A program made the position numbers and the translations under genes. Shown piece by piece: positions 1 through 44,140 of a stretch of DNA of 44,140 bases (the first letter of the stretch is position 1; each line of letters begins with the position of its first letter). The DNA lies in the NCBI GenBank assembly GCA_012735315.1, contig JAAYHS010000012.1, positions 1 to 44,140 of the forward strand, written 5' to 3'. The notes under the pieces were generated by a model, which made no database searches, was not told where the DNA came from, and saw only the letters and a program-made list of their open reading frames with translations. The stretch comes from Bacillota bacterium (lineage in GTDB: Bacteria; Bacillota; UBA4882; UBA8346).

Positions 1-173
1 AACCGGCAACTAGCCTTCAAAACCGACCCCAACCGTGAACTGGGAACCGGTAAACTAGCCCTCAGTACCCCTCAGTCTTGACGCGGAACTCGGAACCCGG
101 AACGCGGAACGTGAGCGAAACCCGGAACTAGGAAGAATAGCCCTCAATCCGTCTAATCTTGACTAATCCTGGT
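1..173. repeat. Degenerate short-repeat intergenic tract at left edge
   Basis: No gene is visible here. The tract is built from imperfect copies of short words: CGGAAC-type units recur around 79-135 and the pair TAGCCCTCA...TCTTGAC occurs twice (about 55-80 and 138-162). Unit lengths are irregular and there are no constant repeats with unique spacers, so it is not a CRISPR array. It looks like the low-complexity intergenic repeats common in some Clostridia-type genomes. What lies further left is outside the window. Confidence 0.5.
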
Positions 174-208
174 CCAAAAAAGGGCCGCCGCAATGCGGCA
201 GCCCTTTA
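174..208 (-). terminator. Intrinsic terminator of speD
   Basis: Read on the minus strand, a G+C-rich hairpin (AAAGGGC-GCCGC stem, three-base loop) is followed by a run of six T. It lies about 20 bases after the speD stop codon, so it ends the speD transcript. Confidence 0.85.
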
Positions 209-228
209 ACGTTTACTATTCAATTGTC

Positions 229-621
229 TTAGGCGGTTATTTTTGACGCCACCGTCTGGAGTAAACTCCCCTCGGCGCCGCGGCGGACGGTCATTTCAAC
301 GACGTTCGTCGGACGAAGCGCTTTCCGGAGGTGTTCGATAGCCTTCTGGGTAAGGCCCCCGCCGCAAGTGAAGACGTCAATGGCGGCATATCCGCGTTCG
401 GGATAAGTATGGATCGAAATATGACTCTCCGCTAAAAGCAATAATCCCGTGAAGCCTTGGGGTTCGAATTTGTGGGATCGCTCTCCTAAGATGGTCATTT
501 TGGCGCTGCGCGCCGCCTGACGGAGAGAATCCATCAAAAATTGTGCATCATTGAGCTTTTCGAACTGGCAACCCCAAAAATCAGCCAGAACGTGAGCACC
601 TACAGTATCAAAAACCTGCAT
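229..621 (-). CDS. speD: S-adenosylmethionine decarboxylase proenzyme
   Basis: Decarboxylates S-adenosylmethionine to supply the aminopropyl group for spermidine synthesis in the cytoplasm. The 130-residue product has the family length and the diagnostic ESHISIHTYPE segment: self-cleavage between Glu and Ser turns the Ser into the catalytic pyruvoyl group. An ITxxxCGGG-like region with FTCGGG follows (the catalytic Cys). I start at the ATG at 621 because it follows a good ribosome site (GGTGAGGGG) and matches the family N-terminus; an in-frame GTG at 711 would add 30 residues with no family counterpart. The gene is monocistronic, with its own promoter at 806-834 and terminator at 174-208, and is divergent from cwlD. 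Confidence 0.95.
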   Translation of the reverse strand: MQVFDTVGAHVLADFWGCQFEKLNDAQFLMDSLRQAARSAKMTILGERSHKFEPQGFTGLLLLAESHISIHTYPERGYAAIDVFTCGGGLTQKAIEHLRKALRPTNVVEMTVRRGAEGSLLQTVASKITA

Positions 622-799
622 TCCCCTCACCCTTTCAAAAATAAATCTTTTGGTCAGGAAGAACCCTTTTGACCCATAAGCACCCTGATTTCCCTTTACC
701 CGATGATGCACTAAGGCTCGCCTCGGGATATATGTTAGATCAGGACATGTAATTTTTTACGGAAAACGGAAAGTTTCACGCTCCCCTGTTTTTAGAAAC
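622..799 (-). promoter_or_regulatory. Long 5' leader of speD
   Basis: If transcription starts about 7 bases after the -10 box, speD carries a leader of roughly 178 bases. It can fold locally: on the minus strand CCCGA pairs with TCGGG (about 691-719) and GGTCA with TGACC (about 653-675), the latter 30 bases before the ribosome site. I recognise no known riboswitch consensus. The rest of this 390-base gap up to cwlD shows no other gene; the cwlD ribosome site GGGGAGG is at about 997-1003. Confidence 0.35.
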
Positions 800-805
800 A
801 AAATA

Positions 806-834
806 ATCATAACAGATGTCTACTTCATTGTCAA
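806..834 (-). promoter_or_regulatory. Sigma-A-type promoter of speD
   Basis: On the minus strand TTGACA (829-834) is followed by a 17-base spacer and TATGAT (806-811). This is a near-consensus housekeeping promoter pointing at speD. Confidence 0.8.
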
Positions 835-1011
835 TGATTTGAAATCGATTTTTTGACGGCGAGTCTCTATTACCTCCCGCGGGTGCGCGTAAAGATTGAA
901 AAGAAGGCATGAGACCCGGCCTAATTCTATTAAGTTCCTCGCCTGAATATTAGTAAAACGAACTAAGATGCGAACGTCAGCGACGAACCGCGGGACGGGG
1001 AGGAAAAGAAG

Positions 1012-1770
1012 ATGGCCAGGAAACCGACGATCATAATCATCATCAATGGAGGCTTGCTTTATATCGGGGCAATTATTCTTTCTTTGGCGATCGGCTGGTG
1101 GATCTACCGGGAACCGGCGCTCCGGATCGAACTGCCGATAATGTCGCCGGTATCCGGGAGAAAAGTGGTGCTCGACGCCGGCCACGGCGGGATCGATCCC
1201 GGCGCCAAGTCCGAGTCGGGATTGTTGGAGAAAGAAATAAATCTGGATATCGCCTTAAAACTTAAACGCCATCTTTCGATGGCTGGGATCTATTGCGTGA
1301 TGATCCGGGAGACGGATCGCGACTTTTCGGACAGCGGCGCGGAATTGCCCACCAAAAAAAAGCGGGATCTCAGCTACCGCATCCGGACCGCCAACCAAAG
1401 CGGGGCCGATATTTATCTGGGGATTCACGCCAATAGTTTTCCCCAGCGGATTTACCGCGGCGCTCAAACATTTTACGCCGAGGATGATCCGCAATCAAAA
1501 CGGCTGGCCAAAGCCATCCAGGCGCAATTGGCCGCGCGGTTGGGGCCGAACCGGCGGCGTCCCAGGCCCGGCGATTACCGGATGCTGAACGACACCCAAA
1601 TGCCGGGGGTGGTAATTGAGGTCGGTTTTTTATCCAATCCCGAGGAAGCCCGCAATTTGGAAGATGACGATTACCGGGAACAAGTCGCCCAAGCGATTTT
1701 TCACGGGGTGGTCGATTATTTCCGGAAATCCCGCTCCGGTTTGAGAGAGCGCCTTAAAGGATTAAAATGA
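1012..1770 (+). CDS. cwlD: N-acetylmuramoyl-L-alanine amidase, CwlD type
   Basis: Amidase_3-family zinc amidase that removes the peptide from muramic acid; CwlD acts with PdaA to form muramic delta-lactam in spore cortex. Residues 5-30 form an N-terminal membrane anchor and the catalytic domain follows. Zinc-binding motifs are visible: LDAGHGGIDPGA (His), E at KEINLD, GIHANSF (second His) and the catalytic Glu in VIEVGFLSN. The 252-residue length matches CwlD (about 240), with no LysM or SH3 wall-binding domain, which favours CwlD over vegetative amidases. The ribosome site GGGGAGG precedes the ATG. A reverse-oriented copy of the dispersed repeat begins directly after the stop codon. Confidence 0.85.
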   Translation: MARKPTIIIIINGGLLYIGAIILSLAIGWWIYREPALRIELPIMSPVSGRKVVLDAGHGGIDPGAKSESGLLEKEINLDIALKLKRHLSMAGIYCVMIRETDRDFSDSGAELPTKKKRDLSYRIRTANQSGADIYLGIHANSFPQRIYRGAQTFYAEDDPQSKRLAKAIQAQLAARLGPNRRRPRPGDYRMLNDTQMPGVVIEVGFLSNPEEARNLEDDDYREQVAQAIFHGVVDYFRKSRSGLRERLKGLK

Positions 1771-1771
1771 A

Positions 1772-1826
1772 CAGTATTCGCACTCGTGCTCAGCGAAGCG
1801 GTGCTCGTAATCGTCTTTTCTGAAGC
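1772..1826 (-). repeat. Dispersed intergenic repeat, copy A (minus orientation)
   Basis: Reverse complement of the core shared with copies at 22928, 33597, 36308 and 42655 (AAGACGATTACGAGCACCGC, then TTCGCTGAGCACGAG). In this orientation the downstream part of the repeat would run into the 3' end of cwlD; that end (TTCATTTTAATCCTTTAA on the minus strand) resembles the tail of the copy at 42655. Confidence 0.75.
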
Positions 1827-1896
1827 GGATGTTCGACGAATCGGGATGCGTGAAACCGCCCCGCTATCGGATCAGTCTTAGTTATCCGGCAGCAAC

Positions 1897-1943
1897 GTCC
1901 CTCTCCACGAACGTTACCCGATTCCGAGCGTTTGGAGAGGGAC
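1897..1943. repeat. Perfect 10-bp inverted repeat hairpin
   Basis: GTCCCTCTCC at 1897-1906 pairs exactly with GGAGAGGGAC at 1934-1943 around a 27-base loop. There is no T-run on either side, so it is not a standard terminator. It lies in the 425-base gap between cwlD and cinA, in which no gene is visible. Confidence 0.5.
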
Positions 1944-2001
1944 AGCATGGTTTATTCGTGGTTTTAGTCCTTTTGCGGTCGGGAAAGAATTGAAATGTAC
2001 C

Positions 2002-2030
2002 TTGTATTTTTTTAGATAGGAATTTATGAT
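2002..2030 (+). promoter_or_regulatory. Probable promoter upstream of cinA
   Basis: TTGTAT (2002-2007), a 17-base spacer and TATGAT (2025-2030). The transcript would carry a leader of about 160 bases before cinA, containing the hairpin at 2094-2112. Confidence 0.4.
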
Positions 2031-2093
2031 AGATGGGCGAATACTATTACCGATCGTCTATGGTTATTTTTAAAGCCGACGATAACATAAAGA

Positions 2094-2112
2094 AGCCCCG
2101 TTTGCGGGGGTT
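2094..2112 (+). terminator. Hairpin, possible weak terminator or attenuator before cinA
   Basis: AAGCCCCG and CGGGG(G)TT pair around the four-base loop TTTG. The following sequence (TTGAAGTTATT) is only moderately T-rich, so termination would be weak. It could end read-through from cwlD or attenuate the cinA transcript. Confidence 0.35.
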
Positions 2113-2195
2113 GAAGTTATTGGAGCCGTGGGGTTTAGCCCGCGGCGGACAAAATTCTTTCCGGCTGAGCCGGATCCGATGGGACGGAGGATAAC

Positions 2196-3446
2196 TTGAA
2201 AGCGGAAATTATTTGTATCGGAACCGAATTATTATTGGGGCAGATTGTCGATACCAACGCCGCGTTTTTAGCCGGGGAACTGGCCGGACTGGGGATTGAC
2301 CTCTATCATAAAAGCACGGTCGGGGATAATTTGGAGCGGATCGCGGCCACCCTCGGTCAAGCCTGGGAGCGCTCGGATCTGTTGCTCATCTCCGGGGGTC
2401 TGGGGCCCACTCAAGACGATCTCACCCGGGAGGCCGTCGCCCGTTTGCTCGGAGAAGAGTTGGAGTTTAATCCCGAAGCTTGGGAGCAGGTTGTTGCGTA
2501 TTTTCGCAAAACGGAGCGGCCGATCCCGGAAAACAACCGCCGTCAGGCGATGTTTCCCAAATCGGCGCGGGTGGCGCCGAACCGCTGGGGCACGGCCCCG
2601 GCGATGCTGGTGGAGAAAGATAAGCATCTAATAATGGTAATGCCGGGAGTGCCCTACGAGTTGAAAGGAATCTGGGAGTCCTATTTCAAACCTTATCTGA
2701 AAGGGGTCTTGCAAAAAGAAGGTTCGCCGGTGCTCACCTCTTTATTCGTAAGGATGGCGGGCATCGGAGAAGCGGCGATGGAGGAAAAGATTCTGGACTT
2801 GATCCGCGGCCAAACCAATCCGACCATCGCCCCCTATGCGTCCCGGGGCGAAGTGGCGCTCCGGATTACAGCTAAAAGCCAAGATGAAAATTACAACCGG
2901 GAACTGATCGCCCGCACTCTGGAGGCGGTAAAACAACGGCTGGGGGAGTATATTTACGGTTACGACCGTGACAATCTGGAGACTGTGATCGGCCGGATGT
3001 TACAAGCAAAGAAATGGCGGTTGGCGCTGGCCGAATCCTGCACCGGCGGCTTGATCGGCCATCGGATCACCAATGTTCCGGGCAGTTCCGAATATTATTT
3101 GGGCGGCGTCAACAGCTACAGTAATCGCTTAAAAACGGATCTACTGGGAGTAAGCGAAGCTACTCTCGCCGAGCATGGTGCGGTAAGCCCCGAAACCGCC
3201 GCCGCGATGGCTACCGGGATTAGGGAACGAACCGGGACCGAGGTCGGTTTGGCGGTCACCGGAATCGCCGGGCCAGGCGGCGGAAGCGAGTCGAAACCGG
3301 TAGGGCTCGTTTTTCTGGCGGTGGCGCTGCCGGAACGGGTCGTCGTCGAACGGCGCGTCTTCCCCTCCGACCGGATCGGCAACAAAGAGTCGGCCGCTCA
3401 AGCGGGGCTGGCCTTGTTATGGCGGTGTTTGAAAGAAAGCAGCTGA
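2196..3446 (+). CDS. cinA: CinA family protein (NMN amidohydrolase / competence-damage protein)
   Basis: Two-domain CinA of 416 residues. The N-terminal MoCF-like domain (about 1-170) contains the family GTELLLGQIVDTN and SGGLGPTQDD segments, linked to ADP-ribose pyrophosphatase activity. The C-terminal domain (about 255-416) carries ALAESCTGGL and GIAGPGGGS-type motifs of the nicotinamide mononucleotide deamidase PncC. The TTG start has a GGAGG ribosome site five bases upstream, and a small CCGGCT-AGCCGG palindrome (2161-2173) sits just before it. The cinA-recA neighbourhood is conserved in Bacillota, where CinA is co-expressed with RecA in competent cells; here thpR and a repeat tract separate the two. 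Confidence 0.95.
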   Translation: MKAEIICIGTELLLGQIVDTNAAFLAGELAGLGIDLYHKSTVGDNLERIAATLGQAWERSDLLLISGGLGPTQDDLTREAVARLLGEELEFNPEAWEQVVAYFRKTERPIPENNRRQAMFPKSARVAPNRWGTAPAMLVEKDKHLIMVMPGVPYELKGIWESYFKPYLKGVLQKEGSPVLTSLFVRMAGIGEAAMEEKILDLIRGQTNPTIAPYASRGEVALRITAKSQDENYNRELIARTLEAVKQRLGEYIYGYDRDNLETVIGRMLQAKKWRLALAESCTGGLIGHRITNVPGSSEYYLGGVNSYSNRLKTDLLGVSEATLAEHGAVSPETAAAMATGIRERTGTEVGLAVTGIAGPGGGSESKPVGLVFLAVALPERVVVERRVFPSDRIGNKESAAQAGLALLWRCLKESS

Positions 3447-3456
3447 GTGAATAGTC

Positions 3457-3626
3457 AGAAGACAGGAGACAGGAGTCAGTAGTCAGGAGACAGTAGTTTG
3501 TAAGCTAAACTTTGAAATCTAAAACCTTAAGTGCTTTTCTTTTGTTTTTATGCTGAATTCTGGCTGCTCATCTCCTGACTACTACTTTCAATGCCGGCTC
3601 CTGGCTTCCCAACTCCTGACTACTAA
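3457..3626. repeat. Inverted low-complexity repeat tract (AGTCAGGAGA family)
   Basis: A cluster of AGTCAGGAGACAG-like units (about 3454-3497) faces a cluster of the reverse complement, TCTCCTGACTACT (3571-3583) and CTCCTGACTACT (3613-3624). AGTAGTCAGGAGA at 3478-3490 matches 3571-3583 perfectly over 13 bases, so the tract can form a long hairpin directly before the thpR ribosome site. Similar short dispersed repeats occur in other anaerobic Bacillota. Confidence 0.55.
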
Positions 3627-3639
3627 TGGAGGAATCATA

Positions 3640-4185
3640 ATGCGGCTTTTTATCGGGGTTTGGCTTTCGGAGGCGGCGCGGGATGAGGCGCTGCGATATA
3701 TTGAGTTCATCAAGCCGGGGATTCCCGGTTTTAAATGGTCCGCTCCCGGACAACTCCATTTTACCTTGAGATTTTTGGGAGAGACTCCCCCGGGGGAGGT
3801 TTCCCGGTTAACCGCTGTGTTGCAAGAGACGGCCGCCGGGTTTTCCCCCTTCGAACTGCGTCTGGGCGAGCCGGGGCGTTTCCCCGAAAGAGGCAAACCG
3901 CGCATTCTCTGGCTCGGAGCGTCCCGGGGCGGCGAGGAATTAACCGAGCTGGCGGGGGCGGTGGAAGCTGCTTGCCTCAGTTTGGGATTTCCGGCGGCGG
4001 ACAAACCGTTTCGGCCCCATTTAACCATCGCCCGCGCCAAAGAGGGAAACGGTGAAGCGCGGTTGCCCGCCGCCGAATTTTTAGGGCGGAGCGCGACCTT
4101 GGTCACGGGTTTCGCTTTGATCGAGAGCATCCTCCGACCCCAAGGCGCGGTTTACCGGGAGATCGCGGAATTCAAATTTTCATAA
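3640..4185 (+). CDS. thpR: RNA 2',3'-cyclic phosphodiesterase (2'-5' RNA ligase family)
   Basis: ThpR/LigT protein of 181 residues in the 2H phosphoesterase superfamily, hydrolysing or joining RNA 2',3'-cyclic phosphate ends in the cytoplasm. Both catalytic HxTx motifs are present, HFTL in the N-terminal half (about 43-46) and HLTI in the C-terminal half (about 128-131). I start at the ATG at 3640 because GGAGGA lies seven bases upstream and the product then begins MRLFIGV, the usual N-terminus; a longer frame from 3550 would run through the repeat tract. It sits between cinA and recA, an arrangement also found in other Bacillota. Confidence 0.92.
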   Translation: MRLFIGVWLSEAARDEALRYIEFIKPGIPGFKWSAPGQLHFTLRFLGETPPGEVSRLTAVLQETAAGFSPFELRLGEPGRFPERGKPRILWLGASRGGEELTELAGAVEAACLSLGFPAADKPFRPHLTIARAKEGNGEARLPAAEFLGRSATLVTGFALIESILRPQGAVYREIAEFKFS

Positions 4186-4214
4186 AAGGAATTCGGCCGA
4201 CTTCCCAGAATTAT

Positions 4215-4243
4215 TTGACAGGGTTAGATTGATTTGTTATACT
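4215..4243 (+). promoter_or_regulatory. Sigma-A promoter of recA
   Basis: TTGACA (4215-4220), exactly 17 bases, TATACT (4238-4243). This near-consensus promoter lies 37 bases before the recA start codon, with the LexA box immediately downstream. Confidence 0.88.
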
Positions 4244-4248
4244 GAGAT

Positions 4249-4262
4249 AGAACACATGTTTG
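4249..4262 (+). promoter_or_regulatory. LexA/DinR operator (SOS box)
   Basis: AGAACACATGTTTG matches the Gram-positive LexA consensus CGAACRNRYGTTYG at 13 of 14 positions. It begins six bases after the -10 box, over the expected start site, so bound LexA would block initiation at recA. Confidence 0.85.
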
Positions 4263-4279
4263 GATGTGGGGGTATTTAA

Positions 4280-5329
4280 ATGTCGGATAAACAAAAGGCG
4301 TTAGAGATTGCCTTATTACAAATTGAAAAACAGTTCGGCAAAGGGTCGATTATGAAAATGGGAGACGCCCCCGAAAAGATGAACATCGAAGTAATCCCAA
4401 CCGGCGCTTTGCCGTTGGATGTGGCGCTGGGAGTCGGCGGGATTCCCCGGGGAAGGGTGGTTGAGATTTATGGTCCGGAGTCTTCCGGTAAAACCACCGT
4501 GGCGCTGCATATCGTGGCCGAAGCGCAGCGGTTGGGCGGAATCGCCGCTTTCGTCGATGCCGAGCATGCCTTGGATCCGCTTTATGCGAAAAGACTGGGA
4601 GTTGATATCGATAATCTGCTGATTTCTCAGCCGGACACCGGCGAGCAGGCGTTGGAGATCACCGAGGCATTGGTTAGGAGCGGCGCGATTGATGTGATCG
4701 TGATCGATTCGGTGGCCGCCTTAACCCCCCAGGCGGAGATTGAAGGGGAAATGGGAGACGCTCATGTCGGGCTCCAGGCCAGATTGATGTCCCAAGCGCT
4801 GCGGAAATTAACCGCGGTGATCGGCAAATCGAACACGATCGCCATTTTTATCAATCAAATCCGTGAAAAAGTCGGCGTCATGTTCGGCAATCCGGAGACC
4901 ACTCCCGGCGGACGGGCCTTAAAATTTTATTCTTCGGTCCGCTTGGAGATCCGTAAAGTGGAGACTATCAAACAAGGCGCCGATATTGTGGGCAACCGCA
5001 CCAAGGCCAAGGTTGTTAAGAACAAAGTGGCGCCCCCGTTTCGGGAGGCGGAATTCGACATCATCTACGGCGAGGGAATCTCCAGAGCGGGCTGCATTTT
5101 GGATATGGCGGTGGATCAAAACATCGTCAATAAAAGCGGCTCGTGGTATTCTTACGGCGACAACCGGATCGGTCAAGGCCGGGACAATGCTAAAGAATTC
5201 CTGAAAAACAACCCCAAATTGATGGACGAAATCGAACAAAAGGTCAGACAGGGCGTGGGTTTGGCGAAAATGGAACCGCCCGCGGCCGGACCGCCCGTGA
5301 AAGAGGCTGCCGGAGCTAAAGGAAAATAG
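4280..5329 (+). CDS. recA: Recombinase RecA
   Basis: DNA-dependent ATPase that forms filaments on single-stranded DNA, catalyses strand exchange and triggers LexA self-cleavage. At 349 residues it is full length. Walker A GPESSGKT is at residues 65-72, Walker [11 protein letters not shown] follows at about 140-150, and loop L2 ([19 protein letters not shown]) is intact. The C-terminal tail is rich in Pro, Ala and Lys instead of the acidic tail of E. coli RecA. Promoter and LexA box lie directly upstream, so it is SOS controlled. recX starts three bases after the stop codon. Confidence 0.99.
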
Positions 5330-5332
5330 GTT

Positions 5333-5764
5333 ATGCCGGAACGGACTCCGATGGACTTGGCTTTAAAATCCCTTAGTCGCCAGGCTTATAGCCGCGCAAA
5401 ATTGGCTACGAGACTGGGACGGGCGGGATTCGAGGAACCTCAAATCGACGAGTGTCTCAAGCGGCTGGAAAACTGGGGCTATCTCAATGATCGGGAATAC
5501 GGAATCGCGCGGATCGCGACGCTTCAAAAGCGGTTAAAAAGCAGAAACTACGCGGCGGGCGATTTGGAGGCGCAAGGCTTGTCTCCCGAGTTGATCGGGC
5601 AATTGCTGGCGGAATTTTACCCCGAAGAAATGGAAATAGAGATCGCCCGGAAATTGTTGAAAAAAAAGGCGGGCGTCGCCGAGAAAGGATTGGGACTGTT
5701 GGCGAGGGCCGGTTTTTCCGAGAATACGATTCAACATTGTTTTCCGGATCGATATCCTACTTGA
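5333..5764 (+). CDS. recX: Regulatory protein RecX
   Basis: Modulator of RecA filaments, 143 residues, built of tandem three-helix repeats. Characteristic RecX features are seen: ALKSLSRQAYSRAKLATRL near the N-terminus, then LENWGYLNDREYG, and further helical repeats to the end. It follows recA by three bases without a strong ribosome site of its own, indicating co-transcription and probable translational coupling. Its stop codon overlaps the -35 element of the promoter at 5761-5789. Confidence 0.93.
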   Translation: MPERTPMDLALKSLSRQAYSRAKLATRLGRAGFEEPQIDECLKRLENWGYLNDREYGIARIATLQKRLKSRNYAAGDLEAQGLSPELIGQLLAEFYPEEMEIEIARKLLKKKAGVAEKGLGLLARAGFSENTIQHCFPDRYPT

Positions 5765-5789
5765 CACCGGATTTAAAAAAGTTTACAAT
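5761..5789 (+). promoter_or_regulatory. Sigma-A promoter overlapping the recX stop codon
   Basis: TTGACA (5761-5766), 17-base spacer, TACAAT (5784-5789). The predicted start at about 5796 lies only about 15 bases before the terminator hairpin at 5811, so much of its output may be a short RNA of about 45-50 bases, with read-through into rny. Confidence 0.75.
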
Positions 5790-5810
5790 AAACTCTTGAG
5801 GACAGAACAT

Positions 5811-5846
5811 AAGCCGAGTTCTTACTCGGCTTGTTTTGTATTTTTT
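5811..5846 (+). terminator. Intrinsic terminator between recX and rny
   Basis: Perfect 8-bp stem AAGCCGAG/CTCGGCTT with a six-base loop, followed by TGTTTTGTATTTTTT. It ends the recA-recX transcript and also lies directly downstream of the promoter at 5761, so it can act as an attenuator for rny. Confidence 0.88.
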
Positions 5847-5911
5847 ATTGTTCCCTATTTTCTCTAAAACTCTATTTCCGAACAAGGGTTTTTAATAATG
5901 ATCAATTATTT

Positions 5912-5920
5912 AGGAGGTGA
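5912..5920 (+). promoter_or_regulatory. Unusually strong Shine-Dalgarno site of rny
   Basis: AGGAGGTGA is a nine-base match to the 16S rRNA 3' tail. It covers the GTG at 5917 and leaves spacings of 5 and 8 bases to the non-standard codons ATA (5923) and ATC (5926), which is why the annotated start of rny is in doubt. Confidence 0.7.
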
Positions 5921-7446
5921 TTATAATCTCAATTTTTTTATACGTGCTGATCGGCTTCGTCTTGGGCTTTATCGGGTTTGCCTTTTACAGCCGGTTCAGG
6001 CTGCAGTCGGCCAAGGAATATGCGCGTAAAATTATCGCCGACGCCAAAAAAGAGGTCGAATCGATCAAACGGGAAGCTTTGCTCGAGGCGAAAGAAGAAG
6101 CTTTAAAAGTAAAAAACGAGCTCGAACGGGAAACCCGGGAGCGCCGTTCAGATATTCAACGTTTGGAAAGACGCTTGCTTCAAAAGGAAGAGTCACTTGA
6201 CCGGAAATATGAGGTTTTAGAAAAAAAGGAAGAGAATCTGGCCCGCAGGGAACTGGAAATTGAAAAATTAAAAGCTGAATTGGAGGAGACTCACCGCAAA
6301 CACCGGTACGAGTTGGAAAGAATCTCCGGGTTGAGCAGTGAGGATGCCAAGCAACTCCTGTTACGGGATGTGGAGGAAGAAATCCAACAGGAAATCGCGA
6401 TTAAAATCCGGGATCTGGAAGCCAAAGCCAAGGAAGAATCGGATCGGAAGGCGCGGGAAATTATTTCGCTGGCGATTCAACGTTGCGCCGCCGATCATGT
6501 GGCAGAAGCCACCGTTTCAGTGGTGGAGTTGCCAAATGATGAGATGAAAGGGAGAATTATCGGGCGTGAAGGCAGAAACATCAGGGCTTTGGAAACGCTT
6601 ACCGGGATCGATCTCATAATTGACGATACCCCGGAAGCCGTAATTCTTTCCGGATTTGATCCGATCAGGCGCGAAGTGGCCCGCCTTGCTTTGGAAAAAC
6701 TAATCAACGACGGCCGCATTCATCCCGCCCGGATTGAAGAGATGGTCGAGAAGGCCCAAAAAGAAGTGGAAAGCATCATTAAAGAAGAAGGCGAACGGGC
6801 TACTTTTGAAACCGGGATCCACGGAATCCATCCGGAATTAATCAAATTGCTGGGCCGTTTGAAATACCGGACCAGTTACGGACAGAACGTATTAAAGCAT
6901 TCAATCGAAGTCTCCCATTTATGCGGTTTAATCGCCAGCGAGCTGGGGGCCGATGTTAATTTGGCCAAACGCGCCGGCTTGCTCCATGATATCGGGAAAG
7001 CCATCAATCATGAAGTCGAAGGTCCGCATGTATCCATTGGAGCGGAGTTGGCCAAAAAATACCGGGAAAATCATTTGGTGGTCAATGCCATCGCCGCCCA
7101 CCACGGCGACGTGGAAGCCGCTTCGGTGGAGGCGGTGTTGGTCCAAGCCTGCGACGCGATTTCCGCGGCCCGTCCCGGCGCTCGTCGTGAAACGTTGGAG
7201 TCTTATATTAAGCGTTTGGAAAAACTGGAGAGTATCGCCGATTCCTTTGAAGGCGTGGAGAAAGCTTACGCCATCCAAGCCGGACGGGAAATTCGGATCA
7301 TGGTTCGGCCGGACCGGATTGATGATTTACAAGCGGTCCGGGTAGCGCGGGATATTGTCAAGAAAATCGAGGAGGAACTGGAATATCCGGGGCAAATTAA
7401 GGTTACCGTGATCCGGGAAACCAGAGCGGTTGAATATGCCAAGTAA
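5917..7446 (+). CDS. rny: Ribonuclease Y
   Basis: Membrane-anchored endoribonuclease that initiates mRNA decay. Domains in order: one N-terminal membrane helix (about 4-26), a long charged coiled coil (about 30-180), a KH domain with [13 protein letters not shown] (about 210-222), then an HD domain with the metal-binding HDIGK near residue 356 and AHHGD further on. At about 509 residues it has family length. The start is odd: the only upstream canonical codon, GTG at 5917, is inside the Shine-Dalgarno sequence AGGAGGTGA (5912-5920). With normal spacing, translation would begin at ATA (5923) or ATC (5926). The reading frame itself is certain. Expression is probably from the promoter at 5761 through the terminator at 5811. 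Confidence 0.95.
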
Positions 7447-7524
7447 GTAAAGTATAATTTATTTATACAGGTGTTTTCGTTCCGTTGGTTCCAGGTGTAA
7501 CCGCAAGCAGGAAGGGGGAGGAAT

Positions 7525-8061
7525 TTGAAAGGCATCTTCTGGAAAGAAGGAGAATCCTTCTCCAACTCGATGAGTTTAATCGCATTTTTGTTGGTGCGCT
7601 ATCCTGAGATCGGCACGGTACGCTTTGATCCCGAACTTAAAACCCTGCAGTTTTCGTTCATTTTAAATAAAATCCTGTCGGAACCGGAATTCGAGTCTTT
7701 TAAGGAAAGTCTGCTGCTCAGTTTGAACGCCATTTCCGAGATCCAAGAGCGGAATTCGGGGAAAACGCAACTTACCTTTTCAGTCTATGACGGATTGACG
7801 TTCGTAGAGATTTTGCGGGACATTGACTCCTTAAATCAAGAAGAAATCGCGTTGATTATCGGCATCGTCCGCAGTCATTTCGAGGGGGACTTGCTACTGG
7901 ATCAGCAGGAGAATATGCAGGAAGAGGATATTGTTATCCAAGAGGAAATGATCGAGCATATGCTGGAAGATCTTAAGGATTCGCGTCCCGAAAAGAGATT
8001 GATAGGATTTAGAGAGGAAGGCCGGGTATTGATCTTCAACCGGGCCAATTTACCCAAATAA
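7525..8061 (+). CDS. Conserved-position protein downstream of rny, unknown function
   Basis: A 178-residue acidic protein that I do not recognise. It has no signal peptide or membrane helix; the middle is predicted alpha/beta (FVEILRDIDSLNQEEIALIIG) and a very acidic segment (about 130-160, rich in Glu, Gln and Asp) precedes a basic tail ending VLIFNRANLPK. The TTG start follows GGGGGAGG closely. It lies 78 bases after rny and is followed by a clear terminator, so it probably shares the rny transcript and ends the unit. A role tied to RNase Y is possible from position alone. Confidence 0.75.
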   Translation: MKGIFWKEGESFSNSMSLIAFLLVRYPEIGTVRFDPELKTLQFSFILNKILSEPEFESFKESLLLSLNAISEIQERNSGKTQLTFSVYDGLTFVEILRDIDSLNQEEIALIIGIVRSHFEGDLLLDQQENMQEEDIVIQEEMIEHMLEDLKDSRPEKRLIGFREEGRVLIFNRANLPK

Positions 8062-8071
8062 TTTTAAGAAG

Positions 8072-8106
8072 AAAGGGTACTGTTAAACATTTACAGTACC
8101 CTTTTA
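8072..8106 (+). terminator. Intrinsic terminator after the rny unit
   Basis: AAAGGGTACTGT and ACAGTACCCTTTT form a perfect stem of at least nine base pairs around a nine-base loop, ending in TTTT. It lies 11 bases after the stop codon at 8061 and separates rny from ymdB. Confidence 0.88.
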
Positions 8107-8213
8107 ATCGGGGTTTGAGGATTAAAGCCCATAAACAAACGAACCGTTCGGTTGTTGTTGGATTGATGCTTTCAAATAGCGGCGATTTTTCAAAAAAGAT
8201 GGGGGTACATCGG

Positions 8214-8996
8214 TTGTTGAAAATACTGTTTATCGGCGATATAGTTGGAAAACCGGGCCGGAAAATTTTAAAAAAATGTTTACCCGAGATTATCGACGCG
8301 GAAAAAACCGACTTGGTCATCGCCAACGGTGAAAACGCAGCCGGTGGGTTCGGCATAACCTATGATGTCGCCCAGGAAATCCTGGCGGCGGGGGTCGATT
8401 TAATCACCCTCGGAAACCACACTTGGGATAACCGCGAAATCTTTCGGGTTTTGGAAGAAGAACCGAAAGTGGTGCGGCCGGCCAATTATCCGGAAGACAC
8501 TCCGGGACAAGGATTTGCCGTGGTTGAGACCGCCAAGGGAATACCGGTAGGCGTGGTTAATCTTTTGGGCCAAGTTTTTTTAGAACCGTTGCGTTGCCCT
8601 TTTCGAGTCGCCGATGAGATGCTGGCCAAAATAAAAAAACTTACCAAAGTGGCGATCTTCGATATTCATGCCGAAACCACTTCCGAGAAAACGGCTTTGG
8701 GATGGTATTTGAACGGCCGCGCTGCCGCGGTAATCGGCACTCATACTCATATTCCCACCGCGGATGAACGAATTTTACCCAAGGGAACCGGTTATATTAC
8801 CGACGTGGGAATGACCGGTCCGCTCAATTCGGTCCTGGGTATTGACCCGGAGATCGTGATCACTAAATTTTTAACCAAGCGCCCGGTTCGCTTCGAGGTG
8901 GCCTCCGGGCCTAAAAAACTGGATGGAGTAATTCTCGAGATTAACGAATCCGGATTAGCAACCGGTATTAGGAGAATCCAGCGATTTATGGATTGA
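8214..8996 (+). CDS. ymdB: YmdB family metallophosphoesterase (cyclic-nucleotide phosphodiesterase)
   Basis: Dinuclear-metal phosphoesterase; B. subtilis YmdB cleaves 2',3'-cyclic nucleotides, restrains RNase Y and is needed for biofilm and nanotube formation. Visible motifs: FIGDIVGKPGR (first metal Asp), NGENAAGGFG, LGNHTWDN (Asn/His ligands), DIHAETTSEK and GTHTHIPT. I place the start at TTG 8214, eight bases after GGGGG and giving the family N-terminus; ATG 8199 is an alternative and a frame open back to 8115 has no ribosome site. The length of about 260 matches YmdB. Its position after rny fits the known partnership. Confidence 0.92.
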   Translation: MLKILFIGDIVGKPGRKILKKCLPEIIDAEKTDLVIANGENAAGGFGITYDVAQEILAAGVDLITLGNHTWDNREIFRVLEEEPKVVRPANYPEDTPGQGFAVVETAKGIPVGVVNLLGQVFLEPLRCPFRVADEMLAKIKKLTKVAIFDIHAETTSEKTALGWYLNGRAAAVIGTHTHIPTADERILPKGTGYITDVGMTGPLNSVLGIDPEIVITKFLTKRPVRFEVASGPKKLDGVILEINESGLATGIRRIQRFMD

Positions 8997-9035
8997 TGCG
9001 CGGCAAATTATCGTAATGCGGAAAGCATGGGGAAA

Positions 9036-9296
9036 ATGGAAATCATCAAAGTTTCTTCAAAATCCAGACCGAATGCGGTAGCCGGAGCGCTTGCCGGAGT
9101 TATTCGAGAAAAAGGGAGCGTTGAGATTCAAGCGATCGGCGCCGGCGCGATTAATCAGGCTGTGAAGGCGATCGCCATCGCCAGGGGTTTCGTCGCTCCC
9201 AGCGGAATCGATCTGATCTGTATTCCGGCATTCACTGAAATCACCATCGACGGCCAAAATCGGACCGCGGTCAAACTGATGGTGGAACCGAAATAA
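9036..9296 (+). CDS. spoVS: Stage V sporulation protein S
   Basis: Small Alba-like protein of 86 residues, needed for septation control and late sporulation. The family signature AIGAGAINQAVKAIAIARGF and the following VAPSGIDLICIPAFT are intact. The start at 9036 gives the exact family length and leaves GGAAAG ten bases upstream; ATG 9027 would add three residues. It follows ymdB by 39 bases, the conserved rny-ymdB-spoVS order, and a strong terminator follows. Confidence 0.97.
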   Translation: MEIIKVSSKSRPNAVAGALAGVIREKGSVEIQAIGAGAINQAVKAIAIARGFVAPSGIDLICIPAFTEITIDGQNRTAVKLMVEPK

Positions 9297-9328
9297 ACGA
9301 TTGCGCCACGAAAATTCTTTGTTAAAGG

Positions 9329-9357
9329 CGGGGCTTCATGCCCCGTTTTTTGTTTTT
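9329..9357 (+). terminator. Intrinsic terminator after spoVS
   Basis: CGGGGC and GCCCCG pair around a five-base loop and are followed by TTTTTTGTTTTTT, starting 33 bases after the spoVS stop codon. Confidence 0.92.
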
Positions 9358-9553
9358 TATGTTAGCTATCCGGGAAGGAGGCGCGGTTTTTCCATGTTCA
9401 GTTGAATCTTGCGATAATTGCTTAAAGGTAAAACGGGAACGGCTCAGAATTAATCAAGAAACACCTCGGGCTATTAGATTCGAACCAATCAATACGGCAA
9501 TATTTGAAGCTTACTTTATGATACTGAACAACGCAGGAGGGCGCGAATCATGA
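9338..9553 (+). CDS. Doubtful small ORF with Cys-rich motif
   Basis: An open frame of up to 71 codons whose stop codon overlaps the start of the acetyltransferase gene (ATGA). The first ATG lies inside the spoVS terminator, so a true start must be further in, yet no ATG, GTG or TTG stands at a good distance after the GGAGG near 9377. The peptide carries a CSVESCDNC cluster that could bind a metal. I recognise no family. The overlap with the next gene argues for a real translated frame, the missing start against it; it could be a remnant. Confidence 0.25.
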   Translation: MPRFLFFMLAIREGGAVFPCSVESCDNCLKVKRERLRINQETPRAIRFEPINTAIFEAYFMILNNAGGRES

Positions 9554-10089
9554 AATTGGTCGGCAAGAGGATTTACTTGAGAACATTGACGGTAAAGGAT
9601 TTGGAGGACATGGCGCGTTGGAACCGGGACCGGGAATTACAGGAATATGTCGATTGTAACTTGCCTTTGGAGGTTCATCAATTAAAACGATGGTATCATC
9701 AGAATGTTCCCGACCGGCATTATCAAATTTTCGCCATCGTTACTCATGCCGGGCGGTTAATCGGGGATTTGGAGTTGGACCATATTTGTTGGAACAAGCG
9801 CGAAGCCGAACTTAGGATTAGGATCGGGGAAAAGGATTGTTGGGATCAAGGGTTGGGTACGGAAGCGATTCAATTAATCTTCGAGTATTTGCTCGTTACC
9901 AAAAAGTTTAACCGGATTTACTTACGGGTATATAGCTTTAACCGGCGGGCGATACGTTGCTATTTGAAAAACGGCTTCCGGCGCATCGGAATTTTGCGGC
10001 GCCGGGTTGAGGGCTGGAAAGACATTATCTTAATGGAGATTGACCGTACCCTATTTCAAAAAGGGATTCAATCAAAAAATGTCGGTTAA
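9550..10089 (+). CDS. GNAT family N-acetyltransferase (RimJ/RimL-like)
   Basis: A 179-residue acetyltransferase of the GNAT fold that transfers acetyl from acetyl-CoA to an amine. RimL-type features: KRIYLRTLTVKDLEDMARW at the start, the acetyl-CoA-binding region around WDQGLGTEAIQLIFEYLL (about 97-115), and LRVYSFNRRAIRCYLKNGF (about 135-153). The substrate cannot be told. A GGAGG ribosome site precedes the ATG, inside the end of the small frame before it. It is the last gene before spo0A. Confidence 0.88.
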   Translation: MKLVGKRIYLRTLTVKDLEDMARWNRDRELQEYVDCNLPLEVHQLKRWYHQNVPDRHYQIFAIVTHAGRLIGDLELDHICWNKREAELRIRIGEKDCWDQGLGTEAIQLIFEYLLVTKKFNRIYLRVYSFNRRAIRCYLKNGFRRIGILRRRVEGWKDIILMEIDRTLFQKGIQSKNVG

Positions 10090-10161
10090 AAGAATAAAAA
10101 ATTTTTCCACTTTTATCTGGCATTTAAGGAAGATCTCCTTTGCTGATTCAGGTTCCCTGAA

Positions 10162-10191
10162 AAAGGAATTAGCCTTCCGTTTGTCGAAATA
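10162..10191 (+). promoter_or_regulatory. Sigma-H-type promoter of spo0A
   Basis: AAAGGAATT (10162-10170) fits the sigma-H -35 consensus RNAGGAWWW completely. After 12 bases, GTCGAAATA (10183-10191) fits the -10 consensus RNNGAATWW at eight of nine positions. It corresponds to the sporulation promoter Ps of B. subtilis spo0A and lies 38 bases before the start codon. Confidence 0.7.
10182..10188 (+). promoter_or_regulatory. 0A box overlapping the spo0A promoter
   Basis: TGTCGAA is a perfect Spo0A-binding box. It overlaps the -10 element of the sigma-H-type promoter, so Spo0A~P would probably repress or reset its own synthesis here. Confidence 0.65.
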
Positions 10192-10228
10192 TAATCGCTC
10201 AGAAAAGGAATAATTAGGAGGTCCTTCC

Positions 10229-11029
10229 ATGTCGGAGATCAAAATTGTAATCGCTGATAATAATCGGGAACTATGCGCAACTTTGGCGGATTTAATCGAA
10301 CTACACGATGATATGGAGTTGATCGGCGCCGCTTATGACGGAATTGAAGCTTTGCAAATGGTCGAAGAGAAAAAACCGAACGTACTTATTCTGGACATTA
10401 CAATGCCGTACTTGGATGGAATTGGGGTTATGGAGAAATTGGCGGAATTTGAGAATCCTCCGATAGTGATTATTTTAACCGCTTTTGAACAAGAGGCGAT
10501 GATCCAACGTTTAATCGCCATGGGCGCCTCGTATTACATGGTGAAGCCTTTTGACGCCGCAACTCTTATCGAAAGGATTAAGCAATTCGCGGGCGGGCGT
10601 CAAACCTCGCCGTTAAAAGCCATTAAAGCAACGGAAGAACCGGGGATCTATAATTCAAACCGCCGTGAAAAGTCGAGTAATCAACTGGAATTAGAAGTTA
10701 GCAAACTATTTCATGAAATGGGAATTCCGGCTCATTTTCGGGGTTACGCCTACTTGCGGGACGCGATCATCATGGCTGCCCGGGAAGTGGAAGTATTGGG
10801 GAATATCACTAAGAATCTCTATCCCCGGATAGCGGAAAAATATCGTTCCTCGCCCAGCGGAGTGGAATCGGCGATTCGGCATACCATTGAAATCGGTTGG
10901 GAAAGGGGTAATTCCGAATTTATCCGGGAATTTTTCGGCGCTGAAAACGGTAAAAATCGCTTTCCGACAACCGCTTCTTTCATAGCTAAAGTTGCCGATA
11001 AATTAAGACTGGAATCAAAATTGGTTTAA
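10229..11029 (+). CDS. spo0A: Sporulation transcription factor Spo0A
   Basis: Master response regulator of sporulation, 266 residues. The receiver domain (1-120) has the acidic pocket at Asp10, phosphoacceptor Asp56 (LILDITMP) and Lys106 (MVKPFD). After a short linker, the Spo0A-specific DNA-binding domain (about 160-266) shows the recognition region SSPSGVESAIRHTIEIGW. The ribosome site AGGAGGT lies nine bases before the ATG. It has its own sigma-H-type promoter with a 0A box and a terminator, so it is monocistronic. In many Bacillota spo0A follows spoIVB; here it follows a GNAT gene. Confidence 0.98.
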   Translation: MSEIKIVIADNNRELCATLADLIELHDDMELIGAAYDGIEALQMVEEKKPNVLILDITMPYLDGIGVMEKLAEFENPPIVIILTAFEQEAMIQRLIAMGASYYMVKPFDAATLIERIKQFAGGRQTSPLKAIKATEEPGIYNSNRREKSSNQLELEVSKLFHEMGIPAHFRGYAYLRDAIIMAAREVEVLGNITKNLYPRIAEKYRSSPSGVESAIRHTIEIGWERGNSEFIREFFGAENGKNRFPTTASFIAKVADKLRLESKLV

Positions 11030-11063
11030 AAATGAAACTCCGGACCGGATAATCGGCAAATGA

Positions 11064-11092
11064 AAGTCCCTCCCAGGGAGGGATTTCTTTTT
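11064..11092 (+). terminator. Intrinsic terminator after spo0A
   Basis: TCCCTC pairs with GAGGGA in the near-palindrome at 11067-11083 and is followed by TTTCTTTTT. It lies 35 bases after the spo0A stop codon. Confidence 0.88.
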
Positions 11093-11128
11093 AACCGGAT
11101 TTAAGGCGGCGGGATAAAAAAAGTTAAT

Positions 11129-11158
11129 TTGACACGATAAATCCAAAAAGGTTATGAT
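11129..11158 (+). promoter_or_regulatory. Sigma-A promoter of the rlmN operon
   Basis: TTGACA (11129-11134), 18-base spacer, TATGAT (11153-11158). It lies 43 bases before the TTG start of rlmN and directly after the spo0A terminator, so it probably drives the rlmN to stp unit. Confidence 0.75.
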
Positions 11159-11200
11159 AGGGTTATGATATTGATATTAAGGATGGTTTTGGAGAGTTAG

Positions 11201-12223
11201 TTGAACCTTAAAAGCTTATCTTCAGAAGAACTGGCGGATTATTTAACCGCTCTGGGTCTGCCGAAATATCGGAGCAATCAGATCTTTGCCTGGATCTACC
11301 GGCGGAAGGTTTGTTCTTGGGAAGCGATGACCGATCTTCCCTTGGAGTTGCGCCGGTTTTTGGAGGACAAGGGCGTTTCTTTGGGTTGTTTGCCGGTGGT
11401 TTCTCAAGTCCGGGACGCCGGCGGCGCCGTCAAATATCTGTTTGGCCTAGATGATGGAGAAACAGTCGAGGCTGTTTATCTTCCGGAAGCAAATCGCAAA
11501 ACCGTTTGTTTTTCGACTCAGGTCGGCTGTGGAATGGGCTGTTTGTTTTGCGCTACCGGACAACGGGGGATGGTTAGGAATCTTACTCCGGCCGAAATAG
11601 TCGAACAGCCGCTGCGGATTAGCGTTCTGACCGGAGCGAGAATCAATAGTCTGGTGGCGATGGGTCAGGGAGAACCGCTGGCGAACTACGATTCGCTGTT
11701 AAAAGCCGTCGAAATCATCAACGACCCGCGGGGGATGGGAATCGGAGCCAGACATATCACCGTTTCCACCTGTGGGATTATTCCCGGCATCGAAAGGCTG
11801 GCCCGGGAAAAGTATCAGGTTAATTTGGCGATTTCTTTGCATGGCGCCGACGATCAATTGCGCGATTATCTGATGCCGATTAATCGCAAATATCCCCTGG
11901 AACCGTTATTGGAGGCGTGCCGGGATTATATATCCCGCACCAACCGCAGGATTACCTTTGAATATACAATGATCGACGGAATAAATGATCGGCCCAGCGA
12001 TCTGGCGAACCTAATCAAGTTATTATCGGGAATGTTGTGTCACGTGAACTTAATTCCGTTTAATCCGGTTCCCAATTCCGAATTTCGGCGTTCCGGCAAG
12101 GAACGGATTCAAAAATTCGCGGCCGGTTTAAACCGGGCCCATATTAAGACTACGGTACGCAAAGAGCGCGGCGGAACATTGGCGGCCGCCTGCGGCCAAT
12201 TACAAGGAAAAGGCAGTCTTTGA
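11201..12223 (+). CDS. rlmN: 23S rRNA (adenine2503-C2)-methyltransferase RlmN
   Basis: Radical SAM enzyme that methylates C2 of A2503 in 23S rRNA and A37 in some tRNAs. The 340-residue protein has the 4Fe-4S motif CGMGCLFC (CxxxCxxC) near residues 108-115 and the two mechanistic cysteines typical of RlmN: the acceptor Cys late in the chain (AACGQL) and the other in the cluster region. An N-terminal helical domain recognises the RNA. TTG start with GGAGAG upstream. The FHA gene begins one base after the stop codon. Confidence 0.96.
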   Translation: MNLKSLSSEELADYLTALGLPKYRSNQIFAWIYRRKVCSWEAMTDLPLELRRFLEDKGVSLGCLPVVSQVRDAGGAVKYLFGLDDGETVEAVYLPEANRKTVCFSTQVGCGMGCLFCATGQRGMVRNLTPAEIVEQPLRISVLTGARINSLVAMGQGEPLANYDSLLKAVEIINDPRGMGIGARHITVSTCGIIPGIERLAREKYQVNLAISLHGADDQLRDYLMPINRKYPLEPLLEACRDYISRTNRRITFEYTMIDGINDRPSDLANLIKLLSGMLCHVNLIPFNPVPNSEFRRSGKERIQKFAAGLNRAHIKTTVRKERGGTLAAACGQLQGKGSL

Positions 12224-12224
12224 A

Positions 12225-12731
12225 ATGAAAATAATTGAGTTTTTCAGCGATATCTTGCGGGGGATTTTCGGATTTTTCTACGGAACGGATCGAGCGAAGG
12301 AAACGGGCAATGAAGCGCCTACTTTAAAACGGTCGAAGCTCAACCGGAACGCCGCGTCGTTTTCAAACCGGGAAACCGCCGCCGACGAGTCGTTTCCCAC
12401 CAAACAATTTCGTTTCCGGAAAACGGCTCCAAAAGCGTTTTGGGTTTTTACGGTGATTGAAGGAATCGACCGGGGGCGACAATTTGTCGGGGCGGCTCCG
12501 GAGTTAAGGATCGGCAGACAAGCCGAGAATCATATCTGTTTAAGGGATCCTAAAATTTCCCGTTTTCATGCTTTAATCAAGCTCAAAGATTCGCATTTGA
12601 TAATCAAAGATCTCCAAAGCACCAACGGAACCATGATCAACGATACCAAGATTGAGCGGTCCAAACTCAACTCCGGCGATTTGATCAGAATGGGCGATAC
12701 GGTCATCAGGGTCACACAGGAGAAGCGTTAG
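12225..12731 (+). CDS. FHA-domain protein with amphipathic N-terminus
   Basis: A 168-residue protein. Residues 1-20 (MKIIEFFSDILRGIFGFFYG) form an amphipathic, membrane-associating helix; a basic, disordered linker (about 25-70) rich in Lys, Arg and Thr follows; then a forkhead-associated domain (about 75-165) with LRIGRQAENHI, SRFHALI and STNGTMIND, the residues that bind phosphothreonine. FHA partners often dock on autophosphorylated PASTA kinases, and the kinase and its phosphatase are encoded just downstream. Thr residues in the linker are candidate kinase targets. The overall layout resembles FhaB/FipA-type proteins of Actinobacteria, but homology is not claimed. Confidence 0.9.
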   Translation: MKIIEFFSDILRGIFGFFYGTDRAKETGNEAPTLKRSKLNRNAASFSNRETAADESFPTKQFRFRKTAPKAFWVFTVIEGIDRGRQFVGAAPELRIGRQAENHICLRDPKISRFHALIKLKDSHLIIKDLQSTNGTMINDTKIERSKLNSGDLIRMGDTVIRVTQEKR

Positions 12732-12760
12732 GAAGATTAAGACGCAGCAGGGGTGAGTCA

Positions 12761-13453
12761 ATGAGAGTTGCGGGCAGAACCGATCAGGGGAAAGTCAGAG
12801 AATTAAACGAAGACGCTTTCGGTTATCGCGACGGTTTATTCGTGGTGGCCGACGGCATGGGCGGTCATCAGGCCGGAGAGGTCGCCAGCGCGATTGCGGT
12901 TGAAACCATTCTTCAGGCCGATCTCAGCGGTGATATTAAAAAGGCCTTGCAAACCGCCCTTGAGACGGCAAACAAGGCAATACTCAACCAGGCTAACCGG
13001 AGCGAGGATTTCAACGGGATGGGAACCACGGCTGCCGTCTTGTATCTGGAAAAGGAACGAGCCTTTATTACTCATGTCGGCGATAGCCGGGTTTATTATC
13101 TTTCCGGTAGTGTTTTAAAACAATTGACCAGCGACCATTCGTTGGTAAACGAGTTGGTTAAAACCGGCGAAATTACGGTCGAAGAAGCGAGAACTCATCC
13201 TCAGCGCAACATCTTAACCCGCGCCTTGGGTTCTCATGAAACGTTGGATGCGGAAATTCTCGAAATCGAGGTCGCTCCGGGCGATAAGTTTCTTTTATGC
13301 AGCGACGGTTTAAGCGGTACGGTTCCGGAAACGGTCATTAAAGAATATTTAATCCGCGAGGACGATCCGGAAGTAATCGTCGATCAATTGATTAATTACG
13401 CCAACGAATTGGGCGGCGCTGATAATATCACCGTTATTTTGGTCGAGGTTTAA
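12761..13453 (+). CDS. stp: PP2C-family Ser/Thr protein phosphatase
   Basis: Metal-dependent phosphatase (PrpC/Stp/IreP type) that reverses PASTA-kinase phosphorylation. The 230-residue chain has the family motifs: RTDQGKVRELNEDA at the N-terminus, VVADGMGGHQAGE (metal-binding Asp and Gly), THVGDSRVYYL, TSDHS, CSDGLSG and GGADNITVILVEV at the end, carrying the metal-binding Asp. It lies upstream of the kinase, as in most Bacillota, but 210 bases apart instead of overlapping. Confidence 0.95.
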   Translation: MRVAGRTDQGKVRELNEDAFGYRDGLFVVADGMGGHQAGEVASAIAVETILQADLSGDIKKALQTALETANKAILNQANRSEDFNGMGTTAAVLYLEKERAFITHVGDSRVYYLSGSVLKQLTSDHSLVNELVKTGEITVEEARTHPQRNILTRALGSHETLDAEILEIEVAPGDKFLLCSDGLSGTVPETVIKEYLIREDDPEVIVDQLINYANELGGADNITVILVEV

Positions 13454-13663
13454 ATTAATCGGGTTTTTACTGCAGGATTTTATATTGAAGCGCCGAAAAA
13501 AATAGAATCGTAGAAAATTTTGTTTTTATTTAAATGCGGTTGAATTGGATTCCGATTAGAGTTTATTAAGGTCCGATTGTCTTCCGTGTTGGAATGGACA
13601 ATCATGATCACGGTTAATCAGATTCTCTTAATATTAAATTATTGGATGAATTGAGGTGCGGCA

Positions 13664-15304
13664 TTGATCGGTAAAATATTGGGGAACCGATACCGTCTGC
13701 TGGAGTTAATCGGCGAAGGCGGAATGGCGTTAGTCTATAAAGCTGAGTGTTCTCTATTATGTCGAACGGTGGCCGTTAAAATATTACGTCCTCAATACGC
13801 CAGCGACGCCGAATTCGTGGAACGTTTTCATCGCGAAGCCAGGTCGGCGGCCAGTTTATCCCATCCGAACGTGGTCAATATCTTTGATGTAGGCAAGGAA
13901 GACGGGATTGACTACATTGTGATGGAGTATATCCCGGGCGATAATTTAAAGAATATTATCAAACGTGAAGCTCCGATGAGCATCGAACGCGCGCTGGACA
14001 TCACCAGACAAATCGCCGAGGCGTTACACCATGCCCATCAGCGGAATATCATTCATCGCGATATTAAACCCCATAATATTTTGGTGACTCCCGAGGGACA
14101 GATCAAAGTCACCGACTTTGGGATCGCCAGAGCCATCAGCGCCAGTTCGTTTACTCAAGCGGGCATGGTCGTCGGCTCGGTGCAATATTCCTCTCCGGAA
14201 CAGGTTAAGGGGGGAGTGGTCGGTCCCCAGTCGGATTTATATTCGTTGGGCTGTGTGTTATACGAGTTGCTCACCGGGACCATACCTTTTCAGGGCGATA
14301 CTTCGATCTCCATCGCCATGCAGCACTTACAGGGCAATTTGATTCCGATCCGGGAATTGCGGCCGGATATTCCGGCGGCGGTTGAGAAAATCGTGGAACA
14401 GGCGATGGCCAAGGATATTGCGGAGCGTTATCCTTCAGCTTTAGCGATGCTGAAAGATATCAATTTGGTCGAATCGAAAGGTTATCGGAAACATAGATTG
14501 ATTCAGGATGCCGATTTTCCCACTCAAGTTTGGAAATCGGCGCGCAATCCGCACGAAACCGGATCCAAAAGCGATCACAAATGGTTGTCCTGGTTGATCT
14601 TTGGATTTTCGATCAGCATGGTTTTGGTAGGCATTATCGGCTTCATGTTTCTTTATGCGGTGGGTCCGTTTAAGAAGGCGGTGGTGGAAGTCCCCGATCT
14701 GGTTGGGGAGGAATTGGCGGAGGCGCGGCAGTTGGTGAAGGAAGAGGGCTTGAATTTAAGAGTCATCAATTATTTATATAATTCCGAATATCCCAATGGA
14801 ACGATCATTTCCCAACAACCGGCGCCCGGTCAGAAGCGAAGAGCCAACACCGAGGTTGAGGTGGTAGTCAGCAAAGGCCCGCAGTTGGTAAGAGTCCCGA
14901 ACCTGATCGGGAAAAATCAATTGGAAGCGGAATTGGCCTTAGAAGAAGTCGGACTATCCCTGGGTGAAATTTTGGTGGACTCAAGCCCCGAGTACCCCGA
15001 GGGAGTAGTCATCAAGCAACTTCCGGACCGCAACACCCAAATAGAACATGGGGCCAGCGTATCGATTACCTTAAACGTAACTTCGACCAATTTAATCAAG
15101 GTGCCCAATTACATCGGCAGGCCGTTAAGCGAGGTCCGCGACGAACTGCGAAGCTTGGGTTTGGTGTTTAACCAAGCCACGCCTACTCCCAGCAATATTT
15201 ATCCCGAGGGAGTAATCGTGGACCAGCGGCCTTTACCCTATGACCGGGTTCCTTTAGGAACCGCCATGAATTTTATCGTTAGTTCCGGGTCGGATTCGAA
15301 TTAG
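13664..15304 (+). CDS. prkC: PASTA-domain Ser/Thr protein kinase
   Basis: Transmembrane kinase that senses muropeptides or lipid II and phosphorylates cell-division, wall and translation proteins; PrkC triggers spore germination in B. subtilis. Kinase domain at 10-270: glycine loop GEGGMALVY, VAVKIL lysine, catalytic HRDIKPHN and DFGIARA with a Thr-containing activation loop. A membrane helix lies near 307-330. Three extracellular PASTA repeats (about 335-402, 403-470, 471-540) have PxLxGxxxxEAxxxL patterns. The TTG start has GAGGTG upstream. The 210-base gap before it holds no gene; a weak promoter may be present there. Confidence 0.95.
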   Translation: MIGKILGNRYRLLELIGEGGMALVYKAECSLLCRTVAVKILRPQYASDAEFVERFHREARSAASLSHPNVVNIFDVGKEDGIDYIVMEYIPGDNLKNIIKREAPMSIERALDITRQIAEALHHAHQRNIIHRDIKPHNILVTPEGQIKVTDFGIARAISASSFTQAGMVVGSVQYSSPEQVKGGVVGPQSDLYSLGCVLYELLTGTIPFQGDTSISIAMQHLQGNLIPIRELRPDIPAAVEKIVEQAMAKDIAERYPSALAMLKDINLVESKGYRKHRLIQDADFPTQVWKSARNPHETGSKSDHKWLSWLIFGFSISMVLVGIIGFMFLYAVGPFKKAVVEVPDLVGEELAEARQLVKEEGLNLRVINYLYNSEYPNGTIISQQPAPGQKRRANTEVEVVVSKGPQLVRVPNLIGKNQLEAELALEEVGLSLGEILVDSSPEYPEGVVIKQLPDRNTQIEHGASVSITLNVTSTNLIKVPNYIGRPLSEVRDELRSLGLVFNQATPTPSNIYPEGVIVDQRPLPYDRVPLGTAMNFIVSSGSDSN

Positions 15305-15365
15305 CGGAAGTTATCAATAAAAATAAAAAGGAAATCGTTATTCTGGAAATTAGGTAGGCTGGAAT

Positions 15366-16271
15366 TTGGTAAAAAAAGACGTTGAATTAGCAGGCGGCAG
15401 GGTTGTCAGAGCGATCGGCGGGTTTTTCTATGTTGAACCGTTGAGCGGCGGCGATATCATCGAGTGCTCGGTGCGCGGCAAATTGAAATTAACCCACCCC
15501 GATATTTTAGTCGGAGATAAAGTGAAGTATCTCCCGGAAGATTCCAAAGGGGTACTCACCGAGGTATTGCCCAGGGAAACGGTCTTAAAACGTCCCTATA
15601 TCACTAATGTGGATTTATTGGTGGTTGTTTTCGCCCATCAAAATCCGGACCCCAACCCGGCCTTGATCGCGCGTTTTTTAGTATTGGCCGCCAGCAGTTC
15701 CATCCCATATTTGTTGGTTTTTAATAAAACCGATCTTGTCGGAAAAGGAAAAGCCGACAAGTTGGCGAATATTTACCGTGAGTACGGGTACCGGGTTTTA
15801 TGCACCAGCGTGGTTAATAATCTCGGCAAGCGAACCTTGAAACGGGAGTTGGCCGGTAAGGTATCGGTGCTCACCGGACCTTCCGGAGTCGGGAAATCCG
15901 CTTTGCTGAACATGTTAAGCCCGGGACTGAAGTTGCGGACCGGAACCCTTAGTTCTAAGATTAATCGAGGCAAGCACACCACCCGGGAGGTGCAATTATT
16001 AAAAATTAATCCGCAGACTTATATCGCCGACACTCCGGGTTTTTCCCAGATCGCCTTGGATTACTTGAAACCGGAAGAATTGGCGGGTTTTTTCCCTGAT
16101 TTTCTCCGTTTTTTAGGGAAGTGTCGCTTCAATTCATGCATCCATCAGAACGAGCCCGACTGCGCCTTGAAAAAGGCGTTGGAGGCTGGGAAAATTGACC
16201 CGGAAAGATACGACTCTTATTTGGAGTTATTGAAGGAGATCCGGAAATACTGGACAAATCGCTACCGATAG
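15366..16271 (+). CDS. rsgA: Ribosome small-subunit GTPase RsgA
   Basis: Circularly permuted GTPase that checks maturation of the 30S subunit. N-terminal OB fold (about 10-75), then the permuted G domain: NKTD (G4) precedes GPSGVGKSALLN (G1/P-loop) and DTPGF (G3). The C-terminal zinc-binding domain has the Cys/His set in CRFNSCIHQNEPDC. The 301-residue length is typical. It sits between prkC and rpe, the conserved order in Bacillota; RsgA (CpgA) is a known PrkC substrate in B. subtilis. Confidence 0.96.
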   Translation: MVKKDVELAGGRVVRAIGGFFYVEPLSGGDIIECSVRGKLKLTHPDILVGDKVKYLPEDSKGVLTEVLPRETVLKRPYITNVDLLVVVFAHQNPDPNPALIARFLVLAASSSIPYLLVFNKTDLVGKGKADKLANIYREYGYRVLCTSVVNNLGKRTLKRELAGKVSVLTGPSGVGKSALLNMLSPGLKLRTGTLSSKINRGKHTTREVQLLKINPQTYIADTPGFSQIALDYLKPEELAGFFPDFLRFLGKCRFNSCIHQNEPDCALKKALEAGKIDPERYDSYLELLKEIRKYWTNRYR

Positions 16272-16281
16272 GAGAGATTTC

Positions 16282-16941
16282 ATGGTTGAGATTGCGCCGT
16301 CGATATTGAATTCTAATCTGTTGAACCTGAAAGAATCAGTGTCTGAGATCAATGGAGCGGATTGGCTCCATTTTGATGTCATGGATGGACATTTCGTTCC
16401 CAACCTGACTTTCGGTCCGATGTTCGTGGAAGCGATCAAAGAGATTAGCGATTTACCGATTGAATCTCATTTAATGGTAAGTAATCCCGATTTCTTCGTG
16501 CCGTTATATGCGGAAGCCGGCAGCAAACGAATAATTGTCCATGCCGAGAGTTCCGTTCACCTTCACCGGCTGGTCCAAAAAATCAAGGAGTTCGGGTGCG
16601 AGGCCGGGGTGGCGTTGAATCCGGCAACCCCGTTGACGGCCATCGAGCATCTTTTGGAAGAGGTGGACCTGGTTTTAATCATGACCGTAAATCCGGGGTA
16701 TGGCGGGCAAAAACTGATACCGTCAATGATTCCGAAGATTAAAAAATTGCGGGAACTGATCGATTCCCGGGAAATTACCTGTAAAATTGAGATTGACGGC
16801 GGAGTTAATTGGGATAATGCTTCAATTTTAGTAGAAGCCGGAGTCGATGTGGTTGTCGCCGGCACCTTGATCTTTCGAGAACCGGACCGCAGAAAAGCGG
16901 TGGCTCGGTTAAAAGGAATTGTTGCTAAGGGAGGTAATTAA
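16282..16941 (+). CDS. rpe: Ribulose-phosphate 3-epimerase
   Basis: TIM-barrel enzyme interconverting ribulose 5-phosphate and xylulose 5-phosphate in the pentose phosphate pathway. The 219-residue chain has APSIL, the catalytic Asp in HFDVMDGHFVPNLTFGP, the metal-binding His in ESHLMV, MTVNPGYGGQK and EIDGGVN with the second catalytic Asp. It starts at ATG with GGAGAG upstream, 10 bases after rsgA, and its stop codon lies one base before the probable start of the next gene. Confidence 0.97.
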   Translation: MVEIAPSILNSNLLNLKESVSEINGADWLHFDVMDGHFVPNLTFGPMFVEAIKEISDLPIESHLMVSNPDFFVPLYAEAGSKRIIVHAESSVHLHRLVQKIKEFGCEAGVALNPATPLTAIEHLLEEVDLVLIMTVNPGYGGQKLIPSMIPKIKKLRELIDSREITCKIEIDGGVNWDNASILVEAGVDVVVAGTLIFREPDRRKAVARLKGIVAKGGN

Positions 16942-16942
16942 A

Positions 16943-17416
16943 CTGTCGTTCGAACATATTGATTCATTTGTAAAAGCCGCTTATTCAGTGATTGAAAATA
17001 TGTTGGATCCCAAAGTTGAAGCCGGAAAACCGTTCTTCAACGAAGAACCGCTGAGTAAGTATGAAGTGAAAGTGTTGGTGGGGGTATTCGGCGATCTACA
17101 GGGGCAGGTAATCTGCGGCATGGACAGGCAAACCGCTAAAAAAATCGCTTCGCAAATGTTAATGACCGAAGTATCCGAAATCGACGAGATGAGCGAGAGC
17201 GCGCTTTGCGAATTAAAAAACATTATAGTTGGCAATGCTAGTACTAATCTGTCCTTAACCGGCTATCGCTGCAATATTACACCCCCTTTGTTCATTATGG
17301 GCGGCGAGATTCCCGATTTTTTAAAACATATTCACACGGCATTGGCCATTCCTATCAAAACGCCTTTCGGCAACGTCGACATGAATATCGCGTTGCGCAA
17401 GGACCAAATAAGCTAA
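16943..17416 (+). CDS. CheX-like CheY-P phosphatase
   Basis: CheC/CheX/FliY-superfamily protein of about 157 residues. It keeps the phosphatase helix signature ExxN in SALCELKNIIVGNAS (about 90-104 of the mature frame), so it probably dephosphorylates a receiver-domain protein. The likely start is a CTG at 16943, eight bases after AGGGAGG and one base after the rpe stop, which yields the family-like beginning SFEHIDSFVKAAY; TTG codons at 16919 or 16922 inside rpe would be canonical but have a weaker ribosome site. No other chemotaxis or flagellar gene is in the window, so its partner is unknown. Confidence 0.8.
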   Translation: MSFEHIDSFVKAAYSVIENMLDPKVEAGKPFFNEEPLSKYEVKVLVGVFGDLQGQVICGMDRQTAKKIASQMLMTEVSEIDEMSESALCELKNIIVGNASTNLSLTGYRCNITPPLFIMGGEIPDFLKHIHTALAIPIKTPFGNVDMNIALRKDQIS

Positions 17417-17441
17417 GGCAAAAGGTATCGAGGTGAGGATT

Positions 17442-17708
17442 ATGGGGGACAACATGGAAACCACCCGGCGATTTTTAGCGAAGGATGAAAAATTTTCCGA
17501 GGTTTCCCTGATATTGAGCGATGTCTGCGCGGCCTTAAAAGAAAAGGGATATGATCCGCTGGACCAGATCGTCGGGTATTTACTCTCCGGTGATCCCGCC
17601 TATATAACCAGTTACCGTAATGCAAGAGTGCTTATTAAAAGGTTGGAGCGCGATCAAATTATGGAGGAATTGGTTCGTAACTATTTGGAAAGATTGGAGA
17701 TAATTTAG
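17442..17708 (+). CDS. ireB: IreB family regulatory phosphoprotein
   Basis: Small protein (88 residues) of the UPF0297/IreB family, phosphorylated by the PASTA kinase IreK and linked to cephalosporin resistance in Enterococcus. The signature GYDPLDQIVGYLLSGDPAYI is near perfect, and METTRRF upstream holds the conserved paired Thr residues, the known phosphosites. The ATG at 17442 follows GAGGTGAGG. In most Bacillota ireB precedes alaS or ruvX; here it lies in the same block as the FHA protein, phosphatase and PASTA kinase, which supports the functional link. Confidence 0.92.
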   Translation: MGDNMETTRRFLAKDEKFSEVSLILSDVCAALKEKGYDPLDQIVGYLLSGDPAYITSYRNARVLIKRLERDQIMEELVRNYLERLEII

Positions 17709-17760
17709 AGACAGTTTGATTGATGGTCGGCGGTTTAAAATAAATCCCCATCAAAACCGG

Positions 17761-17790
17761 CGGGTATGTTCTAAATCATACCCGATTTCC
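17761..17790 (+). terminator. Probable terminator after ireB
   Basis: CGGGTATG and CATACCCG form a perfect 8-bp stem around an eight-base loop. The following sequence (ATTTCC) is poor in T, so efficiency is uncertain. Confidence 0.45.
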
Positions 17791-17866
17791 ATAGCTTAAA
17801 ATGGGAAGTTATATGTAATGTCGGGCGGCGGCTCGAGATTTCGTATATCTTGAAGAATGGGGTGAA

Positions 17867-18319
17867 ATGATGTCTACCTTATTGGGAACCGAGCTGAATT
17901 CGACCCTCAAAGATCTGTTTGAGAAGAGAATCAGCACGGTTATTATGGCCACCATTGATCAAGAACAACGTCCTCATACCGCTCCTTTTAATCATATTTT
18001 AGCAACCGACTCCAAACATTTAAGGTTGGCCGTTTCCCGGAATCATCAAACCTTTTTGAATATTCAAGCCAATGGAAATGTGGTTGTAGCGGTTCTCGAG
18101 GAAGGGGATATCGCGGTTTGCATTAAAGGATTTGCGCGGGTGATTCGTAATTCGATGGAATCCGATTATAATCTGGCCGTGATCGAAGTGGAGATTTCCG
18201 AGATTAAAAAGGATAACTCGGCAACTCATTTTGTAACGCAAGGGATCCGGATCCGACACCGAAATGAACCGTATTTATTGGAATCCCGCCGCATCTTTCA
18301 AGAATTGGCTTCGGATTAA
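17867..18319 (+). CDS. Pyridoxamine 5'-phosphate oxidase-like flavin-binding protein
   Basis: A 150-residue split-barrel protein of the PNPOx-like family, which binds FMN or related cofactors. The pattern STVIMATIDQEQRPHTAPF (about 22-40), followed by strands around LRLAVSRNHQTFLNI and VAVLEEGDIAVCIKG, matches small general-stress and flavoredoxin-like members. It lacks the pyridoxal-synthesis signature of true PdxH. The physiological substrate is unknown. It stands alone between the ireB hairpin and the lipoprotein gene. The second ATG (17870) is equally possible as start. Confidence 0.8.
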   Translation: MMSTLLGTELNSTLKDLFEKRISTVIMATIDQEQRPHTAPFNHILATDSKHLRLAVSRNHQTFLNIQANGNVVVAVLEEGDIAVCIKGFARVIRNSMESDYNLAVIEVEISEIKKDNSATHFVTQGIRIRHRNEPYLLESRRIFQELASD

Positions 18320-18452
18320 GCGGCCTTGTTGGGAGAGGAACCCTTTATTTTAAGGTGAGGCGACCCATTAGCGAACGGATATCTCTTGGCGGCGATTTTG
18401 AAGAGTTAGGCTGTGTGTTTGTGAAAATAGAAGCGATAGTTGGGAGAAAAAG

Positions 18453-19403
18453 ATGAAAAATAGCAAATTATTGGCTCTTACTTTGATTGCGCTGCTTTTA
18501 TTGGGATGCGAAACTCCGATGCCGGTTCCGTTGGAAGGTATCTACCAGGTAAAAAATAAGACCTTGACCATTTTTGATTTGTCTTCCCAAGAATACCAGT
18601 ATAAATATAATATTGCGGAAGTTGTGGAATCAAAACCCGCAGCCTTAACCCTCGAGATTGATCCGGAACAGTTGTCCGACTGTCGTTACGGCAGTTTCCG
18701 GTTGGGGAACAACCGGCAGCGGACCTGGTTTGTAATGGGTAGAGATCCCGACGGGTATTGGTCGGAATTCTATATCGATCAGAATAATGATTTGGTGATT
18801 CAGGAAAAAGAAAAAGTAAAAAGTTTTCAAAGCGGCCGCGATAAAGTGAAAGGAATGCAACGGGCGCAATCGATGACCTTGATTCCGGTCCGGATTAAGG
18901 TTTCTTATAAGGGTCTGAATGGAGAAATTCAAAAAAACTTGTATTTCTTCATTATTACCACGGTGTTATCAAAAAACGACGCCTCCGATATCTTGGTGGA
19001 GGCGATCACCGCCAGTTTTCTCGACGGCGAAATTAAGGTATTATCCGGAGAAACCGTAAAAAGGATGAACTTTCGTCTAATCGACGCCAACGGTAATGGT
19101 TGCTTCAATGATTACGGCGTTGATTTATTATTTATCGACAGTAATTTCGACCATTATTTTCAAGCCAAGGAAGGCCACCGCTTGATCGAATTTTTCGATC
19201 TGCCGCTCTCCACCGGAGGGTCGAAACAGCTAAGGATCATTGTTCCGCCTTATCCCGCCCGGGTTGGAGTGATCGAAGCCGACCAAGAGTATGATCTCGG
19301 AGATTTTGAAGCCCAATCCGATCAAGATGACGATGAAGCAGACGATGACTCGGAGCTTGAGAATCAGGAACCGGGAGGAGCAACCGACGGGCTTGAGTTA
19401 TAA
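18453..19403 (+). CDS. Lipoprotein with EF-hand-like loops, unknown function
   Basis: Exported lipoprotein of 316 residues. A lipobox LLLGC with Cys at about residue 19 ends a classical signal peptide. Two calcium-loop-like segments are seen: IDQNNDLVIQEKE (about 108-120) and IDANGNGCFNDYGVDLLFID (about 209-228), the latter a DxNxNGxF-type loop common in secreted proteins. The last 40 residues are strongly acidic (QSDQDDDEADDDSELE). No known enzyme domain is recognised. The 3' end overlaps the convergent phosphosulfolactate synthase gene by 40 bases. Confidence 0.82.
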   Translation: MKNSKLLALTLIALLLLGCETPMPVPLEGIYQVKNKTLTIFDLSSQEYQYKYNIAEVVESKPAALTLEIDPEQLSDCRYGSFRLGNNRQRTWFVMGRDPDGYWSEFYIDQNNDLVIQEKEKVKSFQSGRDKVKGMQRAQSMTLIPVRIKVSYKGLNGEIQKNLYFFIITTVLSKNDASDILVEAITASFLDGEIKVLSGETVKRMNFRLIDANGNGCFNDYGVDLLFIDSNFDHYFQAKEGHRLIEFFDLPLSTGGSKQLRIIVPPYPARVGVIEADQEYDLGDFEAQSDQDDDEADDDSELENQEPGGATDGLEL

Positions 19404-20173
19404 GGCCAGGTATCACTCCGCAATCCTAACCGCAATGCTTCCAACGCCATAATCTCCGCGGGGGGGATATTTCCCAGGTTGACGTTGGGACCGAATTCAT
19501 TAATCAATTTGGCCTGTTGTTTTTTGAGAGGGGCTTCCCAAATCACTTTCTCCGGCGGGATCCCCTCTTTAAACCGGTTCAATTTTTCCGCGACGACCCC
19601 GCCTTGGCTATCATAGATTCCGATGCCTTGACCGGACTCCCGGGCTTCGATTATTACCCAAGAAACCCCCATCTCCAAATCGTTTTTGATCATTGCGATC
19701 AAGTCGGTTTCAGCCGGTTGGCGCGCCGGGTTTTTCTTGCCGACTTCGGTGATTACCATTAACCCGGCTTTAAAGGCGGTTTCAATCGCCCGGCGGCGTT
19801 GGTCGGGCGCTAAGTCGATGGTGCCGTCGGATATTTCCACCCATTTAAAACCGAGTTCTCCGAGTTTTCGGAAATAACGTTCGCTGTTATTTTGCCAATG
19901 CGCAATCTCAAAGAAGGTACCGCCCGGATAAACGGGGATTCCTTGTTGGGAGGCGATTTTTATTTTGCGGTCTAAGACGGCGGCCTGGTAAAGGGCGGTA
20001 GTCCCGAATGTCAACTTAATAAAGTCGATATAAGCGGCGCTCATTTCCAATAAGTTTTCGGTTTCGGCCAATGACAATCCTTTGTCGATGACCATCGTCA
20101 GACCAACGGTTCGCGGTTTTGGGGCCCTCCCGCTTAGCGGCGCTTGGATAATCCCTTCCCATAAGTTTTTCAA
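19364..20173 (-). CDS. comA: Phosphosulfolactate synthase (ComA family)
   Basis: TIM-barrel enzyme adding sulfite to phosphoenolpyruvate to give (R)-phosphosulfolactate, the first step to coenzyme M in methanogens and to sulfolactate in Bacillus spores (YitD). Family segments include RTVGLTMVIDKGL, YIDFIKLTFGT, GIPVYPGGTFFE, EISDGTIDL, EVGKKNP and WVIIEARESG. The 269-residue length fits. A Pro/Ser-rich tail of about 15 residues overlaps the convergent lipoprotein gene. The later genes (phosphatase, dehydrogenase) are not in the window. Given the sporulation genes nearby, storage of sulfolactate in spores is likely (inference). Confidence 0.9.
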   Translation of the reverse strand: MKNLWEGIIQAPLSGRAPKPRTVGLTMVIDKGLSLAETENLLEMSAAYIDFIKLTFGTTALYQAAVLDRKIKIASQQGIPVYPGGTFFEIAHWQNNSERYFRKLGELGFKWVEISDGTIDLAPDQRRRAIETAFKAGLMVITEVGKKNPARQPAETDLIAMIKNDLEMGVSWVIIEARESGQGIGIYDSQGGVVAEKLNRFKEGIPPEKVIWEAPLKKQQAKLINEFGPNVNLGNIPPAEIMALEALRLGLRSDTWPYNSSPSVAPPGS

Positions 20174-20327
20174 TTAGATCACCCGCTTCATCCTATGCTT
20201 TTGGCCTGGAATTTGTTGTCGGTTTAAATGATTTTTTACGTTGGAGAGGATGAAATTACTTGAGTTAAAGCAACCGGTTGCGACATATAAATTAGAGCGG
20301 GGAAAAGGGTATCCGGGGAGTGAAACC

Positions 20328-20786
20328 ATGATTCGGGAGAATCTGTTGCTGATCTTGATTTTTGCTGTCGGACTGGTTTTCAATAATCATTTAATCGCTT
20401 CGGCGGCGGGAAGTTTGCTGGTATTAAAACTGGCAAAATTCCAATCGGTGTTGTTATTATTTGAGCGGCGGGCGGTTGATCTCGGTTTGCTCTTTCTTTT
20501 AATCGCGGTTTTGGTCCCGTTTGCTTTGGACAGGATCGGGATTAAGGATATCTGGCCGACGTTCCAAAGTCTGGCGGGGATCTTGGCGATCATCGGCGGA
20601 GTCGCCGCGGCGTATTTATGCGGCCAAGGATTGATTTTACTGCAACTTCAACCCGAGGTGGTAGTGGGATTGGTAATCGGAACCATACTCGGCGTTTCGC
20701 TCCTGAAGGGAATTCCGGTCGGACCTTTGGCTGCCGCCGGAGTGACCGCAATGTTGTTAAATATTTTTGGTGTTGGGAAAAAATAA
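20328..20786 (+). CDS. DUF441 family membrane protein (YtwI/YeaL-like)
   Basis: Integral membrane protein of 152 residues with about four hydrophobic segments. The family pattern is evident: LLILIFAVGLVFNNHLIASA at the start, GIKDIWPTFQSLAGI in the middle and GTILGVSLLKGIPVGPL near the end. Function is unknown in all members. The ATG at 20328 follows GGGGAG; the frame is open back to 20241 but has no ribosome site there. A CAACCGGTTG palindrome (about 20271-20280) lies 50 bases upstream, in the divergent gap with comA, and might be an operator. Confidence 0.85.
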   Translation: MIRENLLLILIFAVGLVFNNHLIASAAGSLLVLKLAKFQSVLLLFERRAVDLGLLFLLIAVLVPFALDRIGIKDIWPTFQSLAGILAIIGGVAAAYLCGQGLILLQLQPEVVVGLVIGTILGVSLLKGIPVGPLAAAGVTAMLLNIFGVGKK

Positions 20787-20852
20787 AAAAACCGCCGGGG
20801 GAAAGCGGTTGACACTCGGATCAACCGCGGGCGTCGGGAGGAAGCAAGCGGA

Positions 20853-21116
20853 TTGGAACAGGCGATCCTGAAAAATATGGCCGCGATTCGGGTGATTTCG
20901 GGAGTTCTTGAAATCGCGGCGGCTTTTATTTTTCTAAGAGTCGGCCGGGTCGATTCGGCATTACGGTTGAATGCCATGTTGGGCCTGGTCGGACCGTTGG
21001 TTTTTATCGCGGTAAGCGCTTTAGGTATTGCGGCCGTTGCGGTCCGACTGCCCTGGTATAAAATAGTGATGATCGTCTTGGGTATTTGCTTGGTTTTGGG
21101 CGGCACCAAAGGTTAG
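20853..21116 (+). CDS. yqhV: YqhV family small membrane protein
   Basis: An 87-residue protein with three hydrophobic helices, of the YqhV/DUF2619 family. MAAIRVISGVLEIAAAF and LRLNAMLGLVGPLVF are the recognisable segments. In Bacilli and Clostridia yqhV usually neighbours the spoIIIA operon, which hints at sporulation; that operon is not near here. The start is probably the TTG at 20853 with GGGAGG somewhat far upstream. The end overlaps the convergent outer-membrane gene by four bases. Confidence 0.8.
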   Translation: MEQAILKNMAAIRVISGVLEIAAAFIFLRVGRVDSALRLNAMLGLVGPLVFIAVSALGIAAVAVRLPWYKIVMIVLGICLVLGGTKG

Positions 21117-22297
21117 AATTGAACGATCCAACCGACGAAGGCCTCGGTTTCGTTCTTGGTCAGTCGATTGAGATCAATTCCCAACTCCAGCTGATTGACG
21201 GGCGAAAAATATTTGATAATACTGCTTCGGAAGCGGTAACCGGATTGGGGTTGTCCATAGTTTTCAATCGGACTTAAGAAGATTAAGCGATTGGCCAATT
21301 GATAATTTTTTGGTAAAGCGGACAATAAAAGCAGGTCGATCCCTTTGGAATTCGGCAAAAACCACTCCCGGTCGTCTCCGGATGAATGCGCCAAACTGGA
21401 GTAGGAGGGAGCGAATCCCGGAGCGAAATATCCTACTTTGATTTGATAAAGATTATTTTTGGAAAATTGGTTTTTATAACTGACTAGAAATCCGGGAGTC
21501 CAGTCGACCACATACTCCGGATATCGGTCCGATTTAAACGAATACCAGCCCAGTTCAGTCGCGAATGATGAATTTTGGGCCGCGGTGGACCAGTCAAGGC
21601 TGATGTTTTTTTCACCGGCGATGCCGAAGGGGATTAGATTGAGTCCCAATACCGAGTTGTTTTGGGCCCAAGCGATTCGCCCGGCCAGATAATCCTCGCT
21701 GATCTCCACTTGATCGGAGCCGGGCAGGTATTGAGTATAGACCCGGGAATAAATCCCGCTGAAATGATAATTTCCCAGAGAACGTTCGTAAGCCAACCCC
21801 TCGGCCGGGCTGGTAAAAAAGTCGGAAACCAAACCGAAGGGACCGAATGAATACCGGAATCGGCCGATGTAATGGCGGCTGTTGGGGTGTTCCATTCTTA
21901 AGAAAGCTTCATCGATATGAAGCGGCGCGACCAACGGGGGATCATACGGCTGATTATCTGGGTCGAGGCTTAGGTAACTTAAACCCCATCCGCCGCTATG
22001 CGCCAGTTTTAGGGAAAACAGCAGATTGCGATCGATAAAAGCATCCATAAACAAATTGAGCTCTTGAATAACTTTGAATAAAGGAGGCATCTGATTCCGG
22101 TCGAGATCCGACCGGGTTTGAAGATTTAGAGTTCCGCCCAGTTGAAACCGGCCCCAATTGGCTTCGAGATTATTGAAACGATTGGTTAAATCGGATAACT
22201 GACGGTCGCTGGATTTGGAGGCGGAAGCGCCGAAAACCGGAAGCGAAAAAAGGCTTATCATTAGCAAGAGACAACAGACGGCTACCGATTTTTTCAT
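21113..22297 (-). CDS. Putative outer-membrane beta-barrel protein
   Basis: A 394-residue exported protein. Residues 1-23 are a signal peptide (MKKSVAVCCLLLMISLF, cleavage near VFG-ASA). A short coiled-coil-like segment (about 27-46, LSDLTNRFNNLEANW) precedes a chain of alternating polar/aromatic strands rich in Tyr, Phe, Trp, Gly and Asn with little Cys. It ends AFVGWIVQF: the terminal Phe with alternating hydrophobics is the BAM recognition signal of outer-membrane proteins. There is no SLH domain. The ATG at 22297 follows AAGGAGG. This suggests an outer membrane in this spore former. The specific role (porin or other) is not known. A weaker alternative is a secreted surface protein. Confidence 0.75.
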   Translation of the reverse strand: MKKSVAVCCLLLMISLFSLPVFGASASKSSDRQLSDLTNRFNNLEANWGRFQLGGTLNLQTRSDLDRNQMPPLFKVIQELNLFMDAFIDRNLLFSLKLAHSGGWGLSYLSLDPDNQPYDPPLVAPLHIDEAFLRMEHPNSRHYIGRFRYSFGPFGLVSDFFTSPAEGLAYERSLGNYHFSGIYSRVYTQYLPGSDQVEISEDYLAGRIAWAQNNSVLGLNLIPFGIAGEKNISLDWSTAAQNSSFATELGWYSFKSDRYPEYVVDWTPGFLVSYKNQFSKNNLYQIKVGYFAPGFAPSYSSLAHSSGDDREWFLPNSKGIDLLLLSALPKNYQLANRLIFLSPIENYGQPQSGYRFRSSIIKYFSPVNQLELGIDLNRLTKNETEAFVGWIVQF

Positions 22298-22399
22298 GAA
22301 AGATCCTCCTTGGGTGTGATTAATATTTAGGGGAATATTCGGTCTAGATAAATAAAACACCTGCTAAAAGGTATAATAAAAAAAGTACCAATCAAGGCA

Positions 22400-22427
22400 A
22401 AAAAAGAAAGCCGGCTTACCGGCTTAA
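22400..22427 (-). terminator. Hairpin with T-run on minus strand
   Basis: On the minus strand AAGCCGG and CCGGCTT pair around four bases, followed by TCTTTTTTT. It lies between the SASP gene and the barrel gene and probably stops transcripts arriving from the SASP side. The rest of the 344-base gap 22298-22641 shows no gene; another small stem (CCGCC/GGCGG, 22573-22589, with T-run at 22596) faces the plus strand. Confidence 0.7.
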
Positions 22428-22623
22428 ATTATGTCTTTTGAACACTACATTCCCCTGCGCTTGGGTCAGTAAGGGGTCAAGTAGCGGAGCGCCAGTTTGG
22501 CGCCGGCGAAAACTTTTGTTATATATTATTAAAACCGAATCGAAAAGGTGAATTAAAATTGGAACCGGATATCCGCCATCGATTGGCGGTGATCGTTTTT
22601 TATTTGGGTAGCGATGTAGAAAG

Positions 22624-22650
22624 AGGGTCAGGGGTTGACCCCTAACCCTG
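22624..22650 (-). terminator. Hairpin at the SASP stop codon
   Basis: GGGTCAGGGG and CCCCTAACCC pair (one mismatch, four-base loop), overlapping the SASP stop codon. Only a modest T-run (TCTTTC) follows on the minus strand. Confidence 0.5.
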
Positions 22651-22830
22651 CCGGGATAAAAGTTGTTCAGCCTTTTCAATTAGGCCCCTGACTATTAACC
22701 CGGCTTCCCGGGTGGTGATGTTTCCGTAGTCGTATCTATCGTTTTCGATCTGAATCCGGTCGGCGAACCCTAACTCTTTGGCAATTTCGTATTTTACCCG
22801 GTCGGAAACGATGCTGTCGCGACGACCCAT
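22642..22830 (-). CDS. Minor alpha/beta-type small acid-soluble spore protein
   Basis: A 62-residue DNA-binding spore protein of the SspF-like minor group. RRDSIVSDRVKYEIAKELGF contains the region cut by germination protease, and ITTREAGLIVRGLIEKAEQL is the second conserved segment. The classical GG pair of major SASPs is absent, as in other minor members; the insert IENDRYDY is longer than usual. The ATG at 22830 follows GGGGGTGAG; a GTG at 22839 is the alternative. A large palindrome (22850-22882) is just upstream. Expression in the forespore from sigma-G is expected, but I see no clear sigma-G promoter. Confidence 0.85.
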   Translation of the reverse strand: MGRRDSIVSDRVKYEIAKELGFADRIQIENDRYDYGNITTREAGLIVRGLIEKAEQLLSRQG

Positions 22831-22849
22831 CTTTCTCACCCCCTAGCCG

Positions 22850-22882
22850 AAACCGGTGTTAAAAAGCTTTTTATACCGGTTT
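22850..22882. repeat. 33-bp near-perfect palindrome upstream of the SASP gene
   Basis: AAACCGGT (22850-22857) and ACCGGTTT (22875-22882) flank the palindrome TAAAAAGCTTTTTA (22860-22873). It lies 20 bases before the SASP start, so it is either in the leader or an operator; it could also stop transcription in both directions. Confidence 0.55.
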
Positions 22883-22927
22883 CACTGATAGTCTTTGCAA
22901 AAAGATCGGTTTTAAATAGCGATTTTA

Positions 22928-23040
22928 TTTAGAAAATATGGTTTGGAAAAGACGATTACGAGCACCGTTTCGCCGAGCGCGAGCACTAACACGGATAATA
23001 CTCATTTTCATTCGCTAACATGCCCCGGCGCGGGGTGGAA
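22928..23040 (+). repeat. Dispersed intergenic repeat, copy B
   Basis: Starts TTTAGAAAATATGGTT, contains the core GACGATTACGAGCACCG with divergent bases afterwards (TTTCGCCGAGCGCGAGCAC), then an A+T-rich stretch and the hairpin CCCCG-gcg-CGGGG (23023-23035). It lies in the gap between the SASP gene and murC. Confidence 0.75.
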
Positions 23041-23092
23041 GCTATTCAATAATTGCGTCATAATTAAGCGTTCCAACGAAAAGGGCTGATTA

Positions 23093-23145
23093 TTACCAAA
23101 AAATATGAATGAATTATATTTTGGTAAATTAAAATATGTTATAAT
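23093..23145 (+). promoter_or_regulatory. Extended -10 promoter with inverted-repeat operator, murC
   Basis: TGTTATAAT (23137-23145) is a perfect extended -10 element; the -35 region is poor. A 9-bp inverted repeat, TTACCAAAA (23093-23101) and TTTTGGTAA (23119-23127), covers the -35 position and could bind a repressor or activator. murC starts 38 bases after the -10 box. Confidence 0.6.
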
Positions 23146-23183
23146 AGGTTGGATTTGAGTTTTGAGGGGAGCATCAAGCAACG

Positions 23184-24545
23184 ATGAAGCACTTGCATTT
23201 TGTAGGCATCGGCGGCGCAAGGCTTAGCGGGCTCGCCAAGCTATATCAGGATCGCGGTTATACCATTACCGGTTCGGACACCCAGGCGTCGGCGGCGGTC
23301 CAAAATCTGATCAATCGGGGAATCAAAGTTTTCTTGGGACATGATCCCTCGAATATCGAAGGCGCCGACTTGGTGGTTTATACCAATGCGGTTGGGAACG
23401 ATAATCCGGAGGTAAAAGCGGCTCAAAATAAAGAGGTCTCCACGATTGAAGGCGCGGAATTGTTGGGGAAGCTCATGACTGAAGTGGGACGGGGGATAGC
23501 GATCGCCGGGACTCATGGGAAAACGACCACTACGGCGATGACCGCTTTGGTGTTAACCGCCGCCGGTTTGGATCCAACCGTGCTGATTGGCGGAGAGATT
23601 GACGCTTTCCAAGGCAATCACCGTTCCGGCAAGTCCGATTTAATGGTGGTCGAAGCCTGCGAATTCAAAAAGTCGTTTTTATATCTGCGTCCAACCATTG
23701 AATTGATTACTAATATTGATTGGGACCATCCCGACTGTTTTCCGGCCTTGAGAGATGTGATCAAAACCTTTACGGATTTTGTGGCCTTACTTCCAAGAAA
23801 CGGCGTTTTAATCCTGGCGGGTGATGATCCGAACGCTCTCAGCTTAAAAAAGAAATTCAAAGGGAAAACGATAACCTTCGGCTACCGGCCCGAATTTGAC
23901 TGGGAGATAACCGGATATCGGACCGTAGAACCTTTAGGAATCGTGGGCGCTCTCAGTTATCGAGGCAAAAGTCAAGGTGAGCTTCGCCTGAAGATTCCCG
24001 GAAGGCATAACCTCCAAAATGCGGTCGGCGCTTTGGCAATCGCCGCGGAATTAGGGGTTAACGTTGAGAATGTCTTTGAAACATTGACCGAGTTTATCGG
24101 TGTAAAAAGAAGGTTTCAAATCAAAGGAGAATATCGCGGCGCCGTGGTGGTTGATGATTATGCCCACCACCCCGGCGCTGTCCGGGCTACTTTGGCCACA
24201 GCCCGGCAAGCTTTTAAAGGCCGGATTTGGTGCGTTTTTCAACCTCATTTATATAGCCGGACCAAGCACCTGCTGGATGAATTCGCCGGTTCGTTTAAGG
24301 ACGCCGATGTGTTGGTGTTGGCCGATATTTATCCGGCTCGGGAAGTTGATCCCGGGAATATTTCCAGTAGGGACCTGGCCGCAAAGGCTCAAAAAAATCA
24401 TCCGGATGTCCGATATTTAGGGGATTTGGAAGTGATTGCGGACCATTTGGCCAGGCACGCGCGCCGTGGCGATCTAATCCTAACCATGGGAGCGGGAAAT
24501 ATCTTTGAAGTAGGTGAAGAACTGTTAAACAAGACGGTTGTTTAA
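23184..24545 (+). CDS. murC: UDP-N-acetylmuramate--L-alanine ligase
   Basis: Cytoplasmic ATP-dependent ligase adding L-Ala to UDP-MurNAc, the first peptide-forming step of peptidoglycan. It is full length at 453 residues. UDP-binding domain with GIGGARLSGLA (about 8-18), ATP-binding loop GTHGKTTTT near residue 112, the EACEFKKSFL...TNIDWDH central-domain motif, and the C-terminal domain with DDYAHHP and FQPHLYSRT. The Mpl salvage ligase is less likely by motif. The gene stands alone, outside a division-and-cell-wall cluster, with its own promoter. The ribosome site (GAGGGGAGC) is rather far (about 13 bases) from the ATG. Confidence 0.9.
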   Translation: MKHLHFVGIGGARLSGLAKLYQDRGYTITGSDTQASAAVQNLINRGIKVFLGHDPSNIEGADLVVYTNAVGNDNPEVKAAQNKEVSTIEGAELLGKLMTEVGRGIAIAGTHGKTTTTAMTALVLTAAGLDPTVLIGGEIDAFQGNHRSGKSDLMVVEACEFKKSFLYLRPTIELITNIDWDHPDCFPALRDVIKTFTDFVALLPRNGVLILAGDDPNALSLKKKFKGKTITFGYRPEFDWEITGYRTVEPLGIVGALSYRGKSQGELRLKIPGRHNLQNAVGALAIAAELGVNVENVFETLTEFIGVKRRFQIKGEYRGAVVVDDYAHHPGAVRATLATARQAFKGRIWCVFQPHLYSRTKHLLDEFAGSFKDADVLVLADIYPAREVDPGNISSRDLAAKAQKNHPDVRYLGDLEVIADHLARHARRGDLILTMGAGNIFEVGEELLNKTVV

Positions 24546-24563
24546 TAATCGGCCGTAAAAAAT

Positions 24564-24833
24564 AAAAGGGGCTATTGCAAAAATAGACAGCGAGCGGATG
24601 CCCTCCTTCACCGGAGCGTAAACGATCCGGCTATTTTTGGGATATCATAAATCGTCAAAAAACGATCACGGTTGTTTTACCTAGTCCAAAGGGCTTCCAT
24701 CTTGTAGCCGGATGGCTTTAGCCTCCGGTTGGCATTCATTAAAACCAAATTTTACCACGATCACCTGATGACATTGGTTTTAACCCCGGCTGGAACAGCA
24801 CGGGTAAAAGTCTTTTTTGCGACAGCCCCTTTG
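24564..24833. mobile_element. Probable MITE, 270 bp, with 24-bp terminal inverted repeats
   Basis: AAAGGGGCTATTGCAAAAAT at the left end is matched at the right by the reverse complement of AAAGGGGCTGTCGCAAAAAA, then TAGAC/GAC, about 20 of 24 positions identical. GGGGCTGTCGCA-type ends are typical of IS1182/IS4-like transposons. There is no open frame inside, so it would be mobilised in trans. Target duplication is not clear. The element fills the 297-base gap between murC and the next gene. Confidence 0.65.
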
Positions 24834-24842
24834 GTTTTAATA

Positions 24843-25175
24843 CTAAAGTTTGATGATTAACATGCCGTCTTGATGTTCGAATTCGTATCTTTTGTCCTCA
24901 ACCGGAATTTGAAAACGGTTTAAAAACTTTTTAGCCACTACCATTTTGGTGGTTTGACCTTGAATCTTAAATGAATCGGGCGTCGGTTCGCTTACGGGAA
25001 GAATTCCGATCTTATTTTCATCCGGGTCAAAATACAATTCTACATGTTTTTTATCATTAAAATATTTTTCAACCACCGGTTTATAAAAAGCGAACCTACC
25101 TTTGCGATTAACGCCGATAGTTTTAGATGTTGCGCCCTTTTTGGGTTTTTCCTTTTGAAATTTTATAAAAGCCAC
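24843..25175 (-). CDS. Unknown protein, 110 aa
   Basis: Not recognised. The chain looks like two related halves, each with a strand-helix-strand pattern: GRFAFYKPVVEKYF...GILPVSE (about 26-62) and TTKMVVAKKFLNRF...GMLIIKL (about 75-110), preceded by a basic N-terminus (KFQKEKPKKG). No membrane or export signal. The GTG start at 25175 has GAGGGGGA seven bases upstream. Its stop codon lies ten bases from the MITE end, so the element may supply its terminator. Base composition is more A+T-rich than the neighbours. The 408-base gap to its right shows no gene. Confidence 0.7.
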   Translation of the reverse strand: MAFIKFQKEKPKKGATSKTIGVNRKGRFAFYKPVVEKYFNDKKHVELYFDPDENKIGILPVSEPTPDSFKIQGQTTKMVVAKKFLNRFQIPVEDKRYEFEHQDGMLIIKL

Positions 25176-25583
25176 TAAAATCCCCCTCTACTAGATTTGT
25201 TTTTGTCTATTCGCCGAATGTTACTAATATTCCTGCTGAAAATGAAAATTTAACAAAAAAAACAAAAAACAATTTAAAACGAGAATACCAGTAATCTTCA
25301 GAAAAATGCAGCAAATTGCCTAAAAAAATTGTTTTCTAATGGTAACCCTGCAAAATTAATCGGTTCAGCATAAGTTTGCGGGAGTGTTGGGGCGAGTTAA
25401 GATCGGGTTTTTCCGGTGAACGCTCAAACTTTGTAAATTGAATTTTGAAGGGATATGAAGCGGCGATGAAGAAGATCTTCCCTTGTCCGAGCGGGAGGCG
25501 TCTTTTCGAAATAATTGTTTTAATACAAGCGCGGGCGCGAATGAGGCGGCTCTTGGATGAGCAGTTTCCGGATAGGAGGAATT
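25176..25583. other. Gene-free A+T-rich divergent intergenic region
   Basis: Between the divergent unknown gene and the HAD gene. The left half (25200-25340) is very A-rich, with repeated AACAAAAAA words; the right half is mixed. I see no convincing promoter consensus, RNA structure or small gene; the AGGAGG at about 25574 belongs to the HAD gene. Confidence 0.4.
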
Positions 25584-26228
25584 ATGAAACAGCGTTATTT
25601 GATCTTTGATTTGGATAATACCCTTTATCCTAAAGAATCAGGATTATTGAAACAAATAGACCGCCAGATTGACGGTTTTATTAAGCGTACTCTGAAAGTT
25701 CCCGAAACGGAAGTTTCAAAATTACGGCGGTATTACTGGAAAAATTATGGGACGACGCTGGGAGGAATGGTCGCTTGTCACAACATTAATCCCCTTGATT
25801 ATATTAAAGAGGCTTATAATGTGGATGTCGCCGCTTTTTTAAAACCCGATCCCTATTTAAGCGAGATCTTAAGCAAGTTGGATCTAAAAAAGGCGGTTTT
25901 TAGCAATAGTCCTTTGGAATATGTGGAGGAAGTATTGGAAGTTTTGAAAATAAGGAGTTTTTTCGAAAAAATATATGACATTCAGTTTTGTAATTATTTA
26001 GGAAAGCCTAATCAGTCCAGTTATTTCAAGGTCTTATCCGATTTGGGGATTGAGGGAAAGGATTGCCTGTTGCTCGACGATACTCCGGCAAATGTTATTG
26101 GAGGGGAAAAGGCCGGTATTACCTCTATTTTATACGGAGATGCGCCCGCCGACGGCATCAAATGGAGAATTTACAACTATGCGGAACTTCCCGGGATAAT
26201 TACGAAGATCCAAGCGCAAACAGCTTAG
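25584..26228 (+). CDS. HAD-superfamily hydrolase (pyrimidine 5'-nucleotidase-like)
   Basis: A 214-residue haloacid-dehalogenase-fold phosphatase. Motif I FDLDNTLYP (nucleophile Asp, near residue 8), motif II VFSNSPLEY (Ser/Asn near 105), motif III Lys in GKPNQSSYFK and motif IV LLLDDTPANV are all intact, with a helical C1 cap after NTLYP. The DNTLYP variant and spacing match SDT1/YjjG-like pyrimidine 5'-nucleotidases, but the substrate is not proven. The ATG at 25584 follows AGGAGG. The 3' end overlaps the convergent YpiB-like gene by four bases. Confidence 0.9.
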   Translation: MKQRYLIFDLDNTLYPKESGLLKQIDRQIDGFIKRTLKVPETEVSKLRRYYWKNYGTTLGGMVACHNINPLDYIKEAYNVDVAAFLKPDPYLSEILSKLDLKKAVFSNSPLEYVEEVLEVLKIRSFFEKIYDIQFCNYLGKPNQSSYFKVLSDLGIEGKDCLLLDDTPANVIGGEKAGITSILYGDAPADGIKWRIYNYAELPGIITKIQAQTA

Positions 26229-26764
26229 AGTTCTTTGAGTTTTTTGACTAATCTCCGGAATTGGCGTTTTTTCCCTTCCGCCAAAGCCTGATCGATTTGC
26301 TTTAAGATTGCGGCCCGCTCTTGTTCTCTTTTAAAACCTTGAGACCAGAGTGAGAGTTCGAAATCAATCAACAAATGATTATTTTGATTTTGATTCAGCT
26401 CTTTTGTTTCCTCGACAACGGTTAAATAAGGTTCGGAAGTAGAACGATCGGGAAAATACAAGGTTAAGTAGATCGGGGACTCTTCATTCGAATAAAGGGA
26501 TTCGATAATTGACTGAGGTTCGGTTTGATTTTGATCGCGGCCTAAATAAAGGAGCGGGGGCAAACCGATTCCATCGGTGGCAATAACGATTAACGGACGT
26601 AAGCAAGCGCCGTTCACTACCAGTTTTAAGCGGGACAGCAATTCCTCGGTTTGGGCTAATTCCTGGAGAATATAAGCCGGAATGTCGTTGGCGAACCGGT
26701 AATTTTCTAGAAACCAATAGATAAAGTTCTTTTTGGCCCAGATACTCACCGTCTTTTTGGTCAT
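26225..26764 (-). CDS. YpiB-like protein (UPF0302 plus IDEAL-type C-terminus)
   Basis: A 179-residue protein. The first 125 residues follow the UPF0302 layout of B. subtilis YpiB: KKNFIYWFLENYRF, then a helix ending LLSRLKLVV, ACLRPLIVIATDG, and PIYLTLYFPDRSTSEPYLTVVEE. The last 30 residues (ILKQIDQALAEGKKRQFRRL) fit the IDEAL domain that ends YpiB. Sequence is clearly diverged, so the assignment rests on order and pattern, not on identity. Function of the family is unclear; a cytoplasmic protein, possibly linked to quinone or lipid genes by neighbourhood in Bacillus. Here it stands alone, convergent with the HAD gene. Confidence 0.65.
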   Translation of the reverse strand: MTKKTVSIWAKKNFIYWFLENYRFANDIPAYILQELAQTEELLSRLKLVVNGACLRPLIVIATDGIGLPPLLYLGRDQNQTEPQSIIESLYSNEESPIYLTLYFPDRSTSEPYLTVVEETKELNQNQNNHLLIDFELSLWSQGFKREQERAAILKQIDQALAEGKKRQFRRLVKKLKEL

Positions 26765-26849
26765 CGGCGTTTACCCCGTTCTATTGAATCTTAAAAGTCT
26801 TTCTACTATAATATTCGGAAGAATTCGATTCAAGACTGAGAGACAATTA

Positions 26850-26877
26850 TTGACAAATAGGCTTAAACCTTGATAAT
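26850..26877 (+). promoter_or_regulatory. Probable sigma-A promoter of the M29 aminopeptidase
   Basis: TTGACA (26850-26855), 16-base spacer, GATAAT (26872-26877), in the divergent gap between the YpiB-like gene and the aminopeptidase. It gives a leader of about 105 bases. Confidence 0.5.
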
Positions 26878-26988
26878 TTCTAGATTTGATGCGTTTTATA
26901 AAGGCGATAGGCGGGAATCATTTTCAGCATTTTTGATTATAGTGGTTTCAAAATGTGAAATAATAAGCGCGGGAAGGAATGGTTTGAG

Positions 26989-28101
26989 GTGAAAGATCCC
27001 AGAGTACAAAAAATGGCTGCGGGCTTGATCAATTATTCCGTAAGACTACAACCGGGAGAGAAGATTTTGATTGAAGTAATCGACTCGGGAATCCCTCTGG
27101 CTTTAGCCGCGGTAAAAGAGGCATACCGGGTCGGCGGTTTACCGTTTGTGACGGTCAGGAATCGGCAACTGGAGCGGGAAATCATGTTGCAAGCGACCGC
27201 GGAACAATTGGATAAAATGGCCGAATTTGAACTGGTTCAGATGAAAGAGATGGATGCTTATCTAGGGATCAGGGGCGCGGAGAATGCCAACGAAACGGCG
27301 GATGTTCCCGGCGAGAAGCATCAATTGTATATGAAGCATTATTCCCGTCCGGTGGTTGATCAGCGAGTCAACCATACCAAATGGTGTATCATGCGTTATC
27401 CTAACCCGGCGATGGCCCAATCGGCCAACATGAGCACCGAAGCGTTTGAGGATTTTTATTTTGATGTTTGTACGCTTGATTATCGAAAAATGGCGCAGGC
27501 CATGGAACCGTTGCGGCAACTGATGGAAAATACCGATCGGGTTCGGATCGCCGGACCGGATACGGATCTGTCGTTTTCAATTAAAGGACTTCCGGCAATC
27601 CCCTGCGCCGGGGAGATGAACATCCCGGACGGTGAAATCTTTACGGCGCCGGTACGGGACTCGGTTAACGGCAAGATTACCTTTAACACTCCTGCCGTAT
27701 ATCAGGGGGTAACCCATGAGCGGATTTGTCTGGAGTTTAAAAAAGGAAAAATAGTTAAAGCCGCCAGTAACGAGACTGAGAAATTGAATAAGGTTTTGAA
27801 TACGGATGAAGGCGCCCGGTTTATCGGCGAATTTTCACTGGGGGTCAATCCATATATCGTAAAACCGATGAAAGATACTTTATTCGATGAAAAAATCAGC
27901 GGCAGCATTCATTTCACTCCGGGGCAGGCTTACCAGGAATGCGACAACGGTAATCGTTCCGCTATTCATTGGGATTTGGTATTGATTCAACTGCCCGAGT
28001 ACGGCGGCGGAGCGATTTATTTTGACGATGTCTTAATCCGCAAGGATGGGCGCTTCACGATTCCGGAACTCCAAGCCTTAAACCCGGAAAACTTAAAATA
28101 A
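26989..28101 (+). CDS. M29-family aminopeptidase (AmpS type)
   Basis: Dinuclear-metal aminopeptidase that trims N-terminal residues from peptides in the cytoplasm. The 370-residue chain carries the family's ligands: Glu in GEMNIPDGEIFTAPV (about 208-222), Glu in ARFIGEFSLGVNP (about 275), His in SGSIHFTPG (about 305), and His/Asp in AIHWDLV (about 330). The N-terminal domain (about 1-110) has LQPGEKILIEV, also usual. GTG start; GGAAGGA lies about 12 bases upstream. It is followed by a bidirectional terminator and appears monocistronic. Confidence 0.92.
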   Translation: MKDPRVQKMAAGLINYSVRLQPGEKILIEVIDSGIPLALAAVKEAYRVGGLPFVTVRNRQLEREIMLQATAEQLDKMAEFELVQMKEMDAYLGIRGAENANETADVPGEKHQLYMKHYSRPVVDQRVNHTKWCIMRYPNPAMAQSANMSTEAFEDFYFDVCTLDYRKMAQAMEPLRQLMENTDRVRIAGPDTDLSFSIKGLPAIPCAGEMNIPDGEIFTAPVRDSVNGKITFNTPAVYQGVTHERICLEFKKGKIVKAASNETEKLNKVLNTDEGARFIGEFSLGVNPYIVKPMKDTLFDEKISGSIHFTPGQAYQECDNGNRSAIHWDLVLIQLPEYGGGAIYFDDVLIRKDGRFTIPELQALNPENLK

Positions 28102-28121
28102 GCGAGATAATTATGGGTAAT

Positions 28122-28157
28122 AGAAAATCCTGCCAGTTGGCAGGATTTTTCGTTTTT
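28122..28157. terminator. Bidirectional terminator between convergent genes
   Basis: AATCCTGCCA and TGGCAGGATT form a perfect stem, with TTTTTCGTTTTTT to the right and AAAA to the left. It ends the aminopeptidase transcript and may also stop the convergent YkoF-like gene. Confidence 0.9.
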
Positions 28158-28193
28158 TGGTGGAATTTTATACTGTCGATTACGATTTATTAT

Positions 28194-28433
28194 TTAGGTG
28201 TTGTTGCTCAAATTAATAACCATTGAAAATTCGGCGCCGGCCTTTTCGGCTTCGCGATAAATTGTTTTCAACCCGTTCCAAATTTCCTCCGGAGAATCGC
28301 TGTAAAGATAGGTGCTTATATTACCTGTTTCATGTTTAATACCGGTTTCTTTTAATGCTTGAACCGCTTGGTTTATGATCTCATCTGAATTGAGAGTCTC
28401 CAGTGGGAAAAGGGAAACTTCACATGTTAACAA
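28194..28433 (-). CDS. MTH1187/YkoF-type thiamine-binding domain protein
   Basis: A 79-residue ferredoxin-fold protein of the thiamine-binding (DUF77/MTH1187) family. CEVSLFPLETLNSDEIINQAV at the start, ETGNISTYLYSD in the middle and AGAEFSMVINLS at the end are the family strands. YkoF-type members bind hydroxymethylpyrimidine or thiamine and often accompany a transporter; none is present here. The probable start is TTG 28433 with GGAGG upstream. It is divergent from the HD-GYP gene. Confidence 0.82.
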   Translation of the reverse strand: MLTCEVSLFPLETLNSDEIINQAVQALKETGIKHETGNISTYLYSDSPEEIWNGLKTIYREAEKAGAEFSMVINLSNNT

Positions 28434-28564
28434 GCTCTTTGACCTCCATCTTCTGTAGTTATTGTTTTTAGAATATCCAAACGCGATCCGTTTAAACGAA
28501 GAATCGTGGCGGTAATTTTTTGTAAAGGATTTAAATCGCCCAATGCAAAGGCTGGTACAAAAAG

Positions 28565-29614
28565 ATGCGGCTCATTCCAATCGAAAACGTTAAACCCGGT
28601 ATGAAGTTGGCGCGGGCGGTATTTCGAGACCAAGACGGTAAAGTTTTATTACGCCCGGGGGTTGTAATAAAGCCGTCTTACATCCAGAAATTTAAGGAGT
28701 TACAATATCAATACCTCTATATAATGGACCCCGGAGATGAAGAGCAGACTCTCGCCGATTTGGAGCCTATCAAAGAAGAAACCTTATTTCAGGCTAGGGG
28801 TCTGGTAAAAAAATATTTCACTCTTTTAAAGCAGAATAAAAATATTAATATTGACGAATTAAAAGGAGTTATCACGGATATTGTCGATCAAATCATTAGA
28901 AACCCCAATGTCGTATATAATATGTTAGACATCCGAACTCACGATAATTATACTTATGCTCATTCGGTAAACGTCTGCATTATTTCGGTAATGGTCGGAG
29001 TCGCCCTTAATTTAAACCGCCGTCAGTTGGAAACATTGGGGATCGGCGCTTTAATGCACGATATCGGGAAAATATTAATTGACAATAAAATCCTGAATAA
29101 ACCGGATAAACTGGAACCGGAAGAGTCGGAGCTTATTAAAAAGCACGCTCGGGATGGCTATGAGTTGTTGAAAAAGAAGGCGGATATCAATTTTTTGTCG
29201 TCGCATGTGGTTTTTCAACACCATGAAAGAGAGGATGGTTCCGGTTATCCCCGGGGTTTAACCGGAAAAAGGATTCATCGGTTTTCGAAAATTGTAGCCG
29301 TAGTTGACACTTATGACGCCATGACATCCAACCGGTCTTACCGGGAAGAAATAACGACTTTACATGCTCTGGCGGAAATAAAACAAGAGGCGGCGCGGAA
29401 ATTCGATTCCAATGTAGTGGAGGCTTTTTTACGGGTGGTTGCTCCTTACCCGATCGGGAGCACGCTCCTTTTTAAAAATGGACAAAAAGCGATCGTGAAA
29501 TCGGTATCTCGGCATGAATGTTTAGTGGAAGTGATTGAAGGTTCCGAGATGGGGAATACTTTTAACCTCTACCATCATCCTAACTTAGAAGTGGATAAAG
29601 TATTTTTCAGTTAA
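28565..29614 (+). CDS. HD-GYP domain c-di-GMP phosphodiesterase
   Basis: A 349-residue cytoplasmic protein. An N-terminal region (1-120) of the DUF3391-like type (MRLIPIENVKPGMKLARAVF) precedes an HD-GYP domain (about 125-300) with HAHSVNV, MHDIGK, KKHARDGYELL, FQHHEREDGSGYP and DTYDAM. All metal ligands and the GYP loop are present, so it should hydrolyse c-di-GMP. A C-terminal domain (300-349) of unknown type follows. No strong ribosome site is visible before the ATG. A c-di-GMP-binding PilZ protein is encoded 3 kb away. Confidence 0.93.
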   Translation: MRLIPIENVKPGMKLARAVFRDQDGKVLLRPGVVIKPSYIQKFKELQYQYLYIMDPGDEEQTLADLEPIKEETLFQARGLVKKYFTLLKQNKNINIDELKGVITDIVDQIIRNPNVVYNMLDIRTHDNYTYAHSVNVCIISVMVGVALNLNRRQLETLGIGALMHDIGKILIDNKILNKPDKLEPEESELIKKHARDGYELLKKKADINFLSSHVVFQHHEREDGSGYPRGLTGKRIHRFSKIVAVVDTYDAMTSNRSYREEITTLHALAEIKQEAARKFDSNVVEAFLRVVAPYPIGSTLLFKNGQKAIVKSVSRHECLVEVIEGSEMGNTFNLYHHPNLEVDKVFFS

Positions 29615-29794
29615 TTTTCAGTTAATTTGTTCTTTAAAATAGCTGCTCAAAAAATCGGTCTAAAACAAGAGGTCACTGGGCAACCTCGCTTTCTGGGGAA
29701 GGAATGTTGGTCCTTTCGTCAAATAATCCATTGGATATGCCGGAAATAATTCCCGCGGCCAAGATTATCAATGGGAATATTAAGAGGTGCCATT

Positions 29795-30979
29795 GTGGTC
29801 AAGGATTATACTGATGTTTTGATCTTGTCGGCCAGCTACGGTGGCGGTCATAACCAAGTGGCTCGGGCTTTGACTCAGGAGCTACAATTACAAGCGCCCG
29901 GGCTCAAGATCATTACCATCGATTATTGCGACCTACTTTACCCTCTAATAAACCGGATCAGTCAGTTTAGTTACATTCAAAGCATCCGCCATTTTCCCGT
30001 AGGATATGCCTTATATTATCAAGCAACCGGTAATATTTCTCCGGATTCTTTTTGGCAGAAACGCCTGAACCGGATGGGATATAGTGAGTTGATTATGTTG
30101 GTCAACCGCTTGGAACCGCGCGTGGTGATCTCCACTTTTCCCTTGCCGGCCGGAGTTCTGTCTCAGATGAAAGAGGCCGGAGTATTAAACGTTCCGATAG
30201 TTACCGTCATTACCGATATGTGTGTTCATAGCCAATGGATTCATCCCAAAACCGATCTTTATCTGGTGGGTTCTCATGAGGTTGCTTTGGGGTTGGAGAA
30301 AAGGGGGATTCCCAAAGAGCGGATCAGTGTCACCGGAATCCCAATTTTGCCGGTTTTTAAACAAACGATCGATCCGGATAAAGTCAGGCGGGAATTCGGG
30401 TTTGATCCGGGGGTGAAAGTGATCTTGTTCATGGGTGGTAATGACGGGATATTTGGGATTAACAATTTCTGTTTTCTGCTACGGGATTTGCCTTCAAGCG
30501 TTGAATCGGTAATCATCACCGGCTCGAACCAGGATTTATACGAGCGGTTGCAGTCGCCAGGTTATCGTAAGTATCGGGTCCGGGCCTTCAAGCATGTCGA
30601 TAATGTAGCGGGATTAATGAAGGTTAGCGATCTGTTGGTTACCAAGGCCGGAGGGGTTACCATCTCCGAAGCGCTGGCCCAAGGACTGCCGATGGTTATT
30701 TTCAAACCCACTCCTGGGCATGAGATGGCGAACGCCGCTTATCTGGCAAGACATCGGGCCGCTTTCGTCACTAAAAGAGAACGTAGTTTAAAGAAAGTGA
30801 TCAACCGGATGATCGCCGATGATCAGTTTCGCCTCCGTTTCCGGCGCAATTGTCTGAAAATCGCCGCTCCCGATTCGGCGGAAAAAGCGGCTCGTCTCAT
30901 TTTGAAGTTATTGACGCCCGCTACCCGTCAGACGACGACTTTTAATAATCCTCCGGAGCGGAGAGAGATTCTTGCTTAA
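29795..30979 (+). CDS. MGDG synthase/UgtP-like glycosyltransferase
   Basis: GT28-type glycosyltransferase of 394 residues. The N-terminal MGDG-synthase domain begins VLILSASYGGGHNQVARAL, the glycine-rich membrane-lipid acceptor site; the C-terminal nucleotide-sugar domain has VILFMGGNDGIFG, VTKAGGVTISEALAQGLP and FKPTPGHEMANAAYL. Relatives transfer glucose or galactose from UDP-sugars to diacylglycerol (UgtP) or act on undescribed lipids (YkoN). The GTG at 29795, six bases after AGAGGT, is the better start; ATG 29771 is possible. It leads a trio with the deacetylase and the YkoP-like gene. Confidence 0.9.
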   Translation: MVKDYTDVLILSASYGGGHNQVARALTQELQLQAPGLKIITIDYCDLLYPLINRISQFSYIQSIRHFPVGYALYYQATGNISPDSFWQKRLNRMGYSELIMLVNRLEPRVVISTFPLPAGVLSQMKEAGVLNVPIVTVITDMCVHSQWIHPKTDLYLVGSHEVALGLEKRGIPKERISVTGIPILPVFKQTIDPDKVRREFGFDPGVKVILFMGGNDGIFGINNFCFLLRDLPSSVESVIITGSNQDLYERLQSPGYRKYRVRAFKHVDNVAGLMKVSDLLVTKAGGVTISEALAQGLPMVIFKPTPGHEMANAAYLARHRAAFVTKRERSLKKVINRMIADDQFRLRFRRNCLKIAAPDSAEKAARLILKLLTPATRQTTTFNNPPERREILA

Positions 30980-31105
30980 TGAAAAAGGGCTTGTCCTTCC
31001 CGTCTGATATTCAAGGACGGTATTTGGCTTTAGGGAACGGCGTTAGCGGCGAATCTTCTCCCTTAATCAAGTTGAACTATCCATCCTGATGGGGGTTTTT
31101 TGCAA

Positions 31106-31828
31106 ATGCGCGTCGTAATCGCGATCTTTTTTTTGTGGATTTTGGTTTTTCCCATCACCGACTGGTGGGTAAGGTTTATTTCCAGAAAAGCGATTAACAA
31201 AGAATCGGGAACGGGAGCCAAAGTATGTCTTTCTTTCGATGACGGCCCCGACCAGCGCTACACTCCGGAAGTGTTAAACATCCTGAAAAAATTTCAAGTC
31301 CCGGCGCTCTTTTTTTTAGTGGGGGCCAAGGCGGAGCGTTTTCCGGATTTGGTAAAAAGAATCGAGGCCGAGGGGCATCAAATCGGATCTCATACTTACT
31401 TTCACCGGCATGCCTACTTGCTTTCTCCCTGGAAGAGCCTGAAAACGATCACCAAAGGGGTCCAAGCCCTGGAAGCGATAATTAAGAAGCCGGTTGTCTG
31501 GTTCCGGCCTCCTTGGGGGGCGCTCAATTTTTTCCAATATCTTTGGCTGCGCCGTTTAGGGTTGCGGATCTTGCTTTGGAACGCGTCCGCCCGTGACTGG
31601 TTAAAGAAAACCGGAGCTTCCGGGATAATGAAACTATTGTTGCCTAAAGTCAGGCCGCATTCGATCATTCTGTTGCATGATTCTGGCGGTGAACCGGGAG
31701 CCCCGGCTAATACGATCGCGGCTTTGCCCGGCATCATTGAAAAATTACAAGCCGCCGGATATACATTTGTAACTCCGGAAGAGATCTTGAGGGAGGGAAG
31801 CAATCATGCAAAACGCCGGATTTCTTAG
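31106..31828 (+). CDS. Membrane-anchored polysaccharide deacetylase
   Basis: NodB-homology (CE4) deacetylase of 240 residues, removing N-acetyl groups from wall or surface glycan outside the membrane. N-terminal anchor helix at about 2-20. Motifs: LSFDDGPD (catalytic Asp and metal Asp), SHTYFHRH (metal His pair), RPPWG (motif 3), and LLHDSGG near the end with the second catalytic His. The ATG at 31106 follows GGGGG; TTG 31100 is an alternative. Its end overlaps the next gene by 23 bases, indicating translational coupling. Confidence 0.9.
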   Translation: MRVVIAIFFLWILVFPITDWWVRFISRKAINKESGTGAKVCLSFDDGPDQRYTPEVLNILKKFQVPALFFLVGAKAERFPDLVKRIEAEGHQIGSHTYFHRHAYLLSPWKSLKTITKGVQALEAIIKKPVVWFRPPWGALNFFQYLWLRRLGLRILLWNASARDWLKKTGASGIMKLLLPKVRPHSIILLHDSGGEPGAPANTIAALPGIIEKLQAAGYTFVTPEEILREGSNHAKRRIS

Positions 31829-32387
31829 AAAAATCGCCCTCAAAATAGATGAGCGGTTTCAAAAAAAAGAGGGTTTGAGGCCCATTCCCGGAACGAAGCA
31901 TAGTTTATTGATGGTCTGTTTTCATGATTATCGCGGGGAAAAACCGGTGACCACCAACGATCAGGTCACCATCGCCCCCGGCGATCCGGTGGGAGAATTG
32001 CATTTTGATAATAAAAGGATAATGGAGATTGCGGCCATCCCTTCGGAGCGGCCGCTGGAGTGGCGTTTGTTGGAGATTCTGAAGGCGGAATTTACGGCCT
32101 TAGCCGACGCAGTCGCCGCCGGAAAGCTTCCGGGTCCGGTTAAAGGGTTTTTTGGAGTTAATGTTTTAACGGTGGGCGCAAAACGGTTGGGTTTTACGTT
32201 AATACCCCTTCCCCGCGGTTGGAAACGCTGGTGGTTGGGTTTTTGGGAATCGTTATTGCGGATCGTTTTCTATTCTTATAAAACCAAGAGTAAGGCTTCG
32301 CTCAGGAAGACTATGGACCCGCATGAAGTTTGGATTTCCAGCGCGGAATTGGCGCGCAGGTATTCAAAACGGGATGAACAAGGCTAA
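31806..32387 (+). CDS. YkoP-like domain protein
   Basis: A 193-residue cytoplasmic or membrane-peripheral protein that resembles the YkoP-type domain proteins often fused to or encoded beside polysaccharide deacetylases. Segments of note: GDPVGELHFDNKRI (about 60-73), FFGVNVLTVGAKRLGF and a Trp/Arg-rich stretch GWKRWWLGFWESLLRIVFYSY (about 138-158), then MDPHEVWISSAELARRY. A GGGAGG ribosome site lies inside the end of the deacetylase gene. Function is unknown. The match is from order and pattern, moderately sure. Confidence 0.75.
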   Translation: MQNAGFLRKIALKIDERFQKKEGLRPIPGTKHSLLMVCFHDYRGEKPVTTNDQVTIAPGDPVGELHFDNKRIMEIAAIPSERPLEWRLLEILKAEFTALADAVAAGKLPGPVKGFFGVNVLTVGAKRLGFTLIPLPRGWKRWWLGFWESLLRIVFYSYKTKSKASLRKTMDPHEVWISSAELARRYSKRDEQG

Positions 32388-32740
32388 CCGGCTAAATCGA
32401 ACAATAGTTGACGGAGTTGGGCGTAGGCTTCGCCGTTCAGCAAGTCAAAGCTGATTCCCGATAGGAATGAAGATTCGGGCCAGTCTTCCCGGATTGACCA
32501 GCGGCAAGTTCCGTTAATTGATAATTGGCGGTCGGGAATGGTCAAGGTAAGCGACGCGCCGGTTTCGGGACGGAACGGTAAACGGAGTTTGGCGCCGCTC
32601 AAACTCAAATCCTCGATTTTTCCAAAGACCGCCCGTCGGTTGTCAAATTGGAGTTCCGCCAGTAAGGAAGTTGGAATGCGAATGTCTTGTCTGATCCGGT
32701 GGGTTTTGGGAGAGGTTTTCTTTTCATAATTCGACGCCAT
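32384..32740 (-). CDS. PilZ domain protein
   Basis: A 118-residue protein that is essentially one PilZ domain. The c-di-GMP-binding motifs are present: RQDIR (RxxxR, about 17-21) and DLSLSGAKL (DxSxxG, about 43-51). The loss of any output domain suggests that it acts by binding a partner. ATG start with GAGGGTGA upstream. The 3' end overlaps the convergent YkoP-like gene by four bases. The HD-GYP protein at 28565 could lower its ligand. Confidence 0.88.
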   Translation of the reverse strand: MASNYEKKTSPKTHRIRQDIRIPTSLLAELQFDNRRAVFGKIEDLSLSGAKLRLPFRPETGASLTLTIPDRQLSINGTCRWSIREDWPESSFLSGISFDLLNGEAYAQLRQLLFDLAG

Positions 32741-32847
32741 GCATGGTCACCCTCGATTTAATGTATTTAGAAGATGTTTATGTATCGCTCGCTGATTTAA
32801 TGACTATTCATCCTAATAGGATTGCCGAAAAAAATCGGGTTTAAACA

Positions 32848-32876
32848 TTGACATCAATGACAGAATTTGATATATT
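32848..32876 (+). promoter_or_regulatory. Sigma-A promoter of the TrpP/ECF operon
   Basis: TTGACA (32848-32853), 17-base spacer, TATATT (32871-32876). Transcription should begin at about 32883, nine bases before the first NAG triplet of the leader. Confidence 0.88.
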
Positions 32877-32891
32877 ATTTTTAACTGGATT

Positions 32892-32954
32892 GAGAATAGT
32901 TAAGCTGAGTTGAAGAGTCGAGTTGAGACGAGTGCAGGCGAGACGTTAGATAAG
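32892..32954 (+). promoter_or_regulatory. Probable TRAP-binding site: 12 NAG triplets
   Basis: Triplets start at 32892 GAG, 32897 TAG, 32902 AAG, 32907 GAG, 32915 GAG, 32920 GAG, 32925 GAG, 32930 GAG, 32935 CAG, 32940 GAG, 32947 TAG and 32952 AAG. Nine of eleven steps are exactly 5 bases (two-base spacers); the other two are 8 and 7. TRAP of B. subtilis binds 11 GAG/UAG triplets with spacers of 2-3 bases, one per subunit. Seven GAG, two TAG and three weaker AAG/CAG are present here. No mtrB gene is in the window. Confidence 0.8.
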
Positions 32955-32969
32955 GAACGTTTTTATGCC
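32937..32969 (+). promoter_or_regulatory. Predicted antiterminator helix in the trpP leader
   Basis: GGCGAGACGTT (32937-32947) can pair with AACGTTTT and GCC (32956-32963 and 32967-32969), 11 pairs with two G-T wobbles, one three-base bulge and an eight-base loop. It takes up the first bases of the terminator stem and contains the GAG at 32940 and part of the TAG at 32947, so bound TRAP would prevent it from forming. Confidence 0.6.
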
Positions 32970-32997
32970 AGGCGCTGGTTGCCTGGTTTTTATTTTT
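32968..32997 (+). terminator. Leader terminator (attenuator) before trpP
   Basis: CCAGGC (32968-32973) and GCCTGG (32981-32986) pair around a seven-base loop, followed by TTTTTATTTTT. It lies 14 bases after the last NAG triplet and 64 bases before the TrpP start codon, so it can only act as an attenuator. Confidence 0.85.
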
Positions 32998-33060
32998 GGT
33001 CAAAAGGCCTCGGCCTTGAGATACCAACAGTACTGATAAAGACTAGGAGGTTAAGCGGAG

Positions 33061-33588
33061 ATGAGTGTGGAGACGAGAGTAGTCAAACGAAAAGGCTTGC
33101 AAGCGGTTGATGTGATGGTGGCGGCGTTATTAATTGCCGCCGGCGCGGTGATCCGCCTTACCGTGCCGCCGATGTTCGGGATAACCCCCAATTTTGCGAT
33201 TGCCATGTATTCATTGGCGATTTTATTAATCAGGCCGAGACTTGGCGAAGCGATTGGGATCGGCGTTGTAGCCGGACTGGTTTGCATGTTTTCTTCAAAA
33301 GCGGCCTATCCGGTGAACCTTGTAAGTGAAAGCGTGGGAGCGATAGTATGTTACTTTGTAATGAGTTTTTTCATTAAAATTAATAAATTTGCCGTGGCGC
33401 CCCTAATCACTACCGCTTTGGCTACCTTGGCGAGCGGTTTGGCTTTTGTCGGAACTTACTTCGTATTTCAACTGGCCCCGCTGGCGGCCATGGCGCAAAT
33501 GTTGATCACGGTGATTACTTTAACGGTTTTAAACGCGATTATCGCCCAATTGTTATATTTCCCCGCCAAAACGGTTTTGAAGAGGTAG
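33061..33588 (+). CDS. trpP: TrpP-like ECF transporter S component (probable tryptophan)
   Basis: Integral membrane protein of 175 residues with five or six hydrophobic helices, typical of ECF S components: VDVMVAALLIAAGAVIRLTVP (helix 1), MFGITPNFAIAMYSLAILLI, EAIGIGVVAGLVCMFSS and later segments. The pattern fits the TrpP/YhaG family, predicted to bind tryptophan. The product is followed by both ECF ATPases and the T component, forming a complete transporter. The leader is a predicted TRAP attenuator, which independently supports tryptophan as substrate. The ribosome site AGGAGG is about 11 bases before the ATG. Confidence 0.82.
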   Translation: MSVETRVVKRKGLQAVDVMVAALLIAAGAVIRLTVPPMFGITPNFAIAMYSLAILLIRPRLGEAIGIGVVAGLVCMFSSKAAYPVNLVSESVGAIVCYFVMSFFIKINKFAVAPLITTALATLASGLAFVGTYFVFQLAPLAAMAQMLITVITLTVLNAIIAQLLYFPAKTVLKR

Positions 33589-33596
33589 GGTGGAGA

Positions 33597-33711
33597 TCGT
33601 GCTCGTGCTCGTAATCGTACTCGTAATCGAAAAACAACCGGATTAAAAGTCAAGCTTTTAAAAAGACGATTACGATTACGAGTACCGCTTCGCTGAGCAC
33701 GAGCACGATAC
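33597..33711. repeat. Dispersed intergenic repeat, copy C (inverted pair)
   Basis: Two facing copies of the repeat core form a long inverted repeat: a left arm ATCGTGCTCGTGCTCGTAAT (33597-33616) continuing to 33630, and a right arm GATTACGAGTACCGCTTCGC through GAGCACGAGCACGAT (to 33709). The right arm has a nine-base insert (CGCTTCGCT) relative to the left. It lies between trpP and ecfA1, inside the operon. Confidence 0.75.
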
Positions 33712-33760
33712 AAGCGTGGACACGGTGGTAATACGAACGATTTTTTAGGCGGGAGTCGCA

Positions 33761-34657
33761 ATGGATCACCAAGTGAATGAACGAATTATTGAGGTCAAAA
33801 ATCTGGATTTTACCTATCAAGGCGCTGATAAACCGGCGCTCAGAGGGATTAATCTTACGGTCCGAAAGGGCGAGTTAATCGGGATCACCGGCGCCAACGG
33901 GGCTGGGAAAACCACGTTATCCTATTGCCTGAACGGCTTAATTCCCAGTTTTTATGAAGGTTTATTCGCGGGAGAAGTCCGCATCAAAGGGCGTTCGATT
34001 TTTGATTTGAGCATCCGGGAGATTTCTCAATGGGTCGGCTCGGTCTTTCAAGATCCGGAAACGCAACTGGTTTCAGCCAATGTCGAAGAGGAATTGGCCT
34101 TCGGACCTGAAAATTTTGGAATTCATCCAATCGAAATTGAAAAGCGGATCAATTTTGCCCTAAAAGCGGTCGGAATCGAAGGCTTGAGACATTCGACCGT
34201 TGACGCGCTGTCCGGCGGTCAGAAACAAAGGGTCGCCATCGCCGCCGTCTTGGCAATGTTCCCGGAGATCATCATTCTCGATGAACCTACGGCTGAATTG
34301 GACCCGGTCGGGACCGACGAGGTGTTTGGGGTCTTGAGAAGGTTAAATCGAGAATTCGGTCTCACGGTCATTATCATTGAACATAAAATCGAACAATTGG
34401 CGACGAGTTGCGATCGATTGTTAATCATGGATCAGGGGCGAATCGTTTTTGGCGGAGCTCCCGATGAGATTTTCAGGCATTGGCGCGAGGTTCATAAATT
34501 AGGGGTCAGACTCCCTCAGGTTACGGAGTTTTTCGGAAAGTATTTCGGAAGCGAACCGCGGAAGTTGCCGGTAACTTTGGAAGAAGCTCAAGCACTGGCG
34601 GAAAATTTATTAAGTCTGGGGAATGGAGAGCAAGATGAGCCAAACCGCTATTATTAA
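33761..34657 (+). CDS. ecfA1: ECF transporter ATPase EcfA1
   Basis: ABC ATPase of energy-coupling-factor transporters, 298 residues. Walker A GANGAGKTT near residue 46, Q-loop VFQDPETQLVS, signature LSGGQKQRVAIA, Walker B IIILDEPTAELD and the H-loop His in IIIEHKI. The long Q-helix and C-terminal EcfA extension are present. It pairs with EcfA2 as a heterodimer driving the S component upstream. It follows trpP after a 172-base gap filled by repeat copy C. Confidence 0.93.
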   Translation: MDHQVNERIIEVKNLDFTYQGADKPALRGINLTVRKGELIGITGANGAGKTTLSYCLNGLIPSFYEGLFAGEVRIKGRSIFDLSIREISQWVGSVFQDPETQLVSANVEEELAFGPENFGIHPIEIEKRINFALKAVGIEGLRHSTVDALSGGQKQRVAIAAVLAMFPEIIILDEPTAELDPVGTDEVFGVLRRLNREFGLTVIIIEHKIEQLATSCDRLLIMDQGRIVFGGAPDEIFRHWREVHKLGVRLPQVTEFFGKYFGSEPRKLPVTLEEAQALAENLLSLGNGEQDEPNRYY

Positions 34658-35492
34658 ACTGAAGAATCTCAAACAGGATTACGGCCGGGGAGAACCGGTT
34701 TTAAAAGAGATCAATCTGGAAATTTACCAGGGGGAATTTGTCGCGATTATCGGGCAAAACGGAGCCGGAAAAACGACCCTGATCAAGCATTTGAACGGCT
34801 TGTTACGGCCTACCGCCGGAAATATTTTTATCAAAGGACGGGACATCGGCCAAGAGCCCATTTCCGTCTTGGCCCAAAAGGTAGGGTATGTATTTCAAAA
34901 TCCCGATCATCAGATTTTTATGGACCAGGTTTTTCAAGAGGTCGCCTTCGGTCTGAAAAATCTTTCTTTACCCCCCGCCGAAATCGAAAGCAGGACCGAA
35001 AATGCTCTTAAAAAGGTCGGGATCTATCATTTAAAAGACGCCGCGCCGTTGTCCTTAAGCAAAGGCCACCGGCAGAGAGTCGCTTTGGCGTCGGTCTTGG
35101 CAATGGAACCGGAAATCATCATCCTCGATGAACCGACCACCGGGCAAGATTATTTAGAAACGAAACAAATAATGGATTTGATAGCGGATTTGAATAAAAA
35201 GGGACACACCGTTATCTTTATCACCCATGACATGCAACTGGTCGCCGCTTATGCCAAACGGGTCATTTTAATGGGCAACGGCGAAATACTCTTTGACGGC
35301 GCTCCTAAGGAGGTTTTAAACCGAACCGAGTTGTTGGCGCGAACTAATTTGAAACCCTTACAAATTACCGAGTTTTCGCAGTCGTTGCGCAAATATGGGA
35401 TACCGGATAATATCATTCAAGTCGACGCATTGGTGGAAATATTTCGCGAAAAAACCGCCCGATCCCGCAGAGCGCTGGTTAATTGCGGTTGA
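34635..35492 (+). CDS. ecfA2: ECF transporter ATPase EcfA2
   Basis: Second ABC ATPase of the ECF module, 285 residues. Walker A GQNGAGKTT near 44, Q-loop VFQNPDHQIFMDQV, Walker B IIILDEPTTGQD and H-loop ITHDMQL. The signature is LSLSKGHRQRV in place of LSGGQ, so one composite ATP site is changed (Gly to Lys and Gln to His); similar departures occur in other heterodimeric ATPases. The ATG at 34635 (GGAGAG upstream) lies inside the end of ecfA1; an alternative in-frame start is 34623. Confidence 0.92.
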   Translation: MSQTAIIKLKNLKQDYGRGEPVLKEINLEIYQGEFVAIIGQNGAGKTTLIKHLNGLLRPTAGNIFIKGRDIGQEPISVLAQKVGYVFQNPDHQIFMDQVFQEVAFGLKNLSLPPAEIESRTENALKKVGIYHLKDAAPLSLSKGHRQRVALASVLAMEPEIIILDEPTTGQDYLETKQIMDLIADLNKKGHTVIFITHDMQLVAAYAKRVILMGNGEILFDGAPKEVLNRTELLARTNLKPLQITEFSQSLRKYGIPDNIIQVDALVEIFREKTARSRRALVNCG

Positions 35493-35512
35493 GTGAAGGA
35501 GAAGGATCGTTC

Positions 35513-36304
35513 ATGGAATATCTGGCCGTTGATTCCCCGTTGCATCGTTTGAACCCGCTTACCAAACTGATCGGGTTGGCGGCTATTTTCGGCATGGGAA
35601 TGCTCTTTTCCAGTCCAATCATCCTTGCCGCTTTAAGCGGAGTCTTGTTTATTTTATTTAGAGCCGCGAAAGCAACCGCTGTTTTTAAATTATACTTACG
35701 GTGGCTCTTTTGGGGCGGCGCTTTGTTGCTGGCGTTGCAAATTTTATTCTCCCATAACGGTCCCGAGCTTTTGAGATTAATTCCCGAAGATATCCCGTTA
35801 TTCGGGTGGCTGGGAGTGATCAACCGCGACAGTTTAGCGGCGGGATTGACGATGGTTGCCAGGATGGCTGTTTTCGGTTTCGCATTGCCTTTATTATTAG
35901 TGACAACCCAAGTCCGGGATTTAATGGTGGTCTTGGTCGATAAACTTAAATTCCCATACCAGTATGCCCTGATGTTCATCACTTCCTTACGTTTTATCCC
36001 CAGCCTTTTTGCGGAAATTGAGAACATCCTTCAAGCTCAACGTACCAGGGCCTTTGAGTTAAAGACCAAAAACCCGGTAAAGCAGGTGAAGGCTTATCTG
36101 CCGTTAATTCTGCCTTTGGTTTTGATTTCGCTGAAGAAAGCCCAACGATTGGCCGTGGCTATGGAGACCCGCGGATTTGGGCAAGGCAAAAGGACCTATT
36201 TAAATCGGCCGCGTTTTTCCGGGGATGATTTGGCGGTGAGCGCCGGATGTTGCGGTGGTCTGTTATTGATGATTATTTTAAGGGCTTCCGGGGTGTTAAG
36301 TTGA
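35513..36304 (+). CDS. ecfT: ECF transporter T component
   Basis: Transmembrane coupling subunit of about 263 residues with four to five membrane helices and two coupling helices carrying the family ARG-like motifs: QAQRTRAFEL (about 178-187) and AMETRGFGQGKR (about 215-226). It links the S component to the ATPase pair. The ATG at 35513 has AAGGAG eleven bases upstream, 20 bases after ecfA2; the frame is open back to 35483. It ends the ECF module; a copy of the dispersed repeat follows. Confidence 0.92.
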   Translation: MEYLAVDSPLHRLNPLTKLIGLAAIFGMGMLFSSPIILAALSGVLFILFRAAKATAVFKLYLRWLFWGGALLLALQILFSHNGPELLRLIPEDIPLFGWLGVINRDSLAAGLTMVARMAVFGFALPLLLVTTQVRDLMVVLVDKLKFPYQYALMFITSLRFIPSLFAEIENILQAQRTRAFELKTKNPVKQVKAYLPLILPLVLISLKKAQRLAVAMETRGFGQGKRTYLNRPRFSGDDLAVSAGCCGGLLLMIILRASGVLS

Positions 36305-36307
36305 ATT

Positions 36308-36420
36308 ATTTAGAAAATATGGTTCAGAAAAGACGATTACGAGCACCGCTTCGCTGAGCACGAGTACGAATAATATTCATTTTCAGCTTTTACCGTGCCC
36401 CGGTATGCCGGGGCGGACGG
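36308..36420 (+). repeat. Dispersed intergenic repeat, copy D
   Basis: Best-preserved copy. It starts TTTAGAAAATATGGTTCAG, then GACGATTACGAGCACCGCTT and CGCTGAGCACGAGTACGAAT, an A+T-rich stretch and the 7-bp hairpin GCCCCGG-tatg-CCGGGGC (36397-36414). It lies between ecfT and iorA. Confidence 0.8.
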
Positions 36421-36493
36421 TTATCATGAAAAGATTTTCCCCGGCTGGCCGGGTGGTGAATTATTTCAAATCAGTTTACTTGAGGTGACAGAG

Positions 36494-38293
36494 GTGGCAA
36501 AAATACTGCTGATGGGGAATGAGGCCATCGCCCGCGGCGCGGTTGAAGCCGGCTTGAATCTGGCAACGGCATATCCGGGGACTCCTTCTTCGGAGATTGT
36601 CGGCACTCTGGCTAAAGTTGCCGGGGACTATCAATTCCATGTTGAATGGTCCGTCAATGAGAAGGTGGCTTTGGAGGTGGCCGCCGGCGGCGCTTATGCC
36701 GGCGCGCGAACTTTGGTGGCTATGAAACAGGTTGGCCTGAATGTGGCCGCCGATCCTTTGATGAGCCTTGCTTATATTGGAGTCAAGGGGGCGATGGTGG
36801 TGGTGGTCGCCGATGATCCGGGCCCCCATTCTTCACAGACCGAACAAGATACGAGGACTTTTGCGAAATTCGCCAAGATGCCGTTGTTCGATCCGGCAAC
36901 TCCCCAAGAAGCGTTGGCGATGACCAAGGCGGCATTTGAAGTATCGCACCGGCGCGGGTTGCCGGTGTTCCTCAGGCCCACCACCCGGGTCTGCCATGCC
37001 ACCGAAGGGATTGAATTCTCAAAACCAGTGGCCAATAAACCCGACGGCTTCTTGAAGGATCCCAAGTGGGTGATTTTCCCGCGGTTATCCTATTTGAAAC
37101 ATCGATGGCTTGAGGAGGAACTGCCCCAAATAGCCGCGGAATTTTCGACGAGCCTTTGGAACAGGATTGAACCCGGCTCCCGCTTGGGAATCGTGACCGG
37201 CGGGGTATCGTACTTATATTTGAAGGAAGCCGTAGCCGATCTGGGGCTAAAACCGACCATTTTAAAGATCGGCACTCCGCATCCTTTCCCGACCGGGATC
37301 GCCGCGGAATTTTTATCCCGAGTGGATCGGGTAATCGTGATCGAAGAATTGGATCCGGTTTTGGAAGAGGGAATTGTGCAGGTGGCGGCACTAACCGGGT
37401 TTCAAGGCCAAATCCACGGGAAACGTTCCAGCGAACTGCCGAAGGCCGGGGAATATAGCTTTGATTTGGTCCGCCAGAGTTTAATTGAGATATTAAAAAC
37501 GGAAGTTCCGCGGGCGATCAAGGCTGAAAATGGAAAAGCCCCGGAATTACCGGTCCGTCCGCCGGTATTGTGCGCCGGTTGCCCCCATCGGGCTTCATTT
37601 TATGCGGTTAAACTGGCTACTAAAGGGATGAATGCAATTTATACCGGGGATATCGGTTGTTATACCCTGGGGAACGCTCCGCCCTTGTCGATGGTTGACA
37701 CCTGTCTTTGTATGGGAGCGGGGATAACGGTTGCCCAAGGGTTGCGCCGGATTGAACCCCAACGGCCGGTGATCGCTTTTATCGGCGATTCCACCTTTTT
37801 TCATACCGGAATCCCCGGGGTGATTAATGCGGTCTATAATAATCATGACGTTAAAATCATTTTGCTCGATAACGCCACCACGGCGATGACGGGCCATCAA
37901 CCCCATCCCGGCATGGGGAGGACCGCTACCGGGGAGAAGGCGGCAACGCTCGACCCGGTGGCGCTGCTTCGGGCTTGCGGGGTGGGTTTTGTCGAAGCCG
38001 CCAATCCGTTGGATTTGAAAACCGCGAACGACATCGTTGCGAGAGCGATTGCCTTTCCGGGGGTTGCGGCGGTGGTAATGCGGGCGCCGTGCGCCGCCCT
38101 TGTCAAGCCGGACCGCCGCTACCGGGTGGATGCTGATCAGTGTACCGATTGTCGGTTATGTCTCCGGGAATTGGGTTGTCCCGCCTTTTACATCGCGGAA
38201 AAACCGCAAATCGGGCTATCCTGCCGGGGGTGCGGTTTGTGCGGCCAAATCTGCCCGAAGGGCGCCATTAAGGAGGTGTCCGACAGTGAATAG
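36494..38293 (+). CDS. iorA: Indolepyruvate ferredoxin oxidoreductase, alpha subunit
   Basis: Thiamine-diphosphate enzyme subunit that, with IorB, oxidises arylpyruvates (from Trp, Phe, Tyr) to aryl-acetyl-CoA and reduced ferredoxin. The 599-residue chain has the N-terminal PYR domain (MGNEAIARGAVEAGL, YPGTPSSE), the C-terminal TPP-binding domain with GDIGCYTLG and GDSTFFHTG...LDNATTAMTG, and at the end two 4Fe-4S motifs, CTDCRLCLRELGC and CRGCGLCGQIC. The GTG at 36494 follows GAGGTGA and gives the usual length; the frame extends upstream into repeat D. It overlaps iorB by eight bases. Confidence 0.95.
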   Translation: MAKILLMGNEAIARGAVEAGLNLATAYPGTPSSEIVGTLAKVAGDYQFHVEWSVNEKVALEVAAGGAYAGARTLVAMKQVGLNVAADPLMSLAYIGVKGAMVVVVADDPGPHSSQTEQDTRTFAKFAKMPLFDPATPQEALAMTKAAFEVSHRRGLPVFLRPTTRVCHATEGIEFSKPVANKPDGFLKDPKWVIFPRLSYLKHRWLEEELPQIAAEFSTSLWNRIEPGSRLGIVTGGVSYLYLKEAVADLGLKPTILKIGTPHPFPTGIAAEFLSRVDRVIVIEELDPVLEEGIVQVAALTGFQGQIHGKRSSELPKAGEYSFDLVRQSLIEILKTEVPRAIKAENGKAPELPVRPPVLCAGCPHRASFYAVKLATKGMNAIYTGDIGCYTLGNAPPLSMVDTCLCMGAGITVAQGLRRIEPQRPVIAFIGDSTFFHTGIPGVINAVYNNHDVKIILLDNATTAMTGHQPHPGMGRTATGEKAATLDPVALLRACGVGFVEAANPLDLKTANDIVARAIAFPGVAAVVMRAPCAALVKPDRRYRVDADQCTDCRLCLRELGCPAFYIAEKPQIGLSCRGCGLCGQICPKGAIKEVSDSE

Positions 38294-38882
38294 CCTGAAT
38301 ATCGTGATTGCGGGAGTCGGGGGACAAGGTACGATTTTGGCCTCCCGGGTATTGGCGCAAGCGGCTTTAAACGCCGGATTGAATGCGAAGACGTCGGAGA
38401 CCATCGGCATGGCCCAGCGGGAAGGTTCGGTTCAGAGTCATGTTCGGATCGGCGACGTCGATCTGGGGCCGGTAATTGGAATCGGGCAGGCCGATATTTT
38501 AATCGGCTTTGAACCGGCCGAAGCTTTAAGGGCTTGTGGATTAGTTAAACCTGGCGGGTTTGGTTTGGTAAATAGTCATCCGATTCTGCCGGTAACGGTC
38601 GCCTTGGGAAGCGCGGCTTATCCGTTGGAGCGGATTCTGGACTTTCTCAGCGCTCAACCGTTTCCGGTCGGTCTTTTGAATGCCTTTGAAACAGCGGTAG
38701 CCGTTGGAAATATCAAAACGATCAACGCCGTGATGTTGGGGGCTTTAGCTGGTAGCGGCAGATTGCCTTTGAACAAGGAGATGATCAAAGAGGTTTTATT
38801 GGAATTGGTTCCGGAACAGTTCCGGGAGATAAATGAGCGAGCTTTTGAGATTGGCAGTAAAGTTTTAGAGGAGGCCAGTTGA
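38286..38882 (+). CDS. iorB: Indolepyruvate ferredoxin oxidoreductase, beta subunit
   Basis: Gamma-type domain subunit of 198 residues that completes IorA. The N-terminal IVIAGVGGQGTILASRVLAQ and TSETIGMAQREGSVQSHVRIG are family hallmarks. The GTG start overlaps the iorA stop codon and has AAGGAGGT at the right distance, so translation is coupled. The frame remains open upstream to 38100, within iorA, but that part is a shadow. The acyl-CoA ligase gene begins one base after its stop. Confidence 0.95.
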   Translation: MNSLNIVIAGVGGQGTILASRVLAQAALNAGLNAKTSETIGMAQREGSVQSHVRIGDVDLGPVIGIGQADILIGFEPAEALRACGLVKPGGFGLVNSHPILPVTVALGSAAYPLERILDFLSAQPFPVGLLNAFETAVAVGNIKTINAVMLGALAGSGRLPLNKEMIKEVLLELVPEQFREINERAFEIGSKVLEEAS

Positions 38883-38883
38883 G

Positions 38884-40194
38884 ATGATTAACAAAGTGAT
38901 TCCTTTAGAGTACCAAGATTTGCACGATCCGGGTTATACCCAAATGAACCGGGAGGAAACCGCCGGTTTTTTGGAACAATCATTACGGGATTTGTTGCGG
39001 CGGGTCGGCGAACATAGCACATTTTATCGCAAAAAGTTTCAGGAATGCGGCTTCAATCCGATGGATTTTTCAGAGATGAGCGATTTTACGAAACTCCCTT
39101 TCACTTATAAGGAAGAGCTTAGGGAAGCTTATCCCCTGGGACTGCAGGCCGTTCCCGACCGTGATGTGGTGCGGATCCATTCATCTTCGGGAACCACCGG
39201 CAAAGCGGTGATCATTCCTTATACTAAAAAAGACGTCTATAACTGGTCGGTAATGTTCGCCCGTTGTTACGCGTTTGCCGGCGTCACCAGAGAGGATCGG
39301 GTTCAAATTACCCCCGGATATGGTCTGTGGACCGCCGGGATCGGATTTCAGGCCGGAGCGGAGCGTTTAGGCGCGATGGCCATACCGATGGGGCCCGGGA
39401 ATACCGAGAAACAGATTCAGATGATGCTCGATCTTAAATCCACCGTTTTATGCAGCACCTCATCCTATGCGTTGTTGTTGGCGGAAGAGATTCAAAAAAG
39501 GAAGCTGAGGGAGGCGCTTCATCTTAAAATCGGGATCTTGGGTTCGGAGCGCTGGGGAGAAAAGATGCGCGCCCGGATTGAAAACGAATTGGGGATCGAA
39601 AGTTTCGATATCTATGGCTTGACTGAAATTTACGGCCCGGGGATCGGGATCGACTGTAAATTTCACCAAGGAATTCATTATTGGTCGGATCACCTCTATT
39701 TCGAAATCATCGATCCGCTGACCGGTCGGAATTTACCCCACGGTGAACTAGGAGAACTGGTAGTGACCACTCTCACCAAGGAGGGGGCGCCGTTGGTCCG
39801 TTACCGGACCAGGGATTTGACCCGGATGATCCCGGGAATTTGTCCTTGCGGCAGCGTTTATCCGCGAATCGACCGGATTTTGGGGCGGAGCGACGATATG
39901 ATTAAAATCAAGGGCGTCAATATTTACCCCGGTCAGATTGAAGAGGTTTTGAAAGAGACCGAGGGAGCGAGCAGCGAGTATCAGATCCGCTTGATGAGGG
40001 TGGAATCCAGGGACCATATGCAATTAACGGTAGAAGTCGAACCGGGTTCGGATCCGGAACAGGTGGCCGAACGGATAAGAGCGAATTTTAAAAAGCGGAT
40101 CGGGATTTTAATCGATGTCCGGGCGGCGGCTTTGGGAGAGTTGCCGCGGAGCGAGAAAAAATCAAAGCGGGTGTTTGATGAAAGGGAGATTTAA
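38884..40194 (+). CDS. paaK: Phenylacetate-CoA ligase family protein
   Basis: AMP-forming acyl-CoA ligase of 436 residues. HSSSGTTGKAVIIPYT is the ATP-binding P-loop (about 100-115), YGLTEIYGPG the adenylation motif, LVRYRTRDLTR the core A8-like region with the hinge, and GRSDDMIKIKG leads to the C-terminal lid. Relatives activate phenylacetate, indoleacetate or benzoate-like acids. Downstream of iorAB it probably handles arylacetates: reactivating them, or running in reverse to conserve ATP from arylacetyl-CoA (inference). GAGGAGG ribosome site. Confidence 0.9.
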   Translation: MINKVIPLEYQDLHDPGYTQMNREETAGFLEQSLRDLLRRVGEHSTFYRKKFQECGFNPMDFSEMSDFTKLPFTYKEELREAYPLGLQAVPDRDVVRIHSSSGTTGKAVIIPYTKKDVYNWSVMFARCYAFAGVTREDRVQITPGYGLWTAGIGFQAGAERLGAMAIPMGPGNTEKQIQMMLDLKSTVLCSTSSYALLLAEEIQKRKLREALHLKIGILGSERWGEKMRARIENELGIESFDIYGLTEIYGPGIGIDCKFHQGIHYWSDHLYFEIIDPLTGRNLPHGELGELVVTTLTKEGAPLVRYRTRDLTRMIPGICPCGSVYPRIDRILGRSDDMIKIKGVNIYPGQIEEVLKETEGASSEYQIRLMRVESRDHMQLTVEVEPGSDPEQVAERIRANFKKRIGILIDVRAAALGELPRSEKKSKRVFDEREI

Positions 40195-40244
40195 GCGGGT
40201 TTTTACTGATTACGATTTTCGACCGATTTTTGAATTGTCGGAGA

Positions 40245-40283
40245 GCCTCCGTCATATTAATTTTGGCGGAGGCATAATTTTAT
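40245..40283 (+). terminator. Probable terminator after the ior operon
   Basis: GCCTCCG (40245-40251) and CGGAGGC (40267-40273) pair around 15 bases, followed by ATAATTTTAT. Downstream, two ATGATCA words (40297-40303 and 40326-40332) stand just before the lipA ribosome site. Confidence 0.65.
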
Positions 40284-40347
40284 CTTGTTCGAAATCATGA
40301 TCACCATTACAATAGTTTAAGAAGCATGATCATCGGGAGAGGATAAA

Positions 40348-41205
40348 ATGCGGCGGCGTTTACCGGAGTGGTTGCGCAATAAATCCCCCTTAGCGGCTGA
40401 GACTCGCGAGGTACGGAAAGTTTTGGCGGAATTAAATCTAAATACCGTTTGTTCCAGCGCCCGCTGTCCGAACCGGGGGCAATGTTATGCCGAGGGCACG
40501 GCTACCTTTATGATCCTCGGAAGTGTTTGCACCCGGAATTGCCGGTTTTGCGCGGTTGACAAGGGTCCGGTTCAGCCTCCCGATCCCGGCGAGCCGGAAA
40601 GGGTTGTGACGGCGGCGGCCCGGTTGCAATTGCGGCATGTGGTGATTACTTCGGTGACCAGGGATGACCTTCCCGACGGCGGCGCTTCTCAGTTCGCGAA
40701 GACGATTAAGCTGATTAAACGGCGCCTGCCTGAAGTATCGGTTGAGGTTTTGACTCCCGATTTCAAGGGGAACCGGGATGCCATCTTGACGGTGGTGGAG
40801 GCGGGACCGGATATTTATAATCATAACTTGGAGACGGTTCCGAGGCTCTATGACCGGATTCGGCCCGAGGCGGACTACCGGCGCTCTTTAGAATTGTTGA
40901 AGTTGGTTAAGAGCCATGGGAAAGGCTTGTTGACCAAATCCGGGGTGATGGCGGGTTTGGGCGAAACCGGCGCCGAGATTGAAGCGGTAATGGATGATCT
41001 GCTGGCGGTAAACTGCGATATTTTAACCATCGGACAATATCTGCAGCCGACCAAGGATCATCTGCCGGTGGTGGAATATGTTAAACCGGCGGTTTTCAAG
41101 GAATGGGAGGCCTTGGCCTACCAAAAGGGATTTAAATTCGTAACGGCCGGTCCGTTGGCGCGAAGTTCGTATCAAGCGGGGCGAGTACGAACGGTGTTGG
41201 TTTAA
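40348..41205 (+). CDS. lipA: Lipoyl synthase
   Basis: Radical SAM enzyme that inserts two sulfur atoms into octanoyl-protein. At 285 residues it is full length. The auxiliary cluster motif CSSARCPNRGQC (CX4CX5C, about 36-47) and the radical SAM motif CTRNCRFC (CX3CX2C) are intact, and the C-terminal RSSY motif that binds the auxiliary cluster is present (ARSSYQAG). Start ATG with GGGAGAGG upstream. The gene appears monocistronic; no lipoyl-dependent enzyme or lipB/lplA is in the window. Confidence 0.97.
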   Translation: MRRRLPEWLRNKSPLAAETREVRKVLAELNLNTVCSSARCPNRGQCYAEGTATFMILGSVCTRNCRFCAVDKGPVQPPDPGEPERVVTAAARLQLRHVVITSVTRDDLPDGGASQFAKTIKLIKRRLPEVSVEVLTPDFKGNRDAILTVVEAGPDIYNHNLETVPRLYDRIRPEADYRRSLELLKLVKSHGKGLLTKSGVMAGLGETGAEIEAVMDDLLAVNCDILTIGQYLQPTKDHLPVVEYVKPAVFKEWEALAYQKGFKFVTAGPLARSSYQAGRVRTVLV

Positions 41206-41276
41206 CCAATCGCTCCCGGCGGGCAGTGGCATGCGCCCGGCTCTAATCCTATTTAAAACGGTGCTCAAACGCAAAC

Positions 41277-41305
41277 TTGACACGGATGGCGTTTTTTGTT
41301 AAGCT
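41277..41305 (+). promoter_or_regulatory. Sigma-A promoter with CIRCE at its start site
   Basis: TTGACA (41277-41282), 17-base spacer, TAAGCT (41300-41305, moderate match). The CIRCE operator begins five bases downstream, the same layout as groE and hrcA promoters in Bacillota. Confidence 0.65.
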
Positions 41306-41309
41306 ATTA

Positions 41310-41336
41310 TTAGCACTCGATAACTATGAGTGCTGA
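41310..41336 (+). promoter_or_regulatory. CIRCE operator (HrcA-binding site)
   Basis: TTAGCACTC, nine bases, GAGTGCTGA. Against the consensus TTAGCACTC-N9-GAGTGCTAA this has one mismatch in 18 conserved positions. HrcA-repressed heat-shock control is expected for the transcript starting here. Confidence 0.88.
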
Positions 41337-41601
41337 TAACAGCGTTAATATTCCTTTTATTTTAAGAGTTTTGTTAATAGCATTCATTTGCTGTTGATTC
41401 CCAGCTTTTAAATTAGAAGGAGTATCGGCGCTTTTTAATTATTAACGGCCGTTACGGTAACTACCGGTAATCACCGGCGATAAATATTCGTATCGTAAAT
41501 TTTGAAAAGGTCCTTGGTTAATCCGGCTCACCGTATAGCGCACATTTTGATCATCGGCAGGATGAACTTTTTAATAATCAATCCAAGGTAGAGGTGGAAA
41601 A

Positions 41602-42654
41602 ATGAAAGCATTATTTTTAGCCGGCGGCTTGGGAACCCGTTTAAGGCCTTTGACGAACGATTTGCCGAAGCCGATGGCGCCGGTCATGGGGAAGCCGCTT
41701 CTCGAACTGACGATTACCAATTTAATAAAACACGGTATTGATGAAATTGTATTAAGCACATGCTACAAGCCGCATAAAATTAAAGAATATTTTGGAGACG
41801 GGGAAAAATTCGGAGTTAAAATCAATTATCTATCCGAAGATATGCCCTTAGGCACCGCGGGCGCCATCAAAAACGCGCAAGGTTTTTTCAATGAAACCTT
41901 TCTAGTGTTTAATGCCGACATCTTAAGTGATATCGACCTCTCGGCACTGGTGGCTTTCCATAAAGAAAAGGGGGCGCTGGCCACCATTTGGGTAACCAGG
42001 GTCGATAACCCGTCCGCCTATGGCGTGATTGAGCGGGATCCCGATGGTTATATTACCGCTTTTAAGGAAAAACCCCAGCCTCATGAGAGCAGTTCGAATC
42101 TGATCAACGCCGGTGTCTACGTTTTTGAGCCGGAGTTGCTTGACTATATTCCATCCGGCAGGGCGGTGTCCATTGAACGCGAGACTTATCCGTTATTGCT
42201 CGAAAAAGGCGCTAAACTGGCGGTATATAGCGGTTCTTTCTATTGGCTTGATCTGGGGACTCACGCTAAATATCTTCAAGCCCATCGGGATATTATGAAA
42301 GGCCTTTTCCGGATTGACGGACTTGATTATAATCAAAACCGGCAATACATCGGTAAGTCGGCTAAAATTGACCGAAAGGCGAAGCTGATCGAGCCGGTAT
42401 ATATCGGTGAGAATGTGACCATCGGTTCCGACGCCGTTGTCGGTCCCGAGACTGTTTTGGGCGCCGGATCCGAGGTCGGCAGAGGCGCCACTATAGTGGG
42501 AAGCATCGCCTGGGATCACGTCGTTATTCAAGACGGAGCTACGGTAAGGAATTCGATTCTGATGTCCAATTATAAAGTGGACCGTAACAGCTGTTGGTCT
42601 AATACTATTTTGGGTGAAAACATCAAGCAACCGCTAACGCTTAACGTTACTTAG
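41602..42654 (+). CDS. Sugar-phosphate nucleotidyltransferase (NDP-sugar pyrophosphorylase)
   Basis: Makes a nucleotide-activated sugar from NTP and sugar 1-phosphate. The nucleotidyltransferase domain (1-230) has the signature LAGGLGTRLRPLTNDLPKPM, NADIL and INAGVYVFEP; a left-handed beta-helix (about 250-335) of hexapeptide repeats follows (AKLIEPVYIGENVTIGSDAV). The layout fits mannose-1-phosphate guanylyltransferase or glucose-1-phosphate nucleotidyltransferase-like proteins; the sugar cannot be told. The ribosome site GAGGTGG precedes the ATG. A phosphomannomutase-like gene follows 146 bases later, so the pair makes an activated hexose. It is the first gene after the CIRCE promoter. Confidence 0.9.
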   Translation: MKALFLAGGLGTRLRPLTNDLPKPMAPVMGKPLLELTITNLIKHGIDEIVLSTCYKPHKIKEYFGDGEKFGVKINYLSEDMPLGTAGAIKNAQGFFNETFLVFNADILSDIDLSALVAFHKEKGALATIWVTRVDNPSAYGVIERDPDGYITAFKEKPQPHESSSNLINAGVYVFEPELLDYIPSGRAVSIERETYPLLLEKGAKLAVYSGSFYWLDLGTHAKYLQAHRDIMKGLFRIDGLDYNQNRQYIGKSAKIDRKAKLIEPVYIGENVTIGSDAVVGPETVLGAGSEVGRGATIVGSIAWDHVVIQDGATVRNSILMSNYKVDRNSCWSNTILGENIKQPLTLNVT

Positions 42655-42770
42655 ATAATATGGTTCAGTGAAGACGATTACGAGCACCGCTTCGCTGAGC
42701 ACGAGCACGAGTACGAATACTTATTTCATCCTTTAACGTGACTCGGCATGCCGAGGTGGGCGATTATCTT
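42655..42770 (+). repeat. Dispersed intergenic repeat, copy E
   Basis: ATAATATGGTTCAG, then GACGATTACGAGCACCGCTT and CGCTGAGCACGAGCACGAGT, an A+T-rich part and the hairpin CTCGG-catg-CCGAG (42742-42755). Relative to copy D one C-G pair is replaced by T-A, keeping the stem. It lies between the pyrophosphorylase and phosphomannomutase genes and follows the pyrophosphorylase stop codon directly. Confidence 0.8.
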
Positions 42771-42799
42771 AGATTTTAACAGTATTGGGGGGACGTTTG

Positions 42800-44140
42800 A
42801 TGAGCGAGATCAATGCGCAAATGTTTAGACAATACGATATTCGGGGCGTTTATGGGGAAGATTTGACAGCCAAAGACGCCGAGCTGATCGGGAAGGCCTT
42901 CGGAACTTATATCAAACGAAAAGGCGAGACGGAAGCGATTGTAGGCAAAGATAACCGCAAATCATCGCCGGAGCTTTGTGACGCTCTGGTGAAGGGGTTA
43001 TTGGCTACGGGAATCAAGGTAAGGGATATCGGTGTGGTAGTGTCCCCGATATTCTATTATTCCACATATTTGTACGGGATAAAGTCGGGAATAATGGTTA
43101 CCGCCAGTCATAATCCTTCGCAATACAACGGTTTTAAAGTCCAGTATGGCGGCGGGACGTTATATGGCGAAGAGCTTCAAAATCTTAGAAAAATGATTCT
43201 CGAGGATGACTTCGAGGTTGGCCGCGGAAGTTTGACGGCGATGTCGCCCGTTGAGGATTATTTAAGGATGATTAAGGAAAAGATTAAGCTGGAGCGGGGG
43301 CTGAAGGTCGTTGTCGATTGCGGAAACGGCACGGCCGGATTTTTTGCGCCGCGTCTCTTGGAGGAATTGGGATGTGAAGTGATTCCGCTTTATTGCGATT
43401 CGGATCCCGATTTCCCGAACCATTTCCCTGATCCGGTAAAGCCCGAGAATTTATCCGATTTGATAAAGGCGGTTAAGGAAAACCGGGCCGACTTGGGAGT
43501 GGGCTTTGACGGTGACGGAGATCGGCTTGGCGTAATCGACAACCGGGGGAATATTATCTGGGGCGACATGTTGATGATCCTTTTTTGGAGGGAAATCTTG
43601 CCCAAACATCCCGGCGCTCCGGCGATTGTCGAGGTAAAATGTTCCGAAACATTGGTGGAGGAAATAAAACGGCTGGGAGGGGAGCCGATCTTTTATAAGA
43701 CGGGGCATTCCCTGATCAAAGCCAAAATGAAAGAGCTCAACGCGGTATTTACCGGGGAAATGTCGGGGCATATGTTTTTCGCCGATGAATACTTCGGATT
43801 TGACGACGCTTTGTATGCCTGCGCCAGGTTGTTACGGCTCTTGTCCAGGAGCGACAAGCCGTTAAACGAGCTTTTAGCGGATGTCCCGAAGACTTACGCC
43901 ACCCCGGAAATCAGGGTTGAATGCGTTGAAACTGAAAAGTCTTCTTATGTCGAAAAAGCGACCGCTTATTTTAAAGCGGCGGGAAACCGGTTGATTGATA
44001 TCGACGGAGTACGGGTTTATTTCAAAGACGGCTGGGGATTGGTCAGAGCCTCGAATACCGGGCCGGAACTAATCGTCCGTTGCGAGTCGAAAACTCCCGA
44101 GGGACTTGAGCGGATCCGGCGGGAGATCGCGAAAGCGATC
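42800..44140 (+). CDS. Phosphomannomutase/phosphoglucomutase (3' end cut by window)
   Basis: Alpha-D-phosphohexomutase converting hexose 6-phosphate to hexose 1-phosphate. 447 codons are seen without a stop; family length is about 450-460, so only the last residues are missing. Motifs: phosphoserine loop TASHNPSQYNG (about 98-108), metal-binding FDGDGDRLGV (about 237-246), sugar-binding GEMSGHMFF (about 320-328) and phosphate-binding RASNTGPELIVR near the end. The ATG follows GGGGGGA by eight bases. With the upstream pyrophosphorylase it would supply an activated mannose- or glucose-type sugar for glycans. Confidence 0.95.
   Translation, partial: MSEINAQMFRQYDIRGVYGEDLTAKDAELIGKAFGTYIKRKGETEAIVGKDNRKSSPELCDALVKGLLATGIKVRDIGVVVSPIFYYSTYLYGIKSGIMVTASHNPSQYNGFKVQYGGGTLYGEELQNLRKMILEDDFEVGRGSLTAMSPVEDYLRMIKEKIKLERGLKVVVDCGNGTAGFFAPRLLEELGCEVIPLYCDSDPDFPNHFPDPVKPENLSDLIKAVKENRADLGVGFDGDGDRLGVIDNRGNIIWGDMLMILFWREILPKHPGAPAIVEVKCSETLVEEIKRLGGEPIFYKTGHSLIKAKMKELNAVFTGEMSGHMFFADEYFGFDDALYACARLLRLLSRSDKPLNELLADVPKTYATPEIRVECVETEKSSYVEKATAYFKAAGNRLIDIDGVRVYFKDGWGLVRASNTGPELIVRCESKTPEGLERIRREIAKAI

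What the first reader, a model, noticed from the sequence alone, without database searches (positions are those of the whole stretch)
32848..33060. TRAP-type attenuator in front of a TrpP-like ECF transporter
Seen: a consensus promoter, 12 NAG triplets (7 GAG, 2 TAG, 2 AAG, 1 CAG) with nine of eleven steps exactly 5 bases, then a terminator hairpin with T-run, and a competing helix (32937-32969) that includes two of the triplets and takes up the terminator's first bases. Known: B. subtilis TRAP binds about 11 GAG/UAG triplets with short spacers, blocks an antiterminator and causes termination of the trp operon when tryptophan is high; B. subtilis trpP is instead controlled by TRAP at translation. 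Inference: here tryptophan uptake by a complete ECF module is controlled by TRAP through transcription attenuation, a different solution from Bacillus.
Basis: partly seen in the sequence, partly recalled or inferred. Interest (0 to 1): 0.88.

Follow-up and report, generated by a model that had tools for sequence, protein, structure and literature searches.

The report
Double TRAP switch on tryptophan-uptake operon
When the cell has enough tryptophan, a ring-shaped RNA-binding protein probably shuts off this bacterium's tryptophan-import operon twice on one message, first by stopping transcription early and then by covering the ribosome start site; this is a new arrangement of a known switch, shared by its relatives.

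Summary
In detail: 12 NAG triplets (9 of 11 steps exactly 5 nt), a consensus promoter, a terminator and a competing helix. No simulation or shuffle reached the array's score. The TRAP interpretation passes its own tests. The genome encodes TRAP. Of 33 named trpP loci, 26 have strong arrays upstream of trpP, nearly always followed by a terminator. Array and TRAP gene co-occur: 23 of 26 genomes with an array, 0 of 5 without.

It is conserved in the clade and recurs in the mtrB-linked aroF/trpE leader and at trpD. So the Bacillus-type ribosome-blocking site is present as well as the attenuator. Among 332 SD-preceded starts, the 11 best-scoring were all trpP or paaK. Hence the downstream paaK, and probably iorAB, look like part of a tryptophan-repressed uptake and salvage operon.

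Weak points: the antiterminator helix is good in the window but not significant family-wide, and nothing was tested experimentally. Verdict: a real TRAP target, a new two-site variant of a known kind. Attenuation of trpP is widespread in clostridial Bacillota, not peculiar to this genome.

The parts
32848..32876 (+). sigma-70-type promoter TTGACA-17-TATATT with TG before the -10
   Evidence: 11 of 12 consensus matches; sequence
32892..32954 (+). TRAP-binding array 1 (12 NAG triplets, 9 of 11 steps = 5 nt)
   Evidence: score 15, null maximum 7.5; arrays at the same place in 26 of 33 named trpP loci and in the clade
32937..32969 (+). putative antiterminator helix, exclusive with the terminator (shares GCC 32967-32969) and with array triplets at 32940 and 32947
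   Evidence: -9.1 kcal/mol, z -3.0; pairing of the terminator arm with upstream RNA not significant across the family
32967..32997 (+). intrinsic terminator (8-bp stem, loop 5, T-tract)
   Evidence: a terminator follows the array in 27 of 30 loci
33047..33082 (+). TRAP-binding array 2 (7 NAG triplets) across SD 33045-33050, ATG 33061 and the first codons of trpP
   Evidence: score 10; conserved in the clade; synonymous-recoding test P = 0.0014
33061..33588 (+). trpP, tryptophan-specific ECF S component
   Evidence: PF17099 E 9.4e-11, 42.2 bits against cut-off 27.2
33761..34657 (+). ecfA1 ATPase
   Evidence: PF00005; synteny
34623..35492 (+). ecfA2 ATPase
   Evidence: PF00005; synteny
35483..36304 (+). 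ecfT transmembrane component
   Evidence: PF02361 CbiQ; synteny
36395..38293 (+). iorA, indolepyruvate:ferredoxin oxidoreductase alpha subunit
   Evidence: TIGR03336 758 bits against cut-off 650.9; next to trpP-ecf in 22 of 33 loci
38286..38882 (+). iorB, indolepyruvate:ferredoxin oxidoreductase beta subunit
   Evidence: TIGR03334 186 bits, below cut-off 205.8; PF01558
38835..38883 (+). weaker TRAP-like array (score 7, 9 triplets) ending at the paaK start codon
   Evidence: stronger arrays at the same place in G001, G004, G005, L065, L074, Heliobacterium
38884..40194 (+). paaK-like aryl-acetate--CoA ligase
   Evidence: TIGR02155 433 bits, below the equivalog cut-off 646

Best explanation
A tryptophan-activated TRAP ring represses this tryptophan-uptake operon at two levels on one message. 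At high tryptophan TRAP binds array 1 on the nascent leader. This stops the competing helix from forming, or acts directly on the elongating polymerase, and transcription ends at the terminator near 32997. Messages that escape expose array 2, and a second TRAP ring covering the SD, ATG and first codons of trpP blocks ribosome binding. At low tryptophan neither site is bound and trpP-ecfA1A2T, probably with iorAB and paaK, is expressed. Shown here: both arrays, the promoter, the terminator, conservation, and co-occurrence with TRAP. Inferred: binding, dependence on tryptophan, occupancy of both sites, the antiterminator step, and that iorAB and paaK belong to the same transcript.
For: TRAP gene in the genome (equivalog score 136.9 against 117), with the TRGxDTxFHHxEKLD and QFTEHTSAxKIRG stretches of solved TRAP structures. 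Array 1 beyond chance, with 26 of 33 named trpP leaders scoring 9.5 or more against 1 of 1,204 background blocks. Spacing of GAG/TAG in the leaders peaks at 5 (185 nearest-neighbour steps of 5 against at most 33 of any other length). Terminator after the array in 27 of 30. Genomes with arrays carry mtrB in 23 of 26, those without in 0 of 5, Fisher P 3.3e-4. Array 2 present in clade members; the 11 best of 332 SD-preceded starts are all trpP or paaK; its coding part exceeds synonymous recoding in the window (P 0.0014), G001 (0 of 5000), G003 (0.0002) and G027 (0.0028). The mtrB-aroF/trpE leader repeats the plan array - terminator - array over the start in several relatives. In a pattern search of the own genome, only tryptophan loci (trpP leader, trpP start, the leader after mtrB, trpD start) extended to real arrays.
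Against: No binding or expression data. The antiterminator helix is not better than shuffles across the family (mean 4.86 paired arm bases against 4.46 +- 0.28), and in G008 the lowest-energy fold does not pair the terminator arm upstream. Array 2 has only 7 triplets, fewer than the 9-11 usually given for TRAP sites, so affinity may be modest. The codon test is not significant in G004 and G005 and marginal in G008. AGA is already enriched among Arg codons near gene starts (10 of 53). Two clade genomes with arrays lack a detected mtrB, though both are incomplete assemblies.
Confidence: 0.82

Rival explanations
1. Attenuation only: array 1 is the TRAP site, and the triplets over the trpP start are just a purine-rich ribosome-binding site with GAG-like codons.
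For: Array 2 has 7 triplets; most Desulfotomaculia and Pelotomaculum leaders have array 1 but no comparable start-site array. Arg=AGA is commoner near gene starts than in whole genes.
Against: The best 11 of 332 SD-preceded starts are all trpP or paaK; synonymous recoding P 0.0028 to 0 of 5000 in four clade members; the same layout stands before aroF/trpE and at trpD.
Confidence: 0.15
2. TRAP causes termination directly, without an antiterminator: TRAP bound just behind RNA polymerase triggers release at the weak terminator, and the 32937-32969 helix is incidental.
For: Family-wide antiterminator pairing is not above shuffles. McAdams and Gollnick 2014 (PMC3913778) report that B. subtilis TRAP can terminate independently of the attenuator RNA. 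The array-to-terminator gap is short (9-32 nt in most loci).
Against: In the window the helix is strong for its composition (z -3.0) and overlaps both array and terminator; terminator-arm pairing is clearly above its null in L053, L064, L074, L077 and L084.
Confidence: 0.3
3. Another regulator: T-box, leader peptide or another attenuator class acts here.
For: Promoter - leader - terminator - amino-acid transporter is also the plan of T-box leaders.
Against: No Rfam family in the window at gathering thresholds; the 5-nt NAG period and its co-occurrence with mtrB are specific to TRAP.
Confidence: 0.02
4. The operon is catabolic (tryptophan import, transamination, oxidation by IorAB, CoA ester handled by PaaK), and the TRAP site only tunes uptake.
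For: IOR enzymes are known from peptide and aromatic amino-acid fermentation (literature named in PMC13285125). The trpP-ecf-iorA order persists in Spirochaetales without TRAP.
Against: Repression of a degradative operon by its own substrate would be unusual. TRAP-like arrays also stand at paaK starts, including where paaK lies apart from the trpP leader (L065, L074, Heliobacterium).
Confidence: 0.35

Closest known systems
Bacillus subtilis trpEDCFBA leader (TRAP attenuator)
   Same: NAG array of 11, overlapping antiterminator and terminator (antiterminator +60 to +111, terminator +108 to +133 in PMC4027176; an overlap of a few bases, as here), TRAP-dependent termination.
   Different: There, from general knowledge, translation of trpE is controlled by the same bound site through an SD-sequestering hairpin; here a second, separate array lies directly on the SD and start codon. 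The controlled gene is a transporter.
Bacillus subtilis trpP (yhaG), translational TRAP site
   Same: Same transporter family; TRAP blocks ribosome binding (Yakhnin et al. 2004 and Sarsero et al. 2000, known here from titles and citations in PMC4347634; full papers not held).
   Different: I know of no attenuator in front of B. subtilis trpP; here array 1 plus terminator precede it, and trpP heads a dedicated ecfA1A2T-iorAB-paaK cluster.
TRAP leaders of the mtrB-linked aroF/trpE cluster in the same bacterial family (L013-L019)
   Same: Array - terminator - second array over the start codon in most of them.
   Different: Biosynthetic rather than uptake operon; not described in the papers I could search.

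Membership tests
TRAP transcription attenuator | TRAP (MtrB) encoded in the genome | tested here: met
   PF02081 E 3.6e-38; NCBIfam MtrB equivalog 136.9 bits against 117
TRAP transcription attenuator | about 11 (G/U)AG-type triplets with spacers of 2-3 nt in the leader RNA | tested here: met
   12 NAG, 9 of 11 steps = 5 nt; 9 of the 12 are GAG or TAG
TRAP transcription attenuator | intrinsic terminator between array and gene | tested here: met
   32967-32997; 27 of 30 relatives
TRAP transcription attenuator | antiterminator that overlaps both the array and the terminator | tested here: inconclusive
   present in the window (z -3.0); family-wide test not significant
TRAP transcription attenuator | tryptophan-dependent binding and termination | not testable with these tools
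   needs in vitro transcription, RNA-seq or an mtrB deletion
TRAP translational repression (trpP/trpG type) | triplets overlapping SD and/or start codon | tested here: met
   33047-33082 spans SD, ATG and codons 2-8; conserved
TRAP translational repression (trpP/trpG type) | 9-11 triplets in the site (range as given in PMC4347634) | tested here: not met
   7 triplets in the scored chain, so lower affinity is possible; the claim here is that it works like such a site
ECF transporter of the TrpP type | TrpP-family S component with A, A' and T components | tested here: met
   PF17099 and PF00005 x2, PF02361; full module adjacent in nearly all relatives
T-box leader | match to an Rfam T-box model | tested here: not met
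   no Rfam match in the window

The most novel reading that the evidence does not exclude
In this bacterial lineage one TRAP regulon uses a standard two-lock design (attenuator plus a separate start-site array on the same message) for both tryptophan synthesis and uptake. It also includes paaK and probably iorAB, which would then make tryptophan from scavenged indole-3-acetate by activation to the CoA ester and reductive carboxylation, as reported for aryl acids in Methanococcus maripaludis (cited in PMC4162585).
Probability: 0.4. Interest if true: 0.7.

Novelty: new variant of a known kind. Interest (0 to 1): 0.55.

Why it matters
TRAP is a textbook RNA-binding regulator known almost wholly from Bacillus. 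If right, the anaerobic clostridial Bacillota, where the gene was found in about half of the sampled genomes of the window's phylum (152 of 299), attenuate tryptophan uptake rather than only blocking its translation, and one clade puts two independent TRAP sites on a single leader. That makes a clean question testable: how much does each lock add, and can two rings sit on one message? The arrays at paaK also give a regulatory argument for the direction of IorAB/PaaK metabolism, which sequence alone cannot tell.

Tried and rejected
T-box or another Rfam leader: none in the window, nor in six loci with no strong array (L056, L058, L059, L079-L081). Anti-TRAP: no PF15777 match in the genome, though that family is short and misses are possible. 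A first pattern for four consecutive triplets in the own genome was no richer than its reversed control and not useful alone; only extension by chain scoring separated real arrays. Family-wide support for an antiterminator was looked for and not found. A paaK array was sought in all orthologues and is absent in Pelotomaculum, Desulforamulus and similar, where paaK follows iorB closely, so it is not a universal feature. Literature: no open-access paper found that describes TRAP attenuation of trpP or two TRAP sites on one leader, but key subscription papers on trp regulation in Gram-positive bacteria are not held, so earlier mention cannot be excluded.

Full report
OBSERVATION. Read directly, the leader has the consensus promoter TTGACA-17-TATATT at 32848-32876, then NAG triplets at 32892, 32897, 32902, 32907, 32915, 32920, 32925, 32930, 32935, 32940, 32947 and 32952. 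A chain score (GAG 2, TAG 1.5, AAG/CAG 0.5, penalties for spacers other than 2 nt) gives 15.0. The highest score in 100 order-2 simulations of the whole 44-kb window was 7.5, and none of 20,000 shuffles of the leader reached 15. The terminator (32967-32987, -12.1 kcal/mol) and the competing helix (32937-32969, -9.1 kcal/mol; only 2 of 200 shuffles folded as well) both fold as described and share GCC 32967-32969. In the fold of the whole 116-nt leader the competing helix is present, as expected for the TRAP-free state.

The second-best chain in the whole window is 33047-33082 (score 10, 7 triplets: 33047, 33053, 33058, 33063, 33070, 33075, 33080). It runs across the SD AGGAGG (33045-33050), the ATG at 33061 (the G of ATG is the G of a GAG) and codons 2-8 of trpP. 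The third best (38835-38883, score 7) ends at the start codon of paaK.

THE PROTEIN. The genome encodes TRAP (MtrB equivalog above cut-off) with the conserved core of solved TRAP structures. In the window's own order, 8 of 10 genomes have TRAP and 6 of 10 have TrpP. In an even draw over the phylum 152 of 299 genomes have TRAP. No anti-TRAP was found in the own genome.

CONSERVATION OF ARRAY 1. All six trpP genes of the window's family, and one in another family of the class, have an array followed by a terminator. In named genomes, 26 of 33 trpP leaders score 9.5 or more, against 1 of 1,204 background blocks from the same contigs, and that one is itself a paaK site. They include Heliobacterium mobile and H. 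chlorum, Heliophilum, Pelotomaculum, Desulforamulus, Desulfofundulus, Petroclostridium and Pseudobacteroides. Spacing of GAG/TAG peaks sharply at 5 nt, with harmonics at 10 and 15. A terminator follows in 27 of 30 loci, usually 9-32 nt after the array. mtrB was found in 23 of 26 genomes with an array and in none of the 5 without (Spirochaetales and two other bins), Fisher P 3.3e-4; the three exceptions are MAGs, two of them from assemblies rated 72% and 85% complete.

ARRAY 2 AND THE TWO-LOCK PLAN. Scoring every SD-preceded start codon with a long open frame in the window and 33 loci (332 starts), the 11 highest-scoring distinct starts are all trpP or paaK. In four clade members the coding part of the array cannot be explained by protein sequence plus codon usage (P 0.0014, 0 of 5000, 0.0002 and 0.0028); in G004 and G005 the triplets lie mostly upstream of the ATG and the test is not significant, and G008 is marginal. 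Arg6, or its counterpart, is encoded by AGA in all seven (usage 0.01-0.12), but AGA is somewhat enriched near gene starts in general (10 of 53), so this is supporting, not decisive. The same plan (array, terminator, second array over the start) stands downstream of mtrB in front of an aroF- or trpE-like gene in several relatives, and a start-site array of 11 weak and strong triplets stands at trpD in the own genome, with a similar one in its genus mate. In a pattern search of the whole own genome, only the tryptophan loci extended to real arrays.

MECHANISM. Most likely, tryptophan-loaded TRAP on array 1 ends transcription at about 32997, and TRAP on array 2 blocks ribosomes on any message that escaped. 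The antiterminator step is plausible in the window but not demonstrated. Across 27 loci the terminator's 5' arm does not pair upstream more than in shuffles (4.86 against 4.46 +- 0.28), and in some relatives the predicted fold does not show it. McAdams and Gollnick (PMC3913778) showed that B. subtilis TRAP can terminate without the attenuator RNA, so TRAP may act here partly on the polymerase itself.

THE OPERON. trpP is followed by ecfA1, ecfA2, ecfT, iorA (equivalog), iorB and a paaK-like CoA ligase. trpP-ecf next to iorA is conserved in 22 of 33 loci. TRAP-like arrays abut paaK in the window (7.0), G001 (9.0), G004 (9.0), G005 (10.0), L065 (16.0), L074 (7.5), Heliobacterium (7.5) and the genome of L053 (7.5), and two further paaK paralogues, in the Heliobacterium and Pseudobacteroides genomes (10.0 each). 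They are absent where paaK directly follows iorB in Pelotomaculum and Desulforamulus. Since TRAP represses at high tryptophan, this suggests the cluster serves acquisition of tryptophan: uptake, and possibly salvage of indole-3-acetate by activation and reductive carboxylation, as reported for aryl acids in Methanococcus maripaludis (cited in PMC4162585). The catabolic direction, known for IOR enzymes, remains a live rival; no computation here decides it.

NOVELTY. TRAP, its attenuator and its start-site block are all known. Their combination as two separate arrays on one leader, and attenuation of trpP, I did not find described in the open literature I could search; the main subscription papers on trp regulation in Gram-positive bacteria were not available. 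I file it as a new variant of a known kind.

Noticed in passing
L108 (own genome C188), 775-832 on the - strand: An 11-triplet TRAP-like array (score 10.5) spans the SD and ATG of trpD; the genus mate G002 has one at the same place (L109 161-213, - strand, score 8.5).
   Followed up: partly
L001 (own C115) and L013-L019, downstream of mtrB: mtrB is followed by a leader with array, terminator and second array over the start of an aroF- or trpE-like gene in most relatives, so TRAP is encoded just upstream of its own target in this lineage.
   Followed up: partly
L065 2940-2994; L145 1426-1455; L141 2731-2759 (- strand): Strong TRAP-like arrays (scores 16, 10, 10) at the starts of paaK-like genes away from the trpP leader, two of them paralogues of the operon's paaK.
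   Followed up: partly
L054 4225-4306 and L055 4226-4307 (Heliobacterium): Two adjacent arrays of 7 triplets each upstream of one trpP terminator, and a longer gap (52 nt) to the terminator.
   Followed up: no
L079, L080, L081 (Spirochaetales): trpP-ecf modules (next to iorA in L080 and L081) without TRAP and without arrays or a known Rfam leader; how they are regulated is open.
   Followed up: partly
L082 (G004) 4501-5041: The trpP frame breaks after 104 codons and the match continues in another stretch: a frameshift or assembly error in that MAG.
   Followed up: no
L046 1789-1852 and 2112-2147: Another genome of the phylum has a 13-triplet array (score 23) downstream of mtrB and a second array (11.5) about 260 nt further on.
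   Followed up: no
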